In this document: in pieces, positions 1-47,185 of the stretch
How positions within the stretch are numbered: the stretch's first letter is position 1
Layout of the letters: each line of letters starts with the position of its first letter
Origin: Candidatus Alloenteromonas pullicola
Lineage (GTDB): Bacteria; Bacillota_I; Bacilli_A; RFN20; CAG-826
Direction of reading: 5' to 3'
DNA length: 47,185 nt
Assembly (NCBI GenBank): GCA_018714785.1
Contig: DVMV01000004.1
Coordinates: forward strand, 1 to 47,185
The notes under the pieces: model-generated
What the model saw: only the letters and a program-made list of their open reading frames with translations
Database searches by the model: none
Told to the model about the DNA's origin: nothing
Made by a program: the position numbers and the translations under genes

Positions 1-425
1 CTTAGCAAAATAAAGTCCGTCAAAGCGAACATGGCGAAGATGGCGCTTCTGGGCATGAATAGGTTGATTGAATCGTATATTTCAAGCGTCACCGGGTCGA
101 GGTTGTTGGCGTTAGGCGAATTAAGCGCCGTCTTGACCATCGAGGAGTATTCGCCAATGCAGGAGAATGAGAGGAGCGCGACTATACCAATGACTAGCTT
201 TAGGATGTTTCTGCTTGTCTTGTGACGCAGGAAAATGGATAGGGGAACGACCAGGTAGGCGGATATCTTGCATAGCTCGGTGACGACGAGCAATGCCGAG
301 AAGTCGACCATGTGGGAGTAGATATGGTACATGTTGAAGCTCAGGCTCTGCAGCACCCCAAGCAAGAGGAAAGCGCCAGACAGGCAATAGCCCACCATGG
401 TCAAAAATCGCTTCTCGCCAACCAT
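1..425 (-). CDS. Partial multi-TM membrane protein (C-terminus beyond window start)
   Basis: Reverse-strand translation MVGEKRFLTMVGYCLSGAFLLLGVLQSLSFNMYHIYSHMVDFSALLVVTELCKISAYLVVPLSIFLRHK... is open to base 1; hydrophobic segments; absent from ORF track because it runs off the edge. Confidence 0.6.
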   Translation of the reverse strand, partial: MVGEKRFLTMVGYCLSGAFLLLGVLQSLSFNMYHIYSHMVDFSALLVVTELCKISAYLVVPLSIFLRHKTSRNILKLVIGIVALLSFSCIGEYSSMVKTALNSPNANNLDPVTLEIYDSINLFMPRSAIFAMFALTDFILL

Positions 426-433
426 ACTTCCGC

Positions 434-2128
434 CTATAGCTCTTCTATCAGGAATCCGTTCTCCCCCAAGACGCCGGATTGGTAATTCGAGCAAAGCAGC
501 GGGTAGGCGATTATGCCTTTTTCCTTGTTTTCCGCGTTGATGGTCAAACGGTACCCATGCCCATGGTGGAGCCGCTCGACGATGAGCATCCCATCCTGCT
601 CGTAGCAGTGGAAATGCCGGTCGGCCCCGATGGACTTCCTTATTCCGATGAGTCGCTTGACCATGTCCGTGTGCCGGCTTCCCTGCTTGGCCTTATCCCA
701 TGGGAAGCAGCGGCGGCAATCGGGGTCGTCCCCGCCTTCCATCGGGATCTCGGTCCCATAGTAGAGGCAGCTCATCCCCGGCACGAAGAACAGCAGGGCA
801 ATGGAGGCCTCTAGGGCCAACTCGTCTTTTCCGCAGAGGTTGAGGTAGCGGGCGGTGTCGTGGGAATCAAGCAGGTTAAGGCAGGCGCATAGGTTTTCGT
901 AGCGGTAGGTCGTGAATAGGTAGTTGAGCCGCTCGGCGGTCTTCTTGGCGTCGTTTTTCTTGCTGGCCAGATAGTCTGATATGGCGTATTTGACCGGGTA
1001 GTTCATGACCCCGTCGAATTCGTCTCCGTTGAGGAAGGAATGGGCGTTGTGCCAGTGCTCGCCGATGATAATCGCTTCGGGGTGCTTGGCCTTGATCCGG
1101 GAACGGAACTCGCGCCAGAAAGGATGGGAAACCTCATCGGCGACGTCCAATCTCCATCCGTCGATTCCGAGGTCTAGGTAATGCAGCGCAACGCCAATCA
1201 AATATTCCTTGCAGCTTGGGGAAAGCACGTTCAGCTTCGGCATATACCTGGCGATGGAGAAGGTTTGGTAGTTCTTGCGCTCGACGTCTATTTTGTCGCC
1301 GTCAACGAAAAACCAATCCCAATACTTTGATTCCTTCCCGTTCCTCAAGGCGTCTTGGAACTGCGTCGACCGATAGGATATGTGGTTGAAGACCGCGTCG
1401 AGCACTATCTTGATCCCGTGCTCATGGGCTTTTTCTATGAGGTTCTTCAAGTCTTCCTCGGTGCCGAACTGCGGGTCGATCTGCATATAGTCGAGCGTGT
1501 CGTATTTGTGGTTGCTGTTGGAGCGGAATATGGGGGTAAGGTAGATGGCGTTTATGCCAAGCTCGTTAAGATATTCGATCGAATCGGATATCCCCTTTAG
1601 GTCTCCCCCGGCGAAGCTGTCGCGCTTGGGCTCGCCGCCCCAAGGCAGGTTGATGTAGCTCTTGTCCTTGGCGTCGTTCCCGATTCGGAACCGATCGGGG
1701 AATATCTGATAGAAGACGGCCTCTTTTGCCCAGGCCGGCACCTTGGAAATGTCCTCGTCGTGGACCGAGGAGAACTCGAAGTAATCGACCTCGGCCTTCT
1801 GCAGGTCGTAGGTCTCGGTGAGCCCTTCCTCGGAATAGAAGTAGGTCTTGCCGCCATTATGGATCTCGAAGACATAGCCGACTCGGTTGTCGGTGAGCTT
1901 GGCCACTACCTCGAAATAGGCAAACAGGCCATCGACCCGTTCCAGAGGCATCCGCATCCTGGACTTTGTGTGGTTGAGGAAGAACTTATTCCCATAGATG
2001 ACGTAGACCTCGGAATCGCGGTCCTCCTTTCCCAGGCGAAGCCTGAAAAAGAAGCGACCTCCCACCATCGGGTAGGAATACGGGGACTCGCTTAAGTGAT
2101 ATATAGCCGATTCGTTCATAACAATCAT
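434..2128 (-). CDS. GH13 alpha-amylase family protein (neopullulanase/cyclomaltodextrinase-like)
   Basis: 564 aa with GH13 motifs DAVFNH, GWRLDVADEV, GEHWHNA, LDSHDTARYL and an N-terminal beta-rich domain. Start could be 2119 (MNESAIYH). Confidence 0.93.
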   Translation of the reverse strand: MIVMNESAIYHLSESPYSYPMVGGRFFFRLRLGKEDRDSEVYVIYGNKFFLNHTKSRMRMPLERVDGLFAYFEVVAKLTDNRVGYVFEIHNGGKTYFYSEEGLTETYDLQKAEVDYFEFSSVHDEDISKVPAWAKEAVFYQIFPDRFRIGNDAKDKSYINLPWGGEPKRDSFAGGDLKGISDSIEYLNELGINAIYLTPIFRSNSNHKYDTLDYMQIDPQFGTEEDLKNLIEKAHEHGIKIVLDAVFNHISYRSTQFQDALRNGKESKYWDWFFVDGDKIDVERKNYQTFSIARYMPKLNVLSPSCKEYLIGVALHYLDLGIDGWRLDVADEVSHPFWREFRSRIKAKHPEAIIIGEHWHNAHSFLNGDEFDGVMNYPVKYAISDYLASKKNDAKKTAERLNYLFTTYRYENLCACLNLLDSHDTARYLNLCGKDELALEASIALLFFVPGMSCLYYGTEIPMEGGDDPDCRRCFPWDKAKQGSRHTDMVKRLIGIRKSIGADRHFHCYEQDGMLIVERLHHGHGYRLTINAENKEKGIIAYPLLCSNYQSGVLGENGFLIEEL

Positions 2129-2293
2129 TTAATTACATATTTTGCATAAAAGGAAGCGGCAGGGCGCAAGTCGTGTAACCTTTTTCAAAAATAATCTTTT
2201 AAAAATGATTATCGTTGACTCTTGCGCGAATCTTCAAAAAATAGTTTCCTTTTTCCGTAAGGGAACTAAAATTCGTCACATGGAGGGACATCT

Positions 2294-3373
2294 ATGAAGT
2301 TTTCCAAACCTATTATGGCGTTGTCGTGCGCACTTCTGTTGGCCGGCTGCGCCGATCCAGCAACCACGGGAACCACCGGTACATCCGAGGCCGATTCCAC
2401 TATTTCGACGCCGTCCGACACGGAAACCAATCCGGGCTCCTCGGATGCCGGTTCGGCCGGCACGATGACTTTGGCCGAGCTTCTCGCCGCGCTAGAGCCT
2501 GAGAACTACACCGCCAAGGTAACGATCCTCTCGGGCGCCGCGATATACGGGACCACCACCGACATTTCGCTCAGCAAGGACGAGTTTATATATCTGCTCA
2601 GCGAGGACGAAGGATATTATTACGGGCCGGTCGAGCAGGGGACCGCCGCCATGCTGTTCAGCGGCTCCGACATCCTCGACGCCCAGCTGCTCTCCCCGGC
2701 TAAGGTCACCCCGTGGAACTTCGTATACACCGTTCTCGACATTATCGGCGACGGGTCCGACTGGACCTTGGAATCCGGCGGCGAATACGCCGCCGATGAG
2801 GCCTCGGACTCCGCGATGATGGCGATTGCCTATGCCGGATATGATTACGAGGCTTACGAATGCTATGCCCCAACCCTGACCATCGCCGAGGACGGCGCCA
2901 ATTTGAACTACGGCATTGGATACGACGGCGAGTCCGTGATGACGGTCGACATCGATATCACCAACATCGGCACCACCGAGTACGATTGCCCGGCAGATCT
3001 CGACTACACCTTCACCGCCCCGACCGAATGGGGCGAAACCGTCGATAACTATGCTCCGGCCCTGGGGCTCGATTTCCCGACCGGGGCCTTCGGGGTTGGC
3101 TACTATGCCACCGTCGATGAATACTACGGCGTCGTTTCCATCACCGATCCGACCGCTGACTTCGATGCGTTCAAGGCTGCCATCGACCCGATACTTGAGG
3201 GGGCGGGGTATGAGATCGACGAGGAATATTCCTCCGATGGCTACTACTCCTGGTACAGCGACTCCGTCTACTTCGATTATTACTATTACACCGCCGAAGA
3301 GACCGGCGTGCCCGACATCTATCCGCAGGGCGTCCTATACGTCGACATCCTGGACATGTCTTCCTATTATTAA
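2294..3373 (+). CDS. Secreted lipoprotein, acidic, Tyr-rich C-terminus, unknown function
   Basis: Signal peptide and lipobox MKFSKPIMALSCALLLAGC; SD ggaggg upstream. Confidence 0.85.
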   Translation: MKFSKPIMALSCALLLAGCADPATTGTTGTSEADSTISTPSDTETNPGSSDAGSAGTMTLAELLAALEPENYTAKVTILSGAAIYGTTTDISLSKDEFIYLLSEDEGYYYGPVEQGTAAMLFSGSDILDAQLLSPAKVTPWNFVYTVLDIIGDGSDWTLESGGEYAADEASDSAMMAIAYAGYDYEAYECYAPTLTIAEDGANLNYGIGYDGESVMTVDIDITNIGTTEYDCPADLDYTFTAPTEWGETVDNYAPALGLDFPTGAFGVGYYATVDEYYGVVSITDPTADFDAFKAAIDPILEGAGYEIDEEYSSDGYYSWYSDSVYFDYYYYTAEETGVPDIYPQGVLYVDILDMSSYY

Positions 3374-3393
3374 GCCGATTCTTAAAAAACAGA

Positions 3394-3419
3394 GGCCCGT
3401 TTTGCGGGCCTTTTCCTTT
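3394..3419 (+). terminator. Intrinsic terminator after lipoprotein gene
   Basis: GGCCCG-ttttg-CGGGCC followed by ttttccttt. Confidence 0.8.
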
Positions 3420-3477
3420 ATGTTCTCAGGTAAACTTGCAAATTTTCCTTTTTTGAGATTAATTATTGGTGAGGGAA

Positions 3478-3900
3478 ATGAGAAAAAGCATCGACAACTT
3501 TTGCTTCCCGGGGGCACTGACTCTCTCGCTTTTCGCGTTCTGCTGCCTGCTGCTCCCGTTCGATTCCGGCTTCTCGCTGCCCGGCTTCTCGCTGTTCTAC
3601 ACCAGCCGGGAAATGGAGGCCATTTTCCTTTTCTATGCGGTCATCGCCACCCAGGTGCTAAACTTCCTCGTCGGACTGTTCGGGTGCAAGTTCCCATCAT
3701 TCTCGCTTAAGATCGTCCTGCTTTGCTCCAGCGTCCTTTCCGCCGTCTTCCTGGCGGGGCTCATGAGCTTTGGGGTCTATGGAATCGGGGCCTGCGTGCT
3801 GCTCGCCATTTCCATCTGCATCCTTGGCATCTGCATCTGCGACATCCGATCCCATTACTATTCCGGCATCGTCTCCGGGCGGAGCAATTACCGCCGCTGA
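3478..3900 (+). CDS. Small multi-TM membrane protein, unknown function
   Basis: ATG at 3478 with gaggga SD; MRKSIDNFCFPGALTLSLFAFCCLLLPFD... several hydrophobic helices; candidate promoter TTGCAA (3436) / TAATTA. Confidence 0.6.
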   Translation: MRKSIDNFCFPGALTLSLFAFCCLLLPFDSGFSLPGFSLFYTSREMEAIFLFYAVIATQVLNFLVGLFGCKFPSFSLKIVLLCSSVLSAVFLAGLMSFGVYGIGACVLLAISICILGICICDIRSHYYSGIVSGRSNYRR

Positions 3901-4641
3901 GCCTTTCTTCGTTATCCTGTTGGCAATTTTGTTTATTATTCTGAGGAAGAACGCCTCGATCTTTTCGGCGTATATGTAGCAGACCACGAAGGCCGCGATG
4001 GCCGCGATCCCCAACACGACCAGGACCGGTATCCCCCATCCGGAGTATGGTATCAGCTCCCCGGACATCAGCAGCACGTTGGACCCAATCTGTATGGCTC
4101 TGGTCAATAGCTGCATCCAGAGGAAGTTGGCGAACTTCATCTTGGTGAGCCCCGCGATCGAGCAGACGAGATCATCCGGGAAGAAGGGAAAGAGGAAGAT
4201 GAAGAATATGACGACGTTCTCCTTCTTTTTTATCTTGTCGAGCCATTTGTCGACGATTGCCTTGTCCCCGGCGATGAAGTTCACGAAAGGGCGGCCAAGC
4301 CACCTGCCCAAGTAAAACGCCAATATCGAGCCGGCGATCACGCCTGTATATCCATATAGGAAGGCCAAGCCTCCCCCGAAGGCGTAGGCGCCGGCGATTA
4401 TCACCGCGGCGCTGGGGAGGGGGATGAAGCTGACCTGCAGGAAGCAGAAGGCGATGAACACCAAAGGGCCGATCGCCCCAAAGGAGGCGATGTATTGCTG
4501 CATGGCCTCCCTATCCTTCAGCTTATCCCAGCCGATGGCCTTATAGGCAAAATAAAGCGCGACCCCAATCAGGGCCAGCACCGCGAGCACCAGCAAAAGC
4601 CGAAGCGCCACCCCCAGTATGCGCTTGGCCTTATCGCTCAT
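3697..4641 (-). CDS. TVP38/TMEM64 (DedA/SNARE-associated Golgi) family membrane protein
   Basis: 314 aa; IGPLVFIAFCFLQVSFIPLPSAAVIIAGAYAFGG...FFPDDLVCSIAGLTKMKFANFL typical of VTT domain; charged C-terminal tail. Confidence 0.85.
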   Translation of the reverse strand: MSDKAKRILGVALRLLLVLAVLALIGVALYFAYKAIGWDKLKDREAMQQYIASFGAIGPLVFIAFCFLQVSFIPLPSAAVIIAGAYAFGGGLAFLYGYTGVIAGSILAFYLGRWLGRPFVNFIAGDKAIVDKWLDKIKKKENVVIFFIFLFPFFPDDLVCSIAGLTKMKFANFLWMQLLTRAIQIGSNVLLMSGELIPYSGWGIPVLVVLGIAAIAAFVVCYIYAEKIEAFFLRIINKIANRITKKGSAAVIAPPGDDAGIVMGSDVADADAKDADGNGEQHAGPDSIDPKAHEPRQEDGGKDAGAKQDDLKRE

Positions 4642-5153
4642 TTTCCTTCGGGGACGTCGATTTCCGTCACGTCGTCGGGATAGAGGACATTGACGTCCTC
4701 AGGGCGTATATCCCCGTCGTTGACGGCTTGCGATAGCGGCAGCTTGAAATAGTTGGCCTTGGCCCGGTCGAGCATGTTGCCCTTGCTGTCGTATAGGGTT
4801 GCGACCCCATCGAAGGTCAGATGGGTCGACTTGGTAATCTTGCCAACGCATAGGAGCGGTTCGTCGTAAGGGCAGGGCTTGTGGTATTCGACCTCGATCT
4901 TCATCGTCACGCCCCAAGTGCCCGGCTCCTTGCACCAGATGGCCCGCCCGATGGTCTCGTCGAGAATGGCGCAGATCATCCCGCCGTGGACCCGGTTGGG
5001 GTAGGATTGGTTCATCTTGTTGAAGTGGAACAGCGCGACGCAGGAATCGTCCTCCATCGAGTAGAACTGGGCGTGGAGCCCATCCGGGTTGTCCATCCCG
5101 CAGACAACGCAGTCGTGGGAGCCGGTTTGCTTAGCTTTTACTTTGAGTTTCAT
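4638..5153 (-). CDS. PaaI-like hotdog-fold thioesterase
   Basis: NRVHGGMICAILDETIGRAIW motif; ATG at 5153 (track start 5171 is an upstream GTG); 4-nt overlap with next gene. Confidence 0.8.
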   Translation of the reverse strand: MKLKVKAKQTGSHDCVVCGMDNPDGLHAQFYSMEDDSCVALFHFNKMNQSYPNRVHGGMICAILDETIGRAIWCKEPGTWGVTMKIEVEYHKPCPYDEPLLCVGKITKSTHLTFDGVATLYDSKGNMLDRAKANYFKLPLSQAVNDGDIRPEDVNVLYPDDVTEIDVPEGK

Positions 5154-5231
5154 CTTATTGCCTCGTACCACATTCTACGCCGTTGAGCCCATCAAGTACT
5201 CCGCCAACTTTTCCGATGGTATACTGCTCCT

Positions 5232-6506
5232 ATGCAGCAGCCATTGGCCTTCCGCGTCCGGCCCAAGACGCTAGATGAGGTGATAGGGCAAGCCGACTTG
5301 GTCGGCGAGGGAAGCTTCCTTCGCCGCTCGGTGGAGGAGAAAGCCCCCTTCTCGATGATCTTCTTCGGACCTCCGGGGACCGGGAAGACAACCATCGCCG
5401 AGGCCTACGCCAGATCGCTTGGGATCCATGCGATATTGCTAAACGCGGTAACCTCCTCGAAGAAGGACCTAGAGGCGGCTTTCGAGCAGACCAAGATATG
5501 GAACAGCTCGATACTCATCGTCGATGAGATCCATCGCCTGGACAAGACCAAGCAGGACTATTTGCTGCCGCACGTCGAGAACGGGACCTTCTTCCTGATC
5601 GGGGCGACCACGACGAACCCATATATATCGCTATCGAGGGCCATCAGGAGCCGGTGTCGCCTGCTTGAGGTCAAGCCTCTGAGCGAGGACGATGTGGTCA
5701 AAGGGCTAGCCCGCGCCGCCTTGTTGCCCGATGGGCTGAATGGGAAAAGCGAGTTCCGCGACGATGCCTACCGCTTCATCGCCCGGCTTTCCGGCGGGGA
5801 CATGCGGTTCGCCCTAAACCTACTAGAGGAAGCCTCCGTCCAATATGGGAAGGGCCCGATTGGGGAGAAGGAGGTGTCCGCGATCGAGAGCGTCCCAAAC
5901 TACGCGATGGACAAAGACGAAGAGGAGCATTATGACTCGGTGTCCGCGCTGCAGAAATCCATACGCGGCAAAGACGTCGACGCCGCTTTGTATTATTTGG
6001 CCAGGCTATGCATCGCCGGCGACCTCGACTCAATCAAGCGGCGGCTATTGGTCACCGCCTATGAGGATATAGGCTTGGGCAACCCCAACGCGGTCATGCG
6101 CGCCCAGCTCGCCATAATGGCCGCCGAGCAGGTTGGCTTCCCCGAGGCCATAATCCCCTTGGGCGATGCGGTGGTGGACCTTTGCCTCTCCCCGCATTCG
6201 AAATCCGGATGCCAGTCGATCCAGGCGGCGATGGACTTCGCCTCGAAGCGGCCTTTCCAAGTCCAGGATTACCTCAAGCTCACACCGGTCAACATGAAGG
6301 AAGAGGACAAATACCCGTATGACCGGCCCGATATATGGGAGAGGATACAGTACCTGCCCGACTTCTATGCCAACGAGCGTTTCTACAAACCATGGCAATC
6401 CGGGCAATACGAGAAGGCTTTGCTCGCCAATTACGAGAGGCTATTGAAGCAGGGGAGGAGCAACAACCTCGCCGAGCTGAAGAAGAAAAAGCCTGAAGGA
6501 AAGTGA
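5232..6506 (+). CDS. rarA: Replication-associated recombination protein A (AAA+ ATPase, MgsA/RarA)
   Basis: RPKTLDEVIGQADLVGEG, Walker A GPPGTGKTT, VDEIHRLDKTKQDYLLPHVENGTFFLIGATTTNP. Confidence 0.95.
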   Translation: MQQPLAFRVRPKTLDEVIGQADLVGEGSFLRRSVEEKAPFSMIFFGPPGTGKTTIAEAYARSLGIHAILLNAVTSSKKDLEAAFEQTKIWNSSILIVDEIHRLDKTKQDYLLPHVENGTFFLIGATTTNPYISLSRAIRSRCRLLEVKPLSEDDVVKGLARAALLPDGLNGKSEFRDDAYRFIARLSGGDMRFALNLLEEASVQYGKGPIGEKEVSAIESVPNYAMDKDEEEHYDSVSALQKSIRGKDVDAALYYLARLCIAGDLDSIKRRLLVTAYEDIGLGNPNAVMRAQLAIMAAEQVGFPEAIIPLGDAVVDLCLSPHSKSGCQSIQAAMDFASKRPFQVQDYLKLTPVNMKEEDKYPYDRPDIWERIQYLPDFYANERFYKPWQSGQYEKALLANYERLLKQGRSNNLAELKKKKPEGK

Positions 6507-6565
6507 TTTTCCCCTCTTTGAAAATATATTGAAAATATTGAAACCGCTTTCAAAGGCATATTCCC

Positions 6566-6593
6566 TTGACCCGCCGGCTTTTTCGATTATTAT
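6566..6593 (+). promoter_or_regulatory. Strong sigma-A-type promoter for the 53-aa ORF
   Basis: TTGACC (6566-6571), 16-nt spacer, TATTAT (6588-6593). Confidence 0.75.
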
Positions 6594-6600
6594 CTTACGA

Positions 6601-6617
6601 CCCCCAGAAATTGGGGG
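6601..6617 (+). promoter_or_regulatory. 5'-terminal mRNA hairpin of the small-ORF transcript
   Basis: CCCCC-agaaatt-GGGGG directly at the predicted +1. Confidence 0.6.
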
Positions 6618-6658
6618 TTTAAAAAACGTTAACCCGTGAGAAAAGGAGGTAAGTGGAA

Positions 6659-6820
6659 ATGTTTCAGAAAATGTTGAATTTCTTCGTTTTCGGAGAAGAC
6701 AGGAAAGCTTCCAACCGCAAGCGCAGCAAGAGCGAGAAGCTTCGTTCCTTCGGCGATTCGATCGCCGAGTCCTACGGCATCAATTCCTTTGGTGTCTACG
6801 GCGACGAGCTCAACTTCTAA
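6659..6820 (+). CDS. Small 53-aa protein, unknown function (not in ORF track)
   Basis: AAAAGGAGGT SD then ATG; MFQKMLNFFVFGEDRKASNRKRSKSEKLRSFGDSIAESYGINSFGVYGDELNF stop. Confidence 0.7.
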   Translation: MFQKMLNFFVFGEDRKASNRKRSKSEKLRSFGDSIAESYGINSFGVYGDELNF

Positions 6821-6825
6821 GGTTT

Positions 6826-6873
6826 GGCCCCGATAAGGGGCCTTCCTGAGGGGGAGGGCTCGTTTTCTTTTAC
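6826..6873 (+). terminator. Possible terminator of small-ORF transcript
   Basis: GGCCCC-gataa-GGGGCC followed by a second G/C stem and cgttttctttt. Confidence 0.4.
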
Positions 6874-6926
6874 AAAATATTTGCCTTTTCCCCATAAAAG
6901 TAGATAATTACGAAGCCGATTAATTC

Positions 6927-7011
6927 GCGTCAGTGGCGGAATTGGTATACGCGCATGACTTAGGATCATGTGGGCTCTCCCGTGCAGGTTCAAGTCCTGT
7001 CTGACGCACCA
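6927..7011 (+). tRNA. tRNA-Leu (anticodon TAG)
   Basis: Acceptor GCGTCAG/CTGACGC, anticodon loop CTTAGGA in CATGA/TCATG stem, GGTTCAAGTCC T-arm, long variable arm, encoded CCA; promoter TTGCCT-16-GATAAT upstream. Confidence 0.95.
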
Positions 7012-7021
7012 TTAGGCAAGT

Positions 7022-7046
7022 TCCCGGGCTAGCTCGGGTTTTCTTT
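7022..7046 (+). terminator. Terminator after tRNA-Leu
   Basis: CCCGGGCTAGCTCGGG followed by ttttctttt. Confidence 0.65.
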
Positions 7047-7091
7047 TGCCGTTTTGATGATGGCCGAATATTGGTTTATCATTCATTGGCT

Positions 7092-7856
7092 ATGGAAAAA
7101 GTAACTTTGATCACCGGAGCCGCCTCTGGGCTTGGGCGAGCCTTCGCCACCATCTATAAGTCCCGCGGCCACCATCTGCTGCTCGTCGACAAAGACGAAA
7201 CCGGCCTAAACAAGGCCAAGGAAGAGCTGGGGGAGGGCGTCGACGTATTGCCCGCCGACCTTACCAAGCGCGATGACCTCGAAAAGATCTACTCAACCTG
7301 CCAGGAAGCGGGCTACTTCGTTAACGTGCTCGTCAACTGCGCCGGGTTCGGGGACCGCTGCGACTTCATCGACATGGCCATCGCCAAGCAGCTTGACATG
7401 ACCGAGGTGAACTGCAACGCGCCGCTATACTTGACCCGCGTCTTCCTGCCCGATATGCTCAAAGCCGATGAGGGCCACATCATCAACATATCCTCGATTG
7501 CCGGGTTCTACCCAGGGCCCTATATGTGCACCTACCACGCCACCAAGGGATTTCTCCTGCTTCTTGGCGAGTCGATTTCGTTTGAGCTAAGGAAGACCAA
7601 CGTCCACCTGCTGACCCTCTGCCCGCCGCCGTTCAAGTCCGGGTTCGTCGGCAAGGCCCATAACGACTACACCTTCTCCAAGATTAAGCCGTTATCCTCT
7701 GAATACGTCGCATCCTATGGCGTCAAGATGTCGGACAAGGGCAAGTCGCTCGCCGTCATTGGGTTCAAGAACAAGCTTACCTTGTTCGCCTCGCGCTTCG
7801 TCAGCCGCAAGGTGATTGCCAAGACCAGCGCCAAAACGATGAAGAAGGACATATAA
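7092..7856 (+). CDS. Short-chain dehydrogenase/reductase (SDR) family protein
   Basis: TLITGAASGLGRAFA, NCAGFG, S...YHATKGF catalytic motif; ATG at 7092. Confidence 0.92.
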   Translation: MEKVTLITGAASGLGRAFATIYKSRGHHLLLVDKDETGLNKAKEELGEGVDVLPADLTKRDDLEKIYSTCQEAGYFVNVLVNCAGFGDRCDFIDMAIAKQLDMTEVNCNAPLYLTRVFLPDMLKADEGHIINISSIAGFYPGPYMCTYHATKGFLLLLGESISFELRKTNVHLLTLCPPPFKSGFVGKAHNDYTFSKIKPLSSEYVASYGVKMSDKGKSLAVIGFKNKLTLFASRFVSRKVIAKTSAKTMKKDI

Positions 7857-7906
7857 AACAGGACACCTTGTCCAATCGCCATCAAAATCGGCATCAGTGT
7901 TTATCT

Positions 7907-7944
7907 ACCAAAAACCCGATAAATAGGGGCTTTTGGTGGTTTTT
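7907..7944 (+). terminator. Intrinsic terminator after SDR gene
   Basis: ACCAAAAACCC...GGGGCTTTTGGT then ggttttt. Confidence 0.8.
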
Positions 7945-8011
7945 GCTTTGTGAAGCAGCATATTAGACTACATTTTTGCCAATTTGTCTATTAAACTACA
8001 TATGTACAGAA

Positions 8012-8545
8012 ATGCAGGATAGGAGAACCTCCAAAACCAGGGCCCGGATCAAGGATGCGGTCCTGAAGATCCTCCGTCACAAATCGATTGCTGACATATC
8101 GGTGACGGACGTTTGCAAGAGCGTGGACATCTCGCGCTCGACTTTCTACCTGCACTTCGACAATATCTCCGAGGTCGTCTACCAAGCCGAGGACGGCGTG
8201 ATCGAGGACCTGCGCTCGATCATGATGGCCAACATCTCCTCAAGCTCCGCGGTCGTCTACCACATAGGCGTATACATCAGGAAGAACGCCGAGGCGCTGT
8301 CGACGATTCTCAACGCCACCGAATCCCACTTCGTCAACAAGATAGTGAGGGAGATCGAGCCGGTTCTGCTCTCCCTGAGCGATTTCTGCAGCAACCAGAA
8401 GATGACCCGGTACTTCGTCACCTTCCTGGTATACGGATGCGTCGGCATGTTCAGAAGATGGGTCGGCGAAGGGCGCGACATCACCTCATCCCAGCTCATC
8501 GAGACCTTCATCCAGTACTTCAAAACCTTCTCGAAGGAGCCTTAG
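8012..8545 (+). CDS. TetR/AcrR family transcriptional regulator
   Basis: N-terminal HTH RTSKTRARIKDAVLKILRHKSIADISVTDVCKSVDISRSTFYLHFDNISEVV; ATG at 8012. Confidence 0.9.
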   Translation: MQDRRTSKTRARIKDAVLKILRHKSIADISVTDVCKSVDISRSTFYLHFDNISEVVYQAEDGVIEDLRSIMMANISSSSAVVYHIGVYIRKNAEALSTILNATESHFVNKIVREIEPVLLSLSDFCSNQKMTRYFVTFLVYGCVGMFRRWVGEGRDITSSQLIETFIQYFKTFSKEP

Positions 8546-8586
8546 CGGCTTCATTCCCTTAGCCTAATAGGCTAAAATAGCAGCCG

Positions 8587-10014
8587 ATGGACGAAGAATT
8601 CACCAGCCCTAGGCCCAAAAAAAGAAACGGCAACCTTAAATACGTCATCTACCTCTTGATCGTCTTGCTGGCGACCGGCCTTTCGCTTTTCTTCGCCCTG
8701 TACGGCAACTTCAACGAGGTCGTCGACACCATATTGAGCTCCAAGTGGCAATACCTGCTGCTCATCATGGGGATAGTGCTGCTCTCATATTGCGTCGATG
8801 CCTTGATAATATTGGTGTTCTGCAGGCTTTACACTAAGAAATACCGGTTCCACCAAGGGCTCGCCTGCTCGCTGGTGGGGCAGTTCTACTCCAATGTGAC
8901 CCCGGGTTCGTCCGGCGGGCAAGTGATGCAGGTCTACACCTTGAAGAGCCAAGGCGTGCCGGTATCCAACGGGGCCTCCATCTTCGTGATGTGGTTCATA
9001 ATCTACCAATTCGTGCTGATCGTCTTCGACTTGGTCGCCTTCTTCGTGGAGATGAACACCATTCTCTCGATCCCCGACATCCCCTTCAACATCTTCGGCT
9101 GGCAGTTTTCCATCCCCATCTGGCCGATCGTCATTTTGGGGTTCCTGCTCAACATCTCGGTCATCTTCCTGCTGATCGTCATGAGCTTCTCCCACCGTTT
9201 CCACAATTTCATCATCCACTACGTCATCGGCTTCCTGGCCAAGATAAGGATCGTTAAGAACCCCGATAAGGCCAGGGAATCGATCAGGGTGCAGGTCGAG
9301 AACTTCAAGATCGAACTGCGGCGGCTTATGTCGAACATCCCGGTGCTCATCCTGCAGATCGTCTTCTTCTCGTCGATGATCGTGCTGCGCTCGAGCGTGC
9401 CATATTTCGCCGGCATGGCGGTCCAGGCCTTCACCGATTTCAATTTTGGGGTGCTCATGGACGGCGTCTTCCGCTCCGCGTTCCACCAGATGGTGACCGG
9501 CATAATCCCGCTGCCGGGATCGGCCGGCGTTTCCGAGTTCTTCTACAACGCCATCTTCAACGGCTATTTCTCGGCGACCCCAAACTCGGTAATCCTCAAC
9601 TCCACCCAGATAATATGGAGGGCCGCGACCTTCCACATAATGTTCCTGATATCCGGATTGGTCGCCGCCTTCTACCGGTCCCGTCCGAAGGAGCCGATAC
9701 ATTACGCCAACCGGCAGACCTTCGTCGACCTCCAGCTCGCGACCTTCGACGAGCGGAAGAAGTCATCCGACACGCTTTACGAGACTCGCCAGCTCTCCAG
9801 GAGGGCCTTGCAGAAGAAGATTACCTCGGCCCTCAGGGGCAGGAAGGGCGATGGCGAGATATACCTGCCTCTGGATGAGGACCTGCCGAAGGGCAAGGAT
9901 GAGCCAGAGGCTAAGAAAGAGCCCGCAATCAAGCCCAAGAAGCCGGCTAAGCCGAAGAGGAAGAACCGGGGCCGCAAGGAAGAGTCCGACGACTGGGAGT
10001 ATTGGTCAATATGA
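8587..10014 (+). CDS. Flippase-like / lysylphosphatidylglycerol synthase TM-region (YbhN/UPF0104) protein
   Basis: Multi-TM; FYSNVTPGSSGGQVMQVYTLKSQG and PLPGSAGVSEFFY motifs typical of the family; basic/acidic C-terminal tail. Confidence 0.85.
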   Translation: MDEEFTSPRPKKRNGNLKYVIYLLIVLLATGLSLFFALYGNFNEVVDTILSSKWQYLLLIMGIVLLSYCVDALIILVFCRLYTKKYRFHQGLACSLVGQFYSNVTPGSSGGQVMQVYTLKSQGVPVSNGASIFVMWFIIYQFVLIVFDLVAFFVEMNTILSIPDIPFNIFGWQFSIPIWPIVILGFLLNISVIFLLIVMSFSHRFHNFIIHYVIGFLAKIRIVKNPDKARESIRVQVENFKIELRRLMSNIPVLILQIVFFSSMIVLRSSVPYFAGMAVQAFTDFNFGVLMDGVFRSAFHQMVTGIIPLPGSAGVSEFFYNAIFNGYFSATPNSVILNSTQIIWRAATFHIMFLISGLVAAFYRSRPKEPIHYANRQTFVDLQLATFDERKKSSDTLYETRQLSRRALQKKITSALRGRKGDGEIYLPLDEDLPKGKDEPEAKKEPAIKPKKPAKPKRKNRGRKEESDDWEYWSI

Positions 10015-11189
10015 ACATCGCGCTGTTCTCCGATACCTATCCGCCTGAGATAAATGGGGTCGCGACCTCGACGTATAACCTGCGCAAAACCCTCATCGAT
10101 CACGGCCATTCCGTATTGGTGGTGACAACCAACCCCTTTGGGCAGGAGCTTAGCTACGAGGATGGGGTCATCAGGCTGCCTGGCCTCAAGCTGAAGAAGC
10201 TATATGGCTATAGGGCGTCGTCTTTCTATTCCTCGAAGGCCATGGCGATAATCGCCTCATTCCGCCCCGACGTGGTCCACGTCCAGCACGATGCCGGGGT
10301 CTCGATATTCGGGCAGCTTTCGGCTTCCAAACTGCATATCGGTTCGGTATATACCTTCCATACGCTTTATGAGGATTACGCCTATTACTTCACCAAAGGC
10401 CATTTCGACCGCTTCGCAAGGCAGATAATCAGGTTCTACTTCCGCGGCAAGCAGATGATATACGATGAATTCATCGCCCCGAGCCTCAAGACCAAGGATT
10501 ACCTTAGGTCCATCGGGCTGGACGCCACCATCTCGGTCATCCCGACCGGCATCGAGTTCGACCGGTTCGACGTCTCCCGCGAGGACAAGTCCGAGACCAA
10601 GCGATTGAAGAAGAAGCTCGGCATCGCCGAGGATGAGTTCGTGCTGCTCTCCCTTGGCCGGATCGCCAAGGAGAAGAGCATCGACGTGGTGATATCGGGC
10701 TACGCCCGGTTCCTGAAGCAATATAAGGGCGAGCGGAAGAGCCGGCTCGTAATCACCGGCTGGGGCCCGGCCGAGGATGAGCTAAAGGAGCTTGCCGATT
10801 CCCTTGGCATCGCCGACCACGTGACCTTCACCGGCAAAGTGTCCCCCGACAAGACCCAAATGTATTATCATTTAGGAGATGCCTTCGTCTCGGCATCGCT
10901 GACCGAGACCCAGGGGCTGACCTTCATGGAGGCCATGGCCAGCTCGCTCCCGGTCCTCGCCCGCTACGACGACAACCTCTCCGGCACCATAGAGGACGGC
11001 AAGACCGGCTTCTTCTTCCTCTCCGAGGAGGACGTCTGCGCCAAGCTGAAGCTCATCATGGACCTTTCAGCGGAAAGCCGGCGGAGGATAATCTCGGATG
11101 CCTTCTCGTCCATCGCCCCCTATTCGATGGAGAAATTCTACGAAAACGTCTACAAGGTGTACTCTCGTGTCTACAAAAAGCATTGGTGA
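10011..11189 (+). CDS. Glycosyltransferase family 4 (GT4)
   Basis: MNIALFSDTYPPEINGVATSTYNL...IPTGIEFDRFD...SLTETQGLTFMEAMASSLPVLAR; ATGA overlap with upstream gene. Confidence 0.92.
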   Translation: MNIALFSDTYPPEINGVATSTYNLRKTLIDHGHSVLVVTTNPFGQELSYEDGVIRLPGLKLKKLYGYRASSFYSSKAMAIIASFRPDVVHVQHDAGVSIFGQLSASKLHIGSVYTFHTLYEDYAYYFTKGHFDRFARQIIRFYFRGKQMIYDEFIAPSLKTKDYLRSIGLDATISVIPTGIEFDRFDVSREDKSETKRLKKKLGIAEDEFVLLSLGRIAKEKSIDVVISGYARFLKQYKGERKSRLVITGWGPAEDELKELADSLGIADHVTFTGKVSPDKTQMYYHLGDAFVSASLTETQGLTFMEAMASSLPVLARYDDNLSGTIEDGKTGFFFLSEEDVCAKLKLIMDLSAESRRRIISDAFSSIAPYSMEKFYENVYKVYSRVYKKHW

Positions 11190-11964
11190 CAAAATAGTCT
11201 CGGTCAAAGCCAAGAAGAAGGAAGTGGCCGTCAGCTTCGAATCGGGGCTCAAGCTATCTTTTTCCCCCGATGATTTCACCGACTTCTACCTCTATGAGGG
11301 GAAGGAGGTGTCTTACGGCGAGCTCAAGCAGCTGTCCGAAAGGGTCAAGCAGTCGTCTTGCTACGCCTATGCCCTCTCCTTGCTAAGAAAGGAGAACTAC
11401 ACCTACCGGGAGCTCAAGGACAAGCTGCTCGGCCGGGGCGCCTCCGAGGAAGAGGCTGGAAGGATACTGAAGCGGCTGCAGGACGCGGGGCGCATCAACG
11501 ACGTCCTCTACGCGAAGACCTACGCCGAGGACGTCGCCTCGCTTCGGCTGTATGGGAAGAACAAGGTCCTGTTCAAGCTGCGCTCCAAAGGCGTGCCGGA
11601 ATCGGTGCTCAGCAAGCTCGAGTTCCCGGTCGACAAGGAGATGGAGAAGGCCATAGCCTACTCCGAGACGCTCAACCGCCGGAAGGCCAAGCAGCCATAT
11701 TCCAAGAAGCTCGGGGACGCCATATCGAGCCTGCGCCAGCGCGGCTTCGACTCCGAGGTTGCCTACCAGGCCGCCAAGCAGGCGATTACCGCCTCTAGCG
11801 AGCAGGAGCAGAAGCTTCAGCTTGACAAGGCCTACGAAGAGGCCAAAACCAAATACGGCCGCAAATACGAGGGATATGAGCTGCGGAGTAAGATATTCGC
11901 CTACTTGCTGCGCAAAGGATACGATTACGACGAAGTCGTCATGAAGATGGAGGAGAAATCATGA
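11167..11964 (+). CDS. recX: Regulatory protein RecX
   Basis: RecX repeats: YALSLLRKENYTYRELKDKLLGRGASEEEAGRILKRLQDAGRINDVLYAKTYAED...; likely GTG start at 11167. Confidence 0.85.
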   Translation: MSTKSIGDKIVSVKAKKKEVAVSFESGLKLSFSPDDFTDFYLYEGKEVSYGELKQLSERVKQSSCYAYALSLLRKENYTYRELKDKLLGRGASEEEAGRILKRLQDAGRINDVLYAKTYAEDVASLRLYGKNKVLFKLRSKGVPESVLSKLEFPVDKEMEKAIAYSETLNRRKAKQPYSKKLGDAISSLRQRGFDSEVAYQAAKQAITASSEQEQKLQLDKAYEEAKTKYGRKYEGYELRSKIFAYLLRKGYDYDEVVMKMEEKS

Positions 11965-13010
11965 GCATCAAAGATCTGCGCGATGGAGACCACTGCTTTG
12001 GGCAGTTCCTGGTCGCCGACAGCCGCAAATGCGTCTCGGGCAAAGGCAAGAACTACCTTTCGATTACCCTGCAGGATTCCACCGGGACCATCGACGCCAA
12101 GAAGTGGGACGTCTTCCCCGAGGACGAGGAGACGATCGTGCGGGGCAGCATCGTCGAGGTTCAAGGCGAGGTGCTCCTATATCAGAAATCGCTGCAGATG
12201 AAGGTCCTTTCCTGCGCCAAGGTCGCCGCGGACAACATCGACTGGTCGCGCTTCCTGCTGTCCTCCCCGGTCAGCGAGAAGGAACTGGAGGCGAAGCTAA
12301 ACGCCTACATCGACTCTATAGGCAACAAGAAGCTGCGCGAGCTCGTCAAGAAGGTCATATCCAACAGCGAGGGCAAATACCTCTCCTGGCCTGGAGCGGT
12401 CAGGAACCACCACGATTTCGTCTCCGGGCTGCTATACCATTCCATCACCATGACCGACGTGGCCGCGAAGGTGTGCTCGGTCTATAAGAGCCTCAACCGC
12501 GACGTGGTCATCGCCGGCACCCTCATCCACGACATCGGCAAGACCGTCGAGCTGTCGAGCCCGCAGGCTTGCCAGTTCACCCTTGAGGGGAAGCTTCTCG
12601 GCCACGTGAGCATCGGGTTCGCCTTGGTCTACGACGCCGCCCATGAGGTCGGGATGCACGACTTCGATAACCTCCCGGAGAAGGAGAAGACCCCGGACAG
12701 CCCGCTATACAAGGACAAGGAGCTCGCCCTCATCATGGAGCACATCATGCTGTCGCACCATGGCAAGGCCGAGTTCGGCTCCCCGGTGCTCCCGGTGACC
12801 CGCGAATCGCTCATCGTCTCGATGATCGACGATATGGACGCCAAGATGATGATCCTCGACAAGGCCTATTCCACAATCGCCAACGGCGAGACCACCGCGC
12901 GGCTGTTCAACATGGATGACCGCTACTTCTACAAGCCGACCTACGCCAGCGACTCCCATGCCCCCTCCGGCACGAGCTTAGAGGAAGAGAAGGAAGACCT
13001 CGCCAAATAA
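11961..13010 (+). CDS. yhaM: 3'-5' exoribonuclease YhaM-like (OB-fold plus HD domain)
   Basis: OB-fold N-terminus; HD signature VRNHHDFVSGLLYHSITMTDVA...LIHDIGKTVEL. Confidence 0.88.
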   Translation: MSIKDLRDGDHCFGQFLVADSRKCVSGKGKNYLSITLQDSTGTIDAKKWDVFPEDEETIVRGSIVEVQGEVLLYQKSLQMKVLSCAKVAADNIDWSRFLLSSPVSEKELEAKLNAYIDSIGNKKLRELVKKVISNSEGKYLSWPGAVRNHHDFVSGLLYHSITMTDVAAKVCSVYKSLNRDVVIAGTLIHDIGKTVELSSPQACQFTLEGKLLGHVSIGFALVYDAAHEVGMHDFDNLPEKEKTPDSPLYKDKELALIMEHIMLSHHGKAEFGSPVLPVTRESLIVSMIDDMDAKMMILDKAYSTIANGETTARLFNMDDRYFYKPTYASDSHAPSGTSLEEEKEDLAK

Positions 13011-13058
13011 AAAATCCCCGGCCGAGACTGAAGTGAGACCCAAATGTTGGACTTGCTT

Positions 13059-14015
13059 CTAATATCCTAGTTGAGCAAAGGGCTGCTGTCTATAAGCCAA
13101 TGGAGGCAGCCCTTTTGTTTTCTCCGTTATCCTTTCGTTGTTGTAATATTCAATGTATTTCCTCATCGCTTTTTCCAATTCGTCCAGCGACTTGAATTCG
13201 TATTCATGCCCATAGAACATCTCGTTTTTCATGACCCCGAAGAAGTTCTCCATGGGCGAATTGTCCAGGCAATTCCCTTTTCTGGACATTGATTGCCTGA
13301 TGCCGCGCTTTTTGAGCTCTTCGCGGTAGAACTCCATTTGATATTGCCATCCCTGATCGCTGTGGAGGATCAGCCCCTCCAGGTTCCGGTGTTTGGCGAA
13401 CGCCTTCCTCAGCATATCGGTCGTTTGGCTGAAGTTTGGGCTTCTGGATATGCTGAACGCCACGATTTCGCGGTTATGCATATCCAGAATCGGGGATAGG
13501 TACAGTTTGCCCGCCGCGATGCGGAATTCAGAAACGTCGGTTGTCCATTTTTGGTTGCACGCCGCGGTCGAGAAGTCCCTTTTGCAGGTCGTTCCATGCC
13601 TCCCCCCATCGACGGCCTTGCTGAGGAGAAGGTTCTCGCAAGCTCCGTTCCGGTCGCCTTTGTAGGAGCTGTATTTCCCTCTGGGCGCGATGCCGTGGAT
13701 ATTGAGCAAGGACATTATCCTTTTGATCTTTTTGTGGTTGACCCTGTATCCCCTGTTGGCCAATTCAAGCAATATTCTCCTGTAGCCGTATCTCCCTTTG
13801 TTCTGATGGTATATTTCCTTTATTTGCTCGAAGATCTCTTTGTTTTTGACGTCTTTGCCAACCTTGTTGGCCGTGTAGAAGAACGTTGCTTTTTTGACCC
13901 CCGAAACCTTAAGAAGGACGCTGAGTTTATATGATTGCCTTAGTTCGACGATAACCTTTGCTTTCTCTTCGGTTGTCGGCCCTTCCTTTTTTGAACTAAG
14001 GCATTTAGTTTTTTT
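13059..14015 (-). CDS. IS3-family transposase OrfB (DDE integrase core), likely made by -1 frameshift from OrfA
   Basis: WTTDVSEF...LHSDQGWQYQ...NFFGVMKNEMFYGHEY DDE motifs; the -1 frame stays open upstream of the listed ORF (...EGPTTEEKAKVIVELRQSYKLSVLLKVSGVKKATFFYTANK...) back to an A7 run (T7 at 14009-14015 on + strand). Confidence 0.9.
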   Translation of the reverse strand, partial: KKTKCLSSKKEGPTTEEKAKVIVELRQSYKLSVLLKVSGVKKATFFYTANKVGKDVKNKEIFEQIKEIYHQNKGRYGYRRILLELANRGYRVNHKKIKRIMSLLNIHGIAPRGKYSSYKGDRNGACENLLLSKAVDGGRHGTTCKRDFSTAACNQKWTTDVSEFRIAAGKLYLSPILDMHNREIVAFSISRSPNFSQTTDMLRKAFAKHRNLEGLILHSDQGWQYQMEFYREELKKRGIRQSMSRKGNCLDNSPMENFFGVMKNEMFYGHEYEFKSLDELEKAMRKYIEYYNNERITEKTKGLPPLAYRQQPFAQLGY

Positions 14016-14452
14016 AGGTATTCGTTCTCCGCGCGGAGATACTCGATCTCCTTCTCCAGCCCCTCTTTGGCTTCCGATCCGCTGGATGTCTTAGGCTTCT
14101 TCATCGTTTTGGCGGGCCTCCCTCGTCTATCCAATTTTAATCCGTCGATGCCGGATTTTCGGTATATTCTGCACCACCTGGAGAGAAGGCAGCCCTTTAT
14201 GCCGTTGGAGATGGCGACGGATTTGATGGATTCCCCGTTGGAAACCCGCTCTATCATGCCCAGTTTGTCCTGCCATGACCGCTTCGGCTTCTTGTGCTCC
14301 AAGCCGATTTCGCCCATGGCGTCGTAGATCCGGACCCACTCTAAGACCGTACCCCAAAAGGTCTTATGCCTGCACCCTCCAGGATCATCGATGCGCTCAC
14401 CCGCTTTATACTTTCTGATGCATTCTAATTTGAATTCCTTCGTGTACCTCAT
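13940..14452 (-). CDS. IS3-family transposase OrfA (HTH)
   Basis: MRYTKEFKLECIRKYKAGERIDDPGGCRHKTFWGTVLEWVRIYDAMGEIGL...; coiled-coil C-terminus EKEIEYLRAENEYLKKLNALVQKRK. Confidence 0.9.
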   Translation of the reverse strand: MRYTKEFKLECIRKYKAGERIDDPGGCRHKTFWGTVLEWVRIYDAMGEIGLEHKKPKRSWQDKLGMIERVSNGESIKSVAISNGIKGCLLSRWCRIYRKSGIDGLKLDRRGRPAKTMKKPKTSSGSEAKEGLEKEIEYLRAENEYLKKLNALVQKRKGRQPKRKQRLSSN

Positions 14453-14522
14453 ATGAGAAAAGCCCCTCCTGTTGGTTTGTCCAACATTTGGGGCTCACTT
14501 CAGACCGGGGATTTATTTTGCC

Positions 14523-14942
14523 TTATTTGCCGAGGGCCTTCTCGATGTCGAGCGCCAGGGCGGGCAGGTTCATCTTCGAGGTGTCCTGACCCTTCATCGT
14601 GATCTGGAATCCGCCTTCCCCGGCCGCGTAGCGGGGGATGACGTGGACGTGGAAGTGGGGGACGCTCTGCCCGGCCATCTCGCCGCAGTTGGTGAGGATG
14701 TTGACCCCTTTGGCCCCGAGCACCATGACCATGGCCTGGCCGATGCGCCTGGCGACGTCGTAGACCTTGTGCATTGTCTCGGCGGGGCAATCCAATATAG
14801 AGGAGCAGTGGGCCTTGGGCATGACCAAGGTGTGGCCCCTGGTGGTCTGCGAGGCGTCGAGGATGGCTATAACCTCATCGTCCTCGTACACCTTGTTGCA
14901 GGGCAATTCGCCCGCGATGATTCTGCAGAATACGTCTTTCAT
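14523..14942 (-). CDS. HIT family protein
   Basis: HFHVHVIPRY histidine triad, MKDVFCRIIAGELPCNKVYEDDEVIAILDASQ; ATG 14942. Confidence 0.93.
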   Translation of the reverse strand: MKDVFCRIIAGELPCNKVYEDDEVIAILDASQTTRGHTLVMPKAHCSSILDCPAETMHKVYDVARRIGQAMVMVLGAKGVNILTNCGEMAGQSVPHFHVHVIPRYAAGEGGFQITMKGQDTSKMNLPALALDIEKALGK

Positions 14943-14955
14943 GTTTCTCTCCTTA

Positions 14956-14984
14956 GAAGAAAAGGGCAAGCTTTGCGCTTGCCC
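14956..14984 (-). terminator. Terminator for the lipoprotein operon ending at 15000
   Basis: Minus strand GGGCAAGC-gcaaa-GCTTGCCC then ttttcttct. Confidence 0.75.
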
Positions 14985-14999
14985 TAATTATAGACCTAA

Positions 15000-16583
15000 T
15001 CAGTCGAATAGGTCGGGGAAGGTGGCCTTGAAGTAGTCGTAGACGTAATCGTCGTGGTAGGCGATCGCCATCTTTTCGACGTAGTGCTGGTTGGCGGCCT
15101 TCTGGTAGGATTCGGTTCCGCTGACGAGCCCGGCGACAGAGTACATGATCTCGTAGATGTCCTTGCCCGCGATGTTCTCGTAGCTGGCGTCTCCGCCGAG
15201 GACGAGCTTCGGGGCCTTGACGGCCTCGTTGACCCTGACGATGTACCAGGTTGAGGAATCCTTGTCGTAGATGCAATACGGGTAGGCCTCGCCCTGCTCA
15301 TAGGTCTCGGGGACCATGTAGTAGGAGCCGTTGACGTACCAGCCGAAGCTGCCGTGGGCGTTGCTCTCGGCGGCGCCTTCGCGGTCGACCTCGTTGGCCA
15401 CGGTTATCTTGAATAGCCTGGTGGAGATCGAGGAGGCGAGGTTGGACAGGCTGGTCGAGGTGTACCATCCCTCGGTGACGTGGCTGGTGGCCATGGTCTC
15501 GCGGGTCTTCAGCAGCAACCCGACCTGCTTGGTGTAGGCGCCGGAGTTGGTGAAGTCGGTCGCGGTGCCGACGATGTTGCGGTCGTCGGAGATCGCGTTG
15601 TAGTCCATGGCGATGTCGCCGTAGGTGGTTTCCTCGTAGGTGTTGAGGGTATCGGTCTTTGCCGCTATCTCGGTGAAGCCGGCATCGGCGTAGATGGTCT
15701 TGGCGAAGGCCAATTCCTCAGCGTCCTCGAAGTAGCCTTTGTAGAGCTTGTCGAGGTAGTGGAGGTCGCGGTACTTCTCCTCGGCGTCCGTATTGGCCAA
15801 GACGAGCTTGGCGTAGGAGCGGACGAGGCGCTGGGTCGCGAAGTCGTAGTCCTCAACGTCCGGAAGGGCGATGAACTGGACCTTCCTGGCGTAGGAGCGG
15901 CCGAGGACGCCGTAGTTGTTGTCGATGATGTAGCGCTCGACCAGCGCGGTGCGGTAGATGGTCGGCAGCAAGGACCTCTCGATGTAGTCCTTGTAGGTGT
16001 TGAACATGTCGGTGAAGTAGAGCTCAACGTCCTTGTAGGTCAGCTCCCCGTCGAGCTCGACTTCTTTGAAGTCGGCGACCTCGCCTAGCTTATATAGCTC
16101 AGCGAGCTGGGCGTTGTAGAACTTCTCCTCGAGGAAGACCGAGTTCTTCTGGTAGGTGGTGTTCTGGACCACGGACCACATCTGGGTCTTGATCGAATCG
16201 ATGATGTGGTTGATGAAGGCCTTGGCGTTCTTCTTGCCGGTCTCGCCCTCGCCGAAGATGGCGTGGGAGCCGACGTAGGCGGTGAGCTTGGCGTCGTCTA
16301 GGGAAGCCTCATAGAGGCCGCCTTCGCCGTAGAAGTCGCCGAATAGGGTCTTCGCGTAGAGGGTCAGAATGTTGTTGAGGACCCTCTCGGAATTGGTGTC
16401 GCCGTTGGTGACCAGCGCTTCGTAGATCTGCTGCAGGTCGTTGTTGACGACGCCATCCAGGTTGAGTATCGGCTCATCCTGGATGTTGGTCGGAAGCTCG
16501 GCCTCAATGGTCGAGCAGGAAGCGAGCCCCATGGTGGCGCAGGCCAGCGCCGATAGGGCGAATGCCTTGAATTTATTTTCCAT
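15000..16583 (-). CDS. Lipoprotein, possible degenerate parvulin/PrsA-like foldase
   Basis: Lipobox MENKFKAFALSALACATMGLASC; C-terminal GSFGWYVNGSYYMVPETYEQG...WYIVRVNEAVK resembles the parvulin end; overlaps the upstream gene by 11 nt. Confidence 0.7.
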   Translation of the reverse strand: MENKFKAFALSALACATMGLASCSTIEAELPTNIQDEPILNLDGVVNNDLQQIYEALVTNGDTNSERVLNNILTLYAKTLFGDFYGEGGLYEASLDDAKLTAYVGSHAIFGEGETGKKNAKAFINHIIDSIKTQMWSVVQNTTYQKNSVFLEEKFYNAQLAELYKLGEVADFKEVELDGELTYKDVELYFTDMFNTYKDYIERSLLPTIYRTALVERYIIDNNYGVLGRSYARKVQFIALPDVEDYDFATQRLVRSYAKLVLANTDAEEKYRDLHYLDKLYKGYFEDAEELAFAKTIYADAGFTEIAAKTDTLNTYEETTYGDIAMDYNAISDDRNIVGTATDFTNSGAYTKQVGLLLKTRETMATSHVTEGWYTSTSLSNLASSISTRLFKITVANEVDREGAAESNAHGSFGWYVNGSYYMVPETYEQGEAYPYCIYDKDSSTWYIVRVNEAVKAPKLVLGGDASYENIAGKDIYEIMYSVAGLVSGTESYQKAANQHYVEKMAIAYHDDYVYDYFKATFPDLFD

Positions 16584-18678
16584 CGTAGCAAGCTCCTCCT
16601 TCACCCCACATGCCGGTGCCGTTGCGGGCAGCGTCTGAGGTGTAGCCAATCGCGCAGGTCTCGGAGATGAGGGCCTGGCTGCCCTGTTCGTTCATCTTCC
16701 TGGCCTGATCCTGCTGCTGCAGGTAATTGGCGTAATCGATCCAATCCTGATCGAAGGAATCCTGGGTGTCGGTTAGCGACTTGATCCTGACCGACTTGAT
16801 GTAGCTGGTGATGAGCTCCTCGAGGTTGGAGTCGTTGAAGGTGATCTTACCGTTCGCGGAAGTGCCGTCGAGCAGCTCCTGGAACATGTAGGTGTTGATG
16901 TTGGAATCGTAGTTCTTGACCGCGTCGACGACGTCGTCCTTGCGGCTGGCGTAGGTCGAGTCGGCGCTGACGAGCTTATTGACGAAGGTGCTCTTGGCGA
17001 CGGCCTTCCCGTCCTGCACATAATAAGGATAATAGGAGGCGCTGTTCTCCTCGGTGACCGCATTTGGGTTGGAGGGGATGCGGTTGGGCTCCAGCATCGC
17101 CCAGTAATCGCTGAGGCTGGTGACGTTCTCAGTGCCCTTCTGGGCGTTGTAAGTCTCCTCGGTGATGGCCTTGATGGTGCCGTCGTCGTCGTTCACGACG
17201 TACTCATCGAGGGCCGAGCGGTCGACGACGATGAAGTGGATGCCCTGGTAGTCGGAGGTGCCGGCCCGGACGGCTAGGATGATCTGGCCCTTCTCGTTGG
17301 TAAGGACGTTGTAGCCTAGGTCAGGGAAGACATCGCTGGTGTCGTAGGAGAAGCCCGGAAGCCTCGCGTAATATTCATCGAGGGTTCCCTTGACTTCCGG
17401 ATTGCCGTTCTCATCGGTCTCCTTCTCGAAGTCGTAGGCGACGGAATCGGCGGTGACGCCTCCTTTTCCTTCGAGGAAGTCGTTGGTCTCGACCCTGGTC
17501 GGGACGACGACGGCGATCTGATGGTTGTTGAAGTATTTGTTGAACAGGATGTTCCTAGGATAGTAGGTCGCGGAGTTGTCGTTGACCTCATAGCCAAGGT
17601 CGGGCTCGCCGTTCTCGTTCTGGATGTAGGAGATGCTTGGATCGCCTAGCGCGACGGCTGCGCCATAGGGGATATAGCCGATGCCGCGCTTCTTGAACTG
17701 GTCGATGACGGTGCCGCCGAATTCGGTTTCGGCATCGGTGCTCGGGAGCAGGTTGCCCTTGAGCGAATTGGCGTAATCGTCATTGTGCGCGCTGGAATAG
17801 AGGGCATCATAGGCATACACCCCGAGTTTGAACTCCGGAACGTACTCGGTGGACAGATCCATGATGCCGAGGTCGCCGTAGTTGGTGCTCGAGCCGGTGT
17901 CGTCGGAGAGGTTGAAGGCGATGGAGCCGAAGCTCAGCCTCTGAGCGGAAACGGAAGTCCCCGCGTTGTTGCCGTTGTCGGCGCCGGCGAGCTCCTTGAT
18001 TACGTCGGAGAGCTTTTTGCTCTCGGCGGCGGAGATGGTGGCTTCGGTTACGTTGTTGCTCTCGGCCGAGGCGAAGTCGACCAGGATGTGCGAGACGTGG
18101 TAGGGCATCTTGGTCTTCAGGTAGCCATCGGTGACGGGGCCGAATTCCGCTTCGGCCTCTTCGGTCTTCAGGTTCTCCCAGATCGTGCCATCGCGGATGG
18201 CGTTGAGGTTCGCCTGGGTGTAATAGTTGGTGCGGTACTGTTCCTCCTCGAGATCGTAAAGCTCCTTCTCGAGCAGCTCATCGACGTTGTCGACGCCGTT
18301 GCTCTTTAGAAGGGCCTCGAACTCCTCCTGGTAGGTCGTGCCGTTGGTATTGGCATTGGATTGGGCCTGGTCCTTGATGCCGTTGACGGCGTTCTGGGCC
18401 TTTGTTTTGAGTTGGGCCAAGGCATTAGCCTGAGCCGGCTGCTGGAAGTAATTGCGGATCAAGACTTCCTGTACTTTTGAAAACGCGGTGCTCGCGGAGC
18501 TGGCCGAGTTGAGGTAATCCCCGAATAGGTCCTCAGCCGTGTACCGGGTGACTTTCCCGGTTGCGTCCGTGTAAGTCAGCACCACGCCCTCGCTGTAGGT
18601 GACCTCATTGCAGGCGGCCAACGCACCGCTTGCAACCAAGGCGCCGACAAGTCCGAGGGTGAGTTTTGCTTTTTTCAT
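16573..18678 (-). CDS. Parvulin-type peptidyl-prolyl isomerase lipoprotein (PrsA-like)
   Basis: MKKAKLTLGLVGALVASGALAAC lipobox; YHVSHILVDFASAE... and YGDLGIMDLSTEYVPEFKLGVYAYD, ...GIHFIVVDRS parvulin motifs; SD gaaggagg. Confidence 0.82.
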   Translation of the reverse strand: MKKAKLTLGLVGALVASGALAACNEVTYSEGVVLTYTDATGKVTRYTAEDLFGDYLNSASSASTAFSKVQEVLIRNYFQQPAQANALAQLKTKAQNAVNGIKDQAQSNANTNGTTYQEEFEALLKSNGVDNVDELLEKELYDLEEEQYRTNYYTQANLNAIRDGTIWENLKTEEAEAEFGPVTDGYLKTKMPYHVSHILVDFASAESNNVTEATISAAESKKLSDVIKELAGADNGNNAGTSVSAQRLSFGSIAFNLSDDTGSSTNYGDLGIMDLSTEYVPEFKLGVYAYDALYSSAHNDDYANSLKGNLLPSTDAETEFGGTVIDQFKKRGIGYIPYGAAVALGDPSISYIQNENGEPDLGYEVNDNSATYYPRNILFNKYFNNHQIAVVVPTRVETNDFLEGKGGVTADSVAYDFEKETDENGNPEVKGTLDEYYARLPGFSYDTSDVFPDLGYNVLTNEKGQIILAVRAGTSDYQGIHFIVVDRSALDEYVVNDDDGTIKAITEETYNAQKGTENVTSLSDYWAMLEPNRIPSNPNAVTEENSASYYPYYVQDGKAVAKSTFVNKLVSADSTYASRKDDVVDAVKNYDSNINTYMFQELLDGTSANGKITFNDSNLEELITSYIKSVRIKSLTDTQDSFDQDWIDYANYLQQQDQARKMNEQGSQALISETCAIGYTSDAARNGTGMWGEGGACYDGK

Positions 18679-18717
18679 ACTGGACTCGTTCCTCCTTCGT
18701 CTGAACGTAGCGTGTTT

Positions 18718-18746
18718 ATGATATTCTTTAACAAGTATTGTTACAA
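18718..18746 (-). promoter_or_regulatory. Promoter of PrsA-like lipoprotein pair with overlapping palindrome
   Basis: Minus strand TTGTAA-17-TATCAT; palindrome TAACAA-gta-TTGTTA (18729-18743) covers the -35/spacer. Confidence 0.6.
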
Positions 18747-19142
18747 CCTTTTTTTCGAGCGGTGAAAACCCGCTGCCGTCTGCCTTTTTGAAGCCAAATG
18801 GGCAAAACGGCGCAGCAGTGCCCCCAAAGATATATCTTTGAGCGGCAAAATCGGGTAAGCAGTTTTCCCTCGACCCAACTCCATGTCTCGCCCCGTTTGA
18901 AATCTTGGCCGAAACCCCGCGAATCCCTTCCGCAAAACCCCGTCAAAAATCCAATCTCGGGGTCCGTTTTCCTCGCAAAACCCCTATATCGCGTTGCGCG
19001 TTTTCGCTTTATCAAACAGCCAAATTCGAGCTTTCAAAACCGCGGCGGCGCCCCCTTGGGCCTGATTGGGCGCCGAGCGGCGAATCCTTTCTTCCGTCCC
19101 CTCGGGCAAAGAATAAATTCTTTGTGTTAGTTATCATCTTAG

Positions 19143-19171
19143 TTGCCCACCAAGGTGGAGGTGGATAGAAT
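19143..19171 (+). promoter_or_regulatory. suf operon promoter
   Basis: TTGCCC-17-TAGAAT; CCACC-aa-GGTGG inverted repeat at 19047 plus 100 (19147-19158) at the -35/spacer. Confidence 0.6.
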
Positions 19172-19197
19172 AGGTACGCTTTTAAGGAGCTTACGCT

Positions 19198-20028
19198 ATG
19201 TCGTTATTGGAAATAAGAAACCTACATGTGTCGGTTCAGGGGAAGAAAATCCTCGATGGGATCGACCTTAATCTCGAGGAAGGAGAGACGCTGGCTTTGC
19301 TTGGCCCCAACGGGCATGGCAAGTCGACCTTGCTTTCCACCATCATGGGCAACCCCGCCTTCACCGTCGAATCCGGCTCGATAGCCTTCAAGGGCCAGGA
19401 CCTGCTGAAACTAAGCGTCGACGAGCGGTCTAAGGCCGGCCTGTTCCTCGCGATGCAGATACCCCCGGAGATCCCAGGCGTCAACTCGGCCGACTTCCTC
19501 AAGGCGGCGATGAACGCAAGGCGGGAGAAGCCGATGTCGCTATTTGAGTTCTACACCGCCCTGCAGAATGGGTACAAAGAGGTCGGCATCCCCTTCCAGA
19601 TGAGCAACCGCAACCTCAACGAGGGATTCTCCGGCGGCGAGAAGAAGCGCTCGGAGATACTGCAGATGATCCTGCTAAACCCGACCCTCGCGATGCTTGA
19701 CGAGATCGACTCCGGCCTCGACGTCGACGCTATGCAGACCGTCTCCGAGTGCATCAGGAAGCAGCAGGAGAAGGGCAAGTCGTTCCTGGTCGTGAGCCAC
19801 TACGCCAGGCTTTATTCGCTCATCCACCCGACCCGCGCGGCGGTTATAGTCAATGGCAAGGTCGCCGTCACCGGCGGGCCCGAGGTCATTTCCCGCATCG
19901 ACTCCGAGGGCTACGAGTGGATCAAGCGCGAGCTTGGGATCGAGATCGCCAAGCCGGTCGAGAGCATGAACAAGGTCTCCATCGGGGTCTGCGCCACCAG
20001 GGTCGCGGCCACTAAGGAGTCCAAATGA
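19198..20028 (+). CDS. sufC: Fe-S cluster assembly ATPase SufC
   Basis: LLGPNGHGKSTLLSTIMG, FSGGEKKRSEILQMILLNPTLAMLDEIDSGLDVDA. Confidence 0.97.
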   Translation: MSLLEIRNLHVSVQGKKILDGIDLNLEEGETLALLGPNGHGKSTLLSTIMGNPAFTVESGSIAFKGQDLLKLSVDERSKAGLFLAMQIPPEIPGVNSADFLKAAMNARREKPMSLFEFYTALQNGYKEVGIPFQMSNRNLNEGFSGGEKKRSEILQMILLNPTLAMLDEIDSGLDVDAMQTVSECIRKQQEKGKSFLVVSHYARLYSLIHPTRAAVIVNGKVAVTGGPEVISRIDSEGYEWIKRELGIEIAKPVESMNKVSIGVCATRVAATKESK

Positions 20029-20702
20029 GCCCCATCACCCTTTTGGACGCGCAATTGCTTCGCCAGGACATCGAGGTGAAGGAAGGCGAGTCGCTCGACA
20101 TCAACCTGGCCCTTCTTTCCGACTTCGTCCCCGGGGAGATAAACATCAACGTCGGCAAATCCGCCCGCGTCAACGCCGCCTTGGCCGATTTCTCGGTCGG
20201 ATCTGGCAAATTCAAGGTCACGGTCAATTTGCAGGAAGGCGCGAGCCTGGAATGGAACCTGTCGTCTTTCTCGCGCAACCAGGACAAGAAGGAATTCGAC
20301 GTGTCCTGCATCCACCTCGGCCGCAAAAGCCAGGGGCAGGTCAGCAACTACGGCCTGGCCAAGGACAGCTCGAAGCTGGTATTCTCCGGCGTCTCCAAGA
20401 TAGAGCGCGGCTGCAAGGAATCCTCCACCCGCCAAGAGGCGAAGATCATCGTCTTCGGCAAGGAGGCGGACGGGAAATGCTTCCCGATCCTCAAGATCGA
20501 CGAGAACGACGTCTCCGCCAGCCACGGCGCGACCGTCGGCAGGATGAACGACGACCACCTGTTCTATATGCTGTCCCGCGGATTGCCCGAGAAGGAAGCC
20601 AGGAAGCTCATCACCCTCGGCTACCTCACCCCGATACTGTCGCATCTTACCGATGAGGGGCTTAAAAAGAAGGTCGAAAGCCGGGTCGAGGAGGCCCTAT
20701 GA
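20025..20702 (+). CDS. sufD: SufD-like Fe-S assembly protein, short (core only)
   Basis: 225 aa; beta-helix core and C-terminal ASHGATVGRMNDDHLFYMLSRGLPEKEARKLITLGYL; lies between sufC and sufS. Confidence 0.88.
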   Translation: MSPITLLDAQLLRQDIEVKEGESLDINLALLSDFVPGEININVGKSARVNAALADFSVGSGKFKVTVNLQEGASLEWNLSSFSRNQDKKEFDVSCIHLGRKSQGQVSNYGLAKDSSKLVFSGVSKIERGCKESSTRQEAKIIVFGKEADGKCFPILKIDENDVSASHGATVGRMNDDHLFYMLSRGLPEKEARKLITLGYLTPILSHLTDEGLKKKVESRVEEAL

Positions 20703-21946
20703 AAGAAGATTTGCTAGACGTAGCGAAGATCCGGGAGCAATTCCCGATGTTCGTCAATAAGGTGAAGATGCAGGACAAGCCGCTTGTTTGGCTCGACAAC
20801 GCCTCGACCACCTTCAAGCCCTATTCGGTCCTGAAGGCCGTGGAGGGCTATTACACCAACCACACCTCCAACTCCCACCGCGGGGACTACGACCTTTGCT
20901 ATGACATGGACATGGCCGTGCTCCACGTCAGGGAGAAGATCGCCAAGTTCATCAACGCCGACCCGACCGAGATCGTCTTCACCTCGGGCACGACCGGCTC
21001 CATCAACCTCGTCGCCTTCGGCTATGGGGCGAAGTTTTTGACCAAGGACGACGAGATACTCATCACCCAGGCCGAGCACGCCTCCAACGTGCTGCCGTGG
21101 TTCAAGGTCTCGGAGATGACCGGCTGCAAGATCGGCTACATCCCGTTAGATGAGGAGGGAAGGCTGACCCCGGAGAACCTTGCCAAGGCCATGAACCCCC
21201 ACGTCAAGCTGGTCTGCATCGCCCACGTCACCAACGTTTTGGGCTTCATCGCGCCCTTGAAAGAGTTATCCAAGATAATCCACGACGGCGGCGCCCTCAT
21301 GGTCGTCGATGGGGCCCAGTCGGTCCCCCACATCAACACCGACGTTAAACAGATGGGGATCGATTTCCTATCGTTCTCCGGCCACAAGATGTGCGGCCCG
21401 ACCGGCATCGGCGTGCTCTATGGCAAGTTTGAATTGCTGCAGAAGACCGATCCGTTCATGACCGGCGGCGGCATGAACGCCAAGTTCGACATGTGCGGCG
21501 ACGTCAACTATCTGCAGCCCCCGCTTCGCTTTGAGGCCGGGACGCAGAACCTCGAGGGGATAGTGGGGCTGGGGGCCGCGGTCGACTTCGTCTCCTCGAT
21601 TGGGATGGACAGGATAAGGGCCCACGAGGCCGAGCTAAAGCGCTATGCCGTGCAGCAGATCGATAAGACCGGCGCGGCCACCATCTACAACGCCGATTCC
21701 GAATCCGGGATCATCACATTCAACGTCAACGGGGTGTTCGCCCAGGACGCCGCGACCTACTTCAATTCCCGCGGCATCGCCGTAAGAAGCGGGAACCACT
21801 GCGCGAAGATCCTCATCGACTTCCTTAACACGACCGCCACCATCCGGGCCTCGACCTATTTCTACACCTCCAAGGAGGATATAGACGCCTTGGTCGAAGC
21901 CATCGCCAAATGCAAGGAGGAGTACCTTAATGCCTACTTCCATTGA
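20699..21946 (+). CDS. sufS: Cysteine desulfurase SufS
   Basis: VWLDNASTTFKP, SFSGHKMCGPTGIGVLYGK, RSGNHCAK motifs. Confidence 0.96.
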   Translation: MKEDLLDVAKIREQFPMFVNKVKMQDKPLVWLDNASTTFKPYSVLKAVEGYYTNHTSNSHRGDYDLCYDMDMAVLHVREKIAKFINADPTEIVFTSGTTGSINLVAFGYGAKFLTKDDEILITQAEHASNVLPWFKVSEMTGCKIGYIPLDEEGRLTPENLAKAMNPHVKLVCIAHVTNVLGFIAPLKELSKIIHDGGALMVVDGAQSVPHINTDVKQMGIDFLSFSGHKMCGPTGIGVLYGKFELLQKTDPFMTGGGMNAKFDMCGDVNYLQPPLRFEAGTQNLEGIVGLGAAVDFVSSIGMDRIRAHEAELKRYAVQQIDKTGAATIYNADSESGIITFNVNGVFAQDAATYFNSRGIAVRSGNHCAKILIDFLNTTATIRASTYFYTSKEDIDALVEAIAKCKEEYLNAYFH

Positions 21947-22379
21947 ACTGACCCCCGAGATAATGCGGGAAATCATAATGGATCACTGCGCCAACCCGCG
22001 CCACAAGCGGAAATCGGTCGATCCCAAGTCGCTCACCGCCCATAGCGAATCGGTCAACTGCATCGACGACATCGATGTTTTCCTGACTTACGACGAGAAC
22101 GGGCGGGTCAAAGATGCCTGCTGGGACGGGGTGGCCTGCTCCATCACCACCGCGAGCTCGGACATCCTCTGCGACCTGCTCATCGGCAAGGACAAGTTCG
22201 GCGCCCTCTACGTCATCGACCAATACCTCAAGATGATCCACGAGGAGCCTTACGACGCCTCGGTGCTCGATGAGGCGCTGGCCTTCATGAACACCTCGAA
22301 GCAGGCCGCCAGGATCCACTGCGCCACCATCGCCTACGACGCCTTCAAGGGCCTATTGGAGGAAAACCATGGCAAATGA
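21930..22379 (+). CDS. sufU: Fe-S cluster scaffold/sulfurtransferase SufU
   Basis: [43 protein letters not shown]; operon position. Confidence 0.93.
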
Positions 22380-23772
22380 GGACATCAAGAAGATAGGCGA
22401 GGACTACAAATACGGCTTCAAGGACGAGGACGTCTCGGTTTTCAACACGGGCAAAGGACTGTCCGAGGAAGTGGTCCGCGAGATATCGAAGGCCAAGGGC
22501 GAGCCGGATTGGATGCTGGAGTTCCGCCTCAAGAGCCTGCGCGCCTTCCAGGTCATGCGCATGCCTTCCTTCGGCCCGGGCCTGAGCTTCCTCGACTTCG
22601 ATTCCTACACCTACTTCACCCGCCCCTCCAAGAAGGAGGAGACCGACTGGAACGACGTCCCGGAGACCATCAAGAACACCTTCCAGCGCCTTGGCATCCC
22701 CGAGGCCGAGCAGAAGTACCTAGCCGGCGTCTCGACCCAATATGAGTCGGAGGTCGTCTACCACAACATGCTCAAGGAAGTGCAGGAGAAGGGCGTCATA
22801 TTCCTTTCGACCGACATGGCCCTGAAGACCTGCCCCGAGATATTCAAAAAGTACTTCAACACCATCGTGCCCTACGCCGACAACAAGTTCTCGGCCTTGA
22901 ATGGGGCCGTCTGGAGCGGCGGCTCGTTCATCTACGTCCCCAAAGGGGTCCACCTCGAGAAGCCGCTGCAGAGCTACTTCCGCATCAATAACGAGAAGAC
23001 CGGCCAGTTCGAGCGGACGCTCATCATCGTCGACGACGGGGCCGACGTCCACTACGTCGAGGGCTGCACCGCCCCGATCTATTCGAAGGAATCGCTGCAC
23101 GCCGCCGTGGTCGAGATCTTCGTCGGCAAAGGCGCCAAGTGTCGCTACTCGACCGTCCAGAACTGGTCGAACAACATCGTCAACCTGGTGACCAAGCGCG
23201 CCTACGTCGAGGAAGACGGGCTGATGGAGTGGATAGACGGCAACATCGGGTCGATGGTCAACATGAAATACCCCGGCTGCATCCTCGCCGGCGATAGGGC
23301 GAAGGGCAACTGCATATCCATCGCCGTGGCCGGCAAGGGCCAATACCAGGACGCCGGGGCCAGGATGATCCACCTCGGCAAGGACACCTCCTCCACCATA
23401 ATCTCCAAGTCGATCGTCAAAGGCGGGGGCAAGGCCAATTACCGCGGCACCGTCCGCCATATGGATGGGGCTTTGGGAGCCAAAAGCCACGTCGAGTGCG
23501 ACACCCTTATCCTCGACGACGTCTCGAGCTCGGACACCATCCCGACCAACGAGATCAGGAACGGCGACTCGTATATCGAGCACGAGGCTACCGTTTCCAA
23601 GATATCCGAGGAGCGCCTGTTCTACCTGATGAGCCGCGGGCTCTCCGAGAAGGAGGCGACCCAGATGATAGTCATGGGATTCATCGAGCCGTTCTCCAAG
23701 GAGCTGCCGATGGAATACGCCGTCGAGCTCAACCAGCTGATAAAGCTGGACATGGTCGGGTCGATCGGCTGA
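22369..23772 (+). CDS. sufB: Fe-S cluster assembly protein SufB
   Basis: [50 protein letters not shown], ...[21 protein letters not shown]. Confidence 0.97.
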
Positions 23773-25643
23773 TGGATCGGCATTTCGACGCTTTGATAGT
23801 CGGTGGGGGTCACGCCGGGGTGGAGGCAAGCCATGCCTGCGCCGCCCTCGGGCTTTCGACGTGCCTGCTTACCCTTAATCCGAAGATGATCGGCAACATG
23901 CCGTGCAATCCTCATATCGGCGGATCGGCCAAGGGGATCGTCGTCCGCGAGGTCGACGCCCTTGGGGGGCTGATGGGAAAGGCGGCGGACCACCACCCGC
24001 TGCAGATGAAGATGCTCAACACCGCCAAGGGGCCGGGCGTCCAGTGCCTGCGCTCCCAGCAGGACAAGCGGGGCTACCCCGAGTATGTCCAATCCCTATT
24101 GGCCAATACGCCGAACCTCACCATACTTCAGGGCGAGGCCAAGCGGCTTCTTGCCGAAGGGAAATCGGTCATCGGGGTCGAGCTTGCTTCCGGTGAGCGG
24201 GTTTTTGCGCGCAAAACGATACTCACCTGCGGCACCTACCTCGACTCGAAGGTCATCCGCGGCAAGGAGTGCATCGACCAGGGGCCGGACGGGGAAAGCG
24301 CGAGCCATGGGCTGACCGAGAGCCTGAACTCACTCGGCGTGAGGACGTTCCGCCTCAAGACCGGCACGCCCCCGAGGCTGGACAGGAAGACCATCGACTT
24401 CAGCCAAGGCGAGGTCGAGCTGGGCAGCGACGACCCGCTGCGGTTTTCCTTTTCGACGACCCATTTCACGCCGCTGAGCGACCAGCTTCCCTGCTATTTG
24501 ATATACACCTCCCCCAAGACCATCGAGATCATAAAGGACAATCTTAGGGAATCGGCGCTTTTCAACGGGCTGATCACCTCCAACGGTCCGCGCTATTGCC
24601 CTTCGATCGAGAGCAAGGTGGTGCGCTTCGCCGACAAGCCGCGGCACCAGCTTTTCCTCGAGCCGGAATTCGAGGGCGGCGACTCCATCTACCTCCAGGG
24701 ATTCTCCACGGGCATGCCGCGGGAGCTGCAGGAGGAGATGGTGCACTCGCTGCCGGGGCTGGAGAACGCCAAGATCCTAAAATACGCCTATCAGATAGAA
24801 TACGACGCCCTGCAGAGCTTACAGTTCGACTCGACGCTCCAGGTGAAGTCGCTAGAGAACCTTTATGTCGCCGGGCAGATCTGCGGTACCAGCGGGTACG
24901 AGGAGGCGGCGGGGCTGGGCCTATTGGCCGGGGTAAACGCCGCGAATTCGTTGCTTGGAAGGAAGCCGCTGCTCCTGACCAGGGACAACTCCTACATCGG
25001 GGTCATGGTGGACGACCTGGTCACCAAAGGGGCCGAGGAGCCTTATAGGCTTTTGACCTCGCGGGCCGAGCACCGGCTGCTGCTGCGCCACGACAATGCC
25101 GACGAGCGCCTGCTGGGCATCGGCCATCGGATCGGCTTGGTCGACGACGATGCCTATTCGAGGTTCCTGCGGAAGCGGGGGAGGATAGATGCGGCGAAGA
25201 GGATACTCGCCACGGAGATCATCCCCGACAAGAAGGGGCTTAACGACTACTTCCAGGAGCAGGGCTATCCGAGGACCGAGGTCGGCTATAAGGGGGCCGA
25301 GGTCTTGCGGAGGCCGCGCTTCGAGCTCTCCCGCCTGATCCCCCTCATCCCCGAATTGGAGGCGCTCGGCCTCGACTTCGATGAGCGGCTCTCGGTCCAG
25401 ACCGAGGTCAAGTACGAGGGCTACATCGCCAAAGAGGAGAAGATGATCGAGCATAGCCGCGCCAAGGAGGGGATGGCCATACCCGAAGGCGTGGATTATA
25501 TTCATATGGATGGGCTCCGCCTCGAGGCGAGGGACAAGCTCAGCAAGGTGAGGCCGCTCACCATCGGTGAGGCGAGCCGCATCTCGGGAGTAAATCCCGC
25601 CGACATCGCAATATTGCTTATGCACCTAAGCAGGAGGGACTAG
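23772..25643 (+). CDS. mnmG: tRNA uridine-5-carboxymethylaminomethyl modification enzyme MnmG (GidA)
   Basis: DALIVGGGHAGVEASHACAALGLSTCLLTLN...CNPHIGGSAKGIVVREVDALGG; ATG 23772 overlaps the sufB stop (track ORF start 23496 is too early). Confidence 0.96.
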   Translation: MDRHFDALIVGGGHAGVEASHACAALGLSTCLLTLNPKMIGNMPCNPHIGGSAKGIVVREVDALGGLMGKAADHHPLQMKMLNTAKGPGVQCLRSQQDKRGYPEYVQSLLANTPNLTILQGEAKRLLAEGKSVIGVELASGERVFARKTILTCGTYLDSKVIRGKECIDQGPDGESASHGLTESLNSLGVRTFRLKTGTPPRLDRKTIDFSQGEVELGSDDPLRFSFSTTHFTPLSDQLPCYLIYTSPKTIEIIKDNLRESALFNGLITSNGPRYCPSIESKVVRFADKPRHQLFLEPEFEGGDSIYLQGFSTGMPRELQEEMVHSLPGLENAKILKYAYQIEYDALQSLQFDSTLQVKSLENLYVAGQICGTSGYEEAAGLGLLAGVNAANSLLGRKPLLLTRDNSYIGVMVDDLVTKGAEEPYRLLTSRAEHRLLLRHDNADERLLGIGHRIGLVDDDAYSRFLRKRGRIDAAKRILATEIIPDKKGLNDYFQEQGYPRTEVGYKGAEVLRRPRFELSRLIPLIPELEALGLDFDERLSVQTEVKYEGYIAKEEKMIEHSRAKEGMAIPEGVDYIHMDGLRLEARDKLSKVRPLTIGEASRISGVNPADIAILLMHLSRRD

Positions 25644-25644
25644 C

Positions 25645-26346
25645 ATGGATTTCCCCGCAATGAGCCAATATCTGGAGAAAAACGGCGTCAAAATCGATCC
25701 GTCTCTTGAGCCGAAGCTGGCCCTTTACGTGACCTTGCTGGCCATCTGGAACGAGCGGATGAACCTGACCGCCATCACCGATCCCAAAGCGGTCTACGAG
25801 CTGCACTTCCTCGATTGCCTTCTGGCCTTCAAGGGCGTTGACCTCAGGGGAAAGAGGGTATGCGACATCGGCTCCGGGGCCGGGTTCCCCGGCATGGTGC
25901 TCGCCCTTTTCGAGCCTTCCGCCCAGATCACCTTGGTGGACTCGACCAAGAAGAAGTTCGCCTTCCTGCAGGACATCAAGGAGAAGCTCGGGGTCGATAA
26001 CGTCTGCTTCCACATCGGGCGGGTCGAGGAAATGAGGGAGCAACGCGACGAATTCGACTTGGTCTGCGCCAGGGGCTTCGCCGCCCTCCCGGTGTTCCTT
26101 GAGGTCGCCGCGCCGCTAGCCAAGAAAGGCGGGTTGCTGCTCGCCATGAAGGGCAAGAAGGCCGATGAGGAGCTGTCCGCCTCAAAGAGGGCCATGGGCA
26201 AATTGGGACTCCAGCTGATCGATGACGAGGAGCTCATCCTCCCCGATTCCGGCGAGACCCGCCGCGAGCTCTTCTTTGAAAAGAAACACCCCACGCCTAT
26301 AAAATATCCACGTCCTTGGAAGGACATAATCGCCAAGCCGCTTTGA
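25645..26346 (+). CDS. rsmG: 16S rRNA (guanine-N7)-methyltransferase RsmG (GidB)
   Basis: WNERMNLTAITDP...HFLDCL, VCDIGSGAGFPGMVLA. Confidence 0.95.
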   Translation: MDFPAMSQYLEKNGVKIDPSLEPKLALYVTLLAIWNERMNLTAITDPKAVYELHFLDCLLAFKGVDLRGKRVCDIGSGAGFPGMVLALFEPSAQITLVDSTKKKFAFLQDIKEKLGVDNVCFHIGRVEEMREQRDEFDLVCARGFAALPVFLEVAAPLAKKGGLLLAMKGKKADEELSASKRAMGKLGLQLIDDEELILPDSGETRRELFFEKKHPTPIKYPRPWKDIIAKPL

Positions 26347-26347
26347 T

Positions 26348-27115
26348 ATGAAGACAATCGCCATCGCCAATCAGAAAGGCGGGGTCGGGAAGACCACGAC
26401 CGCCATCAACCTCTCCAGCGCCCTTTCGAAGCTTGAGAGGAGGGTTTTGCTCGTGGACATGGACCCGCAGGGCAACTCCGGCCGGGGCTATGGCATCGAC
26501 ATCTCGGTGCTCAAGAACACGGTGTTCGAGGTCCTTTCCGGGAAGATAGACGCCAGGCAGGCCATCTCCCATCATCCCAATTCCAACGTCGACGTCTTGC
26601 CTTCAAATCTCCGCCTCGCGACCTTGGAAGCGTCGCTATTGACCCATCCTTCCGGCGCCTTCAAGCTGCTTTCCGACGCGCTTAGGCCTTTATCCGAATA
26701 CTACGATTACGCGATCATCGATTGCCCGCCTTCGCTCGGGTCGCTGTCGCTTAACGCGCTTTCCGCCGCCGATTCGGTCATCGTCCCGGTCCAATGCGAA
26801 TACTTCGCCATGGAGGCGGTCGGCGCGATACTCTCCTCGATAGCCAACGTGCAGAAGCGGCTAAACCCCCACCTGAAGATCGAGGGGTTCCTGCTGACGA
26901 TGTACGATTCCCGCACCGCGCTCGGCAATGAGATATCCTCTCAGGTAAGGTCGCTTTTCAAGGAGAACACCTTCTTGGTCTCCATACCGCGCAACCAAAG
27001 CATCGTCGATTCGCAGGCCTCCTGCCTGCCCGTCACCGAGTTCCGGCCCTCAAGCGCCGGGGCGGTCTCATATTTCTCGTTGGCCCGGGAGGTGATCGAC
27101 CATGAGGAAAGATAG
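26348..27115 (+). CDS. parA: ParA/Soj chromosome partitioning ATPase
   Basis: MKTIAIANQKGGVGKTTTAINLSSAL, DMDPQGNSGRGYG. Confidence 0.95.
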   Translation: MKTIAIANQKGGVGKTTTAINLSSALSKLERRVLLVDMDPQGNSGRGYGIDISVLKNTVFEVLSGKIDARQAISHHPNSNVDVLPSNLRLATLEASLLTHPSGAFKLLSDALRPLSEYYDYAIIDCPPSLGSLSLNALSAADSVIVPVQCEYFAMEAVGAILSSIANVQKRLNPHLKIEGFLLTMYDSRTALGNEISSQVRSLFKENTFLVSIPRNQSIVDSQASCLPVTEFRPSSAGAVSYFSLAREVIDHEER

Positions 27116-27950
27116 GAAGAAAGCCAACCTGCCGTCGCTCAACGACCTCATCGAGAAGTTCTCGCAAGAGGACGTCATCGCGGTGATGGAGAAGGAGTAT
27201 CAGAGCGCCCCCGCCAAGCTGATACCTTCCTCCCTCATCGACGACACCCCGTTCATCAAAGAAGTGGTGGTGCCCGAATCCACCATCGATACCTTCGCCG
27301 CCGGATTGCAGGAGAAGGGCTTCTACAACCCGCTGGTGGTTCGCCCCAAAGGGGACCGCTATGAGCTCATCTTGGGCAGGAAGAGGTTCCTCGGAGCCAA
27401 AAAGGCGGGGATATTGTCCTTGCCCTGCGCCATAGTTGAGGTGGGCGACGAGGAGGAGCTTCTGATGCTGCTCGCCGACACCCGCGACCAGCGCGACACT
27501 AACGTGGTGGAGATGGCCTTGATCTGCGAGGCTTTGCAGCGCGATTTCGGCTATACCCAGCAGACCCTTGCGGAGCTTTCCCACCAATCGCGCAGCCAGA
27601 TCACCAACATCCTCCGAATCCTGAAGCTCCCCTCCTCGATCAGGCAGTCCATATGCCTAGGTGAGCTTAGCTACGGCCACGCCAGGGCGCTCGCCTCGTT
27701 GCCCGAGAAGGAGATGGGCGAGTTGCTGGACAAGATAGAGTCGGAGAAGCTTTCGGTCCGCGATGTGGAATCGCTGGTCCGTTTGGAGAAGAAGGGCCAC
27801 GTCACCGACCAGCAGAAGCTATTGCTCGATGCTTTCCCCAACGCGGATGAGGTCTCCATACAGGCTAAATCGGTCACCTTCCGCTTCGCCGACGTCAAGG
27901 CGAAGGAGAAGTTCATCAAGAAACTCCTTAAATCGAGAAAAGGCAGCTAG
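27102..27950 (+). CDS. parB: ParB/Spo0J partition protein
   Basis: YNPLVVRPKGDRYELILGRKRFLGAKKAG; TQQTLAELSHQSRSQITNILRILKLP HTH. Confidence 0.93.
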   Translation: MRKDRKKANLPSLNDLIEKFSQEDVIAVMEKEYQSAPAKLIPSSLIDDTPFIKEVVVPESTIDTFAAGLQEKGFYNPLVVRPKGDRYELILGRKRFLGAKKAGILSLPCAIVEVGDEEELLMLLADTRDQRDTNVVEMALICEALQRDFGYTQQTLAELSHQSRSQITNILRILKLPSSIRQSICLGELSYGHARALASLPEKEMGELLDKIESEKLSVRDVESLVRLEKKGHVTDQQKLLLDAFPNADEVSIQAKSVTFRFADVKAKEKFIKKLLKSRKGS

Positions 27951-28038
27951 CAAGTACCCTGCTTGCAGGGTATGCCGCGAATTGGCTACATTTTACGAAA
28001 ATTTATGATTGCAGGCCAATAACCGGCCTATAATATAT

Positions 28039-28150
28039 GCGCTTCAGGGCGACGAGAATTACGTCGACTGGCGGTATAGCCCGCGAGCTCGCAAGAGCAT
28101 GAATCGGTGAGACTCCGATGCCAACGGTACAGTCCGGATAGCAGAAGTGA
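28039..28150 (+). promoter_or_regulatory. FMN riboswitch (RFN element)
   Basis: Conserved cores GCTTCAGGGC...TGGCGGTATAGCCCGCGAGC...GGTGAGACTCCGATGCCAACGGTACAGTCCGGAT...AGAAG; TATAAT at 28029-28034 upstream; ribU downstream. Confidence 0.93.
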
Positions 28151-28194
28151 CTCCGCGTATTTTGCCTCCCTGCAGCCCAAGGAGGTTTTATTTT

Positions 28195-28887
28195 TTGGAT
28201 AATCTAATCTCGATTATCGCCATCGTCGCCGGCCTGATACTGGTCGTGGCCTCGTTTAAGCTTTATTCCTCTTTCTACCGGACCGGGAAGTTCTCCACGA
28301 CGCAGTTCATCGCCAGGGTAGCCATATTCGGGGCGATGTCGGCGATACTCTACGTCGTTCCGATCTTCAACATCTCGCTGCCGTTCTTCCCTTCGTTCCT
28401 CAGCCTGCATTTCGACGAGGTGCCGGTATTCATCGCCGGGTTCGCCTATGGCCCGTTGTCGGCCATCGCGGCCATCGCCATAAAGACGTTGATCAAGCTG
28501 CCGTTCACCTCAACGATGTGCGTCGGCGAGGCCACGGACTTCCTTCTGTCCTCCCTCTACGTCGGGATGGCGACCTTGATCTACAAGAAGAAGCGAAACC
28601 TCAAAGGCGTGGCCATTGCCTTCGCCTGCTCGACGGTGGTGCAGGTCATCGCCGCGATGCTGCTGAACGTCTACGTCATGATCCCGTTCTACATGAACCT
28701 GTTCGGGATGACCGAGGAGGGGCTATTGGCCGTCATGCAGATGGCTATTCCGGCCATCAAGGACATATCCTGGAGCTATGCCCTGCTCGCCGTATTGCCG
28801 TTCAATTTGCTTAAGGATGCCATCGTCCTGACGGCGACGTTCATCGTCTACCGATCGGTTCACAAGCTGCTTCGGTTCGAGAAATGA
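28195..28887 (+). CDS. ribU: Riboflavin ECF transporter S component RibU
   Basis: AIFGAMSAILYVVPIFNISLPFFPSFLSLHFDEVPVFIAGFAYGP; TTG start at 28195 with GGAGG SD; FMN riboswitch upstream. Confidence 0.9.
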   Translation: MDNLISIIAIVAGLILVVASFKLYSSFYRTGKFSTTQFIARVAIFGAMSAILYVVPIFNISLPFFPSFLSLHFDEVPVFIAGFAYGPLSAIAAIAIKTLIKLPFTSTMCVGEATDFLLSSLYVGMATLIYKKKRNLKGVAIAFACSTVVQVIAAMLLNVYVMIPFYMNLFGMTEEGLLAVMQMAIPAIKDISWSYALLAVLPFNLLKDAIVLTATFIVYRSVHKLLRFEK

Positions 28888-28914
28888 AAAAGCTCCCAAA
28901 CGGGAGCCTTTTTT
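28886..28914. terminator. Bidirectional terminator between ribU and ferredoxin
   Basis: aaaaaGCTCCC-aaac-GGGAGCctttttt. Confidence 0.85.
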
Positions 28915-28927
28915 GTCGCTCAGTCGC

Positions 28928-29107
28928 TTATTCAGCCTTGATGGCCTGGACGGGGCAGGAGTTGATGGCGTCTTCGACGTCGGCATCGTCGCCCTCGGCA
29001 ACCGCGACGGCTTTGCCGTCATCGCCGAACTCGAAGATGTCGGGGTGGCTTCCGACGCAGAGCCCGCAGCCAAGGCAGGTGTCGGCATCGACTTTGACTT
29101 TGATCAT
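28928..29107 (-). CDS. 4Fe-4S ferredoxin, 59 aa (not in ORF track)
   Basis: MIKVKVDADTCLGCGLCVGSHPDIFEFGDDGKAVAVAEGDDADVEDAINSCPVQAIKAE stop; CxxCxxC...C motif. Confidence 0.92.
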   Translation of the reverse strand: MIKVKVDADTCLGCGLCVGSHPDIFEFGDDGKAVAVAEGDDADVEDAINSCPVQAIKAE

Positions 29108-29249
29108 TTTAATTGTCTCCTTCTAGACAATGCGAATTATAGGCTATGCGGAGGTGGGGGGCAAGCGGGATGGAACCAAGGCCCGCTTAATCTTCCCATA
29201 GGAAAGACGACCAAGCCTGTGTAGAATCTAGGAAAGGAGGACTTACTAA

Positions 29250-29474
29250 ATGAAGTGGTTCAATTCCCAGTCGCGCCTCGTGCAGATCATTCTTCTTCTC
29301 ATCCCCGGCGTCAACTGGATCGTGGAGATCGTCGTCCGCTGGAGCGCTTTTCTTCATAAGGGCACTGCGCTGAGGCTGATCATTGCCTTGGTCGTGACCT
29401 TATTCGGTATCTTCTTCGGCTGGCTCGACGTGATCTGGTGCCTGCTGTTCAAGCATCTGATCTTCGCCAAGTAA
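29250..29474 (+). CDS. Small 74-aa two-to-three TM membrane protein
   Basis: AAAGGAGG SD; MKWFNSQSRLVQIILLLIPGVNWIVEIVVRWSAF...; followed by a terminator at about 29486-29512. Confidence 0.75.
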   Translation: MKWFNSQSRLVQIILLLIPGVNWIVEIVVRWSAFLHKGTALRLIIALVVTLFGIFFGWLDVIWCLLFKHLIFAK

Positions 29475-29540
29475 GCGATATCAAGAAGCGGGGCGGAAGC
29501 CCCTCTTCTTTTTGTTTGCCTATTAATCTAGAATAAGGCG

Positions 29541-29855
29541 ATGGAAAGCAGGAAGGAGAGATACGCCTCCAAGCGGGCGGAGATACTGGCGTTGCCCGAC
29601 GACGCCTTCGACGTCACCGGCCGCTACGTGAAGGGCTCCACCGTCTATCCTTCGGAATCGCTTGGCTCGCCCGAGAGGTCGATATCCTATTCGGCCAAGG
29701 GCATGCCGCAGTTTTCCGCAGAGGGCGAAAACGGCAAGAAGACCCCTTATGTCCTCTACCTGAAGCGCAAGAGGCGGAAGCTGCTGATAAAGCTGTCCGC
29801 GTTCATCGTCTGCCTGGCGCTCATCCTCGCCATTGCCTTCCTGTTTGTGTTCTGA
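29541..29855 (+). CDS. Small membrane-anchored protein (C-terminal TM), unknown
   Basis: 104 aa; KLLIKLSAFIVCLALILAIAFLFVF C-terminal helix; TAGAAT 6 nt before ATG; 3 nt upstream of cmk. Confidence 0.65.
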   Translation: MESRKERYASKRAEILALPDDAFDVTGRYVKGSTVYPSESLGSPERSISYSAKGMPQFSAEGENGKKTPYVLYLKRKRRKLLIKLSAFIVCLALILAIAFLFVF

Positions 29856-29858
29856 GTT

Positions 29859-30542
29859 ATGGAAAAAGCTATATCTGTTGCAATCGACGGCCCAGCTGCG
29901 GCCGGAAAAAGCACCGTCGCCAAGGAAGTTGCGCGGCGGCTTGGTTTCGTATACGTCGACACCGGGGCAATGTACCGGGCCTTCACCTATGCGGTCATCA
30001 AGGCCGGCCTCGACCCCAAGGACGAGGAGGCCAGCTGCTCTTTGATCGGCAAGGTATCGATAAAACTGCTCCCCGACTATTCCGTTATCTGCAATGGCGA
30101 GGACGTATCCAAGGCAATCCGCGAGCCGTTCGTCTCGTCCAACGTGTCCTACATCGCCTCCTATAAGCGCATCCGGCTGGAGCTCGTCGACATGCAGCGC
30201 GACATGGCAAAGTCGGTATGCGTGGTGATGGACGGTCGCGACATCGGGACCTACGTCCTGCCCAACGCCGACGTGAAGATATTCCAGATCGCTTCGGTTG
30301 AGACCCGGGCGCTGCGCCGCTACGAGGAGAACAAGGCCAAGGGGATCCCGACCTCGTACGAGGACGTCTGCGAAGACCTGCGGAAAAGGGACTACATCGA
30401 TTCCCACCGGGCTTTTGCCCCTCTTTGCCAGGCCGAGGACGCCGTGCCGCTGGACACCTCCAACATGAACATCGATGAGGTGGTGGAAGCCATCCTCTCG
30501 ATCATCAAGCAGAAGACGGGGGCCGAGCCGGTATGCCGCTAG
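29859..30542 (+). CDS. cmk: Cytidylate kinase
   Basis: VAIDGPAAAGKSTVAKEVARRLGFVYVDTGAMYRA; MDGRDIGTYVLPNADVK. Confidence 0.96.
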   Translation: MEKAISVAIDGPAAAGKSTVAKEVARRLGFVYVDTGAMYRAFTYAVIKAGLDPKDEEASCSLIGKVSIKLLPDYSVICNGEDVSKAIREPFVSSNVSYIASYKRIRLELVDMQRDMAKSVCVVMDGRDIGTYVLPNADVKIFQIASVETRALRRYEENKAKGIPTSYEDVCEDLRKRDYIDSHRAFAPLCQAEDAVPLDTSNMNIDEVVEAILSIIKQKTGAEPVCR

Positions 30543-31837
30543 GGCTAGTGGCGCTAGTCGGCGCGCCCAACGTCGGCAAATCCACCATATTCAATAGGCT
30601 GCTCGGCGAGCGGGCCTCGATAGTAGAGGACACCCCGGGCGTCACCCGGGACCGCCTTTACGGCACCGCCGAATGGCTTACCAGGAAGTTCCGGCTGGTC
30701 GATACCGGCGGGATCGAGGTGGCCAACGCCCCCTTCCAGACCGAGATAAGGGCTCAGGTCCAGATCGCCATCGACGAGGCCGACGTCATAATCTTCGTGG
30801 TCGACGGCAAGATGGGGCTAAGCGACGATGACAAAGCCGTCGCCAAGATGCTGTACAAATCGAAGAAGCCGATAATCCTCGCCGTCAACAAGATCGACAA
30901 TCTTGACCGCTTGGCCGACGCCAGCGAGTTCTACGCTCTGGGGCTAGGCGATCCTATCGCGGTCTCGGGCTCTCACGGCATCGGGATCGGCGATTTACTG
31001 GATAAGGTCATCTCGCTTCTTCCAAAGAAGGAAGAGGAGGAATACCCGGGCGCGATACCTTTCTGCTTCATAGGGCGGCCCAACGTCGGCAAGAGCTCTT
31101 TGACCAACGCCGTGCTCGGCCAGAACCGCGTGATCGTCAATTCATTGGCCGGCACCACCCGCGACTCAATCGACACCCCTTTCACCTCTGGCGAGGACAA
31201 TTACGTGGCCATCGACACCGCTGGGTTGGTGAAGCGCGGAAGGATATACGAGTCCATCGACAAATACGCCGCGCTCAGGGCCTTAAGGGCGATTGACCGA
31301 AGCCAGGTCGCGGTATTGGTGATCGACGCCGAGAAGGGCATCCTCGATCAGGACCGCCACGTCGCCGGGTACGCCATCGAGGCCAATAAGTCCATGGTGA
31401 TCGCGGTCAACAAATGGGATATGGCCCCGAAAGGGCTCATGCAGCAGCAGTTCGAGCAGGAGATAAGGACCCGGTTCAAGTTCCTAAGCTACGCCAAGGT
31501 CATCTTCCTCTCCGCCAAGACCGGGAAGGGGATCGAGAAGCTACTGCCCGCGGTCAAAGAGGCCTATGTCTCCGGCACCAGGCGGATACCGACCTCGGTT
31601 CTCAACCAAATCGTCAGCCAAGCCCAGCAGCTCAACCCAACCCCCGAGTTCAATCATGGGCGGCTGAAAATCGTCTACTCATCGCAGGTGTCCATCAATC
31701 CCCCGACCTTTGTCTTCTTCTGCAACGACCCCCGGTTTGCCCACTTCTCATACACCCGCTATCTTGAGAATACCCTGCGTGATTCGTTCGATTTCACCGG
31801 CTCTCCGCTGCATATCATCTATCGGCAGAGGAAATAG
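30533..31837 (+). CDS. der: Ribosome biogenesis GTPase Der (EngA)
   Basis: Two G domains: VGAPNVGKSTIFNRLLG...VDTGG and IGRPNVGKSSLTNAVLG...IDTAGLV. Confidence 0.97.
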   Translation: MPLGLVALVGAPNVGKSTIFNRLLGERASIVEDTPGVTRDRLYGTAEWLTRKFRLVDTGGIEVANAPFQTEIRAQVQIAIDEADVIIFVVDGKMGLSDDDKAVAKMLYKSKKPIILAVNKIDNLDRLADASEFYALGLGDPIAVSGSHGIGIGDLLDKVISLLPKKEEEEYPGAIPFCFIGRPNVGKSSLTNAVLGQNRVIVNSLAGTTRDSIDTPFTSGEDNYVAIDTAGLVKRGRIYESIDKYAALRALRAIDRSQVAVLVIDAEKGILDQDRHVAGYAIEANKSMVIAVNKWDMAPKGLMQQQFEQEIRTRFKFLSYAKVIFLSAKTGKGIEKLLPAVKEAYVSGTRRIPTSVLNQIVSQAQQLNPTPEFNHGRLKIVYSSQVSINPPTFVFFCNDPRFAHFSYTRYLENTLRDSFDFTGSPLHIIYRQRK

Positions 31838-31967
31838 TCCGAGTTTCCCTTTCTTTTATAAAAGAAAGAGGATTTTCCCACCCGGAAAATATCAAAGATA
31901 TATTGCAAAAACCTAGGCGTGATGGTAATTTTTTCGTAACAGCCACCATAAGGAGGAGCAATCCAGA

Positions 31968-32240
31968 ATGAACAAAGCTGAACTCATCACTGCCGTCGGC
32001 GAGAAAGCCGAACTCTCCCACACCGATGCCACCAAGGCCGTCGAAGCCGTCATCGACCTCATCGAGGCTGCGCTAGTCAACGGAGAGGCCGTCAAGCTCT
32101 CCGGCTTCGGCATCTTCGAGAAGAAGACCCGCGCTGCCCGCATCGGCACCAACCCCTCGACCGGCGCGAAGATCGAAATCGCACCGGCCAACTCCGTCGC
32201 CTTCAAGCCCTCGAAGAACCTCAAAGAGAAGCTCAACTAA
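31968..32240 (+). CDS. HU family DNA-binding protein
   Basis: MNKAELITAVGEKAELSHTDATKAVEAVIDLIEAALVNGEAVKLSGFGIFEKKTRAARIGTNPSTGAKIEI. Confidence 0.96.
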   Translation: MNKAELITAVGEKAELSHTDATKAVEAVIDLIEAALVNGEAVKLSGFGIFEKKTRAARIGTNPSTGAKIEIAPANSVAFKPSKNLKEKLN

Positions 32241-32252
32241 GAAAAGGGTTTC

Positions 32253-32285
32253 AAAGCCCGGGCGAAACACCCGGGCTTTCTTTTT
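32253..32285 (+). terminator. Terminator after HU gene
   Basis: AAAGCCCGGG-cgaaaca-CCCGGGCTTTcttttt. Confidence 0.9.
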
Positions 32286-32298
32286 GTATAATTAGCCG

Positions 32299-32904
32299 GT
32301 GGACCTTTCCTTCGCGTTCGATTTCCTCAATTCCAGGCTGTCCCGGCTTGGCAAGCAGGCCTACTGCGTCGGCGGCTCGGTCCGCGACTTTCTGCTGGGC
32401 CTGCCTTTCGACGATTTCGATTTCGCGTTGCCCCTATATCCTGAGGAGGTGCTGCGCTGCTTCCCCGAGGCCGATGCCCGCTTCCGCCGGTATGGCAGCT
32501 TTCAAGTGGCGATAGGCGGAAGGCGGATCGACCTGACCTGCTTCCGAAGGGAAGGCGATTATCTAGACCACCGCCACCCAGGCAAGCTTGAGTTCGGCGT
32601 CGATATGGCGGAGGATTCCAAGCGGCGCGACTTCACCGTCAACGCCCTCTACCTCGATGCTTCCGGCAACGTCTACGATTTTCACCAAGGCCTGAGCGAC
32701 CTTGCCAGCGGAATGATCCGCTTCATCGGGGATCCGCGGAAGCGGATCGAGGAGGACCCCTTGCGGATTGAAAGGGCCTATCGCTTTAAGGATAAGCTCG
32801 GGTTTTCGTTCGATGCGAAAACCGGCGAGGAAATAGAGGCTTTGCGGGGATTGCTGGCGAATATCAATCCAGATAAACTGAGGATGGAGGGAAAGAAGAG
32901 ATGA
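32299..32904 (+). CDS. CCA tRNA nucleotidyltransferase / poly(A) polymerase head-domain protein, short (201 aa)
   Basis: YCVGGSVRDFLLGLPFDDFDFAL, RRDFTVNALYLD, RIERAYRFKDKLGFSF; stops before body/tail; GTG start. Confidence 0.85.
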   Translation: MDLSFAFDFLNSRLSRLGKQAYCVGGSVRDFLLGLPFDDFDFALPLYPEEVLRCFPEADARFRRYGSFQVAIGGRRIDLTCFRREGDYLDHRHPGKLEFGVDMAEDSKRRDFTVNALYLDASGNVYDFHQGLSDLASGMIRFIGDPRKRIEEDPLRIERAYRFKDKLGFSFDAKTGEEIEALRGLLANINPDKLRMEGKKR

Positions 32905-33554
32905 GCGATGGGCAATTCGGGTTCGGGGCGGTCGATTTCCGCTTCCTGCTGCTGGACATGTACAAGAAGCTCGGCATCGCCGACAAGGAGGCCTTGGTCC
33001 TTCTTATGGTTGACCACCTGAGCCTGCAGGGCAATAGGCTGATAACCGCCTCCGACCTGTCGTTTAAGATGTCGATGCCGGTGGAGGAGCTCGACTCGGT
33101 TTTGGCTTCGCTGCTTAAGCGCGACCTGATATCGATCAGCGGCGGGGTCACCTCGGTGGCGCCGCTGCGCGAGAAGCTGCTGGCCCAGTTCAAGCAGGAG
33201 CTGGCTAAAGCCAAGGCCTCGCCCATCAGCAAGAAGCGGGCCGAGGCGCTGGGGAGGCTGCGCGACTACGCCGAGAAGCGCTTCAACCGGACCCTTTCCC
33301 CCTTGGAGGTCGATGCTTTGGGAAGCTTCCTCGACGACGGCTACCCCGAGGACGACATAACCGCCTGCATCGAGGCGGCCATCGCCGATGGGAAGAAGAA
33401 CATGAAATCGGTGGACCGGGCCTTAAGGACCCTCAGGCGCCGCGCCGACTTCGAGAAGGAAGGCTATTCCGGGGTGAGCCGCAGCTGGGATAAGGACATC
33501 GAGAGGACGATTGAGCTCTCCCGGACCAAATGGCTCGATGACGACGATGATTGA
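32901..33554 (+). CDS. DnaD-domain replication protein
   Basis: N-terminal winged-helix-like region; AEKRFNRTLSPLEVDALGSFLDDGYPEDDITACIEAAIADGKKNMKSVDRALRTL. Confidence 0.85.
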   Translation: MSDGQFGFGAVDFRFLLLDMYKKLGIADKEALVLLMVDHLSLQGNRLITASDLSFKMSMPVEELDSVLASLLKRDLISISGGVTSVAPLREKLLAQFKQELAKAKASPISKKRAEALGRLRDYAEKRFNRTLSPLEVDALGSFLDDGYPEDDITACIEAAIADGKKNMKSVDRALRTLRRRADFEKEGYSGVSRSWDKDIERTIELSRTKWLDDDDD

Positions 33555-34176
33555 CCCCAAAGAGCTGTCCGATTACCTGAGCGGGGAGTTCCCCGACGCC
33601 AGATGCTCGCTTTGGTTCCGCTCCCCTTTCGAATGCCTGGTCGCCGTTAGCCTCAGCGCCCAGACGACCGATGAGGCGGTCAATAGGGTGACCCCCGCGC
33701 TTTTCGGCGCATACCCAACCCCCGAACAGATGGGCGCGGCCGATATCGAGGACGTCGAAGCCAAGATAAGGAGCATCGGGCTCTACCACAATAAGGCGCG
33801 GAACCTGATTGCCTTGGGCAATGCGCTTCAAGAGCGCTTCGGAGGGGCCGTGCCGCATACCATCGAAGAGTTGACCAGCCTGCCGGGGGTCGGCGTGAAA
33901 ACCGCCTCGGTGGTGCTTATAGAGAGCTTCGACATCCCGGCGTTCCCGGTCGATACCCACATCAGCCGGATCTGCAAACGGCTGGGGTACGCGAAGGATG
34001 GCGATTCCGCCGAGAAGATAATGTCCAAGGTGAAGAGGCTTTTCGACGAGCAGGAATACAAGGACCTTCACCATCGGCTGATCGCCTTCGGGCGGTCGAT
34101 CTGCCACGCGAAAAGCCCGGAATGCGAGAAGTGCCCATTCACGGGCCGTTGCCGCTTCAAAGCAGATGCTCGATGA
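33547..34176 (+). CDS. nth: Endonuclease III
   Basis: LPGVGVKTASVVL HhH, VDTHISRICKRLGY, FeS ligands CHAKSPECEKCPFTGRC; ATG 33547. Confidence 0.95.
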   Translation: MIDPKELSDYLSGEFPDARCSLWFRSPFECLVAVSLSAQTTDEAVNRVTPALFGAYPTPEQMGAADIEDVEAKIRSIGLYHNKARNLIALGNALQERFGGAVPHTIEELTSLPGVGVKTASVVLIESFDIPAFPVDTHISRICKRLGYAKDGDSAEKIMSKVKRLFDEQEYKDLHHRLIAFGRSICHAKSPECEKCPFTGRCRFKADAR

Positions 34177-34744
34177 TGATCGGCAGGTAGTCGTAGCGCG
34201 GCCTATATCCTTGCTTGACTAGGTATCCGTTTTCCCGCATGGACTCATACGGTATTGAGGAGCGGGGATGCGACCTATAGAAGTCGATGATGTATTTAGC
34301 CGGGACCAGGTAAGTCTCGTTTTTCCTCGCCCAGTTTATCAGGAAGAAGGCGATCCCGGACTGAGATATGACCCTCTCTAGATGCTCTATCTGCTGGACC
34401 GGGATGTTCGATAGCGGGAATGAGGTGAGGCTGCGGGTGCTCTTGGCCTCGAAATCGATGTACCTGCCCCGGTAAACCCCGTTGTAGTCGGTCGTGGATT
34501 GGGTCTGGAAGAAGGCCTCGGTTATCTTGGGGCCGTGGGTGTAGTCGACTTTGACGATCTTGATGGGGGTGGGGCGCTTGGTTATCAGGCAGAGCCCCTT
34601 CTCGACGTAGTATTCGTTGCTTTGGTTTATCTCGTCCTCGAAGGCCATGCCGCGGTTGCCCGGGGCGACTGATAGCTTCGGCTTGCGCTTGATGCCCTTC
34701 TGCTTGGGCGGCAGCACCCCGGCTGGGTAGTTGACGGCGCTCAT
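34157..34744 (-). CDS. recU: Holliday junction resolvase RecU
   Basis: NRGMAFEDEINQSNEYY, DYNGVYRGRYIDFEAKST; ATG 34744; 20-nt convergent overlap with nth. Confidence 0.92.
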   Translation of the reverse strand: MSAVNYPAGVLPPKQKGIKRKPKLSVAPGNRGMAFEDEINQSNEYYVEKGLCLITKRPTPIKIVKVDYTHGPKITEAFFQTQSTTDYNGVYRGRYIDFEAKSTRSLTSFPLSNIPVQQIEHLERVISQSGIAFFLINWARKNETYLVPAKYIIDFYRSHPRSSIPYESMRENGYLVKQGYRPRYDYLPIIIEHLL

Positions 34745-35466
34745 GCGATATCCCTCAGGGCCAGCTCGCGCAGGTCTTCCAGACCGACCTGTTGGCCTTC
34801 CGCGATCCTCCGGACAAGTTCCCTGATCGGGCCTGGCCCCTTGCCGAAACGGCAAAGCGATTCGACGTATTTCTCGACGACCTTCTCCTTTTCCTTGAGG
34901 AACGCCTCGTAAAGCAGCAAAAGGTCCTTGGCGTCGGTAAGGGCGTCGTGGCTTCTTTCCTTCTCCTCGATCCCGAACACCTTGAGGGCGTTGGTCAGCG
35001 AGAGGCAGTTGCCGTGCTCGCCGCTTACGTAGCGGGTGAAGAACGCCTCGAAGTCGAAGCAGCGGTGGGAGATGTCGCGGGCGGCGATGATGTCCGAATC
35101 GAGGTTGTTCTCGGCGGAGGCGATGAACATCATCGCGTCCTGATTGCCATAGGTAACGAAAAGGCAGGACCGGTAGTCCTTGCCGAGGTAATCCTCGACC
35201 ATCTTCTGCGCCCTGGCGAAGCGGACGCCTTCCTTCTCGATCCTATCCTCGGTTATGCCGGTGAGGCGGCTGACCAAGTCGCCTATCTTTCCTTTCGGCT
35301 TGACGTATACCTTGAGGCCCTTAAGCGCCTTCTTGACCGTCAAATCGTCGTTTATCAGCACCTTGATCAGTCCGATTTCGATGATTTCGTGGCTGAATTG
35401 CGTGGCTTCTAGGTCCATGAAGGCCAACACTTTCCTTCCACCTAGGGCTTTCCGCAACGCTTTCAT
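34741..35466 (-). CDS. DEDDh-type 3'-5' exonuclease (RNase T/Pol III epsilon-like)
   Basis: VLAFMDLEATQFSHEIIEIG; LTNALKVFGIEEKERSHDALTDAKDLLLL. Confidence 0.88.
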   Translation of the reverse strand: MKALRKALGGRKVLAFMDLEATQFSHEIIEIGLIKVLINDDLTVKKALKGLKVYVKPKGKIGDLVSRLTGITEDRIEKEGVRFARAQKMVEDYLGKDYRSCLFVTYGNQDAMMFIASAENNLDSDIIAARDISHRCFDFEAFFTRYVSGEHGNCLSLTNALKVFGIEEKERSHDALTDAKDLLLLYEAFLKEKEKVVEKYVESLCRFGKGPGPIRELVRRIAEGQQVGLEDLRELALRDIA

Positions 35467-35513
35467 TGGCTAGATTATACCCTACCGAACCCGATTTGTC
35501 CTAATGCTTGCGA

Positions 35514-35547
35514 TTGAACGGATATGCCCATTTCGATATAATCGAAA
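35514..35547 (+). promoter_or_regulatory. Promoter of gpsB-rnpB with -10 embedded in a palindrome
   Basis: TTGAAC (35514)-17-TATAAT (35537); TTTCGAT-ata-ATCGAAA (35531-35547). Confidence 0.7.
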
Positions 35548-35559
35548 GCGGAGTTTTGA

Positions 35560-35919
35560 ATGGACGGAAATATCAAGCTCAACGCGCAGACGATCTTGGA
35601 GAAGACGTTCACCCCCAACGGCAAGGGATACGATCCGGCCGAGGTGGATGACTTCCTCGACGAGATCATCGCCGACTACCTGGCTTTCGAGCGCTACCTC
35701 AAGGATTCGCGGGATTACATCGTCGACCTTGAGACCAGCACGAGGAAGTACCAGAATGAGATTGCCGCCCTTGAGCTCGAGAACGCCAAGATGAAGAGGA
35801 AGCTTAGCGGCATAAAGGACGCGGACAACGTGAGCAACGAGAACATCGAGCTGCTCAACCGCATCTCGAGGCTGGAAAGCGCCCTCTACAACGCCGGCAT
35901 CGACCCAACCAAACTCTAG
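35560..35919 (+). CDS. gpsB: DivIVA/GpsB family cell-division protein
   Basis: LNAQTILEKTFTPNGKGYDPAEVDDFLDEIIADY then coiled coil; adjacent to rnpB as in other Bacillota. Confidence 0.85.
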   Translation: MDGNIKLNAQTILEKTFTPNGKGYDPAEVDDFLDEIIADYLAFERYLKDSRDYIVDLETSTRKYQNEIAALELENAKMKRKLSGIKDADNVSNENIELLNRISRLESALYNAGIDPTKL

Positions 35920-35920
35920 T

Positions 35921-36250
35921 TCCGACCCAGACGGCTGCTGCCGCAAGGTAGAGGAAAGTCCATGCTCGCACCGGCTGAGATGCCGGTAGTGATTGCGCTG
36001 GGGGAAGCAATAACCCCAGGTGCGCGGGAGCGCGCAACGGCGGGCCGAGCCCTCACGTAGGAGGAGGCCCCTAAGGTGCCACAGAGACGAGCTTGGCGGC
36101 GACGCCAAGATGAAACGCGGTAAACCCCACAAGCGAGAAACCCAAATTCGGTAGGGGAAGCGCCCGAGGCGAATTCAAGCCGACGGAGCCGGGCATTGCC
36201 CGAGATAAATTGCCGTCCTCGACATAACATGGCTTACCGGGTCGGACACT
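35921..36250 (+). ncRNA. rnpB: RNase P RNA (bacterial)
   Basis: GAGGAAAGTCCATGCTCGCAC, GGTGCCACAGAGACGA, GAAACGCGGTAAACCCCACAAGCGAGAAACCCAAATT, ACATGGCTTAC; P1 CCGACCC/GGGTCGG. Confidence 0.95.
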
Positions 36251-36264
36251 CATTAGGAGAGAAT

Positions 36265-36897
36265 ATGAACATCCCAACCAGAATCACCGTCGCGCGCATC
36301 GCCTTGGTAGCGGCCCTGCTCATTGGGCTATTCGTCTGCACCTGCATCCCGAACCTCGACGTCAGCGCCTTGCAGATGGATGGGGTGAATCTAATCTACC
36401 TCATCGCGATGCTGGTGTTCGTCATCGCCGCGAGCACCGATTTTATCGACGGCTACCTAGCCAGGAAATGGCATCAGGTCACCAACCTCGGGAAGTTCCT
36501 CGACCCGGTGGCCGACAAGATGCTGGTCAACTCGATGCTGGTCTTCATGATCTTCCCTTGGGGCTTCCTGGGCGAGGGGCAGCTGCTCATGCCGGCCTTC
36601 GCCGTGATAGTGATGGTGGTGCGGGACCTTGTGGTTGACGCCATCCGCTTCATAGCCGCCCAACGGGGGATCGTCGTGGCCGCGAACATCTTCGGAAAGC
36701 TGAAGACCGTGTTCCAGATGATCGCCATCCCGCTGGTGCTGCTCAACGGCTGGCCCTTCAGCTACTTCGATTCCTCCTGGCCTTCCTATTGCCGGATAGC
36801 GATGATATTCGTCTACATCGCGACTTTCTTCTCTCTGCTTTCGGGGATAATCTATGTCTATCAGAATAGGCACGTACTCAAGGAGGGGAACAAATGA
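36265..36897 (+). CDS. pgsA: CDP-diacylglycerol-glycerol-3-phosphate 3-phosphatidyltransferase
   Basis: MNIPTRITVARIALV; STDFIDGYLARKWHQVTNLGKFLDPVADKML. Confidence 0.95.
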   Translation: MNIPTRITVARIALVAALLIGLFVCTCIPNLDVSALQMDGVNLIYLIAMLVFVIAASTDFIDGYLARKWHQVTNLGKFLDPVADKMLVNSMLVFMIFPWGFLGEGQLLMPAFAVIVMVVRDLVVDAIRFIAAQRGIVVAANIFGKLKTVFQMIAIPLVLLNGWPFSYFDSSWPSYCRIAMIFVYIATFFSLLSGIIYVYQNRHVLKEGNK

Positions 36898-37373
36898 ACG
36901 AGCACCGTCTTCTTCAGACATTGGCCGATCGCGGCCTGACGATCGGTTCTGTCGAATCGATCACCGCGGGGCTATTCGCCTCTTGCCTCGCCTCCATCCC
37001 GGGCGCGAGCGCCGTCTTGAAGGGCGCCCTGGTCACCTATGTGGCCGAGGAGAAAATCGCCTTGGCCGGCGTTGGGAAATCGACCATCGACCATTACGGG
37101 GTCGTATCCCCCGAAGTCGCCGCCGAGATGGCGATCGGCGGGAAGAGGAAGCTCGGGGTCGACATGTGCATATCCTGCACCGGCAACGCCGGGCCGACGG
37201 TTGAGAAGGGCGACAAGCCGGTTGGCTGCGTTTACCTCGGGCTGGCCTATAAGGACCTCGTCTACACCGCGCCCTTGCAGCTAGAGGGAGACCGCAACAG
37301 CATCCGGGAGCAGGTCGCGGAGGCAATGGTGGCCTTCGGCCTGAGCCTATTCCCGGAAGAAAACGACCAATAG
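36894..37373 (+). CDS. CinA-like C-terminal domain protein (nicotinamide-nucleotide amidase)
   Basis: SVESITAGLFASCLASIPGASAVLKGALVTY; ISCTGNAGP. Confidence 0.92.
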   Translation: MNEHRLLQTLADRGLTIGSVESITAGLFASCLASIPGASAVLKGALVTYVAEEKIALAGVGKSTIDHYGVVSPEVAAEMAIGGKRKLGVDMCISCTGNAGPTVEKGDKPVGCVYLGLAYKDLVYTAPLQLEGDRNSIREQVAEAMVAFGLSLFPEENDQ

Positions 37374-37433
37374 GCGTTACCTTGGCCTAGTTGAAGGCTA
37401 CTTGATGTATGGGCGCTGCCCAACGGAGAAAAT

Positions 37434-38447
37434 ATGGCAAACGAAGAGAAGGATTCAGTCAAATCCAAAGCGCTTGATGACGCGCTTAAGATCATCGAGA
37501 AGACCTATGGCAAGGGCTCGGTCCTCCGCCTAGGCGAGAGGCCGCACGTCGACGTCGACGTCATCCCGACCGGATCGATATTGCTCGACCAGGCTTTGGG
37601 CGTCGGCGGATACCCGAAGGGGCGCATCATCGAGATATACGGCCCCGAGTCAAGCGGCAAGACCACCTTGGCTTTGCAGGCCATCGCCGAGGCGCAGAAG
37701 AAGGGCGGCAGGGCCGCCTTCATCGACGCCGAGCAATCGATCGACCCGGAATACGCCGCCAAGCTCGGCGTTGACATCGACAACCTTATCCTCTCCCAGC
37801 CGGACTCCGGCGAGCAGGCGCTTGAGATCGCCGAGATGCTGGCCTCCAGCGGCGCGATAGACGTCATAGTCGTCGACTCGGTAGCGGCCCTGGTGCCGCA
37901 GGCCGAACTCGACGGGGTCATGAGCGACAATCAGGTCGGCCTGCAGGCCAGGCTCATGTCCAAGGGTCTCCGCAAGATAGCCGGAATACTCAACCGCACC
38001 GGGACCGTCGTGATATTCATCAACCAACTTCGCGAGAAGGTCGGCGTCGTATATGGGAATCCGGAAGTCACCACCGGCGGGCGCGCGCTCAAGTTCTACG
38101 CCTCGATCAGGATCGACATCCGGCGCGCCGAGGCCATAAAGAACGGCTCCGACATCGTCGGCAACACCGTCAAGATCAAGGTCGTAAAGAACAAGGTGGC
38201 GCCGCCGTTCAAGTCCTGCGTGGTCGATATGATCTATGGGCAGGGCATCTCTAAATACGGCGAGCTGCTCGATTTGGGAGAGCAGTTCGGGCTGCTGCAG
38301 AAATCCGGCAACTGGTACCAGCTATCCGGCAACAAGATCGGCAACGGCCGGGAAGCGGCCAAGGCCTATCTGAAGTCGCACGAGGATGAGGCCAAGGATC
38401 TCGAGGCCAAGATACGCGAAGCCGTCAAAAGCGGTGAAGTGAGATAA
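37434..38447 (+). CDS. recA: Recombinase RecA
   Basis: [44 protein letters not shown]; downstream terminator GGGGGC-gctc-GCCCCCtttt (38455-38474). Confidence 0.98.
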
Positions 38448-38637
38448 CGATAATGGGGGCGCTCGCCCCCTTTTCAAATAGAAAAAAGTATCTTTGGGCT
38501 GTGCCCCTTGGTAGAATAAGGGCGTACCGAAGGTACTCCGCCTTTGCTCTATAGCGCTGCTTAACGATATAAACGACAGTTGGTTACGCGTGGGCGGAAC
38601 GCGCTTTCGGACCCAAAACAAAGGAGATTCCGTCTAT

Positions 38638-40212
38638 ATGCCACTTCTTCTCTCCGAGGGCGTTTGGATTGCCCTCGTCGCCTCTTTGCCGGTCATTGTA
38701 GCCGTCATTGCGGTTCTGCTCACCATCTTCCTCACCACCCACAAGGCCAAAGCCGCCGGCAAGTCTGCCGAATCGATTGTAAAAGAGGCCAAAGTCAAGG
38801 CCGAGCACATCATCAAGAACGCCGAGATCGACGCCAAGCAGGCGGCCTTTGAGGCCAAGCAAAAGGCCGATAACGAGATCCGCGAGCGCAAATCTGAGAT
38901 CAGCGCCTTGGAACAGAAGCTCACCCTCCGCGAGCAGTCGATCGATGCCCGCGACGCCGCCCTTGTCTCCAAGGAGAACAGCCTCGACCAGAAGCAGGCC
39001 TCGCTAGACCGCCAGATCGAGTCTTATAAGAACCGCCAGGCGGAGCTTGACACCAAGATTGACGACATCATCCGCGAGCTCGAGAAGGTTTCCGGCATGT
39101 CGACCCAGCAGGCCCACGACGAGATCATGAGCCGCGTGGAGTCGAAGATGGCGGTTGAGATCGCGACCTTCATGAAAAACGCCGAGGACGAGGCCAAAGA
39201 GAAGGCCCAGGCCAATGCCGTCGACCTGCTTTCGCTCGCCTGCCAACGCTATGCCCAAGACGTCACCACGGAGCGCACCGTCTCGGTCGTCGCGCTTCCC
39301 AACGACGAGATGAAGGGCCGCATAATCGGCCGCGAGGGCCGCAATATACGCGTGCTTGAGCAGGAATTGGGCGTCGACCTGGTCATCGACGACACCCCCG
39401 AGGCCATAACCGTATCCTGCTTCGACCCCATACGCCGCGAAATCGCCAGGCGGACCCTTGAGTACCTGGTTAAGGATGGCCGCATCCAGCCGGGAAGGAT
39501 CGAGGAGGTCGCCGCCAAATGCAAGAAGGAGGTCGCCGACATCTCGCAGAAGTACGGCGAGGAGGCCTGCTTCAAGCTTGGCCTGCCGAAGATCAACAAG
39601 GAGCTTGTCGGCTACATCGGCAGGCTGCATTTCCGCACCTCCTATGGTCAAAATGCCCTCGAGCACTCGATGGAGGTCGCTTACCTTTCCGGCTTGATGG
39701 CCGGCGAGCTCGGGCTCGACGTTAACCTGGCCAGGCGCGCTGGCTTGCTCCACGACATCGGCAAATCGGTCGACTTCGAGATGGAGGGCAGCCACGTCCA
39801 GCTCGGCGCCCAGTTAGCCAAGAAATACGGGGAATCCGACGTCGTCATCAACGCTATTGAGAGCCACCACGGCGATGTTGAGGCAAGATACGTCATCTCC
39901 CACCTAGTGGCCGCCGCCGACACCCTTTCCGCTGCCAGGCCGGGCGCCCGGAGCGAGACCCTCGAGACCTATGTCAAGCGCATCGAGCAGCTAGAGGCCC
40001 TCGCCAAGGGCTTTGATGGCGTCTCTCAGGCCTATGCCATGCAGTCTGGCCGCGAGATCCGCGTCATGGTCATGCCGGACAAGGTCTCTGATTCCGAATC
40101 GATATTGCTTGCCCAGCAACTCAAGGACAAGATCGAGTCCGAGATGACCTATCCTGGCCAGATCAAGGTTTCGGTCATCCGGGAATACAGGGCCATTGAG
40201 ACCGCAAAGTGA
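38638..40212 (+). CDS. rny: Ribonuclease Y
   Basis: N-terminal TM, coiled coil, [48 protein letters not shown] 38638. Confidence 0.97.
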
Positions 40213-41021
40213 TGAGAATACTTTTCCTTGGTGACGTAACCGGACCGATTGGCATCGCCGCGATAAGGAAGAGCCTGCCGCTTCTTCGGGAGCGGCTTTT
40301 GCCTGACTTCGCGGTGGTTAACGGCGAGAACGCTTCCAACGGGAGAGGCATCACCCGGGCCGATTACCTATCGCTAAAGCACGCCGGGGCGGACGTCATA
40401 ACCCTTGGCAACCATTACCGCGACAAGAAGCAGATCGATTCGTTCATCGGGGAATATCCCGACCTGCTTCGGCCCGCTAACCTGGCCTGCTACGACAAAG
40501 GCCGGGGTTATGGGGTATTCGAGGCCAACGGGAAGAAGCTCGGCGTGGTTTCGATGATGGGGCCCGCCTTCCTGAACGAAGAGCTGAACAGCCAATATGA
40601 TTGCATGGAGGAAATCCTCTCTTCAGGCGCCATGCCAAAGTCGGTCTTCGTCGACTTCCATGGCGAGTCGACCTCGGAGAAAGAGCTTTTCCTGCATTGC
40701 TTCGCCTCGCGGGTGAGCGCGATCATCGGCACCCATACGCATGTGCAGACCCACGATGCGACGATCTATAAAGGAACCGCCTTCATGGCCGATGCCGGGA
40801 TGTGCGGCGAGCATAATTCGATCATCGGCGTTTCGGTCGAGTCTGCTATGAACAAGATCGTGCGGCAGCTTGGAAACCCGTTTTGCTGCAATAAGGAAGG
40901 GGCGATGATCGTCGAGGGATGCCTAATCGACGTCGACGAGGAAAACGGCCGGGCGCAAAGCATTAAGTACATCCGTCTGATAGACGGGGAGGAATGGAAG
41001 GATGAGCCGCTGCATTATTAA
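40212..41021 (+). CDS. ymdB: YmdB-like metallophosphoesterase
   Basis: [51 protein letters not shown]. Confidence 0.93.
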   Translation: MRILFLGDVTGPIGIAAIRKSLPLLRERLLPDFAVVNGENASNGRGITRADYLSLKHAGADVITLGNHYRDKKQIDSFIGEYPDLLRPANLACYDKGRGYGVFEANGKKLGVVSMMGPAFLNEELNSQYDCMEEILSSGAMPKSVFVDFHGESTSEKELFLHCFASRVSAIIGTHTHVQTHDATIYKGTAFMADAGMCGEHNSIIGVSVESAMNKIVRQLGNPFCCNKEGAMIVEGCLIDVDEENGRAQSIKYIRLIDGEEWKDEPLHY

Positions 41022-42741
41022 GTCTCTGCCGGATATGGCCAAGGCCAGGAACCGGGTCGATCAGGCGAAGGTCATTTACGACGATTTTAAGCCGTCCGAG
41101 GCTTTGCTTTCCTTCGCAAAAGGCAAGAAATACCTGGTTAAGACCTTCGGCTGCCAAGGCAACGTGCGGGACGAGGAGATCATATCCGGGTATCTGGAGA
41201 GGATGGGATACGTCCCTTCTGCGGACGAGGAAACCGCCGACATCGTGATAATCAACACCTGCGCCGTCAGGGAAAACGCCGAGGATAAGGTCTACGGCGA
41301 GATCGGCAAGTTCAAGGCCAAGAGCCTTCAGGATCGAGATTTCGTCCTTGGGATATGCGGCTGCATGATGCAGGAGGAGGGCAAGGCGAAGAAGCTTCTG
41401 GCCTCGTATCCGTACATCGATTTGGTTTTCGGCACCCATAACATCGTTGACCTCCCCGGGCTTCTGGAGGAGCACATCAAGACCCATAAGTCGCTGCTCG
41501 ACGTCATTTCCTATCCAGGCGACATAATAGAGGGCCTGCCTTCGATAAGGCTTGATCCTTACAAGGCCTACGTCAACATATCCTACGGGTGCGATAAGTT
41601 CTGCACCTACTGCATCGTGCCTTATACCCGGGGAAGGGAGAGGTCGCGCCCGATGCAATCCATTATCGAGGAATGCAAGAAACTGGTCGAGCAGGGATAC
41701 AAGGAAATAACCTTGCTCGGGCAGAACGTGAATTCCTATGGAAAGGACTTCCGCGACGGTACCAGCTTCGCCACGGTGCTTGAGGAAGTCGCCAAGCTTG
41801 GGATACCGCGCCTGCGCTTCATGACCAGCCATCCGTATGATTTCTCGCTGCCGATGCTCGACGTAATCGCGAAATACCCCAACATCATGAAATGCATCCA
41901 CCTGCCGGTTCAGTCCGGCTCGACCGAGGTGCTGCGCCAGATGGGGCGGCGCTATACCCGCGAGCAGTATCTGCAGCTGGTCGAGGAAGTAAGGAAGCGG
42001 ATACCGGATTGCGCCATCACGACCGACATCATCGTCGGCTTCCCCAACGAGACGCAGGAGCAGTTCGAGGACACCCTCTCCCTCTGCGAGCAGGTCAAAT
42101 ACGACGCGGCGTTCACATTCATCTACTCGCCTCGCGCGGGGACCCCGGCCGCCAAGATGGTCGATAACGTGTCCGACGAGGTCAAGCACGAGCGGTTCGA
42201 TCGCCTGCTTAAGGTCATCGAGAAGGGGGTCATGTTCCACTCCGCCAAGATGCTGGGGAATACCTACGATGTTCTGGTCGACGGCCCGAGCAAGAAGGAC
42301 AAGTCGATGCTTTCCGGCTACACAGAGAAGGGGAAGCTCATCAACTTCAAGGGGCCCGATAGCCTTAGCGGGAAGATCGTGAAGGTCAAGGTCGTGGAGG
42401 ATCGCGCCTTCTCGATGATCGGCGAATTAGCCGACGACCCCTTCTCGATTCTGCTTAACGGGGCGTCCGCCGCTTTGAGGGGAGAGCCTGAATACCAAGC
42501 ATACCTGCAGGCCAAGAAGGCATTCGGCGAAGATGTTTCGCTGCAGGGGCTTCTTAAGGAGAAAGAAGAGGCCCAGCGTGAGCTGGCCGCCTCCGTCGAT
42601 AAGGATGATTACCCGCAGAAGAAGGCTCGTTTCCAACAGCTGGATGAAGCGGTGCAATCCCACCCCGTTTACTGCAATTTCATGTCTTCGGTCGAGGATC
42701 TGCGGGGTTTGCTGGAGCAAGCGAAGAAGGTCATCCAATGA
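41002..42741 (+). CDS. miaB: tRNA-2-methylthio-N6-dimethylallyladenosine synthase MiaB with C-terminal YlbF/YmcA-like domain
   Basis: TFGCQGNVRDEE, CDKFCTYCIVPYTRGRERSRP radical-SAM motif, TRAM, then about 105 extra residues (from about 42424) resembling Com_YlbF. Confidence 0.93.
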   Translation: MSRCIIKSLPDMAKARNRVDQAKVIYDDFKPSEALLSFAKGKKYLVKTFGCQGNVRDEEIISGYLERMGYVPSADEETADIVIINTCAVRENAEDKVYGEIGKFKAKSLQDRDFVLGICGCMMQEEGKAKKLLASYPYIDLVFGTHNIVDLPGLLEEHIKTHKSLLDVISYPGDIIEGLPSIRLDPYKAYVNISYGCDKFCTYCIVPYTRGRERSRPMQSIIEECKKLVEQGYKEITLLGQNVNSYGKDFRDGTSFATVLEEVAKLGIPRLRFMTSHPYDFSLPMLDVIAKYPNIMKCIHLPVQSGSTEVLRQMGRRYTREQYLQLVEEVRKRIPDCAITTDIIVGFPNETQEQFEDTLSLCEQVKYDAAFTFIYSPRAGTPAAKMVDNVSDEVKHERFDRLLKVIEKGVMFHSAKMLGNTYDVLVDGPSKKDKSMLSGYTEKGKLINFKGPDSLSGKIVKVKVVEDRAFSMIGELADDPFSILLNGASAALRGEPEYQAYLQAKKAFGEDVSLQGLLKEKEEAQRELAASVDKDDYPQKKARFQQLDEAVQSHPVYCNFMSSVEDLRGLLEQAKKVIQ

Positions 42742-43595
42742 TAATCGTCCTGACTGGTCCGACCGGGACCGGGAAAAGCGAACTGGCCATCCGCCTAGCC
42801 AAGGAGATCGGCGGGGTCATCGTCAACGCCGATGCGTTTCAGGTTTACGAGGAGCTTTCGATCGCCACCGCTAAGCCGACCCCGGAGATGATGATGGAAG
42901 TCCCCCATTTCCTATTCGACTTCGTCCCCCTCACCTCCTCCTATAGCGTAGCCGAATACCAGCAGGACCTTCGCAGCGCCATCGCCACCATCGGCGAGCG
43001 CCCGATAATCCTCGCCGGCGGGACCGGGCTATACATCCGCGCCGGGCTTTTTGATTACGAGTTCCCCGAAGAGGAGGAGGTCGATCTCCGCCAGTACGAG
43101 GCGATGGATGAGGAATCGCTCTACCAGGCGGCCAAGCGGTTAGACGAGGCCGAGGCTCTATCCATCCATCCAAACAACCGGGTCAGGCTGCTCAGGCTCA
43201 TCAAGATGGCCCTTTCGGGCAAAAAGAAAAGCGACATCAAGTCGAGCCAGGATCATAGGCCTATTTTCGACTGCCACTTCTTCGGGCTGCAGATCGACCG
43301 CGACGAGAATTATTCGCGGGTCGATGAGCGGGTGGACAGGATGTTCGCGATGGGGCTGGTTGATGAGGTGTCCTCGCTGGTTGGCAGATACGGCCGGACC
43401 CCAAGCGCCTTCAAGGCCATCGGGGTGAAGGAGCTGTTCCCGTACTTCGACGGTCAGATAAGCCTTCAGCAAGCCAAAGACGAGATAAAGAAAAACACCC
43501 GGCATTACGTCAAGCGGCAGCTGACTTTCTTCCGCCACCAATTCGATTTGACCTGGGTCGAGGGCATGGATGACATCCTGAGGTGCTTGCAATGA
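42738..43595 (+). CDS. miaA: tRNA dimethylallyltransferase
   Basis: VLTGPTGTGKSELAIRLAKEIGGVIVNADAFQVYEELSIATAKPT. Confidence 0.95.
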   Translation: MIIVLTGPTGTGKSELAIRLAKEIGGVIVNADAFQVYEELSIATAKPTPEMMMEVPHFLFDFVPLTSSYSVAEYQQDLRSAIATIGERPIILAGGTGLYIRAGLFDYEFPEEEEVDLRQYEAMDEESLYQAAKRLDEAEALSIHPNNRVRLLRLIKMALSGKKKSDIKSSQDHRPIFDCHFFGLQIDRDENYSRVDERVDRMFAMGLVDEVSSLVGRYGRTPSAFKAIGVKELFPYFDGQISLQQAKDEIKKNTRHYVKRQLTFFRHQFDLTWVEGMDDILRCLQ

Positions 43596-44287
43596 GCGAA
43601 ATCTTCAGCCGCGAGCTTGGGCTAATCGGGCAGCAGGGCCTTGATGCCCTATGGGGCAGCAAAGTCGCCATCTTCGGCCTCGGCGGGGTCGGGGGAACCT
43701 GCTTTCAGGCCCTCGTTAGGTCTGGGGTGGGAAATTTCCTGGTGGTTGACGGGGACGTGGTGGAGGAATCCAATCTCAACCGCCAGATACTCTTCGCTTC
43801 CTCCGATTTGGGAAAGCCAAAAGTCGAGGTGGCCGAGCGGTTCGCCGCGTCCATATCCTCCCCGAATATCAAAGCGGAGAACAAATTCCTGACCCCGGGG
43901 AACATATCCGATTTCGGCTTGGGCGGCTACGATCTGATCATCGATTGCATCGACGATCTGAAGGCGAAGGTGGCCCTATCCGAGTTCTGCCTTGCCAATG
44001 GGAAGAAGCTTCTTTTATCGCTTGGCGTCGGCAACCGCCTAGACCCATCCAAGGTCACCTATGCCAAGCTGTCGAAAACCTACAATTGCCCTTTGGGGAA
44101 GCGCCTGCGCGAGGAGCTGCGGAAGCGCAGGCTGAACCTCGACAAGCTAACGGCCGTCTTCTCCACCGAACCGGCCCTGCTTAAGAGCAAGACGCCATCC
44201 TCATCCATGATGGTGCCATCCTCTGCCGGCCTGCTTCTTTCCTATCTTGCGGTTTCATATCTTCTTAAAAAGCCCGCGAAGGTTTAA
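43592..44287 (+). CDS. ThiF/E1-like tRNA threonylcarbamoyladenosine dehydratase (TcdA-like)
   Basis: SKVAIFGLGGVGGTCFQALVRSGVGNFLVVDGDVVEESNLNRQI. Confidence 0.88.
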   Translation: MSEIFSRELGLIGQQGLDALWGSKVAIFGLGGVGGTCFQALVRSGVGNFLVVDGDVVEESNLNRQILFASSDLGKPKVEVAERFAASISSPNIKAENKFLTPGNISDFGLGGYDLIIDCIDDLKAKVALSEFCLANGKKLLLSLGVGNRLDPSKVTYAKLSKTYNCPLGKRLREELRKRRLNLDKLTAVFSTEPALLKSKTPSSSMMVPSSAGLLLSYLAVSYLLKKPAKV

Positions 44288-44319
44288 ACTTCTTCTTTGG
44301 AAGGAGATTTTCTATAGAC

Positions 44320-45936
44320 ATGGCGCTTTTGGATATTAATCGCATCGCCTCTTCCATTGGGATCGGGAAGAAGCATCTATTTCAATATGGTCCCAATAAG
44401 GCCAAGGTCGATCTTTCGATCATGGACGAGCTCAAGGATAGGCCTGATGGCAAACTTGTGCTGGTGACCGCCATAACCCCAACCAAGGCCGGCGAGGGGA
44501 AGACCACCGCCTCAATCGCTTTGGCCGAGGGGATGGGCAAGATAAAGCAAAAGGCGTTGCTATGCCTGCGCGAGCCCTCAATGGGCCCGGTATTCGGATT
44601 GAAGGGCGGCGCCACCGGCGGCGGCCTGGCCACGATTGAGCCGTCGGATGACATCAACCTGCATTTCAACGGCGACATGCATGCTTTGACGAGCTCAATA
44701 AACCTCATCGCCGCGGTCATCGACAATTCGATCTACCAAGGCAATCCGATGGGCATCGACCCCGACAGGATCGTGTGGAAGCGGGCGCTGGATATGAACG
44801 ACCGGGCTTTGCGCGACATCATAGTTGCCAGAAACGACAAGAAGGCCATCCCGCACGAAGCCAGCTTCGTCATTACGGTCGCTTCCGAGATGATGGCCAT
44901 CATGTGCTTGGCCATCGATGAGCAGGACTTCCTAAGGCGGTTGGAACGGATAGTCGTCGCCTTCGACAAAGGCGGAAAGCCGCTGACCGTCAAGGACTTC
45001 AAGGTCACGCACGCTGTGATGAGGCTGATGAAGCAAGCCCTGAACCCGAATCTGGTCCAAACAAGGGAGCACAACCCGGCGTTGGTCCATGGCGGGCCGT
45101 TTGCCAACATCGCCCATGGCTGCAATTCGCTATTGGCCACCAAAATGGCCCTCAAGCTTTCCCCAATCGTCATCACCGAAGCCGGATTCGGCGCCGACCT
45201 AGGGGCCGAGAAGTTCTTGGATATAGCTTCCGTTGAAGGGGGCCTCAATCCGTCCATGGCGGTGGTCGTGGCGACGATAAGGGCGCTCAAGATGCATGGA
45301 GGGCAGCCTTTCGAAGAGCTTAAGAACCCCGACATCGAGGCGCTCAAGAAGGGCGTTTGCAACCTTGATAAGCATATGGAGAACATGGCCAAGTATGGAT
45401 TGCCCACCCTTGTGGCCATCAACCATTTCGCCTCCGATTCCGAACAGGAGGTCGCTTGGCTTACCAAACACTGCGAAAGCATGGGATACCGGCATTGCTT
45501 CCTCGACGGCTTCATAAAAGGCGGGGAAGGCGCGGTTGAGTTCGCGACCATGGTCTGCGACATCCTCTCCAATACCCAATCGCATTATCATCCTCTTTAT
45601 AGCCGGACAATGCCGGTCAAGGAGAAGATCGAGAGGATAGCCAAGGAAATCTATGGGGCTAAAGGCGTCAGGTATTCCACCCTGGCTGAGAGCAAGCTGA
45701 ATCTCATTCACGATTTGGGCCTGGATGATGCCTATGTATGCATGGCCAAAACGCCGAATTCCCTTTCCGACAACGCCAAGCTGCTTGGCGTCCCAACCGA
45801 TTTTGAGATCGACGTCAGGGACATAGACTTCGCCGCCGGGGCCAACTTCGTCATCCCGCTTTGCGGCTCCATATTGACCATGCCAGGCCTCCCGAAGGTG
45901 CCGGCCGCGGCGAAGATGGAGGAAGAGCCGTGGTAA
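44320..45936 (+). CDS. fhs: Formate-tetrahydrofolate ligase
   Basis: TPTKAGEGKTTASIALAEGM, LREPSMGPVFGLKGGATGGG. Confidence 0.97.
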   Translation: MALLDINRIASSIGIGKKHLFQYGPNKAKVDLSIMDELKDRPDGKLVLVTAITPTKAGEGKTTASIALAEGMGKIKQKALLCLREPSMGPVFGLKGGATGGGLATIEPSDDINLHFNGDMHALTSSINLIAAVIDNSIYQGNPMGIDPDRIVWKRALDMNDRALRDIIVARNDKKAIPHEASFVITVASEMMAIMCLAIDEQDFLRRLERIVVAFDKGGKPLTVKDFKVTHAVMRLMKQALNPNLVQTREHNPALVHGGPFANIAHGCNSLLATKMALKLSPIVITEAGFGADLGAEKFLDIASVEGGLNPSMAVVVATIRALKMHGGQPFEELKNPDIEALKKGVCNLDKHMENMAKYGLPTLVAINHFASDSEQEVAWLTKHCESMGYRHCFLDGFIKGGEGAVEFATMVCDILSNTQSHYHPLYSRTMPVKEKIERIAKEIYGAKGVRYSTLAESKLNLIHDLGLDDAYVCMAKTPNSLSDNAKLLGVPTDFEIDVRDIDFAAGANFVIPLCGSILTMPGLPKVPAAAKMEEEPW

Positions 45937-46157
45937 ACGTCGATTACCAGCTCTACGATGAGGTCGAGATGAAGCGCCCCCATCCTTGCTACGCGAGGAG
46001 CAAGGTGTTCCAAATCGTCCGGGTCGGGGCCGATATCAAGATTATGTGCCTCGGGTGCGGCAACGTGATGATGATCGACCGCGACAAATTCAATTCGAAG
46101 ATAAAGAAGGTTGTCGCCCATCACGACGGCCCATTGGTTAAGAAAGATAACCTTTAG
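45930..46157 (+). CDS. DUF951 family protein
   Basis: YDEVEMKRPHPCYARSKVFQIVRVGADIKIMCLGCGNVMMIDRDKFNSKIKKV; GTG start 45930 overlapping the fhs end. Confidence 0.85.
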   Translation: MVNVDYQLYDEVEMKRPHPCYARSKVFQIVRVGADIKIMCLGCGNVMMIDRDKFNSKIKKVVAHHDGPLVKKDNL

Positions 46158-46162
46158 CCGAT

Positions 46163-46192
46163 TCGCTCCTACTTATGTGGTGGGAGCGTTTT
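46163..46192 (+). terminator. Terminator-like hairpin before ABC transporter gene
   Basis: CGCTCC-tacttatgtggt-GGGAGCG then ttttt. Confidence 0.65.
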
Positions 46193-46195
46193 TGT

Positions 46196-47185
46196 TTGTT
46201 TAAGGCCAAAGGATTAAGCAAAAGATACGGGAAGGGGCCAAACTCGGTTCTGGCCCTACGAGAAGCCAATTTCAGCCTGCCAGAGAAAGGCGTGGTGGGG
46301 ATAAAGGGAAAGTCCGGCTCGGGGAAAAGCACCTTGCTCATGATATTGGCAACCCTTTGTCGGCAGAGCTCAGGGATCTTGCGCTTCGGGAAAAGGAATA
46401 CGGAACGCCTCCGGGGAGAGGCGCTTAGCCGGTTCAGGAGTGAGGAAATAGGCATCGTCTACCAGCATTATAATCTGCTAGACGATTTGAGCCTTGAGGA
46501 GAACGTGGCGTATCCATTGATGCTTTCCGGCGTCAAAAGGAAGGAAGCGATCAGCAGGGCCAGGGAACTGCTTGGGAGGCTGCTCGGGGAGCATCTTTTT
46601 TCCAAGAAGCCGGGCGAATGCTCCGGGGGCGAGAAGCAACGCGCGGCCATCGCCCGAGCCTTGATAGGCGACCCAAAGGTGATACTGGCCGATGAACCGA
46701 CGGGCGCTTTGGATGAGGCCAACGGACGCGCCGTGATGGAGCTTCTTCGAAGCGCTGGGGAAACAAGGCTAATCGTCATTATTAGCCACTCTCCAGAGCT
46801 TGATTCCTATTGCGATCACGTGATGGAGATGGATGGTGGCAAACTGTCGAATCCGGTTATAGAAAAAATAGGTGAGATAAGGTTCAAAAAGAAAAAAGCG
46901 AGAGCAGATGGCCGGCTGTTTTTGGATTGCTTCAAAACTGGTCTAAAGGAAGATCGGAATCATCTTTCATCGGCTTTTGCTTGCTGCCTGATCGGATTTG
47001 CGTCTTTGCTTTTGGGGCTTGGATTCTTTGCCGGAAGCCAGGCTTCGATCCTCAACGCAAGAATTAAGGCAGCCGATGCCGGGATGGCCTATGCAACGAT
47101 ATCGAAAACCGTTTCCGTTGACGAAAAGCAAATTATACTTATAAAAAACGAAAGGCCATCTTTGGACGTTGTTGACGATCTGCTT
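46196..47185 (+). CDS. ABC transporter ATPase fused to a permease (MacB/FtsX-like), partial
   Basis: IKGKSGSGKSTLLMILATL, CSGGEKQRAAIARALIGDPKVILADEPTGALDE, then TM segment; open to window end; start TTG 46196 or ATG 46175. Confidence 0.85.
   Translation, partial: MFKAKGLSKRYGKGPNSVLALREANFSLPEKGVVGIKGKSGSGKSTLLMILATLCRQSSGILRFGKRNTERLRGEALSRFRSEEIGIVYQHYNLLDDLSLEENVAYPLMLSGVKRKEAISRARELLGRLLGEHLFSKKPGECSGGEKQRAAIARALIGDPKVILADEPTGALDEANGRAVMELLRSAGETRLIVIISHSPELDSYCDHVMEMDGGKLSNPVIEKIGEIRFKKKKARADGRLFLDCFKTGLKEDRNHLSSAFACCLIGFASLLLGLGFFAGSQASILNARIKAADAGMAYATISKTVSVDEKQIILIKNERPSLDVVDDLL

Follow-up and report, generated by a model that had tools for sequence, protein, structure and literature searches.

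The window analyzed here, a stretch of 47,185 nucleotides from Candidatus Alloenteromonas pullicola, carries on its plus strand a miaB gene (41002..42741) whose reading frame continues well beyond the TRAM domain, which raises the question of what the additional C-terminal part is, where it came from, and whether its attachment to MiaB matters. MiaB is the tRNA-A37 methylthiotransferase responsible for 2-methylthiolation of i6A37, RicA and RicF are the proteins also called YmcA and YlbF, respectively, and RNase Y is an mRNA-cutting enzyme. The original prediction took the extension for a Com_YlbF/YmcA-like domain, fused to MiaB in a single open reading frame two genes away from rny, pointed to ymcA lying directly downstream of miaB in B. 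subtilis, and proposed a physical link between tRNA modification and the specificity of RNase Y.

The gene encodes a protein of 579 aa in one uninterrupted frame that matches both the MiaB equivalog and the Com_YlbF family. The MiaB catalytic part (41128..42429) consists of the UPF0004, radical SAM and TRAM domains, the last at aa 416-476, and all six Fe-S cluster cysteines are present, at residues 51, 87, 121 and 197/201/204. The TIGR01574 MiaB equivalog model matched aa 43-476 with 513.6 bits (cut-off, 355.3). The Com_YlbF model PF06133 matched aa 490-579 with 40.9 bits (cut-off, 23.9; E=3.2e-10 with the full protein, and E=1.3e-11 when the tail alone was the query), so the extension belongs to the predicted family. 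The domain proper begins at about aa 479 (nt 42436), and the RicA/YmcA-type region (42436..42738) has five helices and ends flush after helix 5, with no C-terminal cysteine tail. In the AlphaFold2 model of the full-length protein, the last TRAM strand (aa 472-476) and the first RicA helix (aa 480-493) are separated by a linker of only 3 residues (42430..42438), a junction that is also seen in a junction table of the fused genes. Neither ATG nor GTG occurs near the junction of this gene, where the only candidate is a TTG inside the domain, and no internal RicA start codon is consistent across the fused genomes in the junction table. RicA should therefore be made solely as a part of the fusion. 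An assembly artefact or chimera was rejected because the same architecture is found in dozens of independent genomes, including 28 others of the same genus and all 14 sampled genomes of the sister genus.

The predicted fold agrees with the family assignment. AlphaFold2 modeled the tail with a pLDDT of 94.9 as five helices (residues 6-19, 22-36, 38-56, 63-78 and 81-104 of the tail), and a Foldseek search of the PDB with this model returned Com_YlbF structures in all of the first 11 places, the best-fitting being YmcA (2PIH; TMq 0.77, rmsd 2.5) and the RicF and RicA chains of 6PRK (0.77 and 0.75). The E-values were modest (0.004-0.45, with probabilities of 0.99-1.00), which we attribute to the domain being small and all-helical. 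A profile built from the domains of this lineage matched the RicA chain with E=6e-9 and RicF with E=0.057; the Bacillus rows were left out of this PDB profile search, and a version including them was discounted as circular. We also compared two HMMs, one built from unfused ricA genes adjacent to miaB and the other from ylbF genes adjacent to rsmD. All 47 fused domains favored the ricA HMM over the ylbF HMM (mean, 63.0 versus 15.6 bits), and the tail of this gene scored 58.9 versus 9.7 bits. Apart from the fusion, the genome has one Com_YlbF gene (G000:C17, L002 1456-1824, minus strand), and it lies beside rsmD and coaD, which is the position of ylbF (RicF). A search of the genome for a standalone ymcA and ylbF pair thus yielded ylbF alone, and no second, separate ricA was found. 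The HMM scores and this synteny led us to reject the tail as a RicF, and they indicate that the tail is RicA and that RicF is encoded separately. On orthology and modeled fold, then, the tail is a RicA/YmcA orthologue: it lies 3' of miaB, with ylbF elsewhere beside rsmD and coaD. It lacks the C-terminal tail with the cysteine for Fe-S cluster 2, and the assignment does not extend to the Bacillus mode of RicT binding.

The gene order around the fusion is recA - rny - ymdB - miaB::ricA - miaA - ThiF/TcdA-like gene, all of the genes from rny onward being on the plus strand, and the distance of two genes from rny was thus correctly read. The rny gene (38590..40212) matched TIGR03319 with 668 bits, and a ymdB-like metallophosphoesterase gene (40209..41021; PF13277 YmdB, 267.6 bits) overlaps the start of miaB by 20 nt. 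On the other side, the ATG of miaA (42738..43595; TIGR00174, 235 bits) overlaps the stop codon of the fusion as ATGA. Directly 3' of miaA is a ThiF/TcdA-like E1 gene (43583-44287), for which the best NCBIfam model was TcdA, below its cut-off; it is kept in many relatives and may add a third gene for tRNA A37 modification to the operon. Fused or not, the genes keep this order in much of the family. The rny-ymdB-miaB neighborhood is therefore ordinary family synteny, and it adds no evidence for a functional link.

How the two genes came to be one can be seen from the unfused relatives. There, the start of ricA overlaps the stop of miaB by about 4-8 nt in a different frame, often as ATGA or ATGAATAA, and because the overlap lies in another frame, a single-base change can merge the two genes. 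The tail thus derives from the neighboring ymcA gene. A family-wide survey of MiaB lengths found long frames in this genus (g1), in 14 of the 14 sampled genomes of the sister genus (g33), in two genomes of g30 and in one of g208, and their tails proved to be RicA domains; a class-wide Com_YlbF survey showed no other long frame among the matches listed. Close named relatives among the GTDB genomes are rumen and gut MAGs labeled Bacillales or Bacilli bacterium, for example RGIG3485 from goat rumen and UBA7278. In a tree built from 110 MiaB cores, with unfused outgroups, the fused architecture occupied 47 rows and required five changes, all five of which are forced by well-supported branches. These changes read as one old fusion shared by g1 and g33, three fusions in single genomes (G239, G338 and G474) and one split (G007), an order of old fusion and later split that follows from the outgroups being unfused. 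The old fusion is common to about 45 species of the two genera. Each of the three others is represented by a single MAG, and that of G338 can be derived by the loss of one T from a run of T, so that one missing T could mimic a fusion. In G007 (L221), which belongs to the same genus as the window, the genes are split again by a stop codon that is followed after four bases by a new ATG, and the long RicT tail described below is retained; the covalent linkage of MiaB and RicA is therefore not indispensable.

An equally simple account of this history is that genes already co-translated one-to-one were fused by a small indel, at no cost, into two independent modules and that the fusion has no functional meaning. 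This account shares its anatomy with the explanation that we prefer and differs from it on whether the link matters, and we give it a little less than an even chance. The short out-of-frame overlap, the renewed split in G007 and the T run of G338 speak for it. It accounts less well for the choice of partners. No fusion was found between rny and ymdB (0/88 genomes), ymdB and miaB (0/89), miaB and miaA (0/86) or miaA and thiF (0/47), although most of these control pairs also have overlapping open frames, whereas miaB and ricA have fused about four times. It also has to explain why the old fusion was kept by about 45 species with its junction conserved, a (D/E)DP motif being present in nearly all members of the g1/g33 clade. 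The recurrence of this one fusion, with none among the neighbors, favors proximity of MiaB and RicA. Nonetheless, a free C-terminus and a free N-terminus at the right place may by themselves account for the recurrence, in which case the bias would reflect geometry and not selection. Purifying selection acts on the fused RicA domain (dN/dS of 0.03-0.32 among the closest pairs), which diverges fast, with a mean identity of 29% versus 65% for MiaB.

In B. subtilis, a heterodimer of RicA and RicF assists in passing RicT on to RNase Y (PMC6751060, PMC10470536), and RicA binds RicT through a C-terminal tail that also provides a ligand for Fe-S cluster 2 (PMC6751060). The present genome encodes RicF and RNase Y, and a RicF match was obtained in all 17 fused genomes tested outside the genus of the window (14 of g33, two of g30, and G474), that of G440 being weak. 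RicT is present in 148 of 156 family genomes. It was not found in this MAG, which is 86% complete, but 29 of 30 genus relatives carry it, so its absence here is probably due to incompleteness of the MAG. In two unfused genomes, G468 and G481 (L177 and L170), miaB is immediately followed by miaA, ricA is missing from this place and RicF was not found, while RicT is kept in a somewhat longer frame (354-358 aa). The joint absence of the miaB-adjacent ricA and of RicF is consistent with RicA and RicF acting as a pair.

The C-terminal tail of RicA is absent from both the fused and the unfused relatives that were aligned, and the details of how RicT is bound would therefore have to be other than in Bacillus. 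RicT keeps its cysteine motif. Most of the RicF proteins checked in this family have a short tail with one cysteine, as in the RicF of this genome (L002 1456-1824, minus strand) and those of L009, L018, L025, L026 and L067, compared with the four-cysteine tail of Bacillus. With RicA lacking its tail and the RicF tail reduced to one cysteine, Fe-S cluster 2 would be either ligated differently or absent.

Taken together, these data make it probable that the gene encodes a bifunctional MiaB-RicA protein, which arose by a merger of frames and in which RicA serves the Y-complex while tethered to MiaB. The overlapping, translationally coupled miaB and ricA genes would have merged through a small frameshift. 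One such merger would date to the ancestor shared by this genus and its sister genus, and the family probably saw at least three others. In the product, an intact MiaB would bear at its C-terminus RicA, a subunit of the complex that sets RNase Y specificity (the Y-complex). The RicA domain would pair with the separately encoded RicF and help load RicT onto RNase Y, with the RicA half of the shuttle always working from its position on MiaB. Because the fused domain is the sole RicA found, the Y-complex of this organism would have to use MiaB-tethered RicA. We infer that the domain still assembles with RicF, RicT and RNase Y and that the MiaB part is active.

A stronger reading is that the fusion couples the two functions, so that tRNA-modification, SAM or Fe-S status controls the loading of RicT, or the Y-complex is brought to tRNA or ribosomes. 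The repeated fusion of just this pair, the synteny of miaB and ricA, which is conserved and has been pointed out for B. subtilis (PMC6751060), and the finding that the B. subtilis Y-complex also targets the rRNA of mature ribosomes and acts on translation genes (PMC13230545) point in this direction. A further point in its favor is that, in this family, some RicT proteins have a C-terminal tail of 60-160 residues that is of low complexity, rich in N, Q, R, K, H and G, and positively charged (L040, L259-L268 and L275-L277, all of them outside the window). Such long tails are found in all g1 genomes with RicT, in both g30 fusions and in part of g33, that is, in three of the four fused lineages, and they are rare in unfused lineages; they occur in 36 of 43 fused versus 5 of 55 unfused genomes. 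The association suggested that the tail is a feature of a co-evolving partner. However, it was not significant when phylogeny was considered (3 same, 0 opposite; p=0.25), and we dropped the tail as such a feature. Moreover, the tail is missing from part of the fused genomes. We regard functional coupling as doubtful. Its selected form, in which A37 methylthiolation, the SAM or Fe-S state of MiaB, or its tRNA binding gates the loading of RicT onto RNase Y and MiaB is, throughout the Bacilli, a Y-complex partner that has gone unrecognized, seems rather unlikely; if it were true, RNA cleavage would follow the state of tRNA modification. The physical link of the original prediction has thus proved to be covalent and recurrent; tRNA modification may plausibly regulate RNase Y, and any regulatory coupling of it with RNA cleavage is speculative.

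It is quite improbable that the tail, although derived from Com_YlbF, no longer has a role in the Y-complex and now serves MiaB itself in dimerization or stability, since its fast divergence and the missing RicT-binding tail are offset by the retention of RicF and RicT in nearly all fused genomes, by the absence of the same tail from the unfused ricA of relatives, and by the failure to find any other ricA for the job.

The bifunctional MiaB-RicA protein is a new domain architecture of repeated origin built from two well-known domains, not a new system, and in the open-access literature on MiaB with YmcA or Com_YlbF we found no description of such a fusion. Within one group of uncultured Bacilli from gut and rumen, two neighboring genes that normally overlap became one protein, and their apparently repeated, independent merging hints at a connection between the jobs of tRNA modification and of an RNase Y helper. 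A fusion of exactly these two that is repeated and long kept is evidence of the Rosetta-stone type for MiaB and RicA working close together. It touches on the way in which RicT is passed by RicA and RicF to RNase Y and on the reason why ricA adjoins miaB in so many Bacilli. This closeness is directly testable in B. subtilis, in which the two proteins are encoded apart and each gene can be deleted.

Compared with RicA of B. subtilis (2PIH, 6PRH and 6PRK), the fused domain has the same five-helix Com_YlbF fold, the same place 3' of miaB and a separate RicF gene, but it is covalently attached to MiaB with no start codon of its own at the junction, and it lacks the C-terminal tail and the cysteine for RicT and Fe-S cluster 2. 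RicF (YlbF) is of the same fold family; here, however, it is a separate gene, and the HMM scores exclude the fused domain from it. As in other MiaB proteins (TIGR01574), the fusion has the full UPF0004-radical SAM-TRAM arrangement with six cluster cysteines and miaA as the next gene, and it differs from them by the RicA domain of 100 residues added after TRAM.
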